A stretch of DNA of 59,678 nucleotides from an uncultured Actinomycetes bacterium (GTDB taxonomy: Bacteria; Actinomycetota; Thermoleophilia; RBG-16-64-13): positions 1 through 59,678 of the forward strand of contig CAIQPS010000093.1 in the NCBI GenBank assembly GCA_903873715.1. The letters run 5' to 3'. Each line of letters begins with the position of its first letter. Position 1 is the first letter of the stretch. The translations under genes were made by a program, and so were the position numbers. Below, in pieces: positions 1 to 59,678 of the stretch. The notes under the pieces are model-generated. The model ran no database searches, was not told where the DNA came from, and was given only the letters and a program-made list of their open reading frames with translations.

Positions 1-1
1 C

Positions 2-340
2 CTGCTCATCACCCCGGTGGCCACCGAGCTACCCGAGAAGTTCAACAGCGTCATGTGGATGCGCCAGAAGAAGGACACCCTGGCCCTGGGCAACATCACC
101 GGGGCCATGGTCTTCCAGAGCACCTTCCCGGTAGCCATCGGACTGGCTTTCACCGAATGGCGGCTGTGGTCTGACGGCGACTGGTATGCGGCCGTCGCGG
201 CCTGCGTGGCGCTGGTCTCGGGCGCCTTGCTCTACCTGCGGCTGCGCTTCAGCAAGGGCGGGTTCGGAGTCGGTTCCCTGCTCTTCGGCGGGGGGCTCTA
301 CGGTGGCTACCTGGGAGCGGCGCTCGCCGCCATTCTGTAG
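2..340 (+). CDS. Sodium/calcium exchanger family protein, C-terminal part (5' end outside window)
   Basis: This is the C-terminal end of a membrane cation antiporter. The reading frame is open from base 2, so the gene begins before the window; the GTG at 17 is an internal Val codon. The visible start reads LLITPVATELPEKFNS, followed by a stretch with KDTLALGNITGAMVFQS, which matches the second alpha-repeat of the CaCA superfamily (conserved TELPE and GNxxGxxxFQ features). Three hydrophobic segments follow and the protein ends in a hydrophobic tail. Family knowledge: these exchangers move Ca2+ or related cations across the cytoplasmic membrane against Na+ or H+. The ion cannot be assigned from this fragment. 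The next gene is convergent. Confidence 0.85.
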   Translation: MLITPVATELPEKFNSVMWMRQKKDTLALGNITGAMVFQSTFPVAIGLAFTEWRLWSDGDWYAAVAACVALVSGALLYLRLRFSKGGFGVGSLLFGGGLYGGYLGAALAAIL

Positions 341-395
341 ACGGCCGCCGACGCCGGGGAGGCCGGTGCGAGGCACCAGCAGACGTGCCTCCGGG

Positions 396-2009
396 TCAGT
401 CGCCCACCATGCCGGGGTTGGGCACGCTCATCACCCCACCGCGGCGCCCCAGGACCCACTGCTCCAACGCCTCGGCCACGCCGTCCCTCAGGTTCGACGA
501 GGTTACGACGTCCGCCACGCTCTTGGCCGCCGGAGTGGCGTTACCCATGGCCACGCCCACGCCGGCCCACTGCAGCAGACCGGCGTCGCTGTCGTGGTCG
601 CCGATGGCCATGACCTGCTCGGCCGGGATGCCCATCTGCCGAGCGAGTTGCTGGGCCATGTGTGCTTTGGAGGCCTCGATCGAAGTGAAGTCGAGCAGGC
701 CCGAGAGGTGCTCGTAGATGTTGGCCCGCCCGGCGAAGGTGCGCTGCAGGCTGACCTGCGCCGCCGCCGCCATGCGGTCGTCCAGATCGCGGAGGTCCAC
801 GAACACCTTGTCTATGGGCTCGCCGGCCTTGATCACCTCGTCTATCCGGCCGATGTCGTTCGGCTCGGACACGTCCACGTTGACCACGCCGTCTCGGGCG
901 AGTTCGCCGAGCCGGTCGGTGAACCACTCGTCGTCACTCTCCACGTTGGGGATGGCTCCCAGACCCCGGGCGGCCTCGACGATCTCGGCCGCCAGGGCGG
1001 ACGGGAGTGACACCCGCTGCCTGCCGGCCGCCGCGTGGACGTCCCAGAGCAGGGCGCCGTCGCAGGCGATCATCGGGGTCATCAGTCCGAGCTGCTGGTA
1101 GAACGGGCGCATGGCCCGTGGCGGCCGGGACGACACCAATACGACCTCGACCCCGCCCTCGCGGACCGTGGCTATGGTCTTCTTGACACGCTCCGAGATG
1201 TGCCGGGGCCCCGACACCAGCGTCCCGCCGAGGTCGACGAACACCAGCCGCATGACCCGCCCGGTGCCTGCCAGTTGGGCGAGGCCGCGGGCCACGTAGT
1301 CGAGGTGTTGCCGCATGGCCACGCGGGCCTTCTGCTCGTCGCCCGCCCGGATGGCCCTCCGTATGGCTTCGTGCTGCTGGTGGAGCGCGATCCCGCCGCC
1401 CGGCTCGGCGTAGTAGGCGTTCAGGATGGCGGCCATGTGATCGTGGAGGAGGTCCACCGGTTCCCGGATGACCCGCTCGAACAGCGGGTTGTGGGTCGCC
1501 TGGGCTATCGCGGCGTGGAAGGCGGCGTCCTCGTCCGGGGACAACAGCTTGCCCGGCCCGGCCGCGAGGCTGCTGAGCCGGTGGATGTCCTCTATGGTGG
1601 CCCGGCGCGCTGCCAGGCCGGCAGCCTCGATCTCGACGGCGCTGCGGATCTCCATGAGCTCGGTCATGCGCTCCGCGCCCGAACCGAGCAAGGGCGTCAT
1701 GTTGTCGGCGAAGCTGGGGGACGGGAGCTTGGCGACGTTCGTCCCCTGGGCTCCCCTGCCGACCACCAGCAGACCCTGGGCCTTCAGCTCCCGCACCGCC
1801 TCCCGGACCGCGGGGCGGCCGACGCCCAGCCGGGCGGCGAGGTCGCGTTCGGAGGGTATGCGGTCTCCAGGCTTGTACTCGCCGGAGTTGATGAGGTTGC
1901 GGAGTTGCTCGGCCACCTGGTCGGTGATCGTCCGCGGGACGACGGGCTTCAGCAGCTGGTCGCGCCGGCCGGCGCCGCTCGGCTTGTCCGAAGAAGAGTG
2001 TCGTGCCAT
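396..2009 (-). CDS. FadR-type GntR regulator fused to a Cof-like HAD hydrolase domain
   Basis: A single 537-residue frame joins two proteins that are normally separate. Residues about 22-95 form a GntR winged helix (TITDQVAEQLRNLI, then IPSERDLAARLGVGRPAVREAV). Residues about 110-245 are an FCD ligand domain with the metal-binding pattern D161-x3-H165, H189/H191 and H210/H213. From about residue 253 a Cof-type HAD fold begins. Motif I keeps the nucleophile D259, but the second Asp of DxD is Gly (D259-L-G261-G-T). Motif III Lys (about K448) and motif IV (G470-D471-x3-D475) are present. Loss of the acid/base Asp suggests weak or no phosphatase activity, so the HAD part may sense a phosphorylated ligand (inference). 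No Shine-Dalgarno is visible before the ATG, and a perfect dyad lies 5 bases upstream. It lies downstream of tatC on the same strand. A sequencing error joining two genes is possible but not indicated. Confidence 0.88.
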   Translation of the reverse strand: MARHSSSDKPSGAGRRDQLLKPVVPRTITDQVAEQLRNLINSGEYKPGDRIPSERDLAARLGVGRPAVREAVRELKAQGLLVVGRGAQGTNVAKLPSPSFADNMTPLLGSGAERMTELMEIRSAVEIEAAGLAARRATIEDIHRLSSLAAGPGKLLSPDEDAAFHAAIAQATHNPLFERVIREPVDLLHDHMAAILNAYYAEPGGGIALHQQHEAIRRAIRAGDEQKARVAMRQHLDYVARGLAQLAGTGRVMRLVFVDLGGTLVSGPRHISERVKKTIATVREGGVEVVLVSSRPPRAMRPFYQQLGLMTPMIACDGALLWDVHAAAGRQRVSLPSALAAEIVEAARGLGAIPNVESDDEWFTDRLGELARDGVVNVDVSEPNDIGRIDEVIKAGEPIDKVFVDLRDLDDRMAAAAQVSLQRTFAGRANIYEHLSGLLDFTSIEASKAHMAQQLARQMGIPAEQVMAIGDHDSDAGLLQWAGVGVAMGNATPAAKSVADVVTSSNLRDGVAEALEQWVLGRRGGVMSVPNPGMVGD

Positions 2010-2014
2010 AGGAC

Positions 2015-2031
2015 TGATGGTAACACCATCA
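2015..2031. promoter_or_regulatory. Palindromic operator at the start of the FadR-HAD gene
   Basis: TGATGGT-AAC-ACCATCA is a perfect 7-bp inverted repeat with a 3-bp spacer. Its core TGGTnnnACCA fits the TNGTnnnACNA consensus known for FadR-subfamily GntR regulators. It ends 5 bases before the ATG at 2009. On the minus strand it overlaps TGTTACCAT, which fits an extended -10 element, so transcription would start at or next to the ATG. Autorepression of a leaderless transcript is the inferred role. Confidence 0.75.
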
Positions 2032-2096
2032 AAGCTCCGGTGGAAGCGAGGCCCCGAGCGGGGATCGGCCGGGATCCAGTCTGAGCGGGCGGGCGC

Positions 2097-2942
2097 CTAG
2101 CCGGCGATCGTGGTCGTGGTCGCGGTCTCGGTGTCGCCGAGCTGCTGCTTCGCAGCCTCTTCCGCAGCGGCGAGCGCCTTCTCCTCGCGGCGGCGGGCCC
2201 GCCGCTTGGTGACCACTCGGGCGAGGACGATGCCGAACTCATACAGGACGATGAGCGGGATGAGCATGAGCATCATGCTCACCGGGTCCTGGCTGGGCGT
2301 CAGCACCATGGCGATGACCGCCTCGATGAGGATGGCGTACTTGCGGCCCTTGGCCATCTTCTTGTGGTCGAGGACGCCTGCCCAGGCGACGAGCATCATG
2401 ACGAGCGGCAGTTCGAAGACGATGCCGAAGGCCAGCTCGAACATGGAGACGAAGCTGATGTACTTCTCCATCTGGAGCTGCTGCACGATGGCCGCCGTGC
2501 CGTCGATCTGGATCCGCATCCCGTAGCCCACCATGAACTTGAGGCCGATGGGCAGCACGATGAAGTAGCCGAACGAGATGCCGGCCAGGAACAGGATCGT
2601 GGTGAGGGCCACGTACGGGAAGACGCCGCGCTTCTCGTTCTCGTACAGCCCGGGCAGGATGAAGGCCCAGAACTGGTAGAGGATGTAGGGCAGCGAACAG
2701 ATCAGGCCGGCGTAGATGGACACCTTCAAGACCTGCATGAAGGCTTCGGTCGGCGCAAGGGTGAGCAGCGAGTGGATCTGCGTGTTCTTGAGCGGCCACA
2801 TGATGACCCTGAACACGTAGTCCTTCTCGATGAAGGCCGCGATGACGAACACCACGACGACTATCGCGACGTAGGTGATGCGCTTGCGGAGCTCGCCGAG
2901 GTGCCCCATGAGGGGCATGCTCCTGGTCGGATCTTTCGCCAC
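2097..2942 (-). CDS. tatC: Sec-independent (Tat) protein translocase subunit TatC
   Basis: TatC is the multispanning receptor of the twin-arginine export system, which moves folded, often cofactor-containing proteins across the cytoplasmic membrane. The 281-residue product begins with the typical cytoplasmic motif MPLMGHLGELRKR and has six hydrophobic segments. The loop after TM3 and the FELPL segment (about residue 170) are typical of the family. The tail is charged and Ala/Thr-rich. The start is GTG, with GAGGA a few bases upstream. No tatA or tatB gene is visible nearby. The downstream neighbour on the same strand is the FadR-HAD gene, 87 bp away. Confidence 0.95.
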   Translation of the reverse strand: MAKDPTRSMPLMGHLGELRKRITYVAIVVVVFVIAAFIEKDYVFRVIMWPLKNTQIHSLLTLAPTEAFMQVLKVSIYAGLICSLPYILYQFWAFILPGLYENEKRGVFPYVALTTILFLAGISFGYFIVLPIGLKFMVGYGMRIQIDGTAAIVQQLQMEKYISFVSMFELAFGIVFELPLVMMLVAWAGVLDHKKMAKGRKYAILIEAVIAMVLTPSQDPVSMMLMLIPLIVLYEFGIVLARVVTKRRARRREEKALAAAEEAAKQQLGDTETATTTTIAG

Positions 2943-3267
2943 TACTGGATCCTCAACTTACGTGACACTGCAAATCAAGATGCATGATCCTCCAGGATCG
3001 TGTGCCGGGAAGTATAGCCCACACCCGCTCCCCCGGCCGCTGCGCGCCCGGGGCTCGGGCAAGTGGTCAGGTGCCGGTCAGGATCACGGCGCCCGGTCCG
3101 GGCGAAGCATTACCGCCTGCAGTGTGGGACGGAGTTCCATGCTCGTTGCGTGTTATTCCGTGACCATCATTTGCACCTTACTCACCTTTTTGTTATGTTC
3201 CCGCAAGACAACGAGCTGCCCGGGGGGGCAAGCTCCGGAACTATCCACATCCGGGTAAGGAGCTTGG
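2943..3267. other. Divergent intergenic region between tatC and nuoA
   Basis: These 325 bases hold no convincing gene. They must carry the divergent promoters for tatC and nuoA. An imperfect inverted repeat (CATGATCCT-CC-AGGATCGTG, 8 of 9 pairs) lies at 2983-3002 on the tatC side and could be an operator. The nuo promoter candidate is listed separately. The segment about 3130-3200 is notably AT-richer than its surroundings. Confidence 0.5.
3171..3199 (+). promoter_or_regulatory. Candidate sigma-70-type promoter of the nuo operon
   Basis: TTGCAC at 3171-3176 and TATGTT at 3194-3199 are separated by exactly 17 bases, in an AT-rich stretch about 70 bp before the nuoA start. AAGGAG at 3257-3262 then precedes the TTG start codon. 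No recognisable regulator site overlaps it. Confidence 0.6.
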
Positions 3268-3636
3268 TTGGTCAGTCCGACTATCGATCTCGTCATCGAG
3301 TTCGCACTCATGCTCGCCATCGGCGCCGCCATGGCGATCCTTTTTCTTTTCATCTCCCATCTCCTTGCCCCTAAGAGCAAGAACCCCAACAAGGACCAGC
3401 CGTACGAGTGCGGGGTAGTGCCCGAGTCCGACGCCCGGGCGCCGATGAACGTCCACTACTACCTGGTGGCCGTCCTCTTCGTGCTGTTCGACCTTGAAGC
3501 GGTCTTCATCTATCCCTGGGCCATCTCGCTGCGCGAGCTCGGCACCAGCGCGCTCGTGGAGATGTTCGTCTTCATCGTCATCCTGTTGGTGGGCTACTTC
3601 TATGCCTGGAAGAAGGGCGTGTTCGAATGGGAATGA
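3268..3636 (+). CDS. nuoA: NADH-quinone oxidoreductase subunit A
   Basis: NuoA is a small membrane subunit of respiratory complex I at the junction of the peripheral and membrane arms. The 122-residue product has three transmembrane helices. Its conserved loop reads [24 protein letters not shown] and is followed by a [14 protein letters not shown]-type helix, both hallmarks of the family. A TTG start is chosen because AAGGAG lies 5 bases upstream and no ATG fits. It is the first gene of an 11-gene operon and overlaps nuoB. Confidence 0.96.
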
Positions 3637-4379
3637 GAGAGACCATCCTTGGCGACGGTTTCTACCGTTATGACCCCGAGGGGGGCCGTCCCCGCGGCGC
3701 CGCCGACCGCCCGCATCTCATGGTGCGTGACGGTCTGCTGCAGCCCGCGCTCGAGGAACGCACGGCGAGCGGCATCTGCCTGCCGGGCGAGAGCCTCGAC
3801 GACGATGAGATGGGGGGCCCGGTACAGTTCCCGGGCGGCATCGCCATGCCCGTCCAGATCGAGAGGGTGCTGGGCTTCGGCCGTAGCTTCTCCTTCTGGC
3901 CCCTTCTGTTCGGTCTTGCCTGCTGCGCCATCGAGATGATGGCCCTCGGCGGGTCGCGGTTCGACATGTCGCGTTTCGGCATGGAGGCCATGCGCGCCTC
4001 GCCACGCCAGGCCGACGGCATGATCGTGGCCGGTTGGTGCAGTATCAAGATGGCCCCGCGGGTGGTCCGGCTCTACGAGCAGATCCCCGACCCCAAATGG
4101 GTGCTGGCCATGGGCTCCTGCGCCATCTCCGGCAACGTGTGGGACACCTACAACATCGTGCAGGGCATCGACAGCCTGATCCCGGTGGACGTGTACGTGC
4201 CTGGTTGCCCGCCCCGCCCGGAAGCCCTGTGGCAGGGTCTGGAGATGCTCCGCGAGCGCGTCAAGCAGAGCCGCCACGCCTACGACGGGCTGCGCCGCAT
4301 CCCCGCCCGCGACGTGCTGGCCGCCCAGACGGCTGCGGCTGAGGCCTGCGCGCCGGCCGCCGGGGAGGTGAAGGCCTGA
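3627..4379 (+). CDS. nuoB: NADH-quinone oxidoreductase subunit B with N-terminal extension
   Basis: NuoB binds the terminal [4Fe-4S] cluster N2, which passes electrons to quinone. The four ligands are visible at C99, C100, C165 and C194, with the same spacings as in E. coli NuoB (65 and 29 residues after the CC pair). The first about 65 residues are a hydrophilic extension relative to short NuoB proteins, about 36 residues longer than the E. coli protein. The Ala-rich tail is also extra. Two ATGs fit: 3627, and 3633, which overlaps the nuoA stop as ATGA. The gene ends with a TGATG overlap into nuoC. Confidence 0.95.
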
Positions 4380-4870
4380 TGTCCGCTCTCATGGACGCCA
4401 TCACCGCCGCCTTCGGCGCCCGCATCCTGGAGACCGGCGATTTCCGCGGTGACCTCACCATCAGCGTGGCCCCCGAGGCCTGGCTGGAGGTCCTGACCTT
4501 CTGCCGTGACAACGAAGCCACCAAGTTCGACATGCTCGACTGCCTGCTCGGCGACCATCTGCCCGAGAGGGCCGCGGCGCCGTTCGCCCTGGTGGCCCAA
4601 CTCGTCTCCCATACCTACGGCCACCGGCTGCGCGTCAAGACGGCGCTCACCGAGGGCCAGGCCGTGCCGTCTGTCACCTCGCTGTGGCCGTCGGCGAACT
4701 TCGACGAACGTGAGGCCTGGGAGATGTACGGCATCGGCTTCACCGGCCACCCGAACCTCATCCGGCTCCTCACCACCGAGGACTTCGAGGGCTTCCCGAT
4801 GCGGAAGGACTTCCCGCTCGAGGGCACCGTCGGCGGCCGGGTACGTACCGACCTGCGGGGCAAGATCTGA
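4379..4870 (+). CDS. nuoC: NADH-quinone oxidoreductase subunit C
   Basis: NuoC is the 30-kDa-type peripheral-arm subunit of complex I that packs against NuoD. The 163-residue product carries the family signature near its C-terminus: the segment with SLWPSANFDEREAWEMYGI (about residues 100-120), then HPNLIRLLTTEDFEGFPMRKDFPL. It is not fused to nuoD, unlike in E. coli. It overlaps both neighbours by one base, which implies translational coupling. Confidence 0.95.
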   Translation: MSALMDAITAAFGARILETGDFRGDLTISVAPEAWLEVLTFCRDNEATKFDMLDCLLGDHLPERAAAPFALVAQLVSHTYGHRLRVKTALTEGQAVPSVTSLWPSANFDEREAWEMYGIGFTGHPNLIRLLTTEDFEGFPMRKDFPLEGTVGGRVRTDLRGKI

Positions 4871-6207
4871 TGAGCGCCGATCCGCACACCGACACCCACG
4901 GCGCGGCCGTGGACACTCACGGGCACGACTCCCACGGCCATGACGCGCACGGCAACGGTTGCGCGCCGGCCGGGCCGAAGCGGCCCACCACCGAAGAGCT
5001 GATCGCCCGCAAGGCGGCCACCCGCCAGGAGATCGAGCCCGGCGCCGACCTGATGACCATCAGCATCGGCCCGCAGCACCCGTCCACGCACGGGGTCTAC
5101 CGCATCGTGCTGGACCTGGACGGCGAGATCATCGTCGACGGGCGGCCCGAGGTCGGCAACCTCCACCGCGGCATCGAGAAGCTCTGCGAGAACCGGACGT
5201 ATCACCAGATCGTCCCGCTCACCGACCGGCTCGACTACATCGCCTCGTTCGCCATGAACCACGGCTTCTGCGAAGCGGCCGAGAAGCTCATGGGCCTCGA
5301 GGTGCCGGACCGCGGCCGCTACATCCGCACGATCGCCCACGAACTGGCCAGGCTCTCCAACCACATCCTGTGGCTGGGCATCCACGTCATGGACCTGGGA
5401 ACCCAGACCTTCTTCTGCATCTGCTTCCGCGACCGCGAGTACATCCTGGACCTCTGGGAGATGCTCTGCGGCGCGCGGCTCACCCACTCGTTCGCCCGCA
5501 TCGGCGGGGTCGCCAAAGACCTCCCCGACGGCTTCGAGTACCGGTGCCGCAAGGTCATGGAGTTCCTGCCGAAGCGCGTGGCAGAGTACGAGCGCATCGT
5601 CAAGAACAACCGCATCTACTACAAGCGGGCCAAGGGTGTGGGCGTCTTCACCGCTGAGGACTGCTACGCCTGGCGTGTCACCGGTCCGCCGCTCCGTTCC
5701 GCGGGCATCGCGCGCGACCTGCGCAAGGACGAGCCCTACGCGGCGTACGGCGAGGTCGACTTCGACGTGGCCGTCGAATACAACGCCGACGTGTACGACC
5801 GCTTCCTGGTCCGCATGAAGGAGATCCGCGAGTCCTGCAAGATCATCCTGCAGTGCCTCGACCAGATGCCCGACGGCGACTTCATCTCCAAGGACGCTGG
5901 GCACGTGCTGCCGCGCAAGTCCGAGGTCATGCGCCAGTCCGGGGCGATGATCCAGGACTTCAACCAGGTGTTCCGCGGACCGCAGGCGCCGAAGGGCGAG
6001 GTCTACCGGGCCATCGAGGTCCCCAAGGGCGAGATGGGTGTGTACATCCGTTCCGAGGGCGGGGGCAAGCCGGCGCGCGTGCGCTTCACCACCCCGAGCT
6101 TCTACCACGGCCAGGCACTGCCGGCGCTCGCCAAGGGCGAGATGATCGCCGACATGGTGGCCATCTTCGCCAGCATCGACGTCGTCCTTGGAGACTGTGA
6201 CCGATGA
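4870..6207 (+). CDS. nuoD: NADH-quinone oxidoreductase subunit D with His-rich N-terminus
   Basis: NuoD is the 49-kDa subunit that forms the quinone site with NuoB and is homologous to the [NiFe]-hydrogenase large subunit. The core starts around residue 60 with the segment containing IGPQHPSTHGV (quinone-site His region), followed by GIEKL, DRLDYI and the conserved LTHSFARIGG. The C-terminus ends in the typical DVVLGDCDR. The unusual part is the first about 30 residues, which contain seven His and several Asp in DTHGHDSHGHDAHG, resembling a metal-binding tail. Length is 445 residues. The start is ATG, coupled to nuoC; the stop overlaps nuoH as ATGA. Confidence 0.95.
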   Translation: MSADPHTDTHGAAVDTHGHDSHGHDAHGNGCAPAGPKRPTTEELIARKAATRQEIEPGADLMTISIGPQHPSTHGVYRIVLDLDGEIIVDGRPEVGNLHRGIEKLCENRTYHQIVPLTDRLDYIASFAMNHGFCEAAEKLMGLEVPDRGRYIRTIAHELARLSNHILWLGIHVMDLGTQTFFCICFRDREYILDLWEMLCGARLTHSFARIGGVAKDLPDGFEYRCRKVMEFLPKRVAEYERIVKNNRIYYKRAKGVGVFTAEDCYAWRVTGPPLRSAGIARDLRKDEPYAAYGEVDFDVAVEYNADVYDRFLVRMKEIRESCKIILQCLDQMPDGDFISKDAGHVLPRKSEVMRQSGAMIQDFNQVFRGPQAPKGEVYRAIEVPKGEMGVYIRSEGGGKPARVRFTTPSFYHGQALPALAKGEMIADMVAIFASIDVVLGDCDR

Positions 6208-7229
6208 ACGACGCCATAGCCCAACTCATATTCCTCATCATCAAAGCGGCGCTGATGTCCATCCTCGTGGTGACGTTGGTGGCCTTCATCATCTACTTCG
6301 AGCGCAAGTTCGCCGGCTTCTTCCAGGGCCGCGTGGGTCCCACCTACCTCGGCCCCGCAGGCGCGTTCCAGTCGTTCGGCGACATCTTCAAGCTGCTCTC
6401 GAAGGAAGACATCATCCCGGCCGAGGCCGACAAACGGGTCTTCAAGCTGGCGCCGTACGTGATGTTCATCCCTGCGTTCCTGGTGATGGCCGTGCTGCCG
6501 TTCGGGCCGGTCGGTGGGACGCCCAACCTCTTCGGCTACCGGTTCGACTACGTCATCGCCAACTTCGACTCCGGGCTGGTGCTCCTGCTGGCCATGGGGG
6601 GCATCGCGGTGTATGGCGTGGTGCTGGCCGGCTGGTCGTCCAACAACAAGTTCTCGCTGCTCGGCGGCCTCCGCGCCGGCGCCCAGATGATCTCCTACGA
6701 GCTGGCCATGGGCTTCGCGGTGGTCGGCGTCATGGTGATGGCCGGGTCCATGAACATGGTCAAGATCGTCGAGGGGCAGAGCGGCAACTTCTGGGATTGG
6801 TACTGGGCCCCGCAGCTGGTGGGCGGCATCATCTTCTTCATCGCTTCGCTGGCCGAGCTCAACCGGACCCCGTTCGACCTCGCCGAAGCCGAGCAGGAAC
6901 TGGTGGCCGGCTACCTCACCGAGTACTCCGGGATGCGGTGGGGCCTCTTCATGTTCGCCGAGTACGTGAACCTGGTAGTGGTCTCCGGGATCGTGTCGAC
7001 GCTGTACTTCGGCGGCTGGCACGCCCCGTTCACCGTGCTCGACTTCATACCGGGCCCGGTCTGGCTGCTCATCAAGATCATGATCATGGTCTTCATCTAC
7101 ATGTGGGTCCGCTGGACCATCTTCCGGTACCGGTACAACCAGCTCATGTCCATGGGGTGGAAAGTGCTCCTGCCTCTGTCGATAGCCAACCTGGCCGTCA
7201 CGGCCATCGTCATCGCGATCGTGGGCTGA
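6204..7229 (+). CDS. nuoH: NADH-quinone oxidoreductase subunit H
   Basis: NuoH is the membrane subunit that forms the quinone entry channel with NuoB and NuoD. The 341-residue product has about eight transmembrane helices. It shows the family motifs ERKFAGFFQGRVGPTYLG (about residues 33-50), GxxWSSNNKFSLLGGLRAGAQMISYE, and ELNRTPFDLAEAEQELVAGY with the conserved acidic residues that face the quinone cavity. The ATG overlaps the nuoD stop as ATGA. nuoG, which precedes nuoH in full 14-gene operons, is absent here, as are nuoE and nuoF. Confidence 0.97.
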   Translation: MNDAIAQLIFLIIKAALMSILVVTLVAFIIYFERKFAGFFQGRVGPTYLGPAGAFQSFGDIFKLLSKEDIIPAEADKRVFKLAPYVMFIPAFLVMAVLPFGPVGGTPNLFGYRFDYVIANFDSGLVLLLAMGGIAVYGVVLAGWSSNNKFSLLGGLRAGAQMISYELAMGFAVVGVMVMAGSMNMVKIVEGQSGNFWDWYWAPQLVGGIIFFIASLAELNRTPFDLAEAEQELVAGYLTEYSGMRWGLFMFAEYVNLVVVSGIVSTLYFGGWHAPFTVLDFIPGPVWLLIKIMIMVFIYMWVRWTIFRYRYNQLMSMGWKVLLPLSIANLAVTAIVIAIVG

Positions 7230-7230
7230 T

Positions 7231-7734
7231 ATGGGACTCAAAGACGTCGTCAAGAAAGCAGCTTTCGTCGACATCCTGCGCGGGATGTCGGTCACCGGCA
7301 CCTACTTCGTCGTGGACAAGGTGACGGTCGAGTATCCGAAGGAGAAGCTGCAGACATATCCGCGCTTCCGCGGCATCCACGCCCTCATCACCGACCCGGA
7401 CACGCAGGACGCCAAGTGCGTGGCCTGCATGCTCTGCCCGACGATCTGTCCGTCGCAGTGCATCCACGTCGTCGGTGAAGAGACGCCGGACGGCCGCAGC
7501 CACGCCAAGGAGTTCGACCTCGACCTGGCCCGCTGCATCTTCTGCGGGTTGTGCGAGGAGGTCTGCCCGGTGGCGGCCATCGTCATGACCCGATTCTACG
7601 AGGGCAGCACCTACGACAAGCGTGACTTCCTGCTCGACAAGAAGGCGCTCATGGCCAACCAGGTCTACGCGCACAAGGAAGTCTTCGTGGAGAAGCCCGA
7701 AGCGACCGGCGCTGCCAAGGAAGAGGGGCGCTAA
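7231..7734 (+). CDS. nuoI: NADH-quinone oxidoreductase subunit I (2x[4Fe-4S])
   Basis: NuoI carries clusters N6a and N6b, which relay electrons towards NuoB. Two classical ferredoxin motifs are visible in the 167-residue product: CVACMLCPTICP (about residues 64-75) and CIFCGLCEEVCP (about residues 103-114). In an 11-subunit enzyme this subunit could be the docking site for an external donor such as ferredoxin (inference). It starts one base after the nuoH stop and abuts nuoJ. Confidence 0.96.
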   Translation: MGLKDVVKKAAFVDILRGMSVTGTYFVVDKVTVEYPKEKLQTYPRFRGIHALITDPDTQDAKCVACMLCPTICPSQCIHVVGEETPDGRSHAKEFDLDLARCIFCGLCEEVCPVAAIVMTRFYEGSTYDKRDFLLDKKALMANQVYAHKEVFVEKPEATGAAKEEGR

Positions 7735-8340
7735 ATGGTAGAGAAGATCCTCTTCATCATCTTCGCGGTGCTCACGGTGGCCGGCGCGATCGGCACCATC
7801 ACCCGCAAGAACATGATCCACGGCCTGCTCCTGCTGGTGTTCACGTTCCTCAACGTGGCCGCCATCTTCTTCCTCACCCAGGCCTACTTCGTGGCCATGA
7901 TCCAGATCCTGGTGTACGCCGGGGCCATCATGGTGCTCTTCGTCTTCGTGCTGATGTTCCTGAACCTGCGCAGCTTCCAGCAGGAGAAGCAGACCCACCG
8001 GCAGCGGTGGATCGCGCTGGTCCTCTCCGTCCTGGTGCTGGTGGAGTTCGTCGCCGTGCTGTACGGGGTCACCAAGGCCAAGTACGGTTTCTCGCTGGCT
8101 TCGGTGCAGGGCGGCTACTCGCCCGACCAGATCGCGGCGGCCGGCGGCAACAACCAGGTGTTCGCGAAGGCGCTGTTCAACGACATGCTGCTGCCTTTCG
8201 AGGTGGCTTCGGTGGTCCTGCTCGTAGCCATGGTCGGGGCCATCATCATGGTCAAGAAGGAGAAGCACGGCCAGATGGCCACCCGGCAATGGGAGCCCGG
8301 CGCCGAGCCGGCCCTCGACGTGGCAGAGGAGGAGGTGTAG
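7735..8340 (+). CDS. nuoJ: NADH-quinone oxidoreductase subunit J
   Basis: NuoJ is a membrane-arm subunit with five transmembrane helices. The 201-residue product contains the family segment VAMIQILVYAGAIMVLFVFVLM-like helix 3 (about residues 52-76), including the pi-bulge region known to take part in coupling. It ends in a charged cytoplasmic tail. The gene starts directly after the nuoI stop. Confidence 0.94.
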   Translation: MVEKILFIIFAVLTVAGAIGTITRKNMIHGLLLLVFTFLNVAAIFFLTQAYFVAMIQILVYAGAIMVLFVFVLMFLNLRSFQQEKQTHRQRWIALVLSVLVLVEFVAVLYGVTKAKYGFSLASVQGGYSPDQIAAAGGNNQVFAKALFNDMLLPFEVASVVLLVAMVGAIIMVKKEKHGQMATRQWEPGAEPALDVAEEEV

Positions 8341-8344
8341 CCCG

Positions 8345-8671
8345 ATGAGCACTGTCCCTGGAGGCATCCCCATCCCGGTGGACTGGTACCTGTATCTGTC
8401 GGCGGCCCTCTTCATGGTCGGCGCCGTCGGTATCCTCACCCGCCGCAACCTCTTCATCATGCTGTTCTCACTCGAGCTCATGATGAACGCGGTCAACATC
8501 AACCTGGTCGGCTTTTCCGGGTTCCACCAGAACATGACCGGCCAGAACTTCGTCCTGTTCACCATGGCGATCGCGGCGGCTGAAGCGGCTGTGGGGCTGG
8601 CTATCGCCACCGCCCTCTTCCGCAACAAGAAAACGCTGATGGTCGACCTGTTCGACACCATGAAGGGCTAG
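8345..8671 (+). CDS. nuoK: NADH-quinone oxidoreductase subunit K
   Basis: NuoK is a three-helix membrane subunit related to MrpC. The 108-residue product shows the family pattern with RRNLFIMLFSLELMMNAVN, in which the conserved Glu of TM2 (LELM) is part of the proton path, and a second conserved Glu in AAAEAAVGLAI. Length is normal for the family. It lies 4 bases after nuoJ. Confidence 0.96.
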   Translation: MSTVPGGIPIPVDWYLYLSAALFMVGAVGILTRRNLFIMLFSLELMMNAVNINLVGFSGFHQNMTGQNFVLFTMAIAAAEAAVGLAIATALFRNKKTLMVDLFDTMKG

Positions 8672-8681
8672 GGGAGAGCGC

Positions 8682-10595
8682 GTGGAGAGCTATATCTGGC
8701 TCATACCGGTGCTGCCGCTGGCGGCCTTCATCCTGACCATCATCTTCGGACGCTGGTGGATCAAGGAGCAGGCCCATTGGCTGCCCATCCTGGCTATGGC
8801 CGCGTCGTTCGGCCTGTCCATAGCCGCTTTCGTACAGATCCGCGGGGCCGAGGAGCCCGTGATCCTGAACCTGTTCAAGTGGTTCTCGGTCGGCAGCTTC
8901 CAGGTGCCGTTCGGACTGCAGGTGGACCAGTTGACGTCCATCATGCTGCTCGTGGTCACAGGCGTAGGCCTGCTGATCTTCATCTACTCGAAGGGCTACA
9001 TGCACGGCGACCCCGGATACTACCGGTTCTTCGCCTACCTCAGCCTGTTCGCCTTCAGCATGCTCATGCTGGTCATGGCGAACAACTACCTGCTGCTGTA
9101 CTTCGGCTGGGAAGCCGTGGGTCTCTGCTCCTACTACCTCATCGGCTTCTTCTATCACAAGCCGGAAGCGGCGGCGGCCGGTAAGAAGGCCTTCATCGTC
9201 AACCGGGTCGGCGACTTCGGGTTCGGCCTTGGCGTCATGCTCATCTTCGTGACCTTCGGCACGCTCGACTACACGGGCGTGTTCGAGGCGGTGGGACAGG
9301 GCCAGGCCAGCAACGGCATCCTCCTGGCCATAGCGCTGCTGCTGTTCATGGGGGCCATGGGCAAGTCGGCCCAGTTCCCGCTGCACGTCTGGCTGCCGGA
9401 CGCCATGGAAGGTCCGACCCCGGTCTCAGCCCTCATCCATGCCGCCACCATGGTCACCGCCGGTGTCTACATGGTGGCCCGTAGTTCGGTCATCTTCGCT
9501 CACGCTCCCACAGCCATGTGGGTGGTCGGGGGGATCGGGGCCTTCACCGCCCTGTTCGCCTCGTTCATCGGCATAGCCCAGAAGGACATCAAGAAGGTGC
9601 TGGCCTACTCCACCGTCTCCCAGCTGGGCTACATGTTCATGGCCCTGGGTGTGGGAGCCTGGTCGGCGGCCATCTTCCACCTCATGGCGCACGCGTTCTT
9701 CAAAGCCCTCCTCTTCCTCGGGGCCGGCTCGGTCATCCACTCCATGAGTGGCGAGCAGGACATGGGCAGGATGGGCGCTCTGGCCCGGCGCATACCGGCC
9801 ACCTGGATCACGTTCATGGCCGGCGGCCTGGCGCTCTCGGGCATCTTCCCGTTCGCCGGCTTCTGGTCCAAGGACGAGATCCTCGGCGCCACGTTCAAGG
9901 AAGGCGTCTACATCATGTGGGGGGTGGGCATCCTCGCCGCCTTCATCACGGCGTTCTACACCTTCCGCATGATCTTCGTGACCTTCTGGGGCAAAGAGAC
10001 CCGGTCGGACGAAGCCACGGTCAAGCACATCCACGAGAGCCCGAAGGCGATGACGGTGCCGCTCATCATCCTGGCGATCGCCTCGACCCTCGGCGGCTTC
10101 CTCGGCATGCCGGGCCAGCTGAACGTCCTGGGCAAGTTCCTCGAGCCGGTCTTCGCAGTGGCCGACGAGGTGCTGGGCAGGGAGGCCGAGCGCATCGTGA
10201 CCATGGACGTGGTCCTCATGGCCATCTCCGTGGGGGTGGCGCTGCTCGGCATCACGATGGCCTGGTACGTCTACGTGCGCCGGGCCGCGGACCTGCCCGA
10301 GAAGCTGGGCGCCCGGTTCGGCATCGCCTACAAGATCGTCTACAACAAGTTCTATATCGACGAGTTCTACGCGGCCACCTTCGTCCGCGCAGCCGTGGAC
10401 GGCTCGCGCTGGGTTTGGAAGCACTTTGACGAGCTGATCATCGACGGGGCGGTCAACGGCATGGGCTGGCTGTGGCAACGAGGGGGCACGGCCGTCAGAC
10501 CTATCCAGACAGGCAGGGTGCAGAACTACATGCTGGGTATCTTCGCCGGACTCTTCGTGGTCATGACGGTGATCGTGGTGGTGATGTTCGCATGA
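8682..10595 (+). CDS. nuoL: NADH-quinone oxidoreductase subunit L
   Basis: NuoL is the distal antiporter-like proton-pumping subunit. The 637-residue product contains the Mrp/Nuo core (LLYFGWEAVGLCSYYLIGF; FPLHVWLPDAMEGPTPVSALIHAATMVTAGVY split over about residues 228-262; KKVLAYSTVSQLGYM). A C-terminal region of further helices fits the long lateral helix typical of NuoL. The start is GTG, preceded by GGGGAGAG. The last codons overlap nuoM as ATGA. Confidence 0.97.
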   Translation: MESYIWLIPVLPLAAFILTIIFGRWWIKEQAHWLPILAMAASFGLSIAAFVQIRGAEEPVILNLFKWFSVGSFQVPFGLQVDQLTSIMLLVVTGVGLLIFIYSKGYMHGDPGYYRFFAYLSLFAFSMLMLVMANNYLLLYFGWEAVGLCSYYLIGFFYHKPEAAAAGKKAFIVNRVGDFGFGLGVMLIFVTFGTLDYTGVFEAVGQGQASNGILLAIALLLFMGAMGKSAQFPLHVWLPDAMEGPTPVSALIHAATMVTAGVYMVARSSVIFAHAPTAMWVVGGIGAFTALFASFIGIAQKDIKKVLAYSTVSQLGYMFMALGVGAWSAAIFHLMAHAFFKALLFLGAGSVIHSMSGEQDMGRMGALARRIPATWITFMAGGLALSGIFPFAGFWSKDEILGATFKEGVYIMWGVGILAAFITAFYTFRMIFVTFWGKETRSDEATVKHIHESPKAMTVPLIILAIASTLGGFLGMPGQLNVLGKFLEPVFAVADEVLGREAERIVTMDVVLMAISVGVALLGITMAWYVYVRRAADLPEKLGARFGIAYKIVYNKFYIDEFYAATFVRAAVDGSRWVWKHFDELIIDGAVNGMGWLWQRGGTAVRPIQTGRVQNYMLGIFAGLFVVMTVIVVVMFA

Positions 10596-12124
10596 TGCTG
10601 ACCATCCTCACCTTCCTGCCCGTCGCGGGCGCGCTGCTCATGCTCATCTTCATGCGCGGCCGTCCCAACGCTTACAAGATGACCGCCCTGGTGACGACCA
10701 TCATCACCTTCGCGGTGTCGCTCTACATCGCCGCTCAGTTCACGACCGGCGACGCCTCCTTCCAGTTCCAGGAGGACCATTCCTGGATAGGCAACCTCGG
10801 GATCCATTACCACGTGGGCGTGGACGGGATCTCGCTGCTGCTGGTCCTGCTGACCACGCTGCTGTCGATGGTGGCCATCCTGGGCACCTGGAACTCCATC
10901 AAGGACCGCGGCCTCGCCTTCTTCATCAGCCTGCTCGTGCTCGAGACGGGCATGATCGGCGTGTTCGTGTCGATGGACCTCTTCCTGTTCTATCTCTTCT
11001 GGGAGATCCAGCTCATCCCGATGTACTTCATCATCGGGATCTGGGGCGGGGCCCGCAGGGTCTACGCGGCCATCAAGTTCTTCCTGTACACCTTCGCCGG
11101 CTCGGTGCTCATGCTGGTCGCCATCCTGGCGATCGTGTGGTGGTACTCGCGGCACGGCGGCTTCCTCACCTTCGACATCCTCACGCTGCAGAAGGCCGGG
11201 TTCAACGGGACCATAGCCCTCTGGTCGTTCGCGGCCTTCTTCGTCGCGTTCGCCATCAAGGTGCCGATGTTCCCGGTGCACACCTGGTTGCCCGACGCGC
11301 ACACCGAGGCGCCCACGGCCGGTTCGGTCATCCTGGCCGGCGTGCTCCTCAAGATGGGCGTCTACGGCATGATCCGCTTCTGCATCGGGTTCTTCCCCGA
11401 GGTGGCGGTGCGGGCCATGATGCCGGTGGTCATCCTCTCGGTGATAGCCATCGTGTACGGCGCGGCCATGTCGCTCATCCAGCCCGATATGAAGCGCCTG
11501 GTGGCGTACTCCTCTGTGAGCCACATGGGCTTCGTCACGCTCGGCCTGTTCACGTTCACCGTCCAGGGGGTCCAGGGCGCCATCCTCCAGATGGTCAGCC
11601 ACGGTATCCTCACCGGGGCGCTGTTCATGATGGTCGGGTTCTTCTACGACCGGACGCACACCCGGTTGATCAAGGACTACGGGGGCATGGCCCGGCCGAT
11701 GCCGGTGGCCGCCGCGTTCTTCAGCCTGTTCGTGCTCGGCAGCCTGGGCTTGCCCGGCCTGGCGGGCTTCGTCGGCGAGTTCCTGATCCTGGTGGGCTCG
11801 TTCCAGTACTACAAGGTCTTCGCGGCGGTGGCCTCCATCGGCATCATCATCGGCGCGGCGTACCTCCTCTGGATGTACCAGCGCACGATGTTCCAGCAGG
11901 CCAACGAGAAGTGGCTGTCCCTCAAGGACTTGAACGCCCGCGAGATCGTCACGCTGGTGCCGCTGGTCGGCATGGCCATCTGGATCGGCATCTACCCGCA
12001 CACCTTCCTCAACATGGTGGATGCGCCCGCGCAGAACATCCTCACGCAAGTACAACCCTATCTGGCGCAGCACGGTGACGGCCTGGTCCGAATGGTGTCG
12101 GCGTTGTTCGGAGGTGCCAAGTGA
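10592..12124 (+). CDS. nuoM: NADH-quinone oxidoreductase subunit M
   Basis: NuoM is the second antiporter-like proton-pumping subunit. The ATG at 10592 overlaps the nuoL stop; starting there gives 510 residues, normal for the family, and a hydrophobic N-terminus (MMLTILTFLPVAGALLML). Recognisable motifs are LFYLFWEIQLIPMYFIIGIW, KVPMFPVHTWLPDAHTEAP and RLVAYSSVSHMGFV. About 14 transmembrane helices are expected. The final bases overlap nuoN as GTGA. Confidence 0.97.
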   Translation: MMLTILTFLPVAGALLMLIFMRGRPNAYKMTALVTTIITFAVSLYIAAQFTTGDASFQFQEDHSWIGNLGIHYHVGVDGISLLLVLLTTLLSMVAILGTWNSIKDRGLAFFISLLVLETGMIGVFVSMDLFLFYLFWEIQLIPMYFIIGIWGGARRVYAAIKFFLYTFAGSVLMLVAILAIVWWYSRHGGFLTFDILTLQKAGFNGTIALWSFAAFFVAFAIKVPMFPVHTWLPDAHTEAPTAGSVILAGVLLKMGVYGMIRFCIGFFPEVAVRAMMPVVILSVIAIVYGAAMSLIQPDMKRLVAYSSVSHMGFVTLGLFTFTVQGVQGAILQMVSHGILTGALFMMVGFFYDRTHTRLIKDYGGMARPMPVAAAFFSLFVLGSLGLPGLAGFVGEFLILVGSFQYYKVFAAVASIGIIIGAAYLLWMYQRTMFQQANEKWLSLKDLNAREIVTLVPLVGMAIWIGIYPHTFLNMVDAPAQNILTQVQPYLAQHGDGLVRMVSALFGGAK

Positions 12125-13629
12125 AAGCCTCTGACATCATCGCCGTGCTACCCGAACTCGTGCTCCTGGTGGCCGCGCTGGCCATCCTCATGGTCGAGCC
12201 CTTCCTCAAGCCTCGCCTGCAGAAGGACGAGGGCGGCGCTGTGTGTGGCGAGCTCGCCCCCGATCGCACGGCCATCCTGGCCATCGCCCTCACCGGCTTC
12301 GCCGCCTCCGTGGCGGTGGCCCTGTTCGTGTCCGGGGACACCCGCACCGTCTTCTCCGGGATGCTGGCGCTCGATTACTGGTCGGTGTTCTTCAAGGTGC
12401 TCTTCGGGATCACCGGCTTCATCACCATGCTGATCTCCAGCAACTATCTGGAGTCGCACAAGCGGCACATGGGCGAGTTCTACGCCCTGGTGATCTTCGC
12501 CGTCATCGGGCTCGACCTGATGGCCGGCGCCCGTGACTTCATCCTCTTCTACGTGGCCTTCGAGCTGATGTCCATCAGCAGCTACCTGCTGGCCGCGTAC
12601 TTCCGCTATCGCACCAAGTCGAACGAGTCGTCGGTGAAGTACTTCCTCACCGGTTCGTTCGCCTCAGCGATCATGCTGTACGGCATCTCGCTGGTGTACG
12701 GCGAGACCGGCGTCACCAACTACCACGGCGTCGCCGTGGCCATCGCCAACCGGGGCGGATCGGCTGCCGTGCTGTTCTCGGTGGTGCTCATCGGTATCGG
12801 GCTGGCTTTCAAGGTGTCGGCCGCGCCGTTCCACATGTGGACGCCCGACGTCTACCAGGGCGCGCCCACTCCGGTGACGGCCTTCTTCTCCACCGGTCCC
12901 AAGACCGGCGCGTTCGCGGTGTTCATCGCCGCCTTCGTGATGGCCTTCCCAGGCGCCGCCCACAACTGGGGCATCTTCTTCATCGTGCTGTCGGTCGTCA
13001 CGATGGTAGTCGGCAACCTCTTCGGCCTTGTGCAGACCAACATCAAGCGCATGCTCGCCTACTCGTCCATCGCCCACGCGGGCTACCTGCTCGCCGGCCT
13101 CGGCGCCATGGGCTGGACGGCAGACACCTACCCCGCTGGCATGGGCGTGCTGGTCTACCTGACCGCCTACACGTTCATGAACCTGGGCGCGTTCGGAGTG
13201 CTCGCCTACCTGAAGGCGCAGTCGCCGGATAAGTTCGACTTCTCGCTCAAGCACTTCGCCGGGTTGGCCCGCCGCTCGCCTTGGGCCGCCATCCTGCTGT
13301 CGCTGTTCCTGCTGTCGCTCACGGGCATCCCGGGCACGGCCGGCTTCATCGGCAAGTTCTACGTGTTCGGCGGGATCGTCAAAGCCGACCTCATCTGGCT
13401 GGCCGTCTTGGGCGTGGTGCTGAGCGCGGTCTCGGCCTACTACTACCTGCGGGTGGTCATCTACATGTTCTTCAAGGAGCCGGAAGAGGAACTCACCTTC
13501 AAGGCCCCGATCTCTGGAGGCATGGCCGCAGCTCTGGCGTTGACCGCCGCCGCCACCGTCCTCATCGGGATCATCCCGTCCCAGCTGTGGGACGCCGTCG
13601 TCCGCGCGTTCGGTTCGCTGACGCAGTAG
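12121..13629 (+). CDS. nuoN: NADH-quinone oxidoreductase subunit N
   Basis: NuoN is the third antiporter-like proton-pumping subunit. The 502-residue product shows DFILFYVAFELMSISSYLL, a region with KVSAAPFHMWTPDVYQGAPT, and KRMLAYSSIAHAGYLL, all typical of NuoN. The GTG start overlaps the nuoM stop. It is the last gene of the operon and is followed by a strong hairpin. The operon therefore encodes A, B, C, D, H, I, J, K, L, M and N, with no NADH-input module (E, F, G) in the window. Confidence 0.97.
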   Translation: MKASDIIAVLPELVLLVAALAILMVEPFLKPRLQKDEGGAVCGELAPDRTAILAIALTGFAASVAVALFVSGDTRTVFSGMLALDYWSVFFKVLFGITGFITMLISSNYLESHKRHMGEFYALVIFAVIGLDLMAGARDFILFYVAFELMSISSYLLAAYFRYRTKSNESSVKYFLTGSFASAIMLYGISLVYGETGVTNYHGVAVAIANRGGSAAVLFSVVLIGIGLAFKVSAAPFHMWTPDVYQGAPTPVTAFFSTGPKTGAFAVFIAAFVMAFPGAAHNWGIFFIVLSVVTMVVGNLFGLVQTNIKRMLAYSSIAHAGYLLAGLGAMGWTADTYPAGMGVLVYLTAYTFMNLGAFGVLAYLKAQSPDKFDFSLKHFAGLARRSPWAAILLSLFLLSLTGIPGTAGFIGKFYVFGGIVKADLIWLAVLGVVLSAVSAYYYLRVVIYMFFKEPEEELTFKAPISGGMAAALALTAAATVLIGIIPSQLWDAVVRAFGSLTQ

Positions 13630-13652
13630 CGGGCTGCTGGAGTCTTCGTATG

Positions 13653-13696
13653 GGCCGCACGGCCGCCGGTAGCGGCGCCGTGCGGCCTTCGCTTTT
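13653..13696 (+). terminator. Rho-independent terminator of the nuo operon
   Basis: A perfect 11-bp stem (GGCCGCACGGC at 13653-13663, GCCGTGCGGCC at 13677-13687) with a 13-base loop is followed by TTCGCTTTT. It starts 23 bases after the nuoN stop codon. Confidence 0.85.
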
Positions 13697-13743
13697 GCGG
13701 GGGTATCCTGGAACCGGCGACGTGACCGGGATTGGGAGGTAGC

Positions 13744-15141
13744 GTGCTTCTTCTCGCCGACTGGGTGATCCCCGTGAGCTCCGCGCCCCTGGCCGACGCC
13801 GGGGTGCGGGTGATGGACGGGCGCATCGATGAGGTGGGGCCCGCCGCGCAGCTGCGGGCCCGGTACCAGGGCGAGGAAGAGCGGACCTTCCCTGGATGCG
13901 CGCTGCTCCCCGGCTTCGTCAACAGCCACAGCCACCTGGAGCTGTCCGCTTTCCGGGGTTTCGCCCGCCCGTCCGGGTTCGGCCGCTGGATGCTCAACCT
14001 CCTCATGGCCCGCCGCAAGCTCGACAAGGACGACTACGGGCCCTCCGCGCTGTGGGGCGCCTACGAGGCTGCCCGGTGCGGCATCACCAGCCTTGGCGAC
14101 ACCGCCTACGACGGCCTGGCCGTCGCTCGGGCCGTCGCCGCGGCCGGGCTGCGCGCCCGTGTCTACCAGGAGGTCTTCGGCCTCGACGACGACTCGCTGC
14201 CCCGGACCATGGAACGCTACGAGGCCGTGATGGCTCGGTTGCGCGAGGAGGCCGATGCCGCACCGCGCGACCCGGGGGGCCTGGCTCTCGTCGAGGCCGG
14301 GGTATCTCCCCACGCCCCCTACACCGTCTCGGTGCGGCTGTACCACGAGGCGGCGCGCTTCGCGCGCCGCGCCGGCCTCCGCGTGGCCACCCACGTCGCC
14401 GAGTCGGCGGCCGAGGTGCAGGTGCTGGCTCGCGGGAGCGGGCCCATCGCCAGGGCGTATCGCCTGGCGCAGCTCTGGACCGGCGCCTCGTGGGCACCGC
14501 CCCGCATGCGCCCGGTGGAGTACGTCGCGGCATCGGGGGCGCTGTCACCGGAGACGCTCGTCATCCATGCGGTGGAGGTGGACGCCGGGGAGGTGGGGAT
14601 GCTGGCCCGCAGCGGCGCGCCCGTCGCCCACTGCCCGCGCTCCAACGCGCGGCTGCACTGCGCGGCCGCCCCGGTGGCCGAGTATCTGGAGGCGGGCATC
14701 ACGGTGGGGCTGGGTACCGACAGTCTGTCCTCCAACGATTCTCTCGACATGTTCGCCGAGATGCGGGCCGCCTTGGCGGCCGCGGAGTCGCGGGTGGAGA
14801 CCGGCGCTTCGCCGGGCGGCCGGCTCAGCCCCGAGGCGGTGCTGCGCATGGCCACCATCGAGGGGGCCCGGGCTCTCGGGTGGGAGGAGGCCACCGGGAG
14901 CCTGGAGACCGGAAAGAGCGCCGACATCATCGCGGTGAGGGTGCGGGACGGCGGCGGCGCGGCATCGCCTGTGGACGGCCTTGTCGGCGCGGCGACCGCC
15001 GATGACGTCCGTCTGACGATGGTGGCGGGGAGGGTAGTGTTCGCGGCCACCGCGGAGTCGGGAGGTCCGGAGGTCTATCCGCCCGCCTCGATCCTCGAGG
15101 GCTATCAGGCTGTGCGCCGCAAGCTCGGGCTGAAAGGCTGA
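13744..15141 (+). CDS. Amidohydrolase family protein (cytosine deaminase/ATZ-TRZ type)
   Basis: This is a metal-dependent deaminase or hydrolase of the amidohydrolase superfamily. Metal-site features are visible: NSHSHLELS (HxH on strand 1), a later His in THVAES, another in VIHAVEV, and the Asp in GLGTDSLSSND. The N- and C-terminal beta segments (ADWVIPVSS; GKSADIIAV) form the usual small domain. The GTG at 13744 is chosen because GGGAGGT lies 4 bases upstream; the frame could open at TTG 13732. Related proteins act on nucleoside-type or heterocyclic substrates (for example aminodeoxyfutalosine or S-adenosylhomocysteine deaminases). The substrate here is unknown; no menaquinone genes are adjacent. 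Confidence 0.85.
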   Translation: MLLLADWVIPVSSAPLADAGVRVMDGRIDEVGPAAQLRARYQGEEERTFPGCALLPGFVNSHSHLELSAFRGFARPSGFGRWMLNLLMARRKLDKDDYGPSALWGAYEAARCGITSLGDTAYDGLAVARAVAAAGLRARVYQEVFGLDDDSLPRTMERYEAVMARLREEADAAPRDPGGLALVEAGVSPHAPYTVSVRLYHEAARFARRAGLRVATHVAESAAEVQVLARGSGPIARAYRLAQLWTGASWAPPRMRPVEYVAASGALSPETLVIHAVEVDAGEVGMLARSGAPVAHCPRSNARLHCAAAPVAEYLEAGITVGLGTDSLSSNDSLDMFAEMRAALAAAESRVETGASPGGRLSPEAVLRMATIEGARALGWEEATGSLETGKSADIIAVRVRDGGGAASPVDGLVGAATADDVRLTMVAGRVVFAATAESGGPEVYPPASILEGYQAVRRKLGLKG

Positions 15142-15192
15142 CGCCCTCGAAGGCCACCTACCGGCTTGCGCCGCCTCGTGGACCAGCGCATA

Positions 15193-15221
15193 TTGTGGCG
15201 CCCCTGCTACTAAGGCATAAT
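15193..15221 (+). promoter_or_regulatory. Candidate promoter upstream of the TPR gene
   Basis: TTGTGG (15193-15198) and CATAAT (15216-15221) are separated by 17 bases, about 80 bp before the TPR gene. A GC-rich leader with the repeated element GGCCGG/GGGGGCC lies between the promoter and the ribosome binding site (GAGGTGA near 15287). Confidence 0.5.
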
Positions 15222-15301
15222 CTGTCGGGCAACAGCGGCCTGCGCCGCGGGCCGGTCTTTGGGGGCCGGGGGCCGCGCCGGGCGGAATGAGGTGATCACA
15301 G

Positions 15302-16024
15302 TTGCTTCTCGACCGTAGACGGATCAGGAAATGGGCGCGTTGGGTGGCTCTGATACTGGCCATCATCTTCTGCGTGGGCGCGGTCGGCCTTGGGGTCGGC
15401 TACGGCACGAGCAATGCCAACGTGTTCGCGGCGCTCTCCTGCTCGAACTCGAACAGCACCACCGACACCACCGCGGCCTCCGACAGGATCGCCGCGCTCC
15501 TCGCCGCCGTCACCCAGAATCCCAAGGACCTGACCTCGCTTCAGGCGCTCGCTTCCGCGTATGTCGATCAGAACGACTACAAGAACGCCGCGAAGTATCT
15601 GGAACTCGCCATCACCGTGGATCCGACCCAGAAGGACATCTATCTGACTCTGGCGTCGCTCTACATGAACAAGAGCTACGACTACGCCGCGGCTCTCACC
15701 GTGCTGAACAAGGCGCAGAAGCAGTTCCCGGACGACCCGGATATCTACCTGCAACTCGGGCTCGCCCAGCGCAGCGCGGGCAACACCTCGGCCGCCATCC
15801 TCGCGTGGCAGAAATACCTGGAGCTGGCGCCGAACGGCGATCAGGCCAGCACCATCAGGGATGCCATCGCCACGATGAGCGCCGGAGCGACCACCACCAC
15901 GAGCTCGGCGACCACCAGCACGACGGCGGCGTCCACGTCGACCACGGCTGCTGCCGCTTCGACCACGTCCACCGCAGCTGCGACGTCCACTACGGCGGGA
16001 GTCACCACAACGTCGGCTCAGTAA
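15302..16024 (+). CDS. Membrane-anchored TPR protein with Thr/Ser/Ala-rich tail
   Basis: The 240-residue product has a basic N-terminus and one transmembrane helix (about residues 14-34). A short Ser/Thr linker follows, then about three tetratricopeptide-like repeats (about residues 65-185; for example LQALASAYVDQNDYKNAAKYLELA and LQLGLAQRSAGNTSAAILAWQKYL split across the repeats). A low-complexity tail of about 50 residues is made almost only of Thr, Ser and Ala. TPRs usually hold protein complexes together; here they would sit outside the membrane, with the tail spanning or reaching into the cell wall (inference). A TTG start is used, with GAGGTGA upstream. It is followed 21 bases later by a STAS-domain gene. 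Confidence 0.8.
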   Translation: MLLDRRRIRKWARWVALILAIIFCVGAVGLGVGYGTSNANVFAALSCSNSNSTTDTTAASDRIAALLAAVTQNPKDLTSLQALASAYVDQNDYKNAAKYLELAITVDPTQKDIYLTLASLYMNKSYDYAAALTVLNKAQKQFPDDPDIYLQLGLAQRSAGNTSAAILAWQKYLELAPNGDQASTIRDAIATMSAGATTTTSSATTSTTAASTSTTAAAASTTSTAAATSTTAGVTTTSAQ

Positions 16025-16045
16025 CGGTCCCAAGAAGGTGAGGGC

Positions 16046-16381
16046 ATGGATCTCTCCATCGCGACCGAGGCACATGCGGATGCTCACGTGGTCGATGTCG
16101 GCGGGGATCTGGACGTTTATACGGCCCCTCAACTGAAGGCCGCCCTCGACGGGCTGGTGTCAGAGCCCAAGACCGCGGTGCTCGACCTCAGCCGCGTCCA
16201 CTTCATCGACTCGACTGCGCTCGGTGTCTTGGCCGCGGCTCTACAGGAGAAGCGGGCTGCCGGCGGGGAGATCTATCTGGTGATCGGTGACCCGCATCTG
16301 CTCAAGATCTTCCGGATAACCGGTTTTCATGCGTTGTTCCGCGTCTTTTCGGGTCTCGAACAGGCTCTGGAGGCCGTCTAG
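16046..16381 (+). CDS. STAS-domain anti-sigma factor antagonist
   Basis: The 111-residue product is a single STAS domain of the SpoIIAA/RsbV type. The strand-helix motif VLDLSRVHFIDSTALGVLAAAL contains the conserved Asp-Ser (IDST), where Ser is the residue phosphorylated by a partner anti-sigma kinase in this family. No RsbW/SpoIIAB-like kinase or sigma factor gene is next to it, so its partner must be elsewhere. GAAGGTGAGGG precedes the ATG. It may be cotranscribed with the TPR gene. Confidence 0.92.
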   Translation: MDLSIATEAHADAHVVDVGGDLDVYTAPQLKAALDGLVSEPKTAVLDLSRVHFIDSTALGVLAAALQEKRAAGGEIYLVIGDPHLLKIFRITGFHALFRVFSGLEQALEAV

Positions 16382-16460
16382 TACTGAAGTAGCAGCGGGA
16401 CCGGCACCGGGCGTGCTATCTTTCGCGTTCGCAACAGCGGGGGGAAGAGGAGCTTGACTC

Positions 16461-18776
16461 TTGCGACTGATCATCACTGAGAAGAACGACGCCGCCAAAA
16501 AGATCGCCGGTATCCTATCGGGGAACGGCGTGCGCTCGGACTCATACCTCAAGGTCCCCTACTACATGTTCGATGACGTCGAGGGGACGCCCTCGGTCGC
16601 GGTGGGCCTCAAGGGCCACGTGGTCCAAGTGGACTTCCCGCCCGAGTTCTCCGAGTGGCGCAAGGTCGAGCCGCGCGAACTCATCGACGCGCCGCTGGTC
16701 AAGACCGAGACCGCCAAGTCCGTGGTCCGGACCGTCAAGAAGCTCGCCGCCGACGCCGACAGTCTCATCATCGCAACCGACTTCGACCGCGAGGGTGAAC
16801 TCATCGGGTTGGAGGCGCTCAACCTGGCGGTCGAGGAGAACGGCCGGCTGGTCCGCTTCGTGCGCCGCGCCCGCTACTCGGCCCTCACCCCGGGCGAGAT
16901 CAAGCGCGCTTTCTCCAATCTCGATCATCTCTCCGAGCCGCTGGCCCTGGCCGGCGAGGCCCGGCAGGACATCGACCTCATCTGGGGCGCCACGCTCACC
17001 CGCTTCGTCTCGCTGGCCACCGGCCGGCTGGGCAGCCAGTTCCTGAGCGTCGGCCGCGTGCAGACGCCCACCCTGGTGCTCATAGCCGAGCGGGAGAAGG
17101 AGCGCAGGGCGTTCGTGTCCGAGCCCTTCTGGGTGGTCAAGGTGGACCTGGAAGCCGGCGGACAGCGCTTCAGCGCCCTCCACAAGGAAGAGCGCTTCTC
17201 GGACGAGGCCCGGGCCACCGCGGTCTTCGAGAAGCTGGCGTCCCCGGGCAAGGTCACCGCCGTCAAGCAGACCTCGCGCAAGGTGCAGAAGCCGGCTCCG
17301 TTCAACACCACGAGCTTCACCAGTGCTGCCACGTCTCTGGGCTACAGCGCGGCTGCCGCCATGCGCATCGCCGAGGACCTGTACATGTCCGGCCACATCA
17401 GCTACCCCAGGACGGACAACACGGTCTACCCGCAGTCGCTGGACTTGAGGGAGGCTCTGGAGGTCCTCGCCAACGGCGAGTTCGCCCGCGAGGTCGCCCA
17501 GTTGCTGAGCCGCGATTCGCTGCACGCCAGCCGGGGCGACAAGCGCACCACCGACCATCCGCCCATCTACCCGACGGGCAGCCCCCGCCGGGGCGAGCTC
17601 GGGGACCGGGAGTGGAGGCTCTACGAGCTGGTGGTCCGGCGCTTCATGGCCACCCTCTCCGACGACGCCGTCATGGAATCCAACCGGGTGGATGTGAACA
17701 TCACCGGCGAGCCGTTCGTGGCCCGGGGCAACCGGGTGCTGTCGGCGGGCTGGCTCGAGCACTACCCCTACAGCCGCCAGAAGGACCTGGAGCTGCCTCT
17801 GCTCAACGAGGGCGACCTGGTGGACGTCGTCGACAAGCAGATAGACGCCCGCGAGACCCAGCCGCCCGCCCGCTACGGCCAGGGCACGCTGATAGAGCTC
17901 ATGGAGAAGCACAACCTGGGCACAAAGGCCACGCGGCACGCCATCATCCAGAACCTGTACGACCGCGGATACGTCCACGGGAACCCGGTGGAGCCCACCG
18001 AGATGGGCATGAAGATGGCCGAGGCACTGCAGGAATACGCGCCGCGCATCGCCTCCCCGGAGATGACGGCCGAGCTCGAGAAGGACATGGACCTCATCTC
18101 CGAGCGGGATCTCACCAAGGAGCAGGTGGTCCGCATCTCCCGCGACTTGCTGCGGCAGGCCTACGGCATGCTCGAGACCAACCGTCAGGCGGTCGCCTCC
18201 AAGATCTACGAGGGCATCACCGACGACCGCATCCTGGGCGATTGCCCGAAGTGCGGCACGCACCGGATCCGCATCATCAGGTCGAAGGCCACCAAGAAGC
18301 GCTTCGTCGGCTGCGAGGGATATCCGGACTGCGACCAGACCTACCCGCTCCCGCAGCGCGGCGACGTCATCGGCACCGGGGAGATCTGCCCGCAGTGCGG
18401 CAGCCCCAAGGTGAAGATCCTCGGGGGCAGGCGCCCCTGGATCCTCTGCCTGGACCCGCATTGTCCGACCAAGGCCGAGTACGCGGCCAAGCGGGCGGCC
18501 CGGGCGAGCAAAGCGGCCGCTGCCGGTGAAGGCGACGGCGAAGCGGCGACCACTGCCAAGAAGACCGGCACCAAAGCGGCCGGCACCAAGGCGGCCACCA
18601 CGAAGACCGCGGCGACCAAGACCGCGGCGAAGAAACCGGCGGCTGCGAAGAAGACCACGGCCAAGAAACCGGCCGCTGCGAAGACCACCACGGCCCGTAA
18701 GACCGGGACCGCCACCCGCGCCACCAGGAGCAAAGCCACGGAGCCGGCACCTTCCGGCGACGGCGGAGAAGCCTAG
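16461..18776 (+). CDS. topA: Type IA DNA topoisomerase I, archaeal-type sequence, with Lys/Ala-rich tail
   Basis: This enzyme relaxes negatively supercoiled DNA through a 5'-phosphotyrosine intermediate. The TOPRIM domain opens with RLIITEKNDAAKKIAGIL (E7), and TDFDREGE gives D107, D109 and E111. The catalytic Tyr is Y315 in GHISYPRTDN. The N-terminus (ITEKN rather than the bacterial VESPAKAKTI) and domain spacing look like archaeal topoisomerase I. Two four-Cys zinc fingers follow (about residues 594-630 and 645-675). The last about 85 residues are histone H1-like Lys/Ala/Thr repeats (AAKKPAAAKKTTAKKP), likely to bind DNA without sequence preference. The TTG start has AAGAGGAG upstream. tmk follows with a TAGTG overlap. 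Confidence 0.93.
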   Translation: MRLIITEKNDAAKKIAGILSGNGVRSDSYLKVPYYMFDDVEGTPSVAVGLKGHVVQVDFPPEFSEWRKVEPRELIDAPLVKTETAKSVVRTVKKLAADADSLIIATDFDREGELIGLEALNLAVEENGRLVRFVRRARYSALTPGEIKRAFSNLDHLSEPLALAGEARQDIDLIWGATLTRFVSLATGRLGSQFLSVGRVQTPTLVLIAEREKERRAFVSEPFWVVKVDLEAGGQRFSALHKEERFSDEARATAVFEKLASPGKVTAVKQTSRKVQKPAPFNTTSFTSAATSLGYSAAAAMRIAEDLYMSGHISYPRTDNTVYPQSLDLREALEVLANGEFAREVAQLLSRDSLHASRGDKRTTDHPPIYPTGSPRRGELGDREWRLYELVVRRFMATLSDDAVMESNRVDVNITGEPFVARGNRVLSAGWLEHYPYSRQKDLELPLLNEGDLVDVVDKQIDARETQPPARYGQGTLIELMEKHNLGTKATRHAIIQNLYDRGYVHGNPVEPTEMGMKMAEALQEYAPRIASPEMTAELEKDMDLISERDLTKEQVVRISRDLLRQAYGMLETNRQAVASKIYEGITDDRILGDCPKCGTHRIRIIRSKATKKRFVGCEGYPDCDQTYPLPQRGDVIGTGEICPQCGSPKVKILGGRRPWILCLDPHCPTKAEYAAKRAARASKAAAAGEGDGEAATTAKKTGTKAAGTKAATTKTAATKTAAKKPAAAKKTTAKKPAAAKTTTARKTGTATRATRSKATEPAPSGDGGEA

Positions 18777-19480
18777 TGGACGACGGCAGATTCCCGCTGC
18801 CGCCTGAGGACGCCTCGCTCGACGATTCTGTCCTGAGCGGGATGGGCAGCTGTCTCAAGGGGGTCTTCATCACCTTCGAGGGCATGGACGGCTGCGGCAA
18901 GTCCACCCAGATCGAGTTGCTGGCCAAGGCGCTCACCGACCACGGATACGTGGTCACCGTCACGCGCGAGCCCGGCGGCACGCCGCTGGGCGAAGGCATC
19001 CGCAGCATGCTCTTGGACCCCAAGCACCAGGGCATGTCGGCGCGCGCGGAGGCGCTGCTCTACGCGGCGGCGCGGGCCCATCTGGTCGAGCAGGTCATCC
19101 GCCCGGCACTGGAGGACGGCCAGATAGTCCTTTGCGACCGGTACATCGACTCGTCGCTGGCCTACCAGGGCTTCGGCCGGGGGCTCGGCACCGACTACAT
19201 CATGCTGGTGAACGACTGGGGCACCCAGGGCCTGTACCCCGATGTCACCCTGTTCCTCGACCTCGACGATTCGCTGCGCTCCACCCGCATGGCGGCAGTG
19301 CCGGACCGCCTGGAGGCCGAAGACGAGTCCTTCCACCAGCGGGTGGCTCACGGCTTCAGAGAGTTGCTCAACATGCAGCCCCACCGTATCCGCCGAGTGG
19401 ACGCCACCGGCAGCGCGGCTGAGGTCCAGGAGCGCGTGCGCGCTATCATCGAGCAGGAACTGGAGCTATTCAGCCACTGA
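18776..19480 (+). CDS. tmk: Thymidylate kinase (dTMP kinase)
   Basis: This enzyme phosphorylates dTMP to dTDP for DNA synthesis. Visible motifs are the P-loop in FITFEGMDGCGKST (about residues 31-44), the DR(Y/F) motif CDRYIDSSLAYQG (about residues 119-131) and VTREPGGTPLGE. The 234-residue length includes about 25 residues before the usual start. The GTG at 18776 overlaps the topA stop and has GGAGAAG upstream, but ATG at 18842 would give a more standard N-terminus. It is part of the topA-tmk-holB-ricT block. Confidence 0.95.
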   Translation: MDDGRFPLPPEDASLDDSVLSGMGSCLKGVFITFEGMDGCGKSTQIELLAKALTDHGYVVTVTREPGGTPLGEGIRSMLLDPKHQGMSARAEALLYAAARAHLVEQVIRPALEDGQIVLCDRYIDSSLAYQGFGRGLGTDYIMLVNDWGTQGLYPDVTLFLDLDDSLRSTRMAAVPDRLEAEDESFHQRVAHGFRELLNMQPHRIRRVDATGSAAEVQERVRAIIEQELELFSH

Positions 19481-19534
19481 CCGGCGCGGCGCGCCGAGAC
19501 GGGGCGTCATTTCTCAGCAGCACAAGGCGGCACC

Positions 19535-20656
19535 ATGCGCGGACTGTTCACCGACATCACCGGCCAGGAGATGGCCGTGGGGCTTCTCACCCGGGCCCTC
19601 GAGCAGGGCGCGTCTCACGCATACCTTTTTTCCGGACCCCCCGGAGTGGGCAAGACCGAGGCGGCCCTGGCGTTCGCGGCCGGACTGGCCTGTCCCGAAG
19701 GGGGCTGCGGGGTCTGCGCCACCTGTCGCAGGGTCAAAGAGGGTCTCCATCCCGACATCGAGATCGTGGCCCCGGAGGGCAACTTCATCCGCAAGGAGGA
19801 GATCACCGAGATCAACCTCCATGCGGTCTACCGGCCCTACGAGGCGAAGGCCAAAGTCTATATCTTCCTGGAAGCGGACAGCTTCAACATCGAGGCCGCC
19901 AACGCCTTCCTCAAGACCCTCGAGGAGCCGCCGGGCCACGTGCACTTCATCCTGGTGACCGACAGACCCGAGCGCCTGCTGCCGACGATCGCCTCCCGGT
20001 GCCAGTTGGTGACGTTCTCGCCGGTGGCCGCGCGGGCCATCGCGGCCGACCTGAGCGGTCGGTTGGGTGTCAAGGAGCGCGAGGCTGAGCTCATCGCCAG
20101 GGTGGCGGGAGGCAACCTCAGCTACGCCCGGGAATTGGCCACGTCCGACACCGTGCGCCGGCAACGTGACGTCCTTCTCGATCTGGCCCGCGATCTTCCC
20201 CGGGCCGGTCTCCTCGACACGGAGGTGGCTCTGGACGACGCCATGGCCAGCGTGGAGTCCCGGGAGGCGGAGGTGGTACCCGAGATCAAGGCGGAACTCA
20301 AGCGGGCGCTCGAGTGGGCCGGTGACGCGAGAACGAAGAAATGGCTGGAGAAGCGCAGCGAGGACAAGATCAAGCGGCAGCAGCGCCGGTTGCGCACCCA
20401 GGGCCTGCAGACCCTCACCCACGTGTTCGCCGGGTGGTACCGCGACCTGGCCCTGGTGTCCGCCGGCGCCGAGGATGCGGTGCTCAACCGGGACCGCCTG
20501 AGCGAGTTGCAGACCGTGGTGCGTCCAGGCGGGCTGCGCGCCTACACCGACGCCGTTGAGGCCGTGCAGAAGGCCGAAGAGCGCCTTCGGTATAATGTCG
20601 ATGCCCGGCTCGCCGTCGGGGATATGTTTCGCTCAATCAAGGAGGCCCTCGCGTAG
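19535..20656 (+). CDS. holB: DNA polymerase III, delta' subunit of the clamp loader
   Basis: Delta' is part of the AAA+ complex that loads the sliding clamp. The 373-residue product has the Walker A motif SGPPGVGKTE (about residues 33-42). A zinc module follows with C53, C58, C61 and C64. LKTLEEPP (about residues 128-135) and the SRC motif in IASRCQLV are also typical. E. coli delta' lacks a working P-loop; this one looks intact, as in many other bacteria. The gene ends with one base of overlap into the PSP1-domain gene. Confidence 0.93.
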   Translation: MRGLFTDITGQEMAVGLLTRALEQGASHAYLFSGPPGVGKTEAALAFAAGLACPEGGCGVCATCRRVKEGLHPDIEIVAPEGNFIRKEEITEINLHAVYRPYEAKAKVYIFLEADSFNIEAANAFLKTLEEPPGHVHFILVTDRPERLLPTIASRCQLVTFSPVAARAIAADLSGRLGVKEREAELIARVAGGNLSYARELATSDTVRRQRDVLLDLARDLPRAGLLDTEVALDDAMASVESREAEVVPEIKAELKRALEWAGDARTKKWLEKRSEDKIKRQQRRLRTQGLQTLTHVFAGWYRDLALVSAGAEDAVLNRDRLSELQTVVRPGGLRAYTDAVEAVQKAEERLRYNVDARLAVGDMFRSIKEALA

Positions 20657-22080
20657 TGGCCGATGTCGTCGGGGTCGTCTTCCCCAACGGAATCAAGACG
20701 TACTATTTCGATCCCGCCGGTCTCGAACTCTCGAGAGGTGACCGGGTGGTCGTCCAGACCTCCAACGGTCCCGAGATCGGCCAGGTGGTCGAGCCCAACC
20801 ACACCATCGAGGATTCCGACCTGCCCGCTCCTCTGAAGAAGGTCACGCGGCTGGCCACGGGCAAGGACCTCGAGGCGCATGCCGAGGCGCAGAGCCTCCG
20901 CAAGCAGGCGATGATCACCTGCCGGGAGATGATCGCCCAGCACGGGCTCGACATGAAGCTGGTCTCGGCCGACATGTCGTTCGGCGGAGACAAGATCACC
21001 TTCAGTTTCTATGCCGACGAACGCGTGGATTTCCGCGCTCTCGTGGCCGATTTGGCGAAGGTACTCAAGACCCGCATCGAACTGCGCCAGGTGGGCGCGC
21101 GTGAAGAGGCTCGGATGGTCGGCGGGCTTGGCCCGTGCGGCCGGGGTCTGTGCTGCACGCTGTTCCCGCCCGGGGACGACCCGGTCTCCATCCGCATGGC
21201 CAAGGAGCAGAACCTGCCGCTCAACCCGGCGAAGATCTCCGGCCTGTGCGGCCGCCTCATGTGCTGCCTCAAGTACGAGCAGGAGCAGTACGTCCGCTTC
21301 CGCAAAGAGGCGCCGTCCAAAGGCACCCCCGTGATGACGCCCACCGGCCAGGGTGCGGTCGTGGGCTGGAACGTCCTCAAGGACGCCATCACCGTGCGGC
21401 TGGAAGACGGCCACACCACCGATATCAAGATCGGCTGCTGCCAATGCCAGGAAGACGGCTGTCTCCTGGTAGTGCCCGAGTGCGGCGAAGCGGCGGTCCT
21501 CCCAGAGATACTCGAAGCCGTTGCGCCGCCGGCCTCCACCCGGCGGGTCGCGACCGAGGATGACGACGAACTGGCCGTCATCGAAGCCGAGGTCGTCCTG
21601 GGAGAGGACGGTCAGCCCATAGAGGTCGTCGTGGCCGAAGGGTCGCGGCGCCGGAGGCGCGGCCGGGGCCGCAGGGGCGGCCGGGGCCGGAAACCCGGAG
21701 AGGGTGGCGAAGGCGGCGAGGGCGGCGCTTCGGGTGAAGCGGCCACGCCCGGTGACGGCAACCGCGCTCCCAGGACCGGCGGCGAAGGCGCAGGCGTGCG
21801 CCATCAGAGCCAGCACGGCCAACGGCATCCCGAACGGCATCGCGGCGGTGTCCCCCACAAGGACGGCGCCGCTCCTCAAGCCGGAGGCGGCGAGCAGCGG
21901 CGCAGGCCTCCCGCAGGCGAAGGCGGTGGCGAGGGCGGCCCTGAGGGCGAAGGCTCCGGCACCAGCTCCAGCGCCCGGCGGCGCCGCAGGCGGAGGCGCT
22001 CCGGCGGCGGCAACGGCGGTGGCGAGGGCGGCAACGGGAATGGCGGCAACGGCGGAGGCTCGGCGCCGGCTGCCGAATGA
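20656..22080 (+). CDS. PSP1-domain protein (RicT/YaaT-like) with Gly/Arg/Glu-rich tail
   Basis: The first about 270 residues form a PSP1 domain of the RicT (YaaT) family. It begins with VVGVVFPNGIKTYYF and carries the Cys-rich signatures GPCGRGLCCTLF and GLCGRLMCCLKYE, which in RicT proteins help bind iron-sulfur clusters. B. subtilis RicT acts with RicA/RicF in RNA processing through RNase Y. From about residue 300 the protein becomes an unstructured tail with an Arg-rich patch (RRRRGRGRRGGRGRK) and long Gly/Glu/Ala runs, suggestive of RNA binding (inference). AAGGAGG precedes the GTG start. The position after holB is the one commonly seen for yaaT. Confidence 0.9.
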   Translation: MADVVGVVFPNGIKTYYFDPAGLELSRGDRVVVQTSNGPEIGQVVEPNHTIEDSDLPAPLKKVTRLATGKDLEAHAEAQSLRKQAMITCREMIAQHGLDMKLVSADMSFGGDKITFSFYADERVDFRALVADLAKVLKTRIELRQVGAREEARMVGGLGPCGRGLCCTLFPPGDDPVSIRMAKEQNLPLNPAKISGLCGRLMCCLKYEQEQYVRFRKEAPSKGTPVMTPTGQGAVVGWNVLKDAITVRLEDGHTTDIKIGCCQCQEDGCLLVVPECGEAAVLPEILEAVAPPASTRRVATEDDDELAVIEAEVVLGEDGQPIEVVVAEGSRRRRRGRGRRGGRGRKPGEGGEGGEGGASGEAATPGDGNRAPRTGGEGAGVRHQSQHGQRHPERHRGGVPHKDGAAPQAGGGEQRRRPPAGEGGGEGGPEGEGSGTSSSARRRRRRRRSGGGNGGGEGGNGNGGNGGGSAPAAE

Positions 22081-22114
22081 CGCCGGCCTGAGGGGCTGGG
22101 AAAGAACACAGAGG

Positions 22115-22149
22115 CAGTGTACACTGGAGCAGTGTAATACTCTCCAGTG
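22115..22149. promoter_or_regulatory. Overlapping dyads upstream of the toxin-antitoxin pair
   Basis: CAGTGTACACTG (22115-22126) is a perfect 12-bp palindrome. It overlaps a second inverted repeat with arms CACTGGAG (22122-22129) and CTCCAGTG (22142-22149), spaced by 12 bases. The element GCAGTGTA occurs twice in the stretch. Antitoxins of this class usually bind such sites to repress their own operon. Confidence 0.65.
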
Positions 22150-22159
22150 AGGCGGTCTC

Positions 22160-22384
22160 GTGGTGCTCAAGAACATCACACTCAGCGCGGACGAGGAACT
22201 GATCGCTCAGGCCCGCGAGGAAGCTCAGAAGCGGGGCACGACGCTCAACGACCAATTTCGCGTGTGGCTGGCCGAGTTCGTCGAGCAGGAGCGGGCGGCA
22301 CGCGGGTATCAGCAACTCATGGCCCGCCTCGACCATGCTCGTCCCGGGCGCCGCTTCTCGCGCGAGGAACTCAATGAGCGCTAA
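22160..22384 (+). CDS. VapB-like antitoxin (ribbon-helix-helix)
   Basis: The 74-residue product looks like a ribbon-helix-helix antitoxin: a short beta strand (KNITLSADEEL) and two helices (IAQAREEAQKRGTTLNDQFRVWLAEFV). The C-terminal tail (RPGRRFSREELNER) has the composition of a toxin-wrapping segment. The GTG start is followed by a second GTG. It overlaps the downstream PIN toxin gene by 11 bases, the usual arrangement for coupled antitoxin-toxin synthesis. Confidence 0.85.
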   Translation: MVLKNITLSADEELIAQAREEAQKRGTTLNDQFRVWLAEFVEQERAARGYQQLMARLDHARPGRRFSREELNER

Positions 22385-22805
22385 GACCGGCCGCTTCTTC
22401 CTGGACACGAACATCCTTGTCTACACTTTCGATGACACCGTTCCGGAGCTGCGGGCGCGGGCCAGAGAACTCGTGGAGGTCGCTCTCACCACGGGTCTGG
22501 GGATGATCAGCTACCAGGTGGCTCAGGAATTCCTCAACGTCGCGACCAAGAAGTTCGCCGTCCCGCTGGACCGCGCCGACCGCAATGAGTACATCGAGCA
22601 GGTGCTTGCTCCGCTTTGCCGGGTCTGGCCGACGATGGCCCTGTACCGCCAGGCGTCAGAGGTCGTCTCCGCATCGGGCTTCGGTTTCTACGACAGCCTG
22701 ATCGTGGCGAGCGCGATGGCCGGGGGATGCACCACTCTCTACACGCACGACATGCAAGCCGGCCGCCAGTTCGGCACCCTGACTCTCGCCGACCCGTTCG
22801 TTTGA
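22374..22805 (+). CDS. VapC-like PIN-domain ribonuclease toxin
   Basis: The 143-residue product is a PIN domain, the nuclease fold of VapC toxins, which cleave RNA with Mg2+ or Mn2+. The four acidic residues of the active site are visible: D11 (FFLDTNILVYTFD), E52 (QEFLN), D107 (FYDSLIVASA) and D126 (THDMQ). The ATG at 22374 lies inside the antitoxin gene; an earlier in-frame start at 22335 is less likely. Its targets are unknown. The pair sits between housekeeping genes and the copper block. Confidence 0.92.
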   Translation: MSAKTGRFFLDTNILVYTFDDTVPELRARARELVEVALTTGLGMISYQVAQEFLNVATKKFAVPLDRADRNEYIEQVLAPLCRVWPTMALYRQASEVVSASGFGFYDSLIVASAMAGGCTTLYTHDMQAGRQFGTLTLADPFV

Positions 22806-22816
22806 CACCCTCGATC

Positions 22817-22849
22817 ATCACCTCTTAGGGAATACAGAGGTATGGTGAT
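22817..22849. promoter_or_regulatory. Inverted repeat before the copper gene block
   Basis: ATCACC (22817-22822) and GGTGAT (22844-22849) form a dyad, with nested arms ACCTC (22820-22824) and GAGGT (22837-22841). TTGACA occurs at 22802-22807. The spacing recalls MerR/CueR-type operators, but no such regulator is in the window, and a simple hairpin after vapC is equally possible. Confidence 0.3.
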
Positions 22850-22907
22850 TGTCGAACTAAGGTATTATATGGGCAGTCGAACGCACGTCCGAGGTTAGAG
22901 GGGCAGC

Positions 22908-23333
22908 GTGATACTCGGTACGAAGACACGAAGGACGATCCTGGTGGCGATAGTGGCCATCAGTCTTGTCGTGGTCGCGATACCGGTCTGCACCGCCTGC
23001 GCCCACTCGTCCTCCGCGTTGGCCGGGATGGCTCCCTTGGCCGGGATGCCCGACATGCCCGGCATGTCCGGGACGCCCATGGCTCCCACCGCCGGTACCG
23101 CACTCCAGTCTCTCGGATACGCCATCTGTGACATGGTGGTCTCTGTCAGCAACGGCATCGAGACCGTGCTCCCGTCGGGCCTGATCGTCCTGCTGCTGTC
23201 GCTCGTCGGGGTCGCGGCCATCGTCGCCGTGGGCGGCCTGCGTTTCCAGTGGATGGTGCGCAAGGCGGTGCCCATCCCCGCACGCATCCTGGCGCCACCG
23301 GGCAGTGCCCTGGGGGTCCGTCTCCTGAATTGA
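22908..23333 (+). CDS. Met-rich membrane protein of the copper block
   Basis: The 141-residue product has an N-terminal transmembrane or signal helix (about residues 9-27, ending in CTAC). A Met-rich outer segment follows (AGMAPLAGMPDMPGMSGTPM, about residues 39-58, with six Met in MxxM-like spacing), and a second helix sits at about residues 88-110. Met-rich motifs of this kind commonly bind Cu(I) outside the cytoplasm. No known family is recognised. The start is GTG with AGAGGGGCAG upstream. It precedes a TauE/SafE-like protein by 105 bp, and the context supports a role in copper capture or delivery (inference). Confidence 0.7.
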   Translation: MILGTKTRRTILVAIVAISLVVVAIPVCTACAHSSSALAGMAPLAGMPDMPGMSGTPMAPTAGTALQSLGYAICDMVVSVSNGIETVLPSGLIVLLLSLVGVAAIVAVGGLRFQWMVRKAVPIPARILAPPGSALGVRLLN

Positions 23334-23438
23334 TGCTCTCCTCGTAGCCGCCCCGGCCGCGTTGACGCGCGCCCGGCGGTCGCTGCCGTACGCCTTTGCT
23401 CTGGTAGGAAGGCGCAACGTACCAGGAGGAGAACCACC

Positions 23439-24755
23439 TTGTCCCTGACCCTGTTCGTTTCGATGTTCGCCGTAGGGCTCGCCACGAGCGTGCACTGCAT
23501 CTCCATGTGCGGCCCCATGGTGGTCACATATGCCGTCAAGACCGACGGCCAGAGCCGCTGGACCTCGCGCGTCACGGCCAACGTCGCGTACCAGGTCGCC
23601 AAGCTGATCAGCTACGTGATCGTCGGGCTGGCGCTGGGCGCGATAGGCACCGCCTTCAACCTCAACGGCGTGCGCCCCTGGGTGATGCTCGTGGCCGGTC
23701 TCTTCATGCTCATCCTCGGGATCGGCATGACCGGCAAGGCCCCGTGGGCGGCCCGCCTCACCCCGCGGCCTCCGCGGGCGCTCATCAACACACTGTCGAA
23801 ACTCCGGCGCCGCGCGGCCAGCGATGCCGCCGCCGGCGACAGCAGTCTCGCGACCCCCATCTCCTTCGGCCTACTCACAGGCCTGATGCCCTGCGCGCCG
23901 CTCATGGCCGCGGAGCTCGCCGCGGCGTCGAGCGGGAGCGTCCTGAGCGGTGGGTTCACGATGATGGCCTTCGGCCTCGGCACCCTGCCGCTGCTCTTCG
24001 CCTTCGGCACCGCGTCCAGCTTCATCCCGGGCCGCTGGAAGAAGCGCCTCACCTTCGTGCTCGCCTTCGTGGTGATAGCGATGGGCCTGGTGTTCCTCAA
24101 CCGGACGGCGATGATCCTCGGCTTCCCCGTCAACGCGAAGGTGGTGGAGGCCGCCGTGTTCGGCACCCAGGCCTCGGCATCGTCGGCGTCCGAGCCGGCG
24201 TACACCACCGGCGCCGACGGCGTCGTCGAGGTCCGGCTGAGCGTCGCCGGTGCCCGGTTCACCCCGTCCGACCTGCAGATCCCCGCGGACAAGCCGGTGC
24301 GGCTCATCGTGGACCGGCCCGACGACAACGCCTGCTCCAAGACCCTGGTGATCCCGAGCCTGGGCATCAATCAGGACCTTCCCGACTTCGGCACGGCCAC
24401 CATCGACCTGTCCGCCACCAAGGTTGGCACCGTCAGCATGACCTGCGGTATGGGCATGATGTCCGGCCGGCTCCTCGTGGGAGGCGGCGGCGGAGGCGGC
24501 AGCGGCGGGTTGCCCGCATGGGCTTGGATAGTCATAGTCCTGGCCGCCGTAGCCGGCGCCGTGTGGCTGGCAGTCGGCCTGCGGCGGGCGCCCCGGCTCG
24601 CCACCGAGGGAGCGCCGGCCGCGGCCGTCGCGCAGCCCCGGAAGGCTTCGCAGTCCGGGCCGTCCGCGAAGTCCGGCCGGGCGAAGCCCGCGCAGCGCAG
24701 CGCCAAGATCGTGAACTCATCCTCGAAAGCCAAGAAGAAAGGCGCCCGGAGATGA
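23439..24755 (+). CDS. SafE/DsbD-type membrane transporter domain fused to a cupredoxin-like domain
   Basis: Residues about 1-230 form a six-helix domain of the sulfite exporter/urease accessory UreH-like (DsbD-related) type. It contains the motif HCISMCGPM (H19, C20, C24) and a second Cys in GLMPCAP (C152); Met and Cys near the membrane suggest metal transfer. Residues about 258-348 form a cupredoxin-like beta domain with C299 and the C-terminal ligand cluster C336-G-M338-G-M340. A Gly-rich linker, a last transmembrane helix (359-381) and a basic tail follow. Proteins of this kind are linked to copper transport and oxidase assembly. The start is TTG after AGGAGGAG. The stop overlaps the next gene as ATGA. 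Confidence 0.85.
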   Translation: MSLTLFVSMFAVGLATSVHCISMCGPMVVTYAVKTDGQSRWTSRVTANVAYQVAKLISYVIVGLALGAIGTAFNLNGVRPWVMLVAGLFMLILGIGMTGKAPWAARLTPRPPRALINTLSKLRRRAASDAAAGDSSLATPISFGLLTGLMPCAPLMAAELAAASSGSVLSGGFTMMAFGLGTLPLLFAFGTASSFIPGRWKKRLTFVLAFVVIAMGLVFLNRTAMILGFPVNAKVVEAAVFGTQASASSASEPAYTTGADGVVEVRLSVAGARFTPSDLQIPADKPVRLIVDRPDDNACSKTLVIPSLGINQDLPDFGTATIDLSATKVGTVSMTCGMGMMSGRLLVGGGGGGGSGGLPAWAWIVIVLAAVAGAVWLAVGLRRAPRLATEGAPAAAVAQPRKASQSGPSAKSGRAKPAQRSAKIVNSSSKAKKKGARR

Positions 24756-24967
24756 CCACCATCCACATCAAGACCACGGGCATGTACTGCCCCTCGTGCC
24801 CCATGCTCATAGAACTGAGCGTCTGCGACCTGCCCGGCGTGGCCGCCGTGCAGGTGTCCAGCGCCGATTGCCGCACGGTCGTCACCTACGACGAGTCCGT
24901 GATCGCCGCCGATTCCATCCTCGACGAGATCCGCAACGCGGGCTACGGCGCCGAGTGCGTCGCCTGA
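24752..24967 (+). CDS. Small HMA-domain copper chaperone-like protein (CopZ-like)
   Basis: The 71-residue product is one heavy-metal-associated domain with a ferredoxin-like fold. Its metal loop is GMYCPSCP (C-x2-C at about residues 11-16), followed by the usual pattern LPGVAAVQV and a final AGYGAECVA, which adds a further Cys at the end. Family members carry Cu(I) in the cytoplasm to P-type ATPases. It is coupled to the SafE-cupredoxin gene and lies in the same operon as the CopA-type ATPase. A third Cys (ELSVCDLPG) is not usual in CopZ. Confidence 0.88.
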   Translation: MTTIHIKTTGMYCPSCPMLIELSVCDLPGVAAVQVSSADCRTVVTYDESVIAADSILDEIRNAGYGAECVA

Positions 24968-24989
24968 CCCACCAGAAGGGAGAAAAGAC

Positions 24990-25565
24990 ATGAAAGACAT
25001 CACCACGACGATCCGCCGGCACCCGCTTCGCATCGCCGGCATAGTCGCCCTGCTCGCCATCGCCATCTTCGCTGTGGTGCGCTTCGCCGCCACCACCAAC
25101 GACGCGCAGGCCCAGGCGGCCTCCACCGGGGCAAAGGTGGCGGTCTCGACCACCGGCAAGGCGGGGAGCGGCAGTTGCTGCGCTACGGGCACCGGCACTC
25201 CCAGCGGTTCCGTGAAGCCGAAGGCGGGGAGCGGCGGTTGCTGCGGCTCCGGCGGCTCGGGCACTTCCGGCGCCAACGCCACCCAGGGCACGGCGCAGGA
25301 TTCCGGCGGCGTCCAGAAGATCTCCATCGACCTGTCCTCCGGCGTGTACGACCCCTCGACCGTGAAGCTCAAGGCCGGCGTCCCCGCCGAGATCACCTTC
25401 GGCCAGAGCTCCGGGTGCACCCGCTACGTCCAGTCCCAGTCCCTGGGCTTCCAGGCAGACCTGGGCGGCGGCCCCCAGACCATCAAGCTGCCCGGCCTGC
25501 AGCCCGGCACGTACGACTTCGAGTGCGGCATGAACATGGTGCAGGGCCAGATAGTCGTCGAGTAG
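24990..25565 (+). CDS. Membrane-anchored cupredoxin-domain protein with two Cys-Cys motifs
   Basis: The 191-residue product has an N-terminal transmembrane anchor (about residues 14-35) and an extracytoplasmic linker with two repeats of SGxCC flanked by Gly/Ser (C63-C64 and C84-C85). The C-terminal cupredoxin-like domain (about 108-191) has C143 and the cluster C179-G-M181-N-M183. The domain closely resembles the ones in its two neighbours. The Cys pairs in a flexible linker could pick up copper and pass it to the folded domain (inference). GGGAGAA lies before the ATG. Confidence 0.8.
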   Translation: MKDITTTIRRHPLRIAGIVALLAIAIFAVVRFAATTNDAQAQAASTGAKVAVSTTGKAGSGSCCATGTGTPSGSVKPKAGSGGCCGSGGSGTSGANATQGTAQDSGGVQKISIDLSSGVYDPSTVKLKAGVPAEITFGQSSGCTRYVQSQSLGFQADLGGGPQTIKLPGLQPGTYDFECGMNMVQGQIVVE

Positions 25566-25583
25566 TCTCCGGAAGGAACGTCC

Positions 25584-26120
25584 GTGGAACCAGTCACCTC
25601 CGCCACCGTCTACCGCGTCAAACTGGCGCCGGGCGCGTGCCGTTCGGCCCTGGCCCTTCTGGCCCTTCGCGCTGAAGGTCTCGACGGCGTGCGGGCGGCC
25701 AACATCACCGGAGAGGACAGCCTCGTACTGGTCGCCCGGGAGGGAGCAGACCTGTTCGAAGACATCCTGACGATGATCGTCCGAGCCGGCCTCGACCCGC
25801 TCACGACCAACGTCACGGCCTTCGAACGGGAGGCCCCACGCCCGAAGGAGCCGGTCCGCGCGACCCCGGTGCAGCGGGTCGCGGTGCACGTCAACGGTGG
25901 CTACGATCCCGACACCATCCTGGTGTCCGCCCGGGTGCCCACCGAGATCAGTTTCTCGGAAGGACACGACTGCCTGGCCCGAGTGGTCTTCGACTCTCTG
26001 GGCCTCGAAGCCGATCTCGAGCGGGGAGGCGCGCTTGTGTCGCTGCCCGCCCTCGAGCCCGGCACATACCGGTTCCGCTGTGGACGCGACGTCGTCCACG
26101 GGACCCTGATAGCAGAATAG
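25584..26120 (+). CDS. HMA-like plus cupredoxin-like two-domain protein lacking usual metal ligands
   Basis: The 178-residue product has no signal peptide or membrane helix, so it should be cytoplasmic. Residues about 7-80 look like an HMA fold (VKLAPG...LDGVRAANITGEDSLVLV...IVRAGLDPL) but have no C-x2-C; the loop has a single C19. Residues about 97-178 match the cupredoxin domain of the preceding protein and retain C130 and C166. The Met positions are replaced (C-G-R168-D-V170 instead of C-G-M-N-M). It may be a regulatory or structural paralogue, or bind metal through Cys only. GGAAGGA precedes the GTG start, and the next gene is copA. Confidence 0.75.
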   Translation: MEPVTSATVYRVKLAPGACRSALALLALRAEGLDGVRAANITGEDSLVLVAREGADLFEDILTMIVRAGLDPLTTNVTAFEREAPRPKEPVRATPVQRVAVHVNGGYDPDTILVSARVPTEISFSEGHDCLARVVFDSLGLEADLERGGALVSLPALEPGTYRFRCGRDVVHGTLIAE

Positions 26121-26132
26121 GAGCAACACGCG

Positions 26133-29100
26133 TTGAGCCTGACCACGACCAAACAGGTGCACCGGCTCCAGGTGGAGGGCATGGACTGCCCCGCCTGCGA
26201 GCAGTTGCTGATGGAACACGTGGCGCGGGTGGACAGGGTCGTGACCTCGTTCGCCGACGCGAAGAGGGGCAGCCTGACGCTGCTCGCCGATCCGCCGGCC
26301 GACCTCGACGGTGTCGCCGAGGCGGTCGTGCGGGCGGGCTTCGTGCCGCTCGCCATCGACGGGCGTGCACTCGTGACGGCGGCCGCGCCGACCTCGAAGC
26401 CGGCCCCCGCCGGTGACGGCGCCCCCTTTGGCATCGCCGGTTCGGCGCCGCCCAGCCCGGCCCCGGCCGCCACCCCCGCACCCTACCGCCGCCTCGCTCT
26501 CAAAGCAGTCGGCATGCATTGCGTCGCCTGCGAGAAACTCGTCGTACTCACCACCAAGAAGGTCCCCGGCGTCCTGGCCGCGACCGGCGACACTCCTTCG
26601 AACACAGTCACCGTGACCGTCGAGGGCGAGCCCGACATGGACGGGCTGGCGGCAGCCATCCGGAAGGCGGGCTTCACTCCCGGCGACCCGATGGTCGTCT
26701 CCGAGGAGCCGGTGTTCGCGCTGGATGCCGCGCCGGCGCCGGCCGTCACTGCGGCGGCTGCCCCTGTGGCCGCGGCGGCTTGCCCCGCGGCGCCCGAGCC
26801 CGGCAAAGTCACCCTCGGCCTTCTCGGCATGACCTGCGCCTCGTGCGCAGCCGTCATCGAGAACGCCCTCGGAGAGACGCCCGGCGTCACCAAAGCAGCC
26901 GTCAACCTCGCGGCCAACACCGGCACCGTCCAGTTCGACCCGGCCGTGACCGGCGTCGACACGCTCATCAAGGCCGTCGAGCATGCGGGGTATCGCGCCG
27001 TGATCAAGCGGGACCGCATTCCCGGGCAGGCCGGCGCCGTCGACGAGCAGGCGATCGCTCAGGCCAAGGCGCTCAAGCGCGAGCGCAACATGCTCGTCTT
27101 CGCACTGGCTCTCTCGATCCCGGTCTTCCTCATCTCGATGGTGCCCCCGATCATGACCATCGTTCCCACGGCCGTCGCCGGGTGGCTGCACGCCGCCTTC
27201 GGCGGGACCTGGGAACCGATGATGGTCCAGAAATACCTCGCCTTCGCGCTCGTGACCCCGGTGCAGTTCATCGCCGGCGCCCGGTTCTACCGCGGGTTCT
27301 GGCACGCCATCAAGCGGCGCAGCGGGAACATGGACACGCTCATCAGCATCGGGACGTCGGCAGCCTACTTCTACTCGCTGGCCGCGACGTTCGTCCCCTC
27401 GTTGATGGACCAGCCCGTGTTCTACGAGACCGCCGGTCTGCTCATCACGTTCGTGCTGGTAGGCAAGCTGCTCGAAGCCCGGGCCAAGGGCAAGACCAGC
27501 GACGCCATCAAGAAGCTCATGGGACTGGCCGCCAAGACCGCCCGCGTGCTTCGCGGCGGCCAGGAGGTGGACATCCCGGTGGAGGATGTCCTCGTCGGGG
27601 ACCTCATCGTCGTGCGGCCGGGTGAGAAGGTGCCGGTGGACGGCATCGTCACCGACGGTTCCTCCGCTGTGGACGAATCCATGCTCACCGGTGAGTCCAT
27701 CCCCGTGGAGAAGCATCCCGGCGCGGCCGTGATCGGCGCGACCATGAACAAGTTGGGCAGTTTCACGTTCCGCGCCACCAAGGTCGGCGCCGACACCGCC
27801 CTCGCTCAGATCGTCAAGCTCGTCGAGGACGCCCAGGGCTCCAAGGCCCCGGTGCAGCGCTTCGCCGACCGCATCAGCGCCGTGTTCGTCCCGGCCGTGG
27901 TGGCCGCCGCCGCGCTGACGTTCCTGGTGTGGATGTTCGCGGTGCCGCACCTCGTCGATCCCACGTACTACGACATGATCACCCCGTTCGTGAAGGCCCT
28001 GCTGGCCGGCACAGCGGTGATCGTCATCGCCTGCCCCTGCGCTCTCGGCCTCGCCACCCCCACCGCCATCATGGTCGGTACCGGCAAGGGCGCCGAGAGC
28101 GGCATCCTCATCAAGAGCGGCGACGCTCTCGAGACCGCGTATCGCATCAAAGCCATCGTCTTCGACAAGACCGGCACCCTCACCCACGGCAAGCCCGTGG
28201 TGACCGAATGCGAAGCGTTCCCCGGCTTCGAGACGGAGGACTTCTTCCGTCTGGCTGCGGCGCTGGAACGGTCGTCCGAACATCCGCTGGCCGAAGCCAT
28301 CGTGGCGCACGCCCGGGAGACCGGTGCCGAACTGCCCGACGTCGCAGGCTTCGCCGCGGTACCCGGCCACGGGGTCGAAGGCACGGTGAGCGGCCGCCGG
28401 GTCGCTCTCGGCAACCGCAAGCTCATGACCCGGGACGGCGTGGACGTCTCAGCTCACGTCGCCCGCATCGAGCAGCTCGAGGGCGAGGGCAAGACCGTCA
28501 TGCTCACTTCGGTCGATGGCCGCGCCGCCGGCCTCATCGCCGTGGCCGACACGCTGAAGCCGCGCAGTGCCGAAGCCGTCAGCCGTCTCACCAAGATGGG
28601 CGTGCAGGTGTACATGATCACCGGCGACAACCGCCGGACCGCAGAGGCCATCGCCGCGCAGGTGGGCATCTCGCCCGACCATGTGCTGGCCGAGGTCCTG
28701 CCCGAACACAAGGCCGAAGAGGTGGCGAAGTTGCAGGCCAAGGGTCTGGTGACCGCTATGGTCGGCGACGGCATCAACGACACCCCGGCGCTGGCGCAGG
28801 CCGACGTCGGGATCGCCATGGGCGCCGGCACCGATGTGGCCATGGAGACCGGCGGTATCGTCCTCATGAAGAGCGACCTCCGCGACGTGGTCACCGCCAT
28901 CGAACTGTCCCGCGCCACCATGCGCAAGATCCGCCAGAATTTCTTCTGGGCCCTCGGATACAACTCCCTGGGAATCCCGGTGGCCGCTCTCGGACTGCTC
29001 CGGCCGGAACTGGCCGGTGCGGCCATGGCGCTCTCGAGCGTCAGCGTGGTCAGCAGCTCGCTGCTGCTGCGGAGGTTCAAGCCCAGCTTCGCCAAGGAGG

Positions 29101-29159
29101 CGGCTCGAAGCGGCTCCGGCGGACGGGGCGCCCTGAAAGCGGCGCCGAGCAAGGTCTGA
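26133..29159 (+). CDS. copA: Copper-exporting P1B-type ATPase with three HMA domains
   Basis: This ATP-driven pump exports Cu(I) from the cytoplasm. The 1008-residue product has three N-terminal HMA domains with C19-x2-C22, C130-x2-C133 and C235-x2-C238, joined by Ala/Pro linkers. The membrane core follows: CPC at 634-636, the phosphorylation site D678 in [20 protein letters not shown] with the P1B His-Pro pair, and [20 protein letters not shown]. The late [10 protein letters not shown] and MALSSVS segments are the Cu(I)-type (P1B-1) signature. Bacterial CopA usually has one or two HMA domains. The start is TTG with AGGAG upstream. It is the last gene of the copper block and is followed by a terminator. 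Confidence 0.96.
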
Positions 29160-29178
29160 CCGGAGGCGCGGTCCTGTC

Positions 29179-29229
29179 AGTGCCGGGCGGAGGGCGCAAG
29201 GCTCTTCGCCCGGCACTTCGTCGTTCTTC
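29179..29229 (+). terminator. Rho-independent terminator after copA
   Basis: A perfect 11-bp stem (AGTGCCGGGCG at 29179-29189, CGCCCGGCACT at 29207-29217) is followed by TCGTCGTTCTT. It begins 20 bases after the copA stop. Confidence 0.8.
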
Positions 29230-29278
29230 GGAGCGCCCGCTGCCGGCCCGGTCCGTAGCCGCGCGCCGCATGCGATTA

Positions 29279-29307
29279 TTGACACTCTCGCCCCACCTAC
29301 TTAGTGT
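29279..29307 (+). promoter_or_regulatory. Candidate promoter of the Fe-S protein-hypA-hypB operon
   Basis: TTGACA (29279-29284), 17 bases, then TAGTGT (29302-29307). The predicted start lies about 25 bases before the gene, and GAAGGGGG lies upstream of its ATG. Confidence 0.65.
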
Positions 29308-29342
29308 TGAGGTATTCGGTCATCGATCGAAGGGGGCCGGGC

Positions 29343-30476
29343 ATGGATAGCGCCGAGCTGATCTACCGCGACCTGCAGCGCCACCTCGACAAGCAGCCGA
29401 TCGGGTTCCCTCCCACCAAATCAGCCGCCGAGCTTGCGATCTTGAAGCGTCTGTTCGCTCCCGAGAGCGCCCGGCTGGCCCTGCATCTCGACTACAGGCT
29501 GAGCTCAGCGGAGCAGGTCTACGAGAGGGCGAAGTCCGCCGGTGTGTCCCTTGCCGACGTGGAGCGCATGCTCGAAGAGATGAGAGCCGCCGGCGCGATC
29601 GCCCACGTCGAGCGTGAGGGGCGGCATCACTACCACTTGATCCCGCTCATCGTGGGCATGTACGAGTATCAAGCAGCCACGCTCACGCCCGAGTTCCTGG
29701 CCGACATGAGCGCTTACACGCGTGAGCGGGCTTTCGGTCTGGGGATGATCAGCACCGAGATCCCGCAGATGCGCACCATCCCGGTGGAGAAGGGTGTCAG
29801 GGTGGAACACGGTGTGGCCCACTACGACGCCTTGGCGGAACTCTTGAACGAGTCCGAAGGCCCGTTCGCGGTGGGCGAGTGCATCTGCAGGAAGGCCGCT
29901 CGCCTCCAAGGCAAGACCTGCAAACAGACAAGTCGCCTCGAAACATGCATGGGTATCGGTGACATGGCCGCGCAGTTCAGCGACGCACCCGGCTGGCGCC
30001 TGATCACCAGGGAAGAAGCCCTCGAGATAGCCAGGCTGAACCAGTCCGAAGGGCTCGTGCTGGAGCCGTCGAACAACCAGAAGATCGATTTCCTGTGCGC
30101 GTGCTGCGGCTGCTGTTGCGGCATGCTGGGCTCGCTCAAGTCCTTGCCCAAGCCCGTCGACTTCTGGGCCACCAACTACCATTCGGCCGTGGATGCCGCT
30201 CTATGCACTTCCTGCGGCGCCTGCGTGGAGCGCTGTCCCATGGAAGCCGTCTCGCTTGCAGACGGGCCGGCCGTTTCCCGTACGGACCTCGATCGTTGCA
30301 TCGGTTGCGGCGTATGCGTGCCTCATTGTTCCGCCGGGGCCCGGAGTCTGTCCAGGAAGAGTCGCGAGACCGTCCCTCCGCTGGATCTGCAGGACCAGTA
30401 CGAGACGATCATGGCCCACAAGAAGGGCGGTCTGGGCAAGATGAAAGTGGTGGCGAAGCTCGTCCTCAAGATATGA
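29343..30476 (+). CDS. Multi-cluster iron-sulfur protein with N-terminal winged-helix-like region
   Basis: The 377-residue product begins with a helical region (about 1-100) that looks like a winged helix: LAILKRLFAPESARLALHL, then AGVSLADVERMLEEMRAAGAIAHV. Three Cys regions follow: C180-x-C182...C193...C202; a dense cluster C252, C254, C255, C257, C258, C259 (CACCGCCC); and two ferredoxin motifs, C288-x2-C291-x2-C294-x3-C298 and C319-x2-C322-x2-C325-x3-C329. At least two [4Fe-4S] clusters are expected, probably three or four. Similar proteins occur in anaerobes without assigned function. The ATG at 29343 is chosen for its ribosome binding site. hypA follows after 43 bp, so a link to nickel or hydrogenase redox chemistry is possible (inference). 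Confidence 0.8.
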   Translation: MDSAELIYRDLQRHLDKQPIGFPPTKSAAELAILKRLFAPESARLALHLDYRLSSAEQVYERAKSAGVSLADVERMLEEMRAAGAIAHVEREGRHHYHLIPLIVGMYEYQAATLTPEFLADMSAYTRERAFGLGMISTEIPQMRTIPVEKGVRVEHGVAHYDALAELLNESEGPFAVGECICRKAARLQGKTCKQTSRLETCMGIGDMAAQFSDAPGWRLITREEALEIARLNQSEGLVLEPSNNQKIDFLCACCGCCCGMLGSLKSLPKPVDFWATNYHSAVDAALCTSCGACVERCPMEAVSLADGPAVSRTDLDRCIGCGVCVPHCSAGARSLSRKSRETVPPLDLQDQYETIMAHKKGGLGKMKVVAKLVLKI

Positions 30477-30519
30477 GCGGTCCCGCTCTGGCGGGTCGCC
30501 TCACCGTCGGTGCGCCCCG

Positions 30520-30891
30520 ATGCACGAACTAGCCGTCACCCAGGGCATCCTGGACATCGCTCTGGGCTCTCTGGAGGAAGCGGGCGGTCATCGGGTAGGC
30601 CGGATAGACCTGGCGATCGGGGAGATGACCGGGGTGGTCGAGGAGTGCGTGCGCTTCTACTTCGGTGTCATCAGCCGGGGAACGCCAGCCGAGGACGCGG
30701 AGCTGTCGGTGCGTGTGGTGCCGACGTCTGCACGGTGCCAGAGTTGCGGGGAGACCTTTTTGGTCCGGGAGTGCGGTTGGGTGTGCCCTCGCTGTGCGAG
30801 CGCCTGCTCGGACCTGACCGGTGGGAAGGAACTCATCGTGGAGAGCATCGAGGTGAGAGATGGAAGTCAAGGTACTCAAAGGCATCCTTGA
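30520..30891 (+). CDS. hypA: Hydrogenase/nickel maturation protein HypA
   Basis: HypA delivers Ni2+ during assembly of [NiFe]-hydrogenase (and of urease in some bacteria). The 123-residue product starts with MHE, where Met1 and His2 are Ni ligands. It carries the zinc site C73-x2-C76...C89-x2-C92. Family segments are LAVTQGILDIAL and the acidic EMTGVVEECVRFYF. It overlaps hypB by 32 bases. No hydrogenase or urease structural gene lies in the window. Confidence 0.96.
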   Translation: MHELAVTQGILDIALGSLEEAGGHRVGRIDLAIGEMTGVVEECVRFYFGVISRGTPAEDAELSVRVVPTSARCQSCGETFLVRECGWVCPRCASACSDLTGGKELIVESIEVRDGSQGTQRHP

Positions 30892-31516
30892 CGCCAACGA
30901 CCGGATAGCGGCCGAGAACCGTCGGCTGCTCGACGCGAGCCGGACCTTCTCCTTGAACGTCATGGCTTCTCCCGGCGCCGGGAAGACCAGCCTCATCCTC
31001 TCGACCATCGAGAGGCTTCGTGAGCGACTGGGCGTCGGTGTGATCGAGGGCGACATCAGTTCCACCGTTGACGCAGACGCGGTGGCGGCGAAAGGTATCC
31101 CTGTCGTTCAGATCAACACCGGGGGTAGCTGCCACCTCGACGCGAACATGATCGCGACTGCTCTCTCCGGGCTGCCGCTCGACGATATCCGCCTGCTGAT
31201 GGTGGAGAACGTGGGGAACCTGGTCTGCCCGGCCGAGTTCGGGATAGGAGAGGATCGGAAGGTCCTCGTCTCCAGCGTCCCCGAGGGCGACGACAAGCCC
31301 TACAAGTACCCGCTGATGTTCACTGAGGTCGATGCGGTGCTGATCAACAAGATCGACCTCCTTCCATACGTCAAGTTCGATATGCGGGCGTTCACCGTTG
31401 CGGTCCGGTCGATGAACGCCCGGGCCTCGATCATCCCCTTGTCATGCACCACCGGGCAGGGTCTGGAGGATTGGACGGGCTGGGTGCTCCAAGAGATGGC
31501 CGGCCCCCGGTCCTGA
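30860..31516 (+). CDS. hypB: Hydrogenase nickel incorporation GTPase HypB
   Basis: HypB is the SIMIBI-class GTPase that works with HypA to insert nickel. The 218-residue product has the P-loop ASPGAGKTS (about residues 36-44), the metal-site C91-H92 (GGSCHLD) and C123 (GNLVCPAEF), and the G4 motif NKID (163-166). It lacks the N-terminal CxxCGC and the His-rich stretch found in some HypB proteins, so nickel storage by HypB is not expected. Cotranslation with hypA is implied by the overlap. Confidence 0.96.
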   Translation: MEVKVLKGILDANDRIAAENRRLLDASRTFSLNVMASPGAGKTSLILSTIERLRERLGVGVIEGDISSTVDADAVAAKGIPVVQINTGGSCHLDANMIATALSGLPLDDIRLLMVENVGNLVCPAEFGIGEDRKVLVSSVPEGDDKPYKYPLMFTEVDAVLINKIDLLPYVKFDMRAFTVAVRSMNARASIIPLSCTTGQGLEDWTGWVLQEMAGPRS

Positions 31517-31682
31517 CCGCGGGCTCTACGCCGCATCCTTCACCACGCCGTTCCGTCGGCGCGTTGGACCAAAGTCTACTGTCAGTGCAACCTGCCGGTC
31601 GGTATTTTGACCTGCAGGTAAGAGACGCCCGGATGGACATCCGCGTCTCGCACGCGACTACCACCGCCCCAGAGGAGGGGAA

Positions 31683-32087
31683 ATGAACAAACGCTCCGTT
31701 GTCGTCGCCATCGTTCTGGCGCTGGTGTTGATCCTGGCCTTGTCTTCGGTGGCGATGGCCGGAAAAGCGCCGAAGCCCGGCATCACTTCGGCGGACGTCC
31801 AGGTGAACACCGACTACGTCCCCGACGGCTATCAGATCCACACCTACGGCTGGTCTCTCGACGTCTGCTGCGTGGGCCCCGTGACCGCCGTAAAGGTGAC
31901 CTTGAATCAGAACGGCACGATCGTCAGCAGGTACATGAACTACGACGTGGAGAGTGGTCACTACAAATTGTTCATGTACAGCGAACAGGTCGAAGCCACC
32001 GCTCTCTCGGTACAACTCTACGACAAGTCCGGCAGATTGCTGAACCACAAGCCGATCAGCATCCTGGATTCCATCACGTACAACTGA
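31683..32087 (+). CDS. Small secreted protein of unknown function
   Basis: The 134-residue product has a clear Sec signal peptide (KR, a hydrophobic core at about residues 6-20, AMA-G cleavage near residue 26). The mature part of about 108 residues is rich in beta-forming residues, with a Cys pair (DVCCVGP) and regular Tyr/Val strands (for example HYKLFMYSEQVEATALSVQLYD). This suggests a small beta-sandwich. No family is recognised. AGAGGAGGGG precedes the ATG. It stands alone between hypB and the tRNA gene. The signal peptide resembles that of the protein at 33592-33933. Confidence 0.7.
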   Translation: MNKRSVVVAIVLALVLILALSSVAMAGKAPKPGITSADVQVNTDYVPDGYQIHTYGWSLDVCCVGPVTAVKVTLNQNGTIVSRYMNYDVESGHYKLFMYSEQVEATALSVQLYDKSGRLLNHKPISILDSITYN

Positions 32088-32279
32088 GCGGATCCCCGGC
32101 CCGCCATCTTTGAAGAACGTGATGTACCGGGATGTCGAACTCCAGGGCACCTATTCGACGTTCGCCCGTGCGTGACAGCCGCGGTCGACGGCCCCACGGG
32201 CCCGTCCGTGGTTCGGTGGCCATCACCATCAAGCGGTCCTGACAAGCGGCCGTAGCGCGGCACTCCAGCCTACACAGCC

Positions 32280-32310
32280 GGCCCCAGGGGACGTTCGCGC
32301 CCCTGGGGCC
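32280..32310. terminator. Hairpin, possible terminator
   Basis: GGCCCCAGGGG (32280-32290) and CCCCTGGGGCC (32300-32310) form a perfect 11-bp stem with a 9-base loop. No clear U-tract follows, so termination is uncertain. Confidence 0.45.
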
Positions 32311-32360
32311 GCTGCCTTCCGGGCCTTCGACGGACTGTGCCGCTCCGTGGCACTGCTACC

Positions 32361-32389
32361 TTGTCAGCGGAGGCGCCAGCTTCTAAACT
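32361..32389 (+). promoter_or_regulatory. Candidate promoter of the tRNA-Thr gene
   Basis: TTGTCA (32361-32366) and TAAACT (32384-32389) are separated by 17 bases, 56 bp before the mature tRNA 5' end. Confidence 0.55.
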
Positions 32390-32445
32390 AAAGCGCCCGC
32401 AGTACGGGCCCGGCGCTCCGGTGCCAGACCCTGCGGATGTTCCTC

Positions 32446-32518
32446 GCCGGCGTAGCTCAGATGGCAGAGCGGCTCACTCGTAATGAGCAGGTCCGGGGTT
32501 CGATTCCCCGCGCCGGCT
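32446..32518 (+). tRNA. tRNA-Thr (anticodon CGT)
   Basis: All four arms fold. The acceptor stem is GCCGGCG/CGCCGGC with discriminator T. The D stem is GCTC/GAGC, the anticodon stem GCTCA/TGAGC with loop CTCGTAA (anticodon CGT, reads ACG), and the T stem CGGGG/CCCCG with loop TTCGATT. The CCA end is not encoded. Confidence 0.95.
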
Positions 32519-32646
32519 TGCCTGAATGGCAGCCAAGGCACCAGCCACGACGTCTTCGAGATGCCGAACGGTCTGCCCGAGGTGTCTAGCGCCGCGATCT
32601 TAACCGTGTGACTGCCTGCATACAGCACCAGCCCGAAGAGCGGCAC
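32519..32646 (-). other. Short orphan reading frame next to tRNA-Thr, possible gene remnant
   Basis: On the minus strand a frame from a GTG at 32646 reads through about 42 residues before running into the tRNA. It includes GSHTVKIAALDTSGRPFG, which resembles a strand of a secreted Ig- or PKD-like beta domain. Its frame directly follows the methyltransferase stop codon. It could be the relic of a gene cut off at the tRNA, or chance. Translation into the tRNA complement is certainly artefactual. Confidence 0.25.
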
Positions 32647-32652
32647 TCGGTC

Positions 32653-33402
32653 TTACGGGTTAGCGACACTCCCGCGCCGCAGTATCTTGGTGCCCTTCTC
32701 GCTCTGCGGGCTCTCGATTGCGAACGGTCCGTACTCCTGCTGCCACCGCTGGACTATGACCGTCTCGTCAGGGCGGTCCGAATCGTGCAGCATGACGACC
32801 GCCCCGGGTGCGAGCAGATCCACCAGCATGGGGAGGGCCGGGTAGCGGGCCATGGGGAAGAGCTGTCCGGGAGGTCCGTCCACCACGAGCAGGTCGAACT
32901 TGTTCTCGCGCGAGAGCCGGGAGATGTCGTACCAGCGATACACCTTGTTCCCGATGGCCACATCCGTCAGCGGCGCGTGGATGACCTCCGCGACCCCGCC
33001 GAGACCGTGCTCGACGATGCGTTCGGCTGTCAGAGCGCACCATTCCGCGTGATGGTCCAGCGACACGACCCTTCCGCCGCCGATGGACTCCAGGGCGTAT
33101 CCCGTCACGAGTGTCGAGACACCGCTGCCCAACTCCAGGACGTTCTTCGGATTGCGCAGCAGGATCTCCCGCACCAGATCGCAGGCGAAGTCCGGCGAGA
33201 CGGCCCAGCCTCTCATGGGGGGCAGCGGCAGCCGGAAACGCAGCGTGGAATGGAGGGCCATGGTCGCTTCGATCTGGCTGAAGTGTTTCGCGAGCGCAGC
33301 GTCGTTCTGCTCGGCGATCAGCCGGAGGAGACGGCGGTGCGGCCACGTATGCGCTCGGTCACGGATACGCTTCAACGTGCTCCGGCATCTCGCGCTCGTC
33401 AT
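32653..33402 (-). CDS. Class I SAM-dependent methyltransferase
   Basis: The 249-residue product has a Rossmann-fold methyltransferase core. Motif I is VLELGSGVSTLVTGYAL, the acidic end of strand 2 is VVSLDHHAEW, and FDLLVVDGPPG gives the strand 4 Asp and catalytic loop. A later HDSDR resembles O-methyltransferases of the FkbM/MDMPI-like and CmcI-type groups. The N-terminal about 55 residues are basic and helical. The ATG at 33402 is chosen because AAGGGAG lies just upstream; an in-frame ATG at 33426 is less likely. Substrate unknown. It points towards the tRNA gene. Confidence 0.82.
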   Translation of the reverse strand: MTSARCRSTLKRIRDRAHTWPHRRLLRLIAEQNDAALAKHFSQIEATMALHSTLRFRLPLPPMRGWAVSPDFACDLVREILLRNPKNVLELGSGVSTLVTGYALESIGGGRVVSLDHHAEWCALTAERIVEHGLGGVAEVIHAPLTDVAIGNKVYRWYDISRLSRENKFDLLVVDGPPGQLFPMARYPALPMLVDLLAPGAVVMLHDSDRPDETVIVQRWQQEYGPFAIESPQSEKGTKILRRGSVANP

Positions 33403-33518
33403 GCGCCACTCCCTTTCGCGGGTCATCCGGGCGGGATCCCCACTGCCCCGCCGAGTCTGGATTCTAGCGCACGCGAAGGCATTGTTGGCCGGGGTTCCGG
33501 GAGGTCGGAGGTGTGCCC

Positions 33519-33563
33519 CTGGAAAAGAACGCCCCGCTCGGCCGGGACCGGCCGAGCGGGGCG
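33519..33563 (-). terminator. Rho-independent terminator of the FN3-like secreted protein gene
   Basis: A perfect 14-bp stem (CGCCCCGCTCGGCC at 33530-33543 with GGCCGAGCGGGGCG at 33550-33563) is followed on the minus strand by TTCTTTTCC. It begins about 28 bases after the stop codon of the gene at 33592. Confidence 0.85.
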
Positions 33564-33591
33564 AGCGGCTTCCCGGCCGGCGGCGCTGCGG

Positions 33592-33933
33592 CTACTGGAC
33601 CGTGAACGACGTCCTCAACACGTCGAACAGGGCATCGGACATGTTCACGGCATAGATCTTGAAGGTATAGCGGCCTGCCGGCAGGTTGGCGAAGTTGGTG
33701 GCCGGCTCGTTCGCATCTCCGCTCGCGGTAGCGGCGCCCGACAGGTACCAGCGATAGCCCACCGCGCTGGTGAGCGACGGCCACGAGATGGTCGCGCTGG
33801 TGCCGGCCACGACCGTGGTGACCCTGCTCCCGCCCGGCCAGCCGGCCACTTTACCCGCCGCCGCTACTCCCGCCACCGAGATCGTGATGAGCAGCGCGAG
33901 CAGGACCACTGCCACAAGTCTTTTCTTGCCCAT
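33592..33933 (-). CDS. Small secreted protein with fibronectin type III-like domain
   Basis: The 113-residue product has a Sec signal peptide (MGKKRLVAVVLLALLITISV, cleavage near AAAG at about residue 26). One beta-sandwich domain follows that resembles fibronectin type III: the segment ATISWPSLTSAVGYRWYLSG has the typical W and Y spacing, and LPAGRYTFKIYAVN matches a G-strand region. The ATG at 33933 is chosen because AAAGGGGA is 5 bases upstream. Likely a surface or secreted protein; the partner is unknown. Confidence 0.72.
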   Translation of the reverse strand: MGKKRLVAVVLLALLITISVAGVAAAGKVAGWPGGSRVTTVVAGTSATISWPSLTSAVGYRWYLSGAATASGDANEPATNFANLPAGRYTFKIYAVNMSDALFDVLRTSFTVQ

Positions 33934-34206
33934 CGATTCCCCTTTCATCGTCATCGCGGGCATCCGTGCCTCTGATGGGTTGATTCACCCACTGGTCACG
34001 CTACACGAGTTGGGGTGACCGCCATAGTGGACTTTCGTCCCATAGAGCACAAATTGCACAATAGCGGCAGGAACCGGCGGCCGGTGCAGCAGCGAGCCGG
34101 CTCCGGCCAGGCCGCAGACCACACGGTTCGGGGGACCTCTGGCGGCCGGCCGTCTCGTGAGCTACCCTGCATGTCAACCGCAACGCACAAAGGATGTGGA
34201 CCACAC

Positions 34207-34302
34207 ATGAGCGCAGCGATCCAGATCGTCGTTTGGGTGATCCTTATCGTGGTCAGCGTCTGGCTCTTCATGCGGAAGGCCAAGGCGATCACCAAGGGCT
34301 GA
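34207..34302 (+). CDS. Very small single-helix membrane protein
   Basis: The 31-residue frame (MSAAIQIVVWVILIVVSVWLF..., ending in KAKAITKG) is one hydrophobic helix with a basic C-terminal end, the layout of small inner-membrane proteins. AAAGGA lies upstream, though rather far. An in-frame ATG at 34171 would give 43 residues. A strong hairpin follows the stop by 9 bases, which supports a real transcript. Confidence 0.5.
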   Translation: MSAAIQIVVWVILIVVSVWLFMRKAKAITKG

Positions 34303-34311
34303 AACGTGACG

Positions 34312-34337
34312 GCCGCCGCCCCGCTAGGGGCGGCGGC
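34312..34337 (+). terminator. Hairpin terminator-like structure
   Basis: GCCGCCGCCCC (34312-34322), loop GCTA, GGGGCGGCGGC (34327-34337): a perfect 11-bp stem 9 bases after the small membrane protein gene. The U-tract is weak. Confidence 0.55.
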
Positions 34338-34474
34338 AGCACTCAAGGACCGCACTCCTCCTGCTGGAGGCGCTCGAAGGCTGCGGCGGCGCCGCGCCGA
34401 TCGGCGGTCGACAAGTCGGCGCCCGCGCGTATGTTAGGATTCAGGGCCGCTGCACATCGACCCAGAACACGCGC

Positions 34475-36016
34475 ATGATCAAGTACTACGACACCCGCTC
34501 GAACCTCTCCGAGCCGCTCCCGTTCCGCGAAGTGGTCCTCCAAGGCATCGCGCCGGGCGGGGGCCTGTTCGTGCCCGAGAGTCTGCCGGCGATCGGCCCG
34601 GCCGAGATCCGTGACCTGGGCGACATGCCCTACTGGGAGCGGGCCGCCTTCATCTACCAGCGCTTCGAGTTGGGGCTGCCCGAGGAGCGGATCCGCGAGA
34701 TCTGCAGGCGGGCCTACGGCGACAACTTCAACGACGAGGACGTGGCCGTGGTCCGCGAGGTCGACGGCTGGTCGGATGCCGGCCCGTTCTTCTTCCTCGA
34801 GCTGTGGCACGGCCCGACGCTCGCTTTCAAGGACATGGCTCTCCAGTGCATGCCGCTGTTCTTCTCCGAGGCGCTCGAGAACGCCCATGCGGAGGGACGG
34901 CAGGAGACCGACAAACTCATCCTGGTGGCCACGTCGGGTGACACCGGGGTGGCGGCGCTGAACGGCTACGCCGACAGGCCGCATGTCAAGATCATGGTCT
35001 GTTACCCCAGCGGCGGCGTCTCCGCGGTGCAGGAGCGGCAGATGACCACCCAGGCGGGTGGCAATCTCACCGTCGTCGCCGTGGAGGGTGACTTCGACGC
35101 ATGCCAGCGCTCGGTGAAGGCGGTCTTCGCCGACCAGGCTTTCGCCGCCCGGCTCGCCGGCGACTTCGGGCTGAGCCTGTCCTCAGCCAACTCCATCAAC
35201 TGGGGCCGGCTGCTCCCGCAGATCGTCTACTACTTCAGCGCCTACGCCGACATGGTGAAGCGCGAGGCCCTGCAGATGGGCGATAGGCTCGACATCTGCG
35301 TGCCCAGCGGCAACTTCGGCGATATCCTCGGCGCCTACTACGCCAAGCTCATGGGGCTGCCGGCCGGCCGCCTCGTGTGCGCGTCCAACACCAACAACAT
35401 CCTGAGCGATTTCTTCGCCACGGGCGTCTACGACATCTCGTCTCGTTGCCTGGTGAAGACCGCGTCGCCGTCTATGGACATCCTCATCTCGTCCAACCTG
35501 GAGCGCCTGCTGTTCGCGGTCACCCGCGACGGCGAACGGGTGCGCGGCTGGATGAAGGACCTGGCCGAGAAAGGCGTCTTCCGGGTGGACGACGCCACCC
35601 TCGCGGCCCTGCGCCGCGACTTCTCCGGTGACTGGGTGGGCACCGACGTGTGCCTCAAGGCCATCGGCGACGTGTTCGAGCAGGACGGCTACCTCATGGA
35701 CCCTCACACCGCGGTGGCGTGGGAAGTGGCCCGGCGCCACAAGGGCGAGGCTCCCATGCTGATCGTCTCGACCGCCCACTGGAGCAAGTTCCCCGCGGAC
35801 GTCATCCGCGGGTTGCGTGGCCTGGCGCCGGAGGCGCCGCTCGGCGAGGACGAGTTCGAACTGGTGGCCGACCTCGACAGGCTCGACCCCGGCAGCGTGG
35901 GCGCGGCTGTCGTCCGGAGCATCCAGGGCCGGCCGGTGCGCTTCGACAAGCAGGTCCCGGCCGGGGCCGAACCGCTCGAAAGCGCCATCCGGGAGTGGCT
36001 CTCCGCCCAGGTCTAG
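34475..36016 (+). CDS. thrC: Threonine synthase
   Basis: This PLP enzyme converts O-phosphohomoserine to threonine. The 513-residue product is of the longer (E. coli/fungal) class. It begins KYYDTRSNLSEPLPFREVVLQGIAPGGGLFVPE, and HGPTLAFKDMALQ carries the PLP Lys. ATSGDTGVAAL and NSINWGRLLPQIVYYF are further class hallmarks. The ATG lies close after a GC-rich leader. The next gene starts 9 bases after the stop. No other threonine pathway genes are adjacent. Confidence 0.96.
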   Translation: MIKYYDTRSNLSEPLPFREVVLQGIAPGGGLFVPESLPAIGPAEIRDLGDMPYWERAAFIYQRFELGLPEERIREICRRAYGDNFNDEDVAVVREVDGWSDAGPFFFLELWHGPTLAFKDMALQCMPLFFSEALENAHAEGRQETDKLILVATSGDTGVAALNGYADRPHVKIMVCYPSGGVSAVQERQMTTQAGGNLTVVAVEGDFDACQRSVKAVFADQAFAARLAGDFGLSLSSANSINWGRLLPQIVYYFSAYADMVKREALQMGDRLDICVPSGNFGDILGAYYAKLMGLPAGRLVCASNTNNILSDFFATGVYDISSRCLVKTASPSMDILISSNLERLLFAVTRDGERVRGWMKDLAEKGVFRVDDATLAALRRDFSGDWVGTDVCLKAIGDVFEQDGYLMDPHTAVAWEVARRHKGEAPMLIVSTAHWSKFPADVIRGLRGLAPEAPLGEDEFELVADLDRLDPGSVGAAVVRSIQGRPVRFDKQVPAGAEPLESAIREWLSAQV

Positions 36017-36025
36017 CCCTGCCCG

Positions 36026-36604
36026 GTGAGCGGCACCGTCATGGCTGAAGCTGAAGTCCTCTCCGTCATGGTCTTCATAGATGCCGCCGAACTGTTGGCC
36101 GGGCTGGGTGACGCCGCCGAGGGCACGGACCTGGCTGCTCTTCCCGTGGCGATGGCGACCGAGCGGGCCGCCGCGACGCTCTCCCCGTCGTCATCCCGGC
36201 TGCGCTACGCGGGGGCTATCGTCTATACCCTGCCGGAGCACGCACACCAGCCCGGCGACGCCGCCCGGGCCGCAGCCGTCGCGGCGATGGCCGCGGCTCC
36301 CGGGGTGGAGGTCCGGCTGGTCCCGGACCGGGCGCTCACGATGGGCGAGTGCCGCGCGTGCAGCCTCGGCGGCACGTCCCGCTGCAACCACTGCCGCAAC
36401 GTCGACGCCTCTCCCAGCGTCTTCGGCGGCCCGATAGCCGAAGCGATGGCCCTCGACCTGTTCCGCCTCGGCCGGGAGGCGACGTTCGACGTGGCCGTGA
36501 TCGTCGCCGCGGGCAGGGGGCTGGCCCCCGTGTTCCGCTTCCTGGAGGAGCGGGGGAAGAAGGTCGTCATCGGCGCTCTGCCCGGGGTCTCGCCGGGCGC
36601 TTGA
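36026..36604 (+). CDS. NYN-like protein with a four-Cys insertion and altered active site
   Basis: The 192-residue product resembles the NYN/PIN-like nuclease fold: the first strand SVMVFIDAAELL (D19), the later helix AEAMALDLFRLG, and the strand FDVAVIVAAGRGLAPVFRFLEERGKKVVIG split at about residues 155-183. In active NYN proteins the last region reads SGDxDF; here it is AAGRGL, so two acidic residues are missing. A probable zinc knuckle is inserted: C109-x2-C112-x7-C120-x2-C123. It may bind RNA without cutting it (inference). It starts GTG, 9 bases after thrC; an ATG at 36041 is possible. Confidence 0.6.
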   Translation: MSGTVMAEAEVLSVMVFIDAAELLAGLGDAAEGTDLAALPVAMATERAAATLSPSSSRLRYAGAIVYTLPEHAHQPGDAARAAAVAAMAAAPGVEVRLVPDRALTMGECRACSLGGTSRCNHCRNVDASPSVFGGPIAEAMALDLFRLGREATFDVAVIVAAGRGLAPVFRFLEERGKKVVIGALPGVSPGA

Positions 36605-36701
36605 GCGCCCGCCGCCGGGCGGCACCGCCCGCCGGGCGTCCGCGCCCAGGACGGCTGCGGCCGACCGGCGCCGAAGCCGGCGCTGGAGCCGAGGCCGCGT
36701 T

Positions 36702-36715
36702 AGTGAGCGGTCACT
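36702..36715. promoter_or_regulatory. Dyad upstream of the nitroreductase gene
   Basis: AGTGA (36702-36706) and TCACT (36711-36715) form a short inverted repeat with spacer GCGG, about 25 bases before a TAGAAT box near 36739. It may be an operator-promoter region for the gene at 36777. The evidence is weak because the arms are short. Confidence 0.35.
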
Positions 36716-36776
36716 CGCTTTCTGCGCCACGGCTCGGTAGAATCCGGTGACCGCATCGCTACGTAAGGAGCCGGCC

Positions 36777-37508
36777 TTGGAATACGACGAACTCCTGTCC
36801 CTCATGCAGACCCGCCGCACCATCCGTGCGCTCAAGACCGACCCCATCCCCGACGAAGCCGTGGAGAAGATCCTGGAAGCCGCCCGCTGGGCGCCCACCG
36901 GGTTCAACATGCAGCCCAACGAGTTCATCGTCGTGAAGGACGAGGCGCTCCGCAAGGAGATCAAGCGCGTCGTCGACGATTACAAGAACAACGACTTCTA
37001 TCCCATGGAAGCGACGCGCGAGGAATGGCAGGGCCACCCCTGGACCATGGCCACCCACGGCACCCACGACCTGCCGCTCGCCCCGGTGTTCATCGTGTTC
37101 TGCGGCGATACCCGCCGGCGTGTCGGCCTGCCGATGGCCGCCCGCTACTCCCGGCAGAAGGGCGACTCCATCTTCGAGTCGTCGCTGTCCAACGCGTTCA
37201 TCTTCGCGTGGCTGGCGGCGCATTCGCTGGGCCTCGCCTCCTGCCCCATCTCGGCGGTGAAGTATCCGAAGCTGCAGGGGTTGGTGAAGCACATCCTCAA
37301 CCTGCCCGACTACATCTGGGTGTACGACATCCTCATGATCGCCGAGTCGGAGATGGACCCCGGCGGCAAGCTCACCCGCCCGCTCGCCGAGATGACCCAC
37401 CAGGACAGGGCCAAGGACGACGAGTTCATGGATGAAGAGACGCTGCGCAAGCAGATCAAGAAGCTGCGGGCCGGCAACGTCGCGCGGCACGGAGAAGCGG
37501 GGCAATGA
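36777..37508 (+). CDS. Nitroreductase family flavoprotein
   Basis: The 243-residue product belongs to the FMN-dependent nitroreductase family. The N-terminal helix-turn LSLMQTRRTIRALKTDPIPDEAVEKILEAARWAPTGFNMQPNEFIVV (split) carries the Arg pair that binds the FMN phosphate. SSLSNAFIFAWLAAHSLGLASC is the family's central helix. Members reduce nitro groups, quinones or enoates, or dehalogenate. A TTG start at 36777 is chosen because AAGGAG lies 6 bases upstream. The physiological substrate is unknown. Confidence 0.88.
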   Translation: MEYDELLSLMQTRRTIRALKTDPIPDEAVEKILEAARWAPTGFNMQPNEFIVVKDEALRKEIKRVVDDYKNNDFYPMEATREEWQGHPWTMATHGTHDLPLAPVFIVFCGDTRRRVGLPMAARYSRQKGDSIFESSLSNAFIFAWLAAHSLGLASCPISAVKYPKLQGLVKHILNLPDYIWVYDILMIAESEMDPGGKLTRPLAEMTHQDRAKDDEFMDEETLRKQIKKLRAGNVARHGEAGQ

Positions 37509-37558
37509 TCGACTACGACGGGCAGATCAGGGAGTGGCTGATCAGTCTGAGAAAGTAG
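37505..37558 (+). CDS. 17-codon reading frame coupled to the nitroreductase stop
   Basis: An ATG overlaps the nitroreductase stop as ATGA and opens a 17-residue frame (MIDYDGQIREWLISLRK) that ends 4 bases before the next gene. It may be a translated coupling peptide between the two genes, or chance. Confidence 0.25.
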   Translation: MIDYDGQIREWLISLRK

Positions 37559-37562
37559 CCGG

Positions 37563-37988
37563 ATGAGCACGTTTCGCGCGGCGCTGTCTCGAGCGCTCGC
37601 CTCCAAGGCTGAGATGTACGGATTCCCGCTGATCGTCTGGTCGTCGGGAGCGCTTCAGTCCCACCGCTTCGGCGTGCCCGGCGTCGAAGGTGTCCTCGCG
37701 TTCGCGGGCGGGGCCCTCGTCGCCATGGCGGTGGTGATAGTGGTCACCTGCCGGGGCCTCACGTGCCCGCTGCCGAAGCGCGACCCGTCGATCAGGGCGT
37801 TCGGGGGTATACACGTGATCTCGGTGCTGGGGAGCATCGTCTGCGGGTGGGCGGTCGCGTTGGCCGTCTCGGGTTGGGTCGCCTTCTTCGTGTCCGCACT
37901 GGTGACGGTCCTTGTGTTCGAAGGCCTGCTGTCCGTGGAGCTCCACGTGGCAGCGAGCGGGGCCGGTCGGAGGCCCGAAGCCGACTAG
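37563..37988 (+). CDS. Membrane protein of unknown function
   Basis: The 141-residue product has about four hydrophobic segments (residues about 18-30, 42-62, 78-95 and 98-120) and a conserved-looking Cys pair in CRGLTCPLPKRDPS between them. No family is recognised. It starts ATG 54 bases after the nitroreductase stop and is probably in the same transcript. No signal peptide cleavage site is seen. Confidence 0.65.
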   Translation: MSTFRAALSRALASKAEMYGFPLIVWSSGALQSHRFGVPGVEGVLAFAGGALVAMAVVIVVTCRGLTCPLPKRDPSIRAFGGIHVISVLGSIVCGWAVALAVSGWVAFFVSALVTVLVFEGLLSVELHVAASGAGRRPEAD

Positions 37989-38139
37989 GATCCCGGAGCC
38001 GGATCCGGCCGGCAGGTTACGGGATCGTCATCCCCCCTTTACCGCTGTGTATTTTCAGCCCCGCATACTGGCCTCATCGGCGCTCCGGTCCCGCACGGAA
38101 GGCGCCGGGAAGTCAGCAAAAGCTCACAAGGAGATGCGG

Positions 38140-38940
38140 ATGAAAGTACTGAAGAACAAGAAGTGGATCATTCCGGTCGCAGCCACTGTGCTGACCCTGT
38201 CCATCGCCGGAGCGGCGTGGGCGGCCACCGGTTCCTCGTCCACCGACACGGCGCTGGCCGGTACGGCGGTCACCGCTGCCGGCACGGTCACCACCGCGGC
38301 CGGTTCGACCTCCACCGACAACGGCGCCGGCAGAGGCTTCGGCCAGCAGCGCAGCGACGAAACGCTCCTCACCGGCGACGTGCTCGCCAAGGTCCAGGCG
38401 GCTGCACTTGCCAAGATCGGCAGCGACGCGACTGTGATGCGCGCCGAGACCGACGCCGACGGCAACGCCAAATACGAGGTGCATGCCGTCAAGGCCGATG
38501 GCACCCGGGTGGTCGTGTACGTCGACGCTTCCTACAACGTCGTGAGTGTCGCGACCTGCGGTGCCGGTGACGGCAACGGTGGTCACGGCCGCGGCATGAT
38601 GGGCGGCAACAGCAACGAGACGGCTCTGACCGGCGACGCTCTGACCAAAGCCACCGCGGCCGCCACGGCTGCCGCCGGAGCCGGCTCGACGGTCATCAGC
38701 GCCACCACCGAAGACCCGGCCGAGAACACCGGCGCGGCGTACGAGGTGAAGGTCAAGAAGTCCGACGGCACCTGCGTCGAATACCTGCTCGACAGCTCGT
38801 TCAAAGTGGTCAAGACCGAGACCGCCCCGATGGGCGACGGCGGCCACATGGGCGGCGGTCACGGCCGCGGCATGATGAACGGCACCGGCACCACCGGTAC
38901 GGCCGGCACCACCGCCACCTCGACCAGCAGTTCCTTCTAG
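38140..38940 (+). CDS. Secreted protein with two PepSY-like repeats and His/Met/Gly motifs
   Basis: The 266-residue product has a signal peptide (about residues 1-29, AWAA) and a Thr/Ser/Ala/Gly linker, then two copies of a PepSY-like unit. The copies run at about 76-139 (LLTGDVLAKVQAAALAKIGSD) and 162-228 (ALTGDALTKATAAATAAAG). Each has an alternating strand part (YEVHAVKADGTRVVVYVD; YEVKVKKSDGTCVEYLLD) and ends in the same motif, HGRGMMGG (149-156) or HGRGMMNG (241-248). These His/Met/Gly tails look metal-binding. PepSY units often modulate partner proteins outside the membrane. AAGGAG precedes the ATG at 38140. A response regulator and sensor kinase follow on the same strand. Confidence 0.82.
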   Translation: MKVLKNKKWIIPVAATVLTLSIAGAAWAATGSSSTDTALAGTAVTAAGTVTTAAGSTSTDNGAGRGFGQQRSDETLLTGDVLAKVQAAALAKIGSDATVMRAETDADGNAKYEVHAVKADGTRVVVYVDASYNVVSVATCGAGDGNGGHGRGMMGGNSNETALTGDALTKATAAATAAAGAGSTVISATTEDPAENTGAAYEVKVKKSDGTCVEYLLDSSFKVVKTETAPMGDGGHMGGGHGRGMMNGTGTTGTAGTTATSTSSSF

Positions 38941-38994
38941 ACCATCCAGGTAGGGCGGGCGATCGCCGCACGATCCACACCGCCGGCCTGGTCG

Positions 38995-39023
38995 GGCGCG
39001 GCCTCCCGTCGGGAGGCCGCGCC
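38995..39023. terminator. Hairpin after the PepSY-like protein gene
   Basis: GGCGCGGCCTCC (38995-39006) pairs with GGAGGCCGCGCC (39012-39023): a perfect 12-bp stem with a 5-base loop, extendable inwards. No U-tract follows. Confidence 0.5.
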
Positions 39024-39109
39024 CCCTGACGTTCCGGGCGGCGGCCTGCGCAGCCGGCCGCCCGGCGCTTTGACGCCCACCTGACACACCAAGTGGTAGC
39101 CTTCGCCCC

Positions 39110-39820
39110 ATGAGCGACACCGAACAGACACTCATACTCCTCGTCGAGGACGACCCGGCCATCGCCGAGAGCCTCTCCGAGGGGCTGGGGCGCGAGGGCT
39201 ATGCCGTCCACTGGGAGTCGACCGGGGCAGGTGGCGTCGCCTTCGCCCGGGACAAGCACCCGCGGTTGGTGGTCCTGGATGTCCGCCTGCCGGACGGGTC
39301 GGGGTTCGACGTCTGCAGAGAGTTGCGCCGTCTCGGACTGCGCCAGCCCGTCCTGATGCTCACCGTCCAGGCCGACGAGGTGGACAAGGTCCTTGGGCTG
39401 GAGATGGGCGCCGACGACTACATGACCAAGCCCTACAAGCTCCGGGAGTTGGTGGCCCGGATCCGGGCTCTGCTGCGGCGGGCGTACGGTGAACTGTCCA
39501 CGGCTGAAGCGGATCTGCTGTACGCCGCCGACCTCGTCATCGACCGTACCAGCGCTCAGGTCACCCGGGGCAGCAAGCGCATCGACCTTACCCCCATCGA
39601 GTTCCGGCTGCTCGTGTTCCTGGCGCAGCATCCAGGCCAGGTGTTCAGCCGCCCGCAGTTGCTCGAGAACGTGTGGGGCTCGGCCGACGCCTACTACGAC
39701 GAGACCACGGTCAACGTACATGTCCGCCGGTTGCGCTCCAAGGTCGAGATAGACCCGAGCGACCCGCGCCTGATCCTCACGGAGCCGGGGCTCGGGTACC
39801 GATTGAACGGGGCGGCATGA
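39110..39820 (+). CDS. OmpR/PhoB-family response regulator
   Basis: The 236-residue product has a receiver domain with the acidic pocket D14/D15, phosphoacceptor D57 (VVLDVRLPDGSGF), T85 and K107 (MTKPY). A winged-helix DNA-binding domain follows (LTPIEFRLLVFLAQHPGQVFSRPQLLENVWG and the recognition region TVNVHVRRLRSKVE, split at about 160-215). Its stop overlaps the sensor kinase start as ATGA, so the two form a pair. The likely targets include the preceding PepSY gene (inference from position). Confidence 0.96.
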   Translation: MSDTEQTLILLVEDDPAIAESLSEGLGREGYAVHWESTGAGGVAFARDKHPRLVVLDVRLPDGSGFDVCRELRRLGLRQPVLMLTVQADEVDKVLGLEMGADDYMTKPYKLRELVARIRALLRRAYGELSTAEADLLYAADLVIDRTSAQVTRGSKRIDLTPIEFRLLVFLAQHPGQVFSRPQLLENVWGSADAYYDETTVNVHVRRLRSKVEIDPSDPRLILTEPGLGYRLNGAA

Positions 39821-41379
39821 GCGGCGTGCGGGGCGCGTGTGGCGGCCTGCGGCGCCGCCTTGCGCAGATGTCCTTGCGCAGGAAGCTGCCCATCGCGTTC
39901 GCAGGGGTCGCCGTTCTCGCCATGGTGGTGCTCGGGGCCATCCTGTTGCCTGTGGTCAACAACCATTACTCCCGAAGTGAGTCTTCTTACCTGAAGGCGG
40001 CTGCAGAACAGGCCTCGAACGGGCTCTCCGGCGTGGACTGGCAGGCCGTCGCAGCCGAGAAGTCGGCTGCCGGGGACGGCTCCACCACCGCGTCGACCGC
40101 GGCGGGGCAGGCCGCCGTCGCGGGCACGAAGACCTCTGCCGCCCAGACCAGCGCCGAATTGGTGGCACTGTTCACCCAGGTGCGCGTGCGCGTGTACGAC
40201 CTGTCCGGCGCGCTGCTCGTCGACTCGGGGCTTCCCGGCGACATCGACGTGGTGGGTCTGGCCGGCGAGGAGATGAGCGACGGAGAAGACGGACACATGG
40301 GGATGGGGCGTGGCCGGATGAACCGCTCGCTGCCCAGCCCCGTGGGAGATGGTCTCTTCGGCAACGAGCAGGGCGAGGGTGGGCTGTCCGGGCGCACCAT
40401 GGAGGCATCCCTTCTCAGCAACGGCACGGCGGTCGCCAGGCTGGTGCTCTCAGACGGGCCGGACTACGGTGGCGCGGTGGTGCGCACCACGCTCGTCGCG
40501 TGGTTGCTCGCCGGGTTCGCGGCGGTCGTCCTGGCAGGCATCGCCGGTTGGATCTACAGCCGCCACCTCACCAGGCCGATCCTCGCCATGGCTGGGGCCA
40601 GCAACAGCATGGCGAAGGGAGACCTTGCGGTGCGGGCCGACGTCGGCAGAGCCGACGAGATAGGCACGCTGGCGGAGTCGTTCAACGCGATGGCCGAGAA
40701 GAACCAGGCGACGGTCACCAGCCTGCGCCGGTTCGTCGCGGACGCCGCTCACGAGATCGGCACGCCGCTCACGGCATTGCGCTCCGACCTCGATCTGGCC
40801 CGGGACGGCGACGACAAGGTCGAGAGGGAACGTGTGCTCGATCGAGCGACGGCCCAGGCCGACCGTATCGGGCGGCTCTCAGGGGCGCTCTTGAGGCTCT
40901 CCTTGCTCGACACCGGCTTGCCCGGCCGGCTGCAGCCTTTGGATCTCGTCCCTCTCGTCCGCTCGGTGGCGGGCACGTTCGCATCGCGGGCCGAGCAGGC
41001 CGGCATCGACTTCGTCCTCAGGCTGGAGCCCGAGCATCTCATGGTCGCGGGATACGAGCCGGGATTGCGCGGGGCCATCGACAATCTCGTGGACAACGCC
41101 CTCAAGTTCACGCCCGCGGACGGGTCGGTGGAGTTGGGCGCGAGAGCGGAGGACGGCAAGGCGGTCGTCTGGGTGCAGGACAGCGGGATCGGGATACCGG
41201 CGGAGGACGTCGGGGCGCTCTTCTCGCGCTTCCATCGAGGGCGGAACGCCGCTTCGTATCCAGGAAGTGGGCTGGGGCTGGCGATCGTCCAGGCCACGAT
41301 GGAACTGCATGGCGGCAGGGCCACGGTGTCCAGTTCCGACGCAGGCTCGCGCTTCGAACTGCGGCTACCGCTGGTCTGA
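39817..41379 (+). CDS. Sensor histidine kinase with His/Met-rich extracytoplasmic segment
   Basis: The 520-residue product has TM1 (about 25-47), an extracytoplasmic sensor region (about 48-222), TM2 (about 223-246) and a HAMP domain (SRHLTRPILAMAGA...ESFNAMAEKN). The phosphoacceptor helix has H312 in DAAHEIGTPLTAL (usually HELRTPL). The ATPase has the N box DNALKFT, G1 DSGIGI and G2 GSGLGLAI. The outer region has an Ala/Thr-rich stretch and, at 160-169, HMGMGRGRMN, which echoes the HGRGMMxG motifs of the secreted protein encoded upstream. Metal or PepSY-protein sensing is inferred. Confidence 0.93.
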   Translation: MSGVRGACGGLRRRLAQMSLRRKLPIAFAGVAVLAMVVLGAILLPVVNNHYSRSESSYLKAAAEQASNGLSGVDWQAVAAEKSAAGDGSTTASTAAGQAAVAGTKTSAAQTSAELVALFTQVRVRVYDLSGALLVDSGLPGDIDVVGLAGEEMSDGEDGHMGMGRGRMNRSLPSPVGDGLFGNEQGEGGLSGRTMEASLLSNGTAVARLVLSDGPDYGGAVVRTTLVAWLLAGFAAVVLAGIAGWIYSRHLTRPILAMAGASNSMAKGDLAVRADVGRADEIGTLAESFNAMAEKNQATVTSLRRFVADAAHEIGTPLTALRSDLDLARDGDDKVERERVLDRATAQADRIGRLSGALLRLSLLDTGLPGRLQPLDLVPLVRSVAGTFASRAEQAGIDFVLRLEPEHLMVAGYEPGLRGAIDNLVDNALKFTPADGSVELGARAEDGKAVVWVQDSGIGIPAEDVGALFSRFHRGRNAASYPGSGLGLAIVQATMELHGGRATVSSSDAGSRFELRLPLV

Positions 41380-41548
41380 CCGCACTCAGGGCTCGACTCC
41401 ACGTGTCGCCGCCTCCACAGGCGAGTCGAGAGGCGGGCCCTACCGGTAGGCGGGGCGGCGATGGTCTGCTAGTCTCTGGGCGGATCCGGCGCCCGGCTCG
41501 CTGCGGCGCCGCACGAACGGTCGCGCCGCCACTTTCCGAAAGGCATCC

Positions 41549-42208
41549 ATGCGTCTGCTCCTCTTCGCGGGCTTCCTCGGCTCCGGCAAGACCACGCTGA
41601 TACTGGCGCTCGCCCGGCGGGCGGCGGTCGACCGGGCGCGGGTGTGCGTGCTGGTGAACGAGGTCGGAGAGGTCGGCATCGACGGGGAGGTGCTGCGCCT
41701 CGGCGAGATGGAGGTCGTGGAGATCACGGGCGGCTGCATCTGCTGCCAGATCGGTGTCGACCTGGTCCGAGCCCTCCGCGACCTCGAACAGGAGTTCCGC
41801 CCCGACCTGGTGATCGTCGAGGCTACGGGCATCGCCACACCGGAGGGTGTCCTCGACGCCATCCGGCGATATCCGCCCCAGACCCTCGAGGCCCTGATGA
41901 CGGTCACGGTGGTCGATCCCACTCGCTTCGAGGCTCTGCACGAGGTGCTCACACCGCTCATCGAGGCACAGATCACCGGGGCCGACTGCCTCGTGATGAC
42001 CAAGGCGGACGAGGCGTCTCCGGAGGAAATGGAGACCGCGGTGCGTGCGGTAGTGGAACTCGCGCCCGACACGCCCGTGTTCGTCGCCGACTCGTTGCGG
42101 CCGGAGTCGTTGCGGGGCTTTCTGGCCTGGGCGGCGGTAGCCGGTGGGGAAGCGGCCGCGGGTGTGGTTGCGATAGACGCCGGTGCCGGGGAAGCCGCCG
42201 CCCCGTGA
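41549..42208 (+). CDS. CobW/G3E-family GTPase (COG0523-like metallochaperone)
   Basis: The 219-residue product is a short G3E P-loop GTPase. It has the Walker A motif GFLGSGKTT (about residues 8-16), the metal site CxCC in GGCICCQIG (about residues 61-69, family hallmark for Zn, Co or Ni), an ATGIATPE switch region and the G4-like TKAD. The usual C-terminal CobW_C domain is absent. An Ala-rich tail is present. The gene overlaps the next one as GTGA. Related proteins occur beside corrinoid methyltransferases and metal enzymes; the client here is unknown. Confidence 0.88.
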   Translation: MRLLLFAGFLGSGKTTLILALARRAAVDRARVCVLVNEVGEVGIDGEVLRLGEMEVVEITGGCICCQIGVDLVRALRDLEQEFRPDLVIVEATGIATPEGVLDAIRRYPPQTLEALMTVTVVDPTRFEALHEVLTPLIEAQITGADCLVMTKADEASPEEMETAVRAVVELAPDTPVFVADSLRPESLRGFLAWAAVAGGEAAAGVVAIDAGAGEAAAP

Positions 42209-42657
42209 GCGGAGGCCACTGCCACGAGCCGCCTCCTTCCGCGGCGGGTCACCTCGAGCCCTACGGCATCCGGGCGACCCTGCGGTGCGGCCCCTCGGCC
42301 GCCGACGCCCGGCTTCTGCTGGCCACTCTGCTCGAAGGCCTGGCCGCCGAGTGCGTCGCCGCCGGGGCGACCGTCATCGGCCATCTGAAATGCCTGCTCC
42401 ATCTGGATGGCGGGACCCTGGCCTGCAATCTCACCTCGGTCCGTGGCGGCGCTTCATGCGGCGCTTGGTCCGAAGGCACCCCGGCGTGGCTGAAGCCCGG
42501 CGAGACCGCCCGGCTCGACCTGGCCGTGCTCGTCTACGGCTTGTCCGCGGACGTCATCGACGGGCTGGTGCGGGCCCGGTTGTCCGACGCAGTCGCTCGG
42601 CACGGCGGCGCCTGGACGGTCGACGCCGCGGGCGACACAGGGCACCGTCACCCCTGA
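42205..42657 (+). CDS. Unknown protein coupled to the CobW-family GTPase
   Basis: The 150-residue product starts with GTG inside the stop of the GTPase gene. It has an N-terminal HCH motif (SGGHCHEPP), several Cys (RCGPSAAD, AAECVAAG, LKCLLHL, LACNLTS, GASCGAW) and a C-terminal HRHP. These features and the coupling suggest metal handling with the GTPase (inference). An alternation of helices and strands (ADARLLLATLLEGLAAECV; LDLAVLVYGLSADVID) suggests a small folded domain. No family is recognised. Confidence 0.6.
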   Translation: MSGGHCHEPPPSAAGHLEPYGIRATLRCGPSAADARLLLATLLEGLAAECVAAGATVIGHLKCLLHLDGGTLACNLTSVRGGASCGAWSEGTPAWLKPGETARLDLAVLVYGLSADVIDGLVRARLSDAVARHGGAWTVDAAGDTGHRHP

Positions 42658-43118
42658 CCCGAGGGCGGCCGGAGGCCGGCCGGCAAAGCTCTCCAGGGCT
42701 CGTCCCGTTTCCGCTCAAGAAGGGTCTAGCCTTTTTCCCCATCCGGGTGCTAGTCTATTCGTTAAGGGGTTATCCGATTTCTCGAACGGGCGGCGACGCC
42801 CGGTGTCTGGAAGCGCGAGCGGGTCGTACGACGGGGGCAAGCGCTACGTGAGAAAGCCGGGATTCATTCGGCTTCGCATCGGACCGACGGTTCTTCGTCA
42901 GATGCTCCTCGCCCTTCTCCTCCCTGCCCTTGCAGCCGCCGGCGCCTTTCCTTTGCCCTCCGACTGCGCAGCAGTCTCGCAGGACACGCCTGATAGGGGT
43001 TTCCGAGGTCGTCCTCCACCGGGAGACGCCTCGTTCTGGAAGATGCGTGACGCACGAGGCGCATGATAAAAATGGTAACGAGCATTAACCAATTTTCGGG
43101 AACCAAGGAGCGCTGACG
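42658..43118. other. Intergenic region before the MaoC-like gene
   Basis: These 461 bases hold no gene I can support; an 87-codon frame at 42803 has no homology cue or ribosome binding site. The region ends in an AT-rich stretch (43065-43100) with imperfect dyad arms TGGTAA (43073-43078) and TTAACCA (43085-43091), which could serve a MarR-type regulator. CAAGGAGCG lies before the ATG at 43119. Confidence 0.45.
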
Positions 43119-44552
43119 ATGGGCTCATTCGATCCGGCCGATTTCGAGGTCGTCTACCCCGGTGTGTACGAGGGACGCGAGGCCGAGCTCGTGCCGGCGT
43201 ACTTCGCCGCCAACAAGGCCATAGAGGACAGGGGTGAGATCGATGCCAAGGCCCTGGCTGCCGGCACGCTGCCCGCTGGCACTCCCGGCGTCGGGCCCAA
43301 GCTCGAGGTCACCGAGGCCATGGTCCGCTACAACAACGAGAAGTACGACCCGGACAACCCGCTGTTGAACGACGCGGACTACGCACGGGCCGCGGGCTAC
43401 GAGAACATCCTGGCCATGCCCTGCTACGGCGCCCACGACGACACCTTCATGGTGCCCTACCCGCCGGAAGCCCGGGACACCCTCCTGGTGTCGCAGCTCA
43501 ACCACAGCGTCACCAACTACCGGCCGGTCTACCCCGGCGACACCCTCTATCTCGTCGCCGACAAACGTTGGATCTACGACCGCACCCCGCAGGAAGGCTC
43601 CGTCTACCGGCACGTGACCCTCGCGTCGTGGGGCTCGGTCTACAACCAGCGCGGCGAGAAGGTGAACGACACCACCTGGCGGGTCACCGAGAGCGAGAAG
43701 ATCTACAAGCCGGGCAAGCGCCCCGAGAAGATGGGCTTCCCCGAGATGTGGGAGGCGCCCGACTGGATGGCCCGGCCCGCTCACGTCTACACCGACGCCG
43801 ACTGGGACTTCATCAAGGGTGTGTGGGCCAAGGAAGTGCGCCGCGGCGCCGAACCGCTCTACTGGGAAGACGTCAATGTCGGCGACCAGCCCACCTGGAC
43901 CGCCGACGGCCCCATCGAGGAGTCCCTCGCCCCGACCGCTCCTTACGGCCTGGGAACCGGTGGTAGCCGCACCATGCGCAAGGAGATCATGGACCCGGCG
44001 ACGTTCGCCACGATGATCCGCGGCGAGGACGGCATCTATCGCCTTCCCAACAAGGAAGACTACGTACCGGCCGTGCCGGATGGCGTGAAGCCGTTCTTCA
44101 TGGTCGACCCGAACGATGACGGCACCGACGCCGCGGTCGACACCCAGGACATCCACAAGGCCGGCGCCGGCCGCGCCGCCCTCATCAACTTCCTGGGCCG
44201 CGACCTGGCCGTCCGCCACATCAACAACTGGATGGGCGACAAGGGCTGGCTGTACCAGATCCGCTGGGGCATCATGCCGGCCGAGGCCCACGCCGCCCTC
44301 GGCAAGATCGTGCCCAAGGACCCGGGATGCGAGTACTTCCTGGGCAAGGTGCCGTTCATGGCCGGCAAGCACACGCTCGCGCACGGCCTCACCAGCGACC
44401 TGGCCCTAGTCAAGTCCTACGTCTACGACAAGTTCGTGCGCTCCGGAGAGTTCTACGTCTCCCTCGCCTGGTGGATCGAGACCATCGAAGGCGACATCTG
44501 GCTCGAGGGCGACGCCACCGTCAAACTGCCGTCGGCTCGCGCCGGCGAATAG
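43119..44552 (+). CDS. MaoC/hot-dog-fold dehydratase-like protein
   Basis: The 477-residue product looks like a double hot-dog protein of the MaoC-like hydratase group. The segment YDPDNPLLNDADYARAAG (about residues 75-92) aligns with the hydratase motif DxNPxHxD, but the catalytic His is Leu here. The second half contains FLGRDLAVRHINNWMGDKGWL and WWIETIEGDIWLEGDATV. Family members add or remove water at the C2=C3 of acyl-CoA. With the missing His the activity may differ. It is followed after 8 bp by a zinc alcohol dehydrogenase and then a MarR regulator, forming one operon. Confidence 0.72.
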   Translation: MGSFDPADFEVVYPGVYEGREAELVPAYFAANKAIEDRGEIDAKALAAGTLPAGTPGVGPKLEVTEAMVRYNNEKYDPDNPLLNDADYARAAGYENILAMPCYGAHDDTFMVPYPPEARDTLLVSQLNHSVTNYRPVYPGDTLYLVADKRWIYDRTPQEGSVYRHVTLASWGSVYNQRGEKVNDTTWRVTESEKIYKPGKRPEKMGFPEMWEAPDWMARPAHVYTDADWDFIKGVWAKEVRRGAEPLYWEDVNVGDQPTWTADGPIEESLAPTAPYGLGTGGSRTMRKEIMDPATFATMIRGEDGIYRLPNKEDYVPAVPDGVKPFFMVDPNDDGTDAAVDTQDIHKAGAGRAALINFLGRDLAVRHINNWMGDKGWLYQIRWGIMPAEAHAALGKIVPKDPGCEYFLGKVPFMAGKHTLAHGLTSDLALVKSYVYDKFVRSGEFYVSLAWWIETIEGDIWLEGDATVKLPSARAGE

Positions 44553-44560
44553 GAGGCACC

Positions 44561-45589
44561 GTGAAGGCGCTCCTCTACGAAGGGGTCGAGAACGCGTCCG
44601 TGGTCGACCGGCCCATGCCGAAGGCGGGTCCCGGCGAAGCCGTGGTGAAGATCGGGCTGTGCGGCATCTGCGGCACCGACATGCACATCTACTTCGAAGG
44701 CATGCTGCCGCCGCCGTTCGTACCCGGCCACGAGAACGTCGGGGTCATCTCCGAACTGGGCGAGGGCGTCGAAGGGTTCGCGGTGGGCGACCGCGTGGTG
44801 GCCGGTCCTCCCGGCAACTGCGGCCGCTGCTTCTACTGCACGCACGGCCGTCCGAACCTCTGCGTCGACGGCTTCGGCAACACCAACGGGCTCACCCGCG
44901 ACGGCGGCATGGCCGAATACATGCTGGTGCGCGACGCCCGGCAGATGCTCTACAAAGTCCCGGACAACGTGTCCTTCGAGGACGCGGTCCTCACCGACAC
45001 CATCGCCACCGCGCTGCGCGCCATCAGCCAGTCGGATCTCGCTCTGGGGGACAACGTGCTGGTGTCCGGCGCCGGCCCGATCGGCCTGGCGGCAATCCAG
45101 TTGTTCAAGCTGGCCGGGGCCAGGCACGTCACGGCTCTCGAGATCGTCCCGGAGAAGAGGGCCCTGGCGGCCGCGTCCGGCGCCGACGTCGTGCTCGACC
45201 CGGTCGCCGAAGGCGAGGGTCTGCGGGGCCGCATCGCCGAGTTGTACGGTCACGGACCGGACCTGGTGGCCGAGTGCGCGGGCAAGGCCCAGTCTCTCGG
45301 GCTTTGCATAGACCTGGTCCGCAACGGCGGCCAGGTGCTCAACATCGGCGCCGGCGGAGAGCCGCTCTCCATCGTGCCCGCCATGCTTGCCGTGCGCGAA
45401 GTGGGGCTCAAGTCCAGTCTTGCCTATGGCGCCCAGGAAGCCAAGCTCACGCTCGATTATCTGGCCGCCGGGCGGTTCAAGACCGATGGCATGCTTTCCG
45501 GCGTGATACCGCTTGCCGACACAGTCGAACAGGGTTTCAAGCGCCTCAAGGCGGACCGGTCCCTCGTGAAGGTGGCCGTCAAGCCTTGA
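44561..45589 (+). CDS. Zinc-dependent medium-chain alcohol dehydrogenase
   Basis: The 342-residue product is an MDR-family NAD(P)-dependent dehydrogenase. The catalytic zinc site is CGICGTDMH with GHENVGVI. The structural zinc site is C-x2-C-x2-C-x7-C in CGRCFYCTHGRPNLC. The nucleotide fold has VSGAGPIGLAAIQLFK. It likely oxidises a secondary alcohol or a polyol-like intermediate of the local pathway. The GTG start follows AGGAGG, and the stop overlaps the MarR gene as TTGA. Confidence 0.94.
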   Translation: MKALLYEGVENASVVDRPMPKAGPGEAVVKIGLCGICGTDMHIYFEGMLPPPFVPGHENVGVISELGEGVEGFAVGDRVVAGPPGNCGRCFYCTHGRPNLCVDGFGNTNGLTRDGGMAEYMLVRDARQMLYKVPDNVSFEDAVLTDTIATALRAISQSDLALGDNVLVSGAGPIGLAAIQLFKLAGARHVTALEIVPEKRALAAASGADVVLDPVAEGEGLRGRIAELYGHGPDLVAECAGKAQSLGLCIDLVRNGGQVLNIGAGGEPLSIVPAMLAVREVGLKSSLAYGAQEAKLTLDYLAAGRFKTDGMLSGVIPLADTVEQGFKRLKADRSLVKVAVKP

Positions 45590-46098
45590 TCCCCGTGTCC
45601 CCGGATAGAGGCGAGGGCTGGCAGCCCCTCCCGTTCCCCGATTCCATCGAGGGTGTCCATCCGGACACCCTCCAGGCCTTTCTGGCCTTCAACAAGGTGG
45701 TCAACAGCTTCGAGCAGTTGATGGTCAAGGACCTCTCTGAGGAGGACGCGCAGCCGAGTCAGATCACCTGTCTGCGCCTCCTTACCGAGCGCGACGGCAT
45801 CTGCCAGCGGGAGATCGCGGATGCGTTGCGCATCTCCCGGGCCCGGGTCACCGCCATCGTGCAGGCCCTGGAGAAGGCGGGGGCCATCCGCCGGGAGCGG
45901 GACGAGAACGACGGGCGGCTCACCCGGGTGTTCGTGACCGAAGCCGGCCGGGAGCTCGACCGGCAGAAGGGCCATATCCGGGAGGCACGCATCAACCAGA
46001 TCTTCGCCGACATGTCGACCGAGGAGAGGGTGGAACTGCGCCGCCGCCTTGACGACCTGACGGACCGCATCCAGAACGTCCTGCGGTCGAGCGAGTAG
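45586..46098 (+). CDS. MarR-family transcriptional regulator
   Basis: The 170-residue product has a MarR winged helix: ITCLRLLTERDGICQREIADALRISRARVTAIVQALEKAGAIRRERDENDGRLTRVFVTEAG (about residues 60-125, split). Dimerisation helices flank it. MarR repressors usually bind phenolic or CoA-thioester ligands. The TTG start overlaps the dehydrogenase stop (a GTG at 45595 is the alternative). It is last in the MaoC-dehydrogenase operon and may control that operon. Confidence 0.92.
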   Translation: MIPVSPDRGEGWQPLPFPDSIEGVHPDTLQAFLAFNKVVNSFEQLMVKDLSEEDAQPSQITCLRLLTERDGICQREIADALRISRARVTAIVQALEKAGAIRRERDENDGRLTRVFVTEAGRELDRQKGHIREARINQIFADMSTEERVELRRRLDDLTDRIQNVLRSSE

Positions 46099-46192
46099 CG
46101 GCGGGACCGGCGGCCGGCTCCGCGGCGCCCGGCTCTGCGGCGCCCGGCGCGCAGCCCGGGCGCGGCCTGGAAGACGCTCAGCACTCCGTGTC

Positions 46193-46240
46193 TTGACACC
46201 TCGCCGGACCGCTGCCAGAATCGGTAGAGCGAGCGCTCTA
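46193..46240 (+). promoter_or_regulatory. Promoter and TetR-type operator of the SDR-cupin-SnoaL operon
   Basis: TTGACA (46193-46198), 17 bases, CAGAAT (46216-46221), 3 bases, then the dyad TAGAGCGAGCGCTCTA (46225-46240; 7-bp arms, 2-bp spacer). The same arrangement occurs at 50561-50608 before tetR. A repressor bound there would cover the transcription start. Confidence 0.85.
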
Positions 46241-46302
46241 TCTAGGGAAGCACGAGCCCTCCAGAGTGCCGGCTGCAGGAGACTTCAGAAAGGACTACGC
46301 TG

Positions 46303-47070
46303 ATGGCGACGGGTATCACGGGCAAGGTGGCGCTGGTGACCGGGGGCGCGTCCGGTATCGGCCGGGTGACGGCTCTGGCCCTGGCCGCCGAGGGGGCCAA
46401 AGTGGCCATCGTCACCGGCAGGAGCGTGACGGCGGCGGCTCGCGTCGTCGAAGAGATCGAGGCGCTGGGCGGCGAGGCCACCTATGTCCAGTGCGACGTC
46501 ACCGACGAGCGCCAGGTGGAAGCCATGGTCAAGGCCGTGGCCGACCGGTTCGGCGCTCTCGACATCGCCTTCAACAACGCCGGCGTGGGCCCCGATGGGG
46601 TCACCATCCCGTTCAGCCATCTGGTGGACCTGGCCGAAGCCGATTGGGACACCGTGCTCGACACCAACCTCAAGGGCGTGTTCCTCTGCATGAAGCACGA
46701 ACTCCGGCAGATGCGGCCGCAGTGCTCCGGGGTCATCGTCAACACGGCGTCCACGGGCGGTCTCAAGATGATGCCAGGCTTCGGCGCCTACGGTCCCAGC
46801 AAGTCCGCCGTGATGTCGCTCACCCGGTTGGCCGCCGCCGAGAACAAGGACAAGGGTATCCGCGTGAACGTCGTCGCCCCGGGCCCCACCAAGGGCACCG
46901 GCATGATGGACCGCATGCTCAGCTGCACCCCGGAGGGCGACGGCCCGCCGGTGCATCTCATGGGGACCCCCGAGGACATCGCTCGCGTGGTCGTGTGGTT
47001 GTGCTCGGACGAAGCCTCCTTCGTCACCGGCAACGTCATCTCCGTCGACGGTGGACTCGACGTCTCCTGA
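46303..47070 (+). CDS. Short-chain dehydrogenase/reductase
   Basis: The 255-residue product is a classical SDR: cofactor loop TGGASGIG (about residues 14-21), NNAG, catalytic Ser in NTASTGG, and YGPSK (Tyr/Lys pair), ending FVTGNVISVDGGLD. It interconverts a hydroxyl and a keto group using NAD(P). It is the first gene of an operon with a cupin and an NTF2-like protein under the TAGAGCG operator. Substrate unknown. Confidence 0.94.
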   Translation: MATGITGKVALVTGGASGIGRVTALALAAEGAKVAIVTGRSVTAAARVVEEIEALGGEATYVQCDVTDERQVEAMVKAVADRFGALDIAFNNAGVGPDGVTIPFSHLVDLAEADWDTVLDTNLKGVFLCMKHELRQMRPQCSGVIVNTASTGGLKMMPGFGAYGPSKSAVMSLTRLAAAENKDKGIRVNVVAPGPTKGTGMMDRMLSCTPEGDGPPVHLMGTPEDIARVVVWLCSDEASFVTGNVISVDGGLDVS

Positions 47071-47113
47071 CCTCGGGCCGATAGACCAACCCTGGAATGA
47101 AAGGCGCCTACCG

Positions 47114-47554
47114 ATGAGTGGATCCGCATACGCCAAGTACGTCATCACCCAGCCGATCGTCGAGGAGCACGGCTACGAGGTCAAGGACGGTCCGGAGACC
47201 ATCGCTTCGATGGCCTATCTCGACGGGGGTGTCGTTCCCGGGGCCTTCTATTGCGAGACTCACTGGTTCTACGGCCCCACCAAGTACTCGCCCAAGGAGC
47301 ACACCCACGATTTCGACGAGACGCTGGCGTTCTTCGGGGGCGATCCGCACGACCCGATGAACCTGTGCGGCGAGGTCCACCTGTCGATCGACGGCGAGAG
47401 ACTGGTGCTCACGGAAAGTTGCCTGGTGTACATACCGGCGGGCACCAAGCACTGCCCGATGAACATCATGAGGGCCGACAAACCGATCTTCCACTTCTCG
47501 ATGGGCAACGCCACCAAGGCCTATGAACGGGAAGCCGGGAACGCGAACGACTGA
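47114..47554 (+). CDS. Cupin-domain protein
   Basis: The 146-residue product is a small single-domain cupin. Motif 1 is KEHTHDFDETLAFFGG (HxH plus Glu) and motif 2 includes CLVYIPAGTKHCPM (His), giving a plausible 3-His/1-Glu metal site. Similar proteins are found next to anaerobic catabolic genes without a known reaction. The ATG at 47114 gives a natural N-terminus; the frame opens earlier at 47051. It lies 43 bp after the SDR gene. Confidence 0.82.
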   Translation: MSGSAYAKYVITQPIVEEHGYEVKDGPETIASMAYLDGGVVPGAFYCETHWFYGPTKYSPKEHTHDFDETLAFFGGDPHDPMNLCGEVHLSIDGERLVLTESCLVYIPAGTKHCPMNIMRADKPIFHFSMGNATKAYEREAGNAND

Positions 47555-47578
47555 TCACGACAGAGAAAGGCTGAACGG

Positions 47579-48076
47579 ATGGACATGGAAACCCGCCTCC
47601 AAGAGTTGGAGGCAACTGTCAAGGCCCTGCAGGCTCGTGTGCAGGTGACCGAGGACATCAACGACATCAAGCAGTGCCAGTGGACGTATCTCAACGCACT
47701 GATGGCCACCGAGTGGGACACCTGCGCGGACTGCTTCTCCGAGAACGCCTTGGTGGACGTGTACCTGCACGACCCCGTGCGCGGCCGCGAGAACATCCGC
47801 GCCTGGTTCAAGGAAGAGTTGTCGGTCACGCATTCGGGCGCCGAAGGCGACGTCTGCATCCACCCGATCATCGAGGTGGACGGCGACCACGCCACCGGGA
47901 ACTGGCTGCTCTACATGATGTACTTCTACAAGCGCACCGGCCAGTCGATGTTCTGGGTCCAGGGCTACTACGACCAGGAATACGTGCGCGAGAACGGCAA
48001 GTGGAAGATCTCGGTGATGCGCTGGCACGAGACCATCGGCCTGCCTGGCGGCGGCCCGCCCACCGGCCTCTGGTGA
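47579..48076 (+). CDS. SnoaL/NTF2-like protein, possible dehydratase
   Basis: The 165-residue product starts with a coiled helix (METRLQELEATVKALQARV) followed by an NTF2-like cone fold (IKQCQWTYLNALMATEWDTCADCFSENALVDVY split; GRENIRAWFKEEL; CIHPIIEVDGDHATGNWLLYM). The layout and N-terminal helix are like bile-acid 7-alpha-dehydratase BaiE and scytalone dehydratase relatives, with a His near residue 101 where such enzymes have a catalytic His. This is inferred by eye; no alignment was run. It is the last gene of the operon. Confidence 0.78.
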   Translation: MDMETRLQELEATVKALQARVQVTEDINDIKQCQWTYLNALMATEWDTCADCFSENALVDVYLHDPVRGRENIRAWFKEELSVTHSGAEGDVCIHPIIEVDGDHATGNWLLYMMYFYKRTGQSMFWVQGYYDQEYVRENGKWKISVMRWHETIGLPGGGPPTGLW

Positions 48077-48113
48077 GCCGGGGAGCCTGACCCCCCAGAC
48101 CTCGTTCGTGATG

Positions 48114-48138
48114 CCCGCCGGCCGCTCAGGCCGGCGGG
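48114..48138 (+). terminator. Terminator of the SDR-cupin-SnoaL operon
   Basis: CCCGCCGGCC (48114-48123), loop GCTCA, GGCCGGCGGG (48129-48138), followed by TCTGTCTT. The loop contains the stop codon of the convergent gene at 48126, so it sits exactly between two converging transcripts. Confidence 0.7.
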
Positions 48139-49112
48139 TCTGTCTTCACCACGGTGCGCAGCTCTTCCGCAGCGGCTTCGGCCTCGGCGATGGTCCGGTC
48201 CACCACTTCCCGCACGGTGGGGATGTCGTGGATGAGCCCCACCGTCTGGCCGAGGGTGACGGCGCCCGTCGTCGCCAGACAGCCTTCGAGCATGGCCTTC
48301 TGCATGGACGCCCCGTCGACGAGGGCCAGCAGCTCCTCGGCGCTCGCCCCGTTGCGCTCCAACTCCTGGGCGCGCAGGGTCACCTCCGTCTTGGCCACCC
48401 GCATGGAGTTCTTGAGGGTGCGCTCCACCAACATGGTGTCCGTCTCGTGGGCCTCCACGATCCAACGCTTGACCTCGCCGTGCAGGGGGCTCTCCTTGGT
48501 CGCCAGGAAGCGCGTGCCCATGCAGACCCCATCAGCGCCGAGCGCCAGCATCGCCACGAGGCCCCGGCCGTCCGCGATGCCCCCGGCCGGGATCACCGGC
48601 ACGTCGACCGCGTGGGCCAGGGCCTGGATCTGGACGAGCAGGCTCACGTCCTCCTCGCCGGGATGCCCGCCGCTCTCGTAGCCCACGATAGTTATCGCGT
48701 CGGCGCCGAGCCCCGCCACCTTGACGCCGTCCCGGACCCGGGCGACCTTGTGCATGAACACCGCCCCGCCGTCCTTGATGCGGGCTGCGAACTCGGCCGG
48801 GCTGCGCCCCGAAGTCTCGATGACCCGCACCCCTTCGTCGAGCAGCACGTCGATGAACCCGTCGATATCCACCGGCTTGGTGCCGGGGAAGAGGTTGATG
48901 TTGGCTCCGAACGGCCGGTCGGTGAGTCCTTTCACCTGCCGCACCGCCTCCCGGAGCTGTTCCACCGTCCGGTAGCCGGTGGTGGAGAGCAGGCCCAGGG
49001 CGCCGGCCTCGGCCACGGCGGCCACCAGTGCGGGCCCCGTGGTGAGGTGCATGGTGCCGCAGACGATCGGATGGCGGACGCCGGTGAGTCTGGTCAGCCT
49101 TGTCTCGATCAT
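48126..49112 (-). CDS. Nitronate monooxygenase/FabK-like flavoprotein
   Basis: The 328-residue product is a TIM-barrel FMN protein of the nitronate monooxygenase (2-nitropropane dioxygenase) family. Typical segments are HPIVCGTM near the start, GADAITIVGYESGGHPG (about residues 134-150), VPVIPAGGIADGRGLVAMLALGADGVCMGTRFL split at about 170-203 for the phosphate site, and a SPLH/ESP-like segment. FabK-type enoyl reductases share the fold, so reduction of an unsaturated CoA ester is also possible. AAGGA lies before the ATG. It is the only minus-strand gene in the catabolic region. Confidence 0.85.
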   Translation of the reverse strand: MIETRLTRLTGVRHPIVCGTMHLTTGPALVAAVAEAGALGLLSTTGYRTVEQLREAVRQVKGLTDRPFGANINLFPGTKPVDIDGFIDVLLDEGVRVIETSGRSPAEFAARIKDGGAVFMHKVARVRDGVKVAGLGADAITIVGYESGGHPGEEDVSLLVQIQALAHAVDVPVIPAGGIADGRGLVAMLALGADGVCMGTRFLATKESPLHGEVKRWIVEAHETDTMLVERTLKNSMRVAKTEVTLRAQELERNGASAEELLALVDGASMQKAMLEGCLATTGAVTLGQTVGLIHDIPTVREVVDRTIAEAEAAAEELRTVVKTDPPA

Positions 49113-49219
49113 TGGGAGCCGTCCTTGGTCTGGTGGTGTGTCGAGAGCATAGCCAAGTCGACGGGAAGAATCCTACAATCGTGTGGTCGGATCAGAGACA
49201 GACCAGGAGGTCGGCCAAC

Positions 49220-50464
49220 ATGGCACTAGGCAAATACGCGGTGGACTACGAGGAGAGGATCGACTACCCTCGTCTTCGCGCCGAACGGCTTGCACGCGCC
49301 AAGGCCGAGATCGACAAGGCCGGGCTCGGTGCCATCGTAACCTGGGACGAGGCGAACATCCGCTACCTGACCGGCTACTATCTGACGACGCCGGTAAGAC
49401 CTCTCGAGGCGCAGTTCTGCTTTTGCCCCCGCAATGGCGGCCCGCACCTGGTCGGCGGCAACGACCAGGAAGGCCTCATCACCCGCATGCCCTGGATGGA
49501 GGGCCGCATCCACCCGCCTGCCGGCATCGCCAAGATCGCGGCGTTCAGACCGGACGACCCGGTCGTCAAGCGGGTGGTCGACCAGATCTTCTCCTTCATG
49601 GTGGAGCACGGCGTCGAGAAGGAACCTCTGGGCATCGACGGCACCACGCTCTCGTACATCTATGCCGAGGCCTTCAAGGCCAGGGGTGTCGAGGTGGTGC
49701 ACGCCAAGCCGGTGATGGACCATGCCCGCATGATCAAGACCAAGGACGAGATCGAACTGATGCGCATCAGTTGCGCCAACTCGGAGAAGGCCTTTGCGGC
49801 CATCGTCGATGCCATCCGTCCGGGCATCCGGGAATGCGACCTGGTGGGCATCGGCATCAAGGCCCTTTACGAGGAAGGTTGCGACCACACCGAGGACCTG
49901 GTCTGCTGCTCCGGCTTCAACACCAACCCCTACGGCTGGTCCTTCACCGACAAGCCGCTCCAAGTGGGCGACCTGGTCTACATCGACGTGGACGGTGCGT
50001 CCTATCAGGGCTACAAGTGCTGCGTCTACAGGACGTTCTGCGTGGGCAAGGCCAGTTCTGAACAGAAGGCCGTCTACGAAGAGTGCCGCGCCATGCTCTA
50101 CGCCGGCATGAACACCATCAAAGACGGCTCCACCGACTGGCAGGTGCTGGACAAGTGGCCCGCCAGTCCCGAGTACTGGGGCCACAAGACGTGGGGCGAG
50201 GTCGGGCCGTACGCGCTCGGCCACGGACTGGGACTCACCCTGCACGACCGCCCGTTCTTCAACCGCATGAACCAGGTAGCCGGCGTGCCCCAGCAGACCT
50301 TCAGGGAAGGCATGGTGCTGGCCGTCGAGACCTACGCGGGCCAGAAAGGCGGCAAGTTCGGCGTCCGGCTCGAAGAGAACATCCTGGTGACCAAGGAAGG
50401 CTACGAGCGGCTCAGCCTGTGGCCCATCGAAGAACTCATGGAGTGCTGGCTGCCGTACAGATAG
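49220..50464 (+). CDS. M24-family (creatinase/prolidase-like) protein with a substituted metal ligand
   Basis: The 414-residue product has a creatinase N-domain and a pita-bread C-domain. Expected metal ligands are D256 (VYIDVDG), H335 (LGHGLGL), E370 (AVETYAG) and E385 (RLEENI). The second Asp, which normally sits 5 residues before the Phe of RTF, is Cys (C268, in YKCCVYRTF). The protein may therefore hold one metal, or none as in creatinase, or act as a lyase or hydrolase on a small molecule rather than a peptidase. AGGAGG precedes the ATG at 49220. TACAAT at 49174 is a -10 candidate. Confidence 0.82.
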   Translation: MALGKYAVDYEERIDYPRLRAERLARAKAEIDKAGLGAIVTWDEANIRYLTGYYLTTPVRPLEAQFCFCPRNGGPHLVGGNDQEGLITRMPWMEGRIHPPAGIAKIAAFRPDDPVVKRVVDQIFSFMVEHGVEKEPLGIDGTTLSYIYAEAFKARGVEVVHAKPVMDHARMIKTKDEIELMRISCANSEKAFAAIVDAIRPGIRECDLVGIGIKALYEEGCDHTEDLVCCSGFNTNPYGWSFTDKPLQVGDLVYIDVDGASYQGYKCCVYRTFCVGKASSEQKAVYEECRAMLYAGMNTIKDGSTDWQVLDKWPASPEYWGHKTWGEVGPYALGHGLGLTLHDRPFFNRMNQVAGVPQQTFREGMVLAVETYAGQKGGKFGVRLEENILVTKEGYERLSLWPIEELMECWLPYR

Positions 50465-50483
50465 AGACCGACTCCGAGACCGA

Positions 50484-50509
50484 CCCGGCGGGGGCGGGTA
50501 TCCGCCGGG
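50484..50509 (+). terminator. GC hairpin after the M24-family gene
   Basis: CCCGGCGG (50484-50491) and CCGCCGGG (50502-50509) form an 8-bp stem 20 bases after the stop codon. No U-tract is visible. Confidence 0.35.
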
Positions 50510-50560
50510 CGGGTCGCCGCCGTGGCCGTCCGGCCCCGCCGGTGGCCGTCCTCCGTTCAC

Positions 50561-50608
50561 TTGACAGCACCCTCTCCGCTTGGCAGAATGCGTAGAGCGA
50601 GCGCTCTA
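50561..50608 (+). promoter_or_regulatory. Promoter and TetR-type operator of the tetR-beta-oxidation operon
   Basis: TTGACA (50561-50566), 17 bases, CAGAAT (50584-50589), 3 bases, then TAGAGCGAGCGCTCTA (50593-50608). The dyad and all spacings are the same as at 46193-46240. Its place before the tetR gene suggests autoregulation and identifies the likely binding protein. Confidence 0.85.
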
Positions 50609-50669
50609 TCGAAAAGCGGGTGAAGATGGGCGCCGCTTGCCTGCTACGCCGCGGTCCAGGGGAGGAACA

Positions 50670-51383
50670 GTGGCCAAGAAGATGATAGAGGACGAGACGC
50701 CAGAGGTCATGAACACCACTCAGCGCCACCTTGAAGAGATGCAGTTGCGGGTAGCCGAGCACGACGTGCCCGGCGGCCCGGCCGACCGCGAACTCACCGA
50801 GATGAAGCAACGTCAGATCGTCGAGCGTGCCAGCGCCATCCTCTTCGAGAAGGGTTTCCACGGCACGTCCATCCGCGATATCGCGCAGGCCTGCGACATG
50901 TCCATGGGCCAGCTCTATCACTACATCTCGTCCAAGGACGACATCCTGTTCCTGATGCACCTCTACAGCCAGGAGCAGTGGTACCGCCGTCTGGCCGATG
51001 CCGGCTTCGAACAGATCACCGACCCGGTGGCCAAGCTCGAGCACGGCGTCCGTACCTCCATCCGCCACATCTCCGAGAACCGGGCTCTCTACCAGTTCAT
51101 CTTCACCGAGAGCAAGTACATGGACCGCGAGCACCTGCAGAAGGCGCTCGATCTGGACGACCGGAACGTGGTGGGCTTCTACTGCCACCTTCTCTCCGAG
51201 CTCCCCGGGCGGTCCTGCGCCGATCAGGAGCAGCATCTGGCCGCCAGTATCGTCGCGTACATCGCCACCTTCCTGGCCATGCGTGGCTGGAACGTGGACC
51301 TTCACGACCAGGCCGCCTACGACACGGCGGTGGAGACCCTTGTCGACTTCATTTTCCGCGGGCTCGGCATCGAGCGCGGATAG
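50670..51383 (+). CDS. TetR-family transcriptional regulator
   Basis: The 237-residue product has an N-terminal arm of about 40 residues and then a TetR helix-turn-helix: KQRQIVERASAILFEKGFHGTSIRDIAQACDMSMGQLYHYISSKDDIL (split, about residues 45-92). The C-terminal ligand domain is helical. FadR-like TetR repressors of beta-oxidation genes respond to acyl-CoA; a CoA thioester is the likely inducer here (inference). The GTG at 50670 is chosen for its strong GGGGAGGA site; the frame extends upstream to 50580 but would run through the operator. It heads the downstream catabolic operon. Confidence 0.93.
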   Translation: MAKKMIEDETPEVMNTTQRHLEEMQLRVAEHDVPGGPADRELTEMKQRQIVERASAILFEKGFHGTSIRDIAQACDMSMGQLYHYISSKDDILFLMHLYSQEQWYRRLADAGFEQITDPVAKLEHGVRTSIRHISENRALYQFIFTESKYMDREHLQKALDLDDRNVVGFYCHLLSELPGRSCADQEQHLAASIVAYIATFLAMRGWNVDLHDQAAYDTAVETLVDFIFRGLGIERG

Positions 51384-51413
51384 TCCAGCGAAGACCCTCG
51401 AGGAGGCTTGAGT

Positions 51414-53789
51414 ATGTTGATGATCCGCAAAGCGGCGGTGCTCGGCGCCGGGCGCATGGGGACCGCGGTGGCCGCTCATCTGGCCAACGCCGGTATCCCC
51501 ACCCTTCTTTTGGACGTGGTTCCCACGGAACTGACGGAGGACGAACAGAAGAAGAAGCTCACGCTCGAGAGCAAGGCCGTGCGGAACCGCCTGGCGACCA
51601 CGGCCATCGCGACCGCGCTCAAGGGCCGGCCGGCCGCTTTCGCGCATCCGAACCGCGCCGAACTCCTGACCCCCGGTAACTTCGACGACGACCTGGCCAA
51701 ACTGGCCGACGTCGACTGGGTGGTCGAAGCGGTCATCGAGAAGCTCGACATCAAGAAGGACCTGCTCGCCCGGGTGGCCGCCTGTGTCGGTCCCAAGACC
51801 ATCGTGTGCACCAACTCCTCCGGCCTCTCGGTGAACGCCATGGCCGAGACGCTCCCCGCGGACCTGCAGAAGCGCTTCCTTGGAACGCACTTCTTCTTCC
51901 CGCCCCGCTACATGTACCTGGTGGAACTCATCCCCGGCGCCAACACCGACCCGGCCATCCTGCCGGCGCTCAAGGAGTTCGCCGAACTGCGCCTGGGCAA
52001 GGGCGTCATCTTCAGCAACGACCGGCCCAACTTCGTGGCCAACCGCATCGGCATGTTCTCGACCCTCTACGCCATGAACAAGATGGACGAGTACGGCCTC
52101 ACCATCGAGGACGTGGACGCGGCGAGCGGCCGGGCCCTCGCCCGCTCCGTCACGGCCACCTACGGCACCTGCAACCTGGCCGGCGCCGACGTGCTGTCCT
52201 ACGCGGTCTCCAGCCACTACGAGACGGCCGTGGACGACGAGATGCGCGAGATCTGGAAGATGCCCGAGTGGATCCTCGAGATGATCTGCAGGGGCTACCT
52301 GGGTGAGAAGACCGGTGGCGCCTTTTTCCGCGAGAAGCGCACCCTGTGCATCGACCCGGCCACCTGCGAGTACCGGCCGTGGCAGAACCCGGAGTACGAG
52401 AGCCTCGCCGAGGCCAACAAGATCTCCGACCCCGTGGAGCGCGTCCGGAAGTTCATCTCCCACGACGACGCCGCCGCTCGCTTCGGCTGGGACGTCCTGG
52501 CCGCCACCTTCGTCTATTCCGCCAACCGCGTCCCCGAGATCTGCGACGACATCGCTCAGATCGACCGGGGCATGCGCTGGGGCTATGCCTGGGACCTCGG
52601 CCCGTTCGAGCTCTGGGACGCCCTGGGTGTCAAGGAGACCGTCGCCCGCATGCAGGCCGAAGGCCGCGCCGTGCCGGAATGGGTGGTCTCTCTGGCCGGC
52701 TCCGACGAACCGTACTTCTACAAGCTGGACGGCGGCGCCCTGACGATCTACGGGCCCACCAAGAAGCACGTGCCGCTGGCTCCGCGCCCGCGGCGCATCG
52801 ACCTGGCCGAGCTCAAGCGCGCCGGCAAGACCCTGGACGAATCCGCGGCCGCCGGCCTCATCGACCTGGGCGACCGGGTGGCCTGCCTCGAGTTCCGCAC
52901 CAAAGCCGGGATGATGACCGAGGACGTCCACTACTTCCTCGAGAAGATCCTGGCCTACGCCGGTATCGACTACGATGCACTGGTCATCGGCCATCAGGGC
53001 TCGCACTTCTCCGGCGGCGCCGACCTCAAGTTCATGGCCGACCGCATCACCGCCGGCGACTTCGACGCCATCGAAGCCACCCTCCGGCACGTGCAGAAGT
53101 CGAGCATGGCCCTCAAGTACTCGCCCATCCCGGTGGTGGCCGCCCCGTTCGGCCGCGTGCTGGGCGGCGGCCTCGAGATCTGCCTGCATTGCGACCGTAT
53201 CCAGGCCGACGCCGACGTGAGCATGGGTCTCGTGGAGACCAGCGTGGGTGTCATCCCGTCCGCGGGCGGCATCAAGGAAGCCGTGCTCCGCGGCATGGAC
53301 GTCCTCAAGGGCGTCACCTGGCCCTGGCCCAACCTCATGGGCACCTTCGACGCCATCGCGCAGGCCAAGACCACCGGTTCCGCCTGGGAGGCCTTCGACC
53401 TCAACTACATGCGCAAGGGCGACGGCGTCACCATGAACCGGGAGAGCGTCATCTACGCGGCCAAACAGGTCGCGCTGGGCATGCTCGAGGCCGGCTATCA
53501 GCCGCCCATGCCCGCCAAGGTGAAGGTCATGGGCTACGACGGCATCGGGAACTTCCGCAGCGTCCTCTACAACATGGGCCAGAGCAAGTTCATCTCCGAG
53601 CACGACCGCTATCTGGGCGAGAAGATCGCCTACGTCCTCAGCGGCGGCGAGGTGGACCCGCAGACCGAGGTGGACGAGTGGCACCTGCTGCACCTGGAGC
53701 GCCGCATGTTCCTTGAAGTGTGCAGGCAGCCCAAGTCCCTCGAGCGCATCCAGGCCATGCTCACCACCGGCAAGCCGATCCGCAACTAG
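51414..53789 (+). CDS. 3-hydroxyacyl-CoA dehydrogenase/enoyl-CoA hydratase fusion (FadN-like)
   Basis: The 791-residue product combines an N-terminal NAD-binding hydroxyacyl-CoA dehydrogenase (VLGAGRMGTAVAAHLANAGI at the start; NSSGLSV; GTHFFFPP with the catalytic His; RPNFVANRIG) with a C-terminal enoyl-CoA hydratase/crotonase domain. The crotonase domain has SHFSGGADL (oxyanion hole) and SMGLVETSVGVIPSAGGIKEAV, the usual position of the catalytic acid. It carries out two consecutive beta-oxidation steps. B. subtilis FadN has the same order. GAGGAGG precedes the ATG. Confidence 0.93.
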   Translation: MLMIRKAAVLGAGRMGTAVAAHLANAGIPTLLLDVVPTELTEDEQKKKLTLESKAVRNRLATTAIATALKGRPAAFAHPNRAELLTPGNFDDDLAKLADVDWVVEAVIEKLDIKKDLLARVAACVGPKTIVCTNSSGLSVNAMAETLPADLQKRFLGTHFFFPPRYMYLVELIPGANTDPAILPALKEFAELRLGKGVIFSNDRPNFVANRIGMFSTLYAMNKMDEYGLTIEDVDAASGRALARSVTATYGTCNLAGADVLSYAVSSHYETAVDDEMREIWKMPEWILEMICRGYLGEKTGGAFFREKRTLCIDPATCEYRPWQNPEYESLAEANKISDPVERVRKFISHDDAAARFGWDVLAATFVYSANRVPEICDDIAQIDRGMRWGYAWDLGPFELWDALGVKETVARMQAEGRAVPEWVVSLAGSDEPYFYKLDGGALTIYGPTKKHVPLAPRPRRIDLAELKRAGKTLDESAAAGLIDLGDRVACLEFRTKAGMMTEDVHYFLEKILAYAGIDYDALVIGHQGSHFSGGADLKFMADRITAGDFDAIEATLRHVQKSSMALKYSPIPVVAAPFGRVLGGGLEICLHCDRIQADADVSMGLVETSVGVIPSAGGIKEAVLRGMDVLKGVTWPWPNLMGTFDAIAQAKTTGSAWEAFDLNYMRKGDGVTMNRESVIYAAKQVALGMLEAGYQPPMPAKVKVMGYDGIGNFRSVLYNMGQSKFISEHDRYLGEKIAYVLSGGEVDPQTEVDEWHLLHLERRMFLEVCRQPKSLERIQAMLTTGKPIRN

Positions 53790-53814
53790 CCTGCCGGACC
53801 GCAAAGGAGTTCTG

Positions 53815-54996
53815 ATGAAAGAAGCAGTCGTAGTCAGTGCGGTCCGGGTGGCCACCGGCAAAGCGCCGAAGGGCATGTACCGCACCGTCCGCCCCGACGA
53901 CCTCGGGGTGCTGGTGATAAAAGCGGCGCTCGAGCGGGCGCCCGGCCTGGACCCGGCGGAAGTCGACGACCTCATCATGGGGTGCGCCTTCCCTGAAGCC
54001 GAGCAGGGGCTCAACGTGGGCCGTAACGCCTGGCTGCAGGCCGGGCTGCCCATCTCCGTGCCGGGAGTCACCGTCAACCGGTTCTGCTCCTCCGGCGCGC
54101 AGGCGGTGGGTTACGCGGGCATGCAGATCATGTCCGGCATGGCCGAAGTGATGATGGCGGGCGGCGTCGAGTCGATGTCGCGGGTGCCGGGCGGGGGCAA
54201 CAAGCCCATGTTCGGCGAGGCCCTCATGGACGCCAGCCCCGACGCCTACCTGAGCATGGGCCTCACGGCCGAGAAGGTGGCCGAGCAGTACAACGTCTCC
54301 CGCGAAGACCAGGACGTCTTCGCCGCCCGTAGCCACGACCGCTCCCTGGCGGCCATCGACTCCGGGCGCTTCAACGACGAGATCGTCCCCGTGCCCGTGA
54401 CCCACTACAAGCCGGGCCCCGACGGCACCATCGTCGCAGAGACCAAGATCATGACCGTGGACGAGGGCCCGCGGCGGGGCACCACCCCGGAGACGCTGGC
54501 CAAACTCAAGCCGGTGTTCAAGAAGAACGGCTCCGTGACCGCCGGCAACTCCTCGCAGACCAGCGACGGCGCCGGCATGACCGTGATGATGACCGCCGAG
54601 AAGGCGTCGGCGCTGGGGCTCAAGCCGCTGGCCCGTTTCGTCAGCTTCGCCTGCGGTGGCGTGGACCCGGGCGTCATGGGCGTCGGCCCCATCATGGGCA
54701 TCCCGAAGGCCTGCAAGCTCGCCGGCATCAAGCCGAGCGACCTCGACCTCATCGAACTGAACGAGGCGTTCGCCAGCCAGGCGCTGGCCGTGTGCCGGTA
54801 CCTGGACCTCAACACCGACATCGTGAACGTCAACGGCGGCGCGATCTCTCTGGGCCATCCTCTTGGGGCGACGGGAGCCAAACTCACGGCCACCCTGCTC
54901 CACGAGATGCAGAAGCGGCCCGAGACCAAGCACGGCGCCGTGACGATGTGCGTGGCCGGGGGCATCGGCGCCTGCGCCATCTTCGAGCGGCTGTAA
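53815..54996 (+). CDS. Acetyl-CoA acyltransferase (thiolase)
   Basis: This enzyme cleaves 3-ketoacyl-CoA with CoA. The 393-residue product has the nucleophile C91 in NRFCSSGAQAV, the NEAF motif, GGAISLGHPLGATGAK with the catalytic His, and the final Cys in MCVAGGIGACAIFE (the usual CxGGGxG has Ala for the first Gly). AAAGGAG lies before the ATG at 53815. It follows the dehydrogenase/hydratase by 25 bp. Confidence 0.95.
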   Translation: MKEAVVVSAVRVATGKAPKGMYRTVRPDDLGVLVIKAALERAPGLDPAEVDDLIMGCAFPEAEQGLNVGRNAWLQAGLPISVPGVTVNRFCSSGAQAVGYAGMQIMSGMAEVMMAGGVESMSRVPGGGNKPMFGEALMDASPDAYLSMGLTAEKVAEQYNVSREDQDVFAARSHDRSLAAIDSGRFNDEIVPVPVTHYKPGPDGTIVAETKIMTVDEGPRRGTTPETLAKLKPVFKKNGSVTAGNSSQTSDGAGMTVMMTAEKASALGLKPLARFVSFACGGVDPGVMGVGPIMGIPKACKLAGIKPSDLDLIELNEAFASQALAVCRYLDLNTDIVNVNGGAISLGHPLGATGAKLTATLLHEMQKRPETKHGAVTMCVAGGIGACAIFERL

Positions 54997-55066
54997 CACC
55001 CAAGCAAGCCAGGCGCCGGGGGGCGGCGCGATATACAGGGGACCTACGAGACAAAGTGAGGCAGTG

Positions 55067-55843
55067 ATGGCGGATCTCTTCAATCTGGACGGCAAAGTGG
55101 CGGTCGTCGTCGGTGGCGGCGGGGGCATCGGCAAGGGCCTGGCCCTCGGTCTCGCCCGCTACGGCGCCAACGTGGTGCTGTGCAGCCGTAACCTCGAGAA
55201 ACTGCAGGTCGTGGCGGACGAGATGTCGGCCGACCCGGAAGTCAAGAACCCGGTGAAGGCCTACCAGATGGACGCCACCGACGAGGCTAGCGTCAAGGCG
55301 GCCTGCGAGAAGATCGTGGCCGAGATGGGCACCGTCGACATCCTGGTGAACTCCCAGGGCCTCAACATCAAGGAGCCGTTCGACTCCATCATCACCGATA
55401 ACTGGGATTCGCTCTTCGCCCAGAACGTCCGCAGCCTCATGCTCACCTGCCGGGAGTTCGGCAAGGTCATGATGGCCAAGAACAAGGGCAAGATCATCAA
55501 CATCGGTTCCGTCGCCGGCGACCGCGGCGTGCCGCTGGCCGGCAACGTGGGCTACTGCGCGAGCAAGTCCGCCGTGCACAACTTCACCCGCATGCTGGCC
55601 TTCGAATGGGCCAAGTACAACATCAACGTGAACGCCATCGGCCCGTCGGTGATCTTTACCCCGGGCATGAAGGCCGCCCTGCCGCCGGAAGTGCTGGCCG
55701 GCGCCACCGCTCTGCACCCGCTGGGCCGCGTGGCCGATGCCGAAGACCTGATGGGCACCGTGGTCTACATGGCCTCGGCCGCTTCGGACTTCCTCACCGG
55801 TCAGATCGTGTTGGTCGACGGCGGCCGCAGCTGCAAGGCTTAG
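55067..55843 (+). CDS. Short-chain dehydrogenase/reductase
   Basis: The 258-residue product is a classical SDR: cofactor loop VGGGGGIGKG (an unusually Gly-rich variant of TGxxxGIG), NSQG in place of NNAG, catalytic Ser in NIGSVAG, Y-x3-K in YCASKSAV, and the end LTGQIVLVDGG. It oxidises or reduces a hydroxyl/keto pair of a pathway intermediate. AGTGAGG lies before the ATG at 55067 (a GTG 3 bases earlier is possible). Confidence 0.93.
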   Translation: MADLFNLDGKVAVVVGGGGGIGKGLALGLARYGANVVLCSRNLEKLQVVADEMSADPEVKNPVKAYQMDATDEASVKAACEKIVAEMGTVDILVNSQGLNIKEPFDSIITDNWDSLFAQNVRSLMLTCREFGKVMMAKNKGKIINIGSVAGDRGVPLAGNVGYCASKSAVHNFTRMLAFEWAKYNINVNAIGPSVIFTPGMKAALPPEVLAGATALHPLGRVADAEDLMGTVVYMASAASDFLTGQIVLVDGGRSCKA

Positions 55844-55853
55844 GCGGCGCGGG

Positions 55854-56795
55854 ATGCAGGTCACAGACGTCAAGAAAGTAGCGGTGTTCGGGGCTGGGAC
55901 CATGGGCCCCGGCCTCGCCCTCGTCTTCTCCATGTGCGGCCACAAGGTCTCCCTCTATTCGCGCAAGCAGGAGACCATCGACAAGGCCATCGCCACCGCC
56001 AAGGGCGCCCTGGCGACCCTGGTGGCCCACGGCAGCATGACTCTGGCCGAGGCAGACCGGGCCCTGGCCCTCGTCCATCCCACCACCTCGGTGGCGGAAG
56101 CCGGTACCGATGCCGACTTCGTGATGGAGACCATCGCCGAGAACAAGGACGCCAAGACGGCTCTGTACGCGGAACTCGACGGTATCTGCCCGGCGCACAC
56201 CGTCTTCGCCAGCAACACCTCGAGCCTCAACGTGTTCGAGCTGGTGCCGGCCGCCCGGCAGAAGAACATGGTGGTGGCGCACTTCTTCGCGCCGGCCCAC
56301 ATCATCCCGCTGGCGGAAGTGGTGGGCGGCCCCGAGACCACGGCCGAGACCATCGCCTTCACCGTGGACTTCATGAAGGCCTGCAACAAGACCCCCGTGG
56401 TCATGAAGAAGTTCGGCCCGGGCTTCATCGTCAACCGCATCCAGCGCGCCATCGGCGAGACCTGCATGGACATGGTGCAGGAAGGCCTGGTGGAGCCGGA
56501 GCAGATCGACGACGCCATCAAGGCCACCCTGGGCATCCGCCTGCCGATCGTGGGCGTCATGCAGACCTTCGACTTCCAGGGCCTGGACATGCTCCTCGCC
56601 TACCAGAAGAACGTGGGCAAGGTCTACTCCTTCGTGGAGGACCGCGTGAACGCCGGGCGCAACGGGGCCAAATCGGGCGCCGGTATCTACGACTACCAGG
56701 GCCGCAGCGAGGCGGAGATCCTCGAGAAACGCGACGAGCTGTACCTCAAGATGATCGACTACCTCACCGAGATCGGCGCTTTCGAGCCGGTGTGA
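55854..56795 (+). CDS. 3-hydroxyacyl-CoA (3-hydroxybutyryl-CoA) dehydrogenase
   Basis: The 313-residue product is a stand-alone NAD-dependent hydroxyacyl-CoA dehydrogenase: VAVFGAGTMGPGLALVFSMCGH at the NAD site, ASNTSSLNV, VVAHFFAPAHIIPLAEVV with the catalytic His, and GPGFIVNRIQRAI. It duplicates the activity of the fusion protein upstream, perhaps for a branched or short-chain substrate. It lies 10 bp after the SDR gene. Confidence 0.93.
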   Translation: MQVTDVKKVAVFGAGTMGPGLALVFSMCGHKVSLYSRKQETIDKAIATAKGALATLVAHGSMTLAEADRALALVHPTTSVAEAGTDADFVMETIAENKDAKTALYAELDGICPAHTVFASNTSSLNVFELVPAARQKNMVVAHFFAPAHIIPLAEVVGGPETTAETIAFTVDFMKACNKTPVVMKKFGPGFIVNRIQRAIGETCMDMVQEGLVEPEQIDDAIKATLGIRLPIVGVMQTFDFQGLDMLLAYQKNVGKVYSFVEDRVNAGRNGAKSGAGIYDYQGRSEAEILEKRDELYLKMIDYLTEIGAFEPV

Positions 56796-56844
56796 TCTCG
56801 TCAGACGCGACGCTTTTCTTACTGAGAGGGATGGGAAGGAACTG

Positions 56845-58962
56845 ATGGCAGTCACTAACTACGCCAAGCTGCTCGAGCCGGGCATGATCGGCAAGGTCAA
56901 GACCCGCAACCGCATCTACAAGTCCGCGGCGGGCATGCACTCGTTCGAGGAGACCGAGTTCGACTCGATGAACGACAACACCCTCGGCTTCTACGACGCG
57001 CTGTCGCGCGGGGGCGTCGGGATCATCTCGGTCGAGGCGCCCACGGTGGACTACCCGCAGGGCTGCCGGTGGCACCATCGCTACCGCATGGACGAGGATA
57101 GGTTCATCCCCGGGATGAAGCAGCTCGTGGATCTCATCCACAGCAACGGCTGCCCGACGTTCCTCCAGATGGAGCACGACGGTCCCTGGCAGAACCCGCT
57201 GTTCCCCAACCATCCCGCCACCTTCGACGGCCCGCCGATCGGCGCCTCCCCGCGCAAGATCGACAAGATGAGCGACTTCCACAGGGACCTCATCCGGCCG
57301 CTCGAGATCCCCGAGATCCAGGAGATCACCCGGAAGTACATCGACGCTGCCGAGCGTGCCCAGAAGGCCGGCTTCGACGGTGTCGACCTGAACATGGGCT
57401 CCACCCACATCACCATGAACTTCATGTCGCCGTGGTGGAACCTCCGGACCGACGAATACGGGGGCACGCAGGCCAAGCGGGCCAAGCTCGCCACCGACAT
57501 CATCAGCGGCATCAAGAAGCGCTGCGGTGACGACTTCCCGATCGTGGTGTGCGTCAACGGCTTCGAGACCGGCTACCTGCTGGGGGAGACGGACGACAAG
57601 GTCTTCAACCACAAGCTGGCCCTCGAGACGATGGGCATGATCGTCGACGCCGGCGCGGACGCCCTCATGATCCGCAGCAGCTGGCTGGGCCTGCACGTGC
57701 CCGGCTTCCTGCCGGACTACCTGTTCTTCCCCGAAGCGCAGGTGCCGGTGGACAAGATGCCGCCGGAATACTACGCGAAGGATCTGGGCAGGGCCGCGAT
57801 CCGCACGATGACGGAAGAGGCGAAGAAGAAGTTCGACGTCCCGATCATCCTCATCGGCTACGTGACCCCCGAACTGGGCGAGCAGATGCTGGAAGAGGGC
57901 AAAGCCGACTTCATCGGGATGAACCGGCCGCTCATCGCCGACGCCGAGATGCCCAACAAGCTCAAGGCCGGCCATCCGGAACTGGTGGCGCCGTGCACGC
58001 GGTGCGGCACCTGCCTCGACCAGAACGAGTCGTTCCTCCGCCATTGCCGCATCAACTCCCAGGTGGGCTATGGGATGTACGGCGTGCCCAAGGCCGATAC
58101 CAAGAAGAAGGTCGTGGTCGTGGGCGCCGGTCCGTCCGGCATGGAAGCGGCCCGGGTGGCGGCCATGCGCGGCCATGACGTGACCCTCATCGAGAAGGGC
58201 AACAGGCTCGGCGGCCTCATGCCGCTGGCTGCCCTCATCAAGGGCACCGAACTGGAAGACCTGCCCGGTCTCATCGACTACTTCAAGAACCAGCTCGCCG
58301 ACAAGGGTGTCAAGGTCAAGCTCAACACCGAGGCCACTGCCGAGTCCATCGCGGCCATGAAGCCCGACGCGGTCATCCTGGCCACCGGCGGCAAGCTCAC
58401 CTCGCCCAAGGTGGCCGGCAGCGCAGCGGCGCAGGCCAAAGTGGTCACCACGCCGGAACTGCACAAGCAGGTCAAGCCGTGGCTCAAGCGCTTCGGCCCC
58501 GAGTTCCTCGGCAAGGCGACGCACTACTACCTGCCGAAGATCGGCAAGAACGTCGCCGTCATCGGCGCCGGGCTGCACGGCCTGGAAGTGGCCGAGTTCC
58601 TTGCCAAGCGCGGCAAGAAGGTCACCGTCGTCGAGCCGACCAGCCGGATCGGCGAGGGCGTCATCGACTTCCGCCTGGGGCTGACCATGGACTGGTTCCC
58701 CACCAAGGGTGTCGAGATCGTCACCGATGCGGCCGACATCGAAGTGACCGACAAGGGTCTCAAGTACAAGGACAAGAGCGGCAAAGTGGTCGAGCTGGCC
58801 TGCGACACGGTCATGCCCACCGCGCCGCTCACCCCCAACGACGACCTTTCCAAGAAGCTGCAGGGCAAGGTGCCCGAGCTCTTCGTCATCGGCGACGCCA
58901 AGGACTCCGGGATGATCGTGCACGCGGTGCGCGCCGGCTTCCAGACGTCCAAGGCACTCTGA
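56845..58962 (+). CDS. Old Yellow Enzyme-type NADH:flavin oxidoreductase with Fe-S cluster (dienoyl-CoA reductase/BaiCD-like)
   Basis: The 705-residue product has the three-part layout of 2,4-dienoyl-CoA reductase, BaiCD/BaiH and trimethylamine dehydrogenase. First comes an FMN TIM barrel (about 1-370, starting YAKLLEPGMIGKVKTRNRI). A [4Fe-4S] site follows at C384, C387, C390 and C401. The third part is an FAD/NAD(P) domain (VVVVGAGPSGMEAARVAAMRGHDVTLIEKG; second dinucleotide site VAVIGAGLHGLEVAEFLAKRG). It reduces a C=C bond of a CoA ester or similar conjugated compound. GGGAAGGA precedes the ATG. The operon context favours anaerobic breakdown of an unsaturated acyl-CoA. Confidence 0.95.
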   Translation: MAVTNYAKLLEPGMIGKVKTRNRIYKSAAGMHSFEETEFDSMNDNTLGFYDALSRGGVGIISVEAPTVDYPQGCRWHHRYRMDEDRFIPGMKQLVDLIHSNGCPTFLQMEHDGPWQNPLFPNHPATFDGPPIGASPRKIDKMSDFHRDLIRPLEIPEIQEITRKYIDAAERAQKAGFDGVDLNMGSTHITMNFMSPWWNLRTDEYGGTQAKRAKLATDIISGIKKRCGDDFPIVVCVNGFETGYLLGETDDKVFNHKLALETMGMIVDAGADALMIRSSWLGLHVPGFLPDYLFFPEAQVPVDKMPPEYYAKDLGRAAIRTMTEEAKKKFDVPIILIGYVTPELGEQMLEEGKADFIGMNRPLIADAEMPNKLKAGHPELVAPCTRCGTCLDQNESFLRHCRINSQVGYGMYGVPKADTKKKVVVVGAGPSGMEAARVAAMRGHDVTLIEKGNRLGGLMPLAALIKGTELEDLPGLIDYFKNQLADKGVKVKLNTEATAESIAAMKPDAVILATGGKLTSPKVAGSAAAQAKVVTTPELHKQVKPWLKRFGPEFLGKATHYYLPKIGKNVAVIGAGLHGLEVAEFLAKRGKKVTVVEPTSRIGEGVIDFRLGLTMDWFPTKGVEIVTDAADIEVTDKGLKYKDKSGKVVELACDTVMPTAPLTPNDDLSKKLQGKVPELFVIGDAKDSGMIVHAVRAGFQTSKAL

Positions 58963-59002
58963 GATACCCCTGACCCGTACAGCATCAACGAAGGAGTGAG
59001 CA

Positions 59003-59425
59003 ATGCTCAAGGCGACGTTCGACGACTACATCGCCCGGTTCAACGCGCGTGATCCCGGTGCGTTCGAGGACTACATCGATCCCAAGTGCGTGGTGCTCAA
59101 CGGCACGCTCGTGATCAACGGCGCCGAAGGGATGAAAGCCCACTACGCGCGGATCTGGAGGTCCTGCTCCGAGGAACTGCACGTCGAGCGCTTCGTGAGC
59201 GACGACGACAGCCTCGCCATCCAGATGTGGACGCATTTCGCGGTCCAGAAGGACGACGAAGATTCCCCGTTCGGCCCGGTGAAGGCCGGAGAATGCTTCG
59301 ACTACCACGGCATCATCATGTACCAGCTCGTGAACAACAAGTTCACCGACATCAAGGTGTCGTACCTCAGCTTCAGCCGGACCGACCTCGACGGCAACAC
59401 GATCGAGCTCGGGATCCCGCACTAG
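59003..59425 (+). CDS. SnoaL/NTF2-like protein
   Basis: The 140-residue product is a second NTF2-like fold protein: FDDYIARFNARDPGAFEDYID, a central sheet, and FDYHGIIMYQLVNNKFTDIKVSYLSF at the end. Such proteins are often isomerases or dehydratases with a His/Asp pair in a cone-shaped pocket. It is clearly different from the one at 47579. It belongs to the tetR operon, 40 bp after the flavin reductase. Confidence 0.82.
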   Translation: MLKATFDDYIARFNARDPGAFEDYIDPKCVVLNGTLVINGAEGMKAHYARIWRSCSEELHVERFVSDDDSLAIQMWTHFAVQKDDEDSPFGPVKAGECFDYHGIIMYQLVNNKFTDIKVSYLSFSRTDLDGNTIELGIPH

Positions 59426-59452
59426 ACCGCCATCATCGACGGGGGGCCGAGG

Positions 59453-59678
59453 GTGACGTTCGAACATAAGAGTGTGACCGGCATGGGCGGCGCGGCGGCG
59501 AGAGCCTCCGCGCCGCCGCATGCCGCGGCCCTCATCAGTGAGGCGGTCGCTGCCGGCCTGCCCGCGCTCGACGAGTGGCGCTCCAAGCGATTGCTGGCCG
59601 CGTACGGTGTACCGACCCCGGCCGGTGCTCTGGTCGTCGGAGCCGACGAGGCGGTCCGGGCGGCCGCCGGCATCGGCG
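59453..59678 (+). CDS. Acyl-CoA synthetase (ADP-forming) or related ATP-grasp protein, N-terminal part
   Basis: The frame is open to the window end, so only about 75 residues are seen. After an Ala-rich leader comes ALDEWRSKRLLAAYGVPTPAGALV followed by DEAVRAAAGIG, the typical start of the ATP-grasp domain of ADP-forming acetyl/acyl-CoA synthetases (also succinyl-CoA ligase beta type). The start could be GTG 59453, GTG 59474 or ATG 59483. It would activate the acid substrate or recover energy as ATP from the CoA product (inference). Confidence 0.7.
   Translation, partial: MTFEHKSVTGMGGAAARASAPPHAAALISEAVAAGLPALDEWRSKRLLAAYGVPTPAGALVVGADEAVRAAAGIG

Follow-up and report, generated by a model that had tools for sequence, protein, structure and literature searches.

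What does it mean that two promoters within one stretch of DNA from an uncultured Actinomycetes bacterium (59,678 nucleotides, the window hereafter) carry the same 16-bp element at the same spacing, and which protein would read it? The earlier note on this DNA had proposed a TetR regulon on the strength of an identical promoter-dyad geometry at 46193-46240 and 50561-50608, and the geometry proves exact to the base: both sites read TTGACA-N17-CAGAAT-N3-TAGAGCGAGCGCTCTA-TC, with leaders of 62 nt to the SDR gene and 61 nt to tetR (Table 1). CAGAAT is a weak -10 box, which counts against the main reading given below. The 16-bp dyad is identical in the two sites, as had been claimed, but its symmetry is imperfect, since TAGAGCGAGCGCTCTA is a palindrome with AG at its centre. 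The flanks are indeed unrelated (31 of 100 positions identical upstream, 15 of 60 downstream), as are the spacers, which argues against a recent duplication. We suggest that TAGAGCGAGCGCTCTA is very probably the operator of the TetR-family protein encoded at 50670-51383, which would act as an acyl-CoA-released repressor of degradation and uptake operons.

Table 1. Putative control sites and genes of the two operons in the window.
Feature	Position	Strand	Basis
Operon 1 promoter, sigma-70-like: TTGACA 46193-46198, 17 bp, CAGAAT 46216-46221	46193..46221	+	Sequence reading; most of 21 family sites share this layout
Operator 1 (putative): TAGAGCGAGCGCTCTA then TC, over expected transcription start	46225..46240	+	Sequence reading and pattern searches
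SDR oxidoreductase, first gene of operon 1	46303..47070	+	Pfam/NCBIfam
Cupin-like protein, operon 1	47114..47554	+	Pfam Cupin_2, 23.6 bits, under cut-off of 27.2
SnoaL_4 protein, operon 1	47579..48076	+	Pfam; orthologues 64-76% identical beside same dyad in relatives
M24 peptidase/creatinase-like protein	49220..50464	+	Pfam/NCBIfam
Operon 2 promoter, sigma-70-like: TTGACA 50561-50566, 17 bp, CAGAAT 50584-50589	50561..50589	+	Sequence reading; family sites
Operator 2 (putative): TAGAGCGAGCGCTCTA then TC, 61 bp before tetR start codon	50593..50608	+	Sequence reading and pattern searches
TetR-family regulator, 237 aa, GTG start, proposed repressor; recognition helix MSMGQLYHYISSKDDIL	50670..51383	+	Pfam, orthologues, model
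FadB-like 3-hydroxyacyl-CoA dehydrogenase/crotonase, 793 aa	51408..53789	+	Pfam/NCBIfam
Acetyl-CoA C-acyltransferase (thiolase)	53806..54996	+	Pfam/NCBIfam
Second SDR oxidoreductase	55064..55843	+	Pfam/NCBIfam
3-Hydroxyacyl-CoA dehydrogenase	55854..56795	+	Pfam/NCBIfam
Old-Yellow-Enzyme-type FMN/FAD oxidoreductase, 705 aa	56845..58962	+	Pfam/NCBIfam
SnoaL_2 protein, last operon 2 gene in window	59003..59425	+	Pfam/NCBIfam

The element is rare. Within the window only sites 1 and 2 match TAGAGCGNNCGCTCTA with fewer than three mismatches, and the whole genome (3.33 Mb, 169 contigs) holds four exact copies of the dyad and none of a reversed control pattern. At the two-mismatch level the control outnumbers the dyad pattern (34 sites versus 16), so that only near-exact sites are informative, and two-mismatch sites were left out as evidence, being at chance level. 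Rather than being scattered over many unrelated genes, all four exact copies precede catabolic or uptake operons, with the AG centre towards the gene: two lie in the window and two before genes for substrate-binding proteins of Liv/Urt-type ABC transporters. On contig C24 (position 45014, minus strand) the arrangement is TTGACA-N17-TCTAAT-N15-dyad-TC, and about 0.1 kb beyond the dyad comes a gene for a lipoprotein-like substrate-binding protein, with LivH-, LivM-, LivG-, LivF- and SnoaL-like ORFs after it. On C168 (position 32451) 66 bp separate it from the gene of a second Liv/Urt-type substrate-binding protein, in an operon that ends with SnoaL and a flavoprotein; this site is without a clear sigma-70 promoter and adjoins another regulator, a MerR-TetR hybrid. 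Both transporter clusters contain SnoaL genes (Liv and SnoaL names on these contigs come from reading translations, except for the C168 binding protein). The regulon had been drawn as the two operons in the window; these are linked by the dyad, but that outline is too small, as at least two transporter operons, and possibly an HpaB-family gene (see below), have to be added, and the enlarged regulon would join uptake with degradation.

The candidate regulator carries an N-terminal TetR_N helix-turn-helix (Pfam PF00440, 41.9 bits against a cut-off of 24), and its AlphaFold2 model (pLDDT 87, pTM 0.83, 11 helices) is all-helical with a C-terminal ligand domain. The top Foldseek matches of the model are TetR proteins, the best being PfmR, AibR with isovaleryl-CoA, FadR, KstR2 and SaFadR; matches to acyl-CoA sensors reach TM 0.5-0.76 at 16-27% identity, values generic for TFRs. 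Together with the operon content these matches would weakly favour an acyl-CoA as inducer, the fold saying little because TetR folds are generic. The FadR, FasR, BetI and RutR equivalogs were rejected, with best NCBIfam scores of 28-39 bits against cut-offs of 118-368, and no TetR paralogue of the same kind was found in the genome, where the next best match reaches only E 3e-12. The palindromic dyad lies at the gene's own promoter, 61 bp before tetR, and is kept before tetR or its operon in relatives.

Within the actinobacterial family the orthologues are 55-74% identical, with the recognition helix MSMGQLYHYISSKDDIL invariant. Across 61 genomes (60 relatives and the genome itself) the TetR protein occurs in eight, the exact dyad in ten and both in seven, so that 7/8 TetR-bearing genomes have the dyad; the Fisher p of 2e-6, or 1e-5 among the 60 relatives alone (TetR in 7, exact dyad in 9, both in 6), overstates the association because all cases with both fall in one family and related genomes are not independent. 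Among the 18 family genomes only, the association is weaker. The discordant genomes mostly resolve. In G011, which has TetR and no exact dyad, a two-mismatch site stands behind TTGACG-N18-TACAAC directly before tetR; in G004, with the dyad and no TetR, the contig stops inside fadB, just short of the place of tetR in relatives; and G031 belongs to a different family and has a site without the AG centre. G006 remains: its fragmented assembly shows a dyad before a C168-type operon but neither TetR nor FadB. The 21 family sites have the consensus TAGAGCGAGCGCTCTATC, with just two variants, and most show TTGACA, 17-18 bp, NNNAAT and then the dyad 2-6 bp further, the AG centre facing the gene at every one. 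The same 18 bases (16-mer plus TC) are kept in eight other family genomes. Among 396 genomes drawn across the phylum, TetR (E<1e-30) is found in the genome itself only, and the dyad there and in two others with single, different-centred copies.

Outside the family, we scanned 84,980 species genomes with the helix GQLYHYIS as seed, upstream DNA playing no part in selection. The scan returned 21 TetR homologues, whose shared helix is partly a matter of construction; five come from actinobacterial MAGs, and the remaining 16 (37-47% identical) belong to Desulfobacterota-type MAGs and to Sporomusa. Ten of the 11 Desulfobacterota-type tetR genes (38-47% identity) have a dyad 28-129 bp upstream with 0-2 mismatches to GAGCGNNCGCTC, equalled by 0-16 of 500 dinucleotide shuffles; these dyads are of the GAGCGNN(C/T)G(C/A)TC type, usually behind TTGACA and mostly in reversed orientation (TCGAGCGCTYGCTCTA). 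No convincing upstream dyad was found in L062, whose match holds a stop codon. In Sporomusa (37-40% identity) the element is GA(A/G)CGAGCGTTC, found 0.2-0.45 kb downstream of tetR and again, behind promoters of the TTGACG-N17 type, at further operons of that cluster; over the whole genome, copies that are symmetric and AG-centred fall mostly in the tetR clusters. An HpaB-family enzyme and a hydroxyacyl-CoA dehydrogenase are among the products encoded there. Sporomusa sp. KB1 has GAACGAGCGTTC at its HpaB, HCDH and GntP-permease operons. At least three bacterial phyla share the pairing of regulator and dyad. Because the dyad accompanies the protein across genomes and phyla, the window TetR is by far the best candidate binder, and the earlier suggestion that the protein at 50670 is the likely repressor gains support.

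We posit that a TetR dimer would bind the dyad immediately after the -10 box, where transcription is expected to start; an operator placed there is the textbook arrangement for repression by steric hindrance. Bound in this way, TetR would block operon 1 (SDR-cupin-SnoaL) and operon 2 (tetR-fadB-thiolase-SDR-HCDH-OYE-SnoaL), the latter holding its own gene and hence implying autoregulation, and it would also block the two Liv/Urt-type ABC-transporter operons on C24 and C168. After import and activation of the transported substrate, an intermediate of the pathway (probably an acyl-CoA) would bind the C-terminal domain of TetR, and the ligand-bound protein would leave the DNA, switching on uptake and beta-oxidation-like degradation together.

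A broader reading, which we consider possible and yet rather unlikely, is that the pair is an ancient one of Actinomycetota, Desulfobacterota and Sporomusa, forming an undescribed regulator family of anaerobic CoA-dependent degradation with two geometries: the start-site repressor, and a form sitting at -35, always 15 bp from the -10 box, that may be an activator. The second geometry comes from two one-mismatch copies, TCGAGCGCTCGCTCTA (the Desulfobacterota form), on contigs C80 and C132, which are possible extra sites under the preferred reading too; both have TCAA in front and a 15-bp gap to (T/C)ATAAT, so that the dyad lies upstream of the -10 box. The C132 site precedes a cyclase-family gene. 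At C80 the gene that follows is of the HpaB family and is 71% identical to the operator-carrying Sporomusa gene, a match which argues that the site is real; the HpaB-family gene possibly belongs to the regulon. The -35 position of these dyads would suit repression or activation alike. One-mismatch sites occur in this genome at near chance frequency, and the exact C80/C132 form is shared by no relative in the actinobacterial family. G031 and G222 have exact dyads, and G020 and G054 have TCGAGCGCTCGCTCTA; all were set aside as chance, being single or few copies with other centres or in promoter-less contexts.

It is also conceivable, and to us quite improbable, that another regulator binds the dyad, either the MarR protein whose gene (45592-46098) closely precedes operon 1, or the MerR-TetR hybrid beside the C168 site. 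MarR adjoins site 1 here and in G001, but its relatives in G015, G017, G008 and G011 lie on other contigs or distant from dyads, and in G005 and G010 the dyad is present with no MarR match at 1e-30. The hybrid adjoins the C168 and G006 sites and hybrid-family proteins are present in 9/9 dyad-bearing family genomes; outside G006, however, its homologues are distant paralogues away from dyads, and G016 has two of them and no dyad. Neither protein explains the dyad upstream of distant Desulfobacterota tetR genes, and both are disfavoured by co-occurrence and position. More improbable still is that the dyad acts in RNA or as a promoter or start element, as its cover of the predicted start and the fixed AG-centre orientation within the family might suggest: anything between 2 and 15 bp separates it from the -10 box, its orientation is reversed in Desulfobacterota, the candidate C80 and C132 sites lie upstream of the -10 box, and a 2-nt loop is unable to close the full stem in RNA. 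That the two sites, identical in 16-mer and spacing, stem from a recent duplication or a mobile repeat and share no regulation is barely credible, being already contradicted by diverged spacers and flanks around 18 bases that other family genomes retain.

TetR switches of the kind preferred here are already well known, and the logic equals that of KstR2 and KstR. KstR2 of mycobacteria and rhodococci likewise represses the gene that encodes it together with a compact cluster for CoA-thioester catabolism, acting from about three palindromes close to that gene; in contrast to the window system its pathway is that of the cholesterol ring and its 14-bp operator, AnCAAGnnCTTGnT, is another sequence (PMC3068626). 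The KstR2 structures (4w97/4w1u) are about 16-18% identical to the window TetR in structural alignment. KstR is an autoregulated TetR repressor of lipid catabolism whose palindrome overlaps a putative -10 region, but its operator is TnnAACnnGTTnnA and its regulon is much larger, with 16-31 further sites (PMC1995591). AibR (PDB 5k7f/5k7h/5k7z), the second-best fold match, was solved with isovaleryl-CoA and with operator DNA; it is about 21% identical and serves another pathway. PfmR of Thermus thermophilus (PDB 3vpr) and FadR of Bacillus and Thermus, which match best in both sequence and fold, regulate acyl-CoA degradation, but at about 18-27% identity show no sign of orthology. None of six core 12-mers appears in a bacterial-regulation paper of the open literature, and further literature searches brought up unrelated work only; most subscription papers and regulon databases lay outside this search, so that the pair is apparently, and provisionally, an undescribed member of that familiar kind. 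With it, an uncharacterised catabolic pathway of an uncultured actinobacterial family gains a regulator, an operator and a set of genes that can be put to the test; cultivable Sporomusa, where the operator is conserved, could serve as a bench system; and a near-invariant operator and recognition helix over deep divergence make it a clean case of regulator-site conservation.

As to the pathway itself, the operator links transporters with enzymes and so narrows the substrate search. The second operon had been described as tetR with thiolase, dehydrogenase and Old Yellow Enzyme genes; all are present, but the list was short, for the operon also encodes the 793-aa FadB-like protein, an SDR oxidoreductase and a SnoaL protein. 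No NCBIfam equivalog that names a substrate is reached by the genes of the window operons, so that a CoA-dependent, beta-oxidation-like pathway, judged from gene content, is the furthest assignment we would make. The Old-Yellow-Enzyme-type protein is related to BaiCD and mycofactocin OYE_2, far under both equivalog cut-offs, and a bile-acid (BaiCD-type) pathway was rejected at 281.7 bits for NF041087 against a cut-off of 825. The M24 gene lies inside the tetR operon in most relatives; here it is upstream of the dyad and not obviously under its control.

The two one-mismatch dyads on other contigs of the same genome lie in the same surroundings, TCAATCGAGCGCTCGCTCTA-N15-(T/C)ATAAT, and their location at the -35 position suggests that control at these candidate operators works in a different mode. 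The HpaB-family gene behind the C80 copy is 71% identical to HpaB genes of Sporomusa, which are found there in a cluster carrying the same type of operator.

Features discussed, with coordinates
Feature	Location	Remark
477-aa protein	window 43119-44552	
M24 peptidase/creatinase-like protein	window 49220-50464	
Regulator with MerR-like N-terminal and TetR-like C-terminal part	L006:7618-8550	as read
One-mismatch candidate dyad	L007, contig C80:4669-4684	before HpaB-family gene
One-mismatch candidate dyad	L009, contig C132:11455-11470	before cyclase-family gene

The M24-like protein, the most highly conserved of all cluster members (70-88% identity in relatives, where its gene usually lies within the tetR operon), is weakly similar to the DMSP lyase DddP, and may be a pathway enzyme rather than a peptidase.

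The tetR gene of relative G015 (L046:8714-9469) contains a run of masked bases (N), and only its C-terminal half is readable. Among the 61 genomes searched, the MerR-TetR hybrid regulators form a multi-copy family confined to the window organism's bacterial family. The 477-aa protein has no match in Pfam or NCBIfam; its counterpart in relative G001 is 73% identical and adjoins the same ADH and MarR genes.
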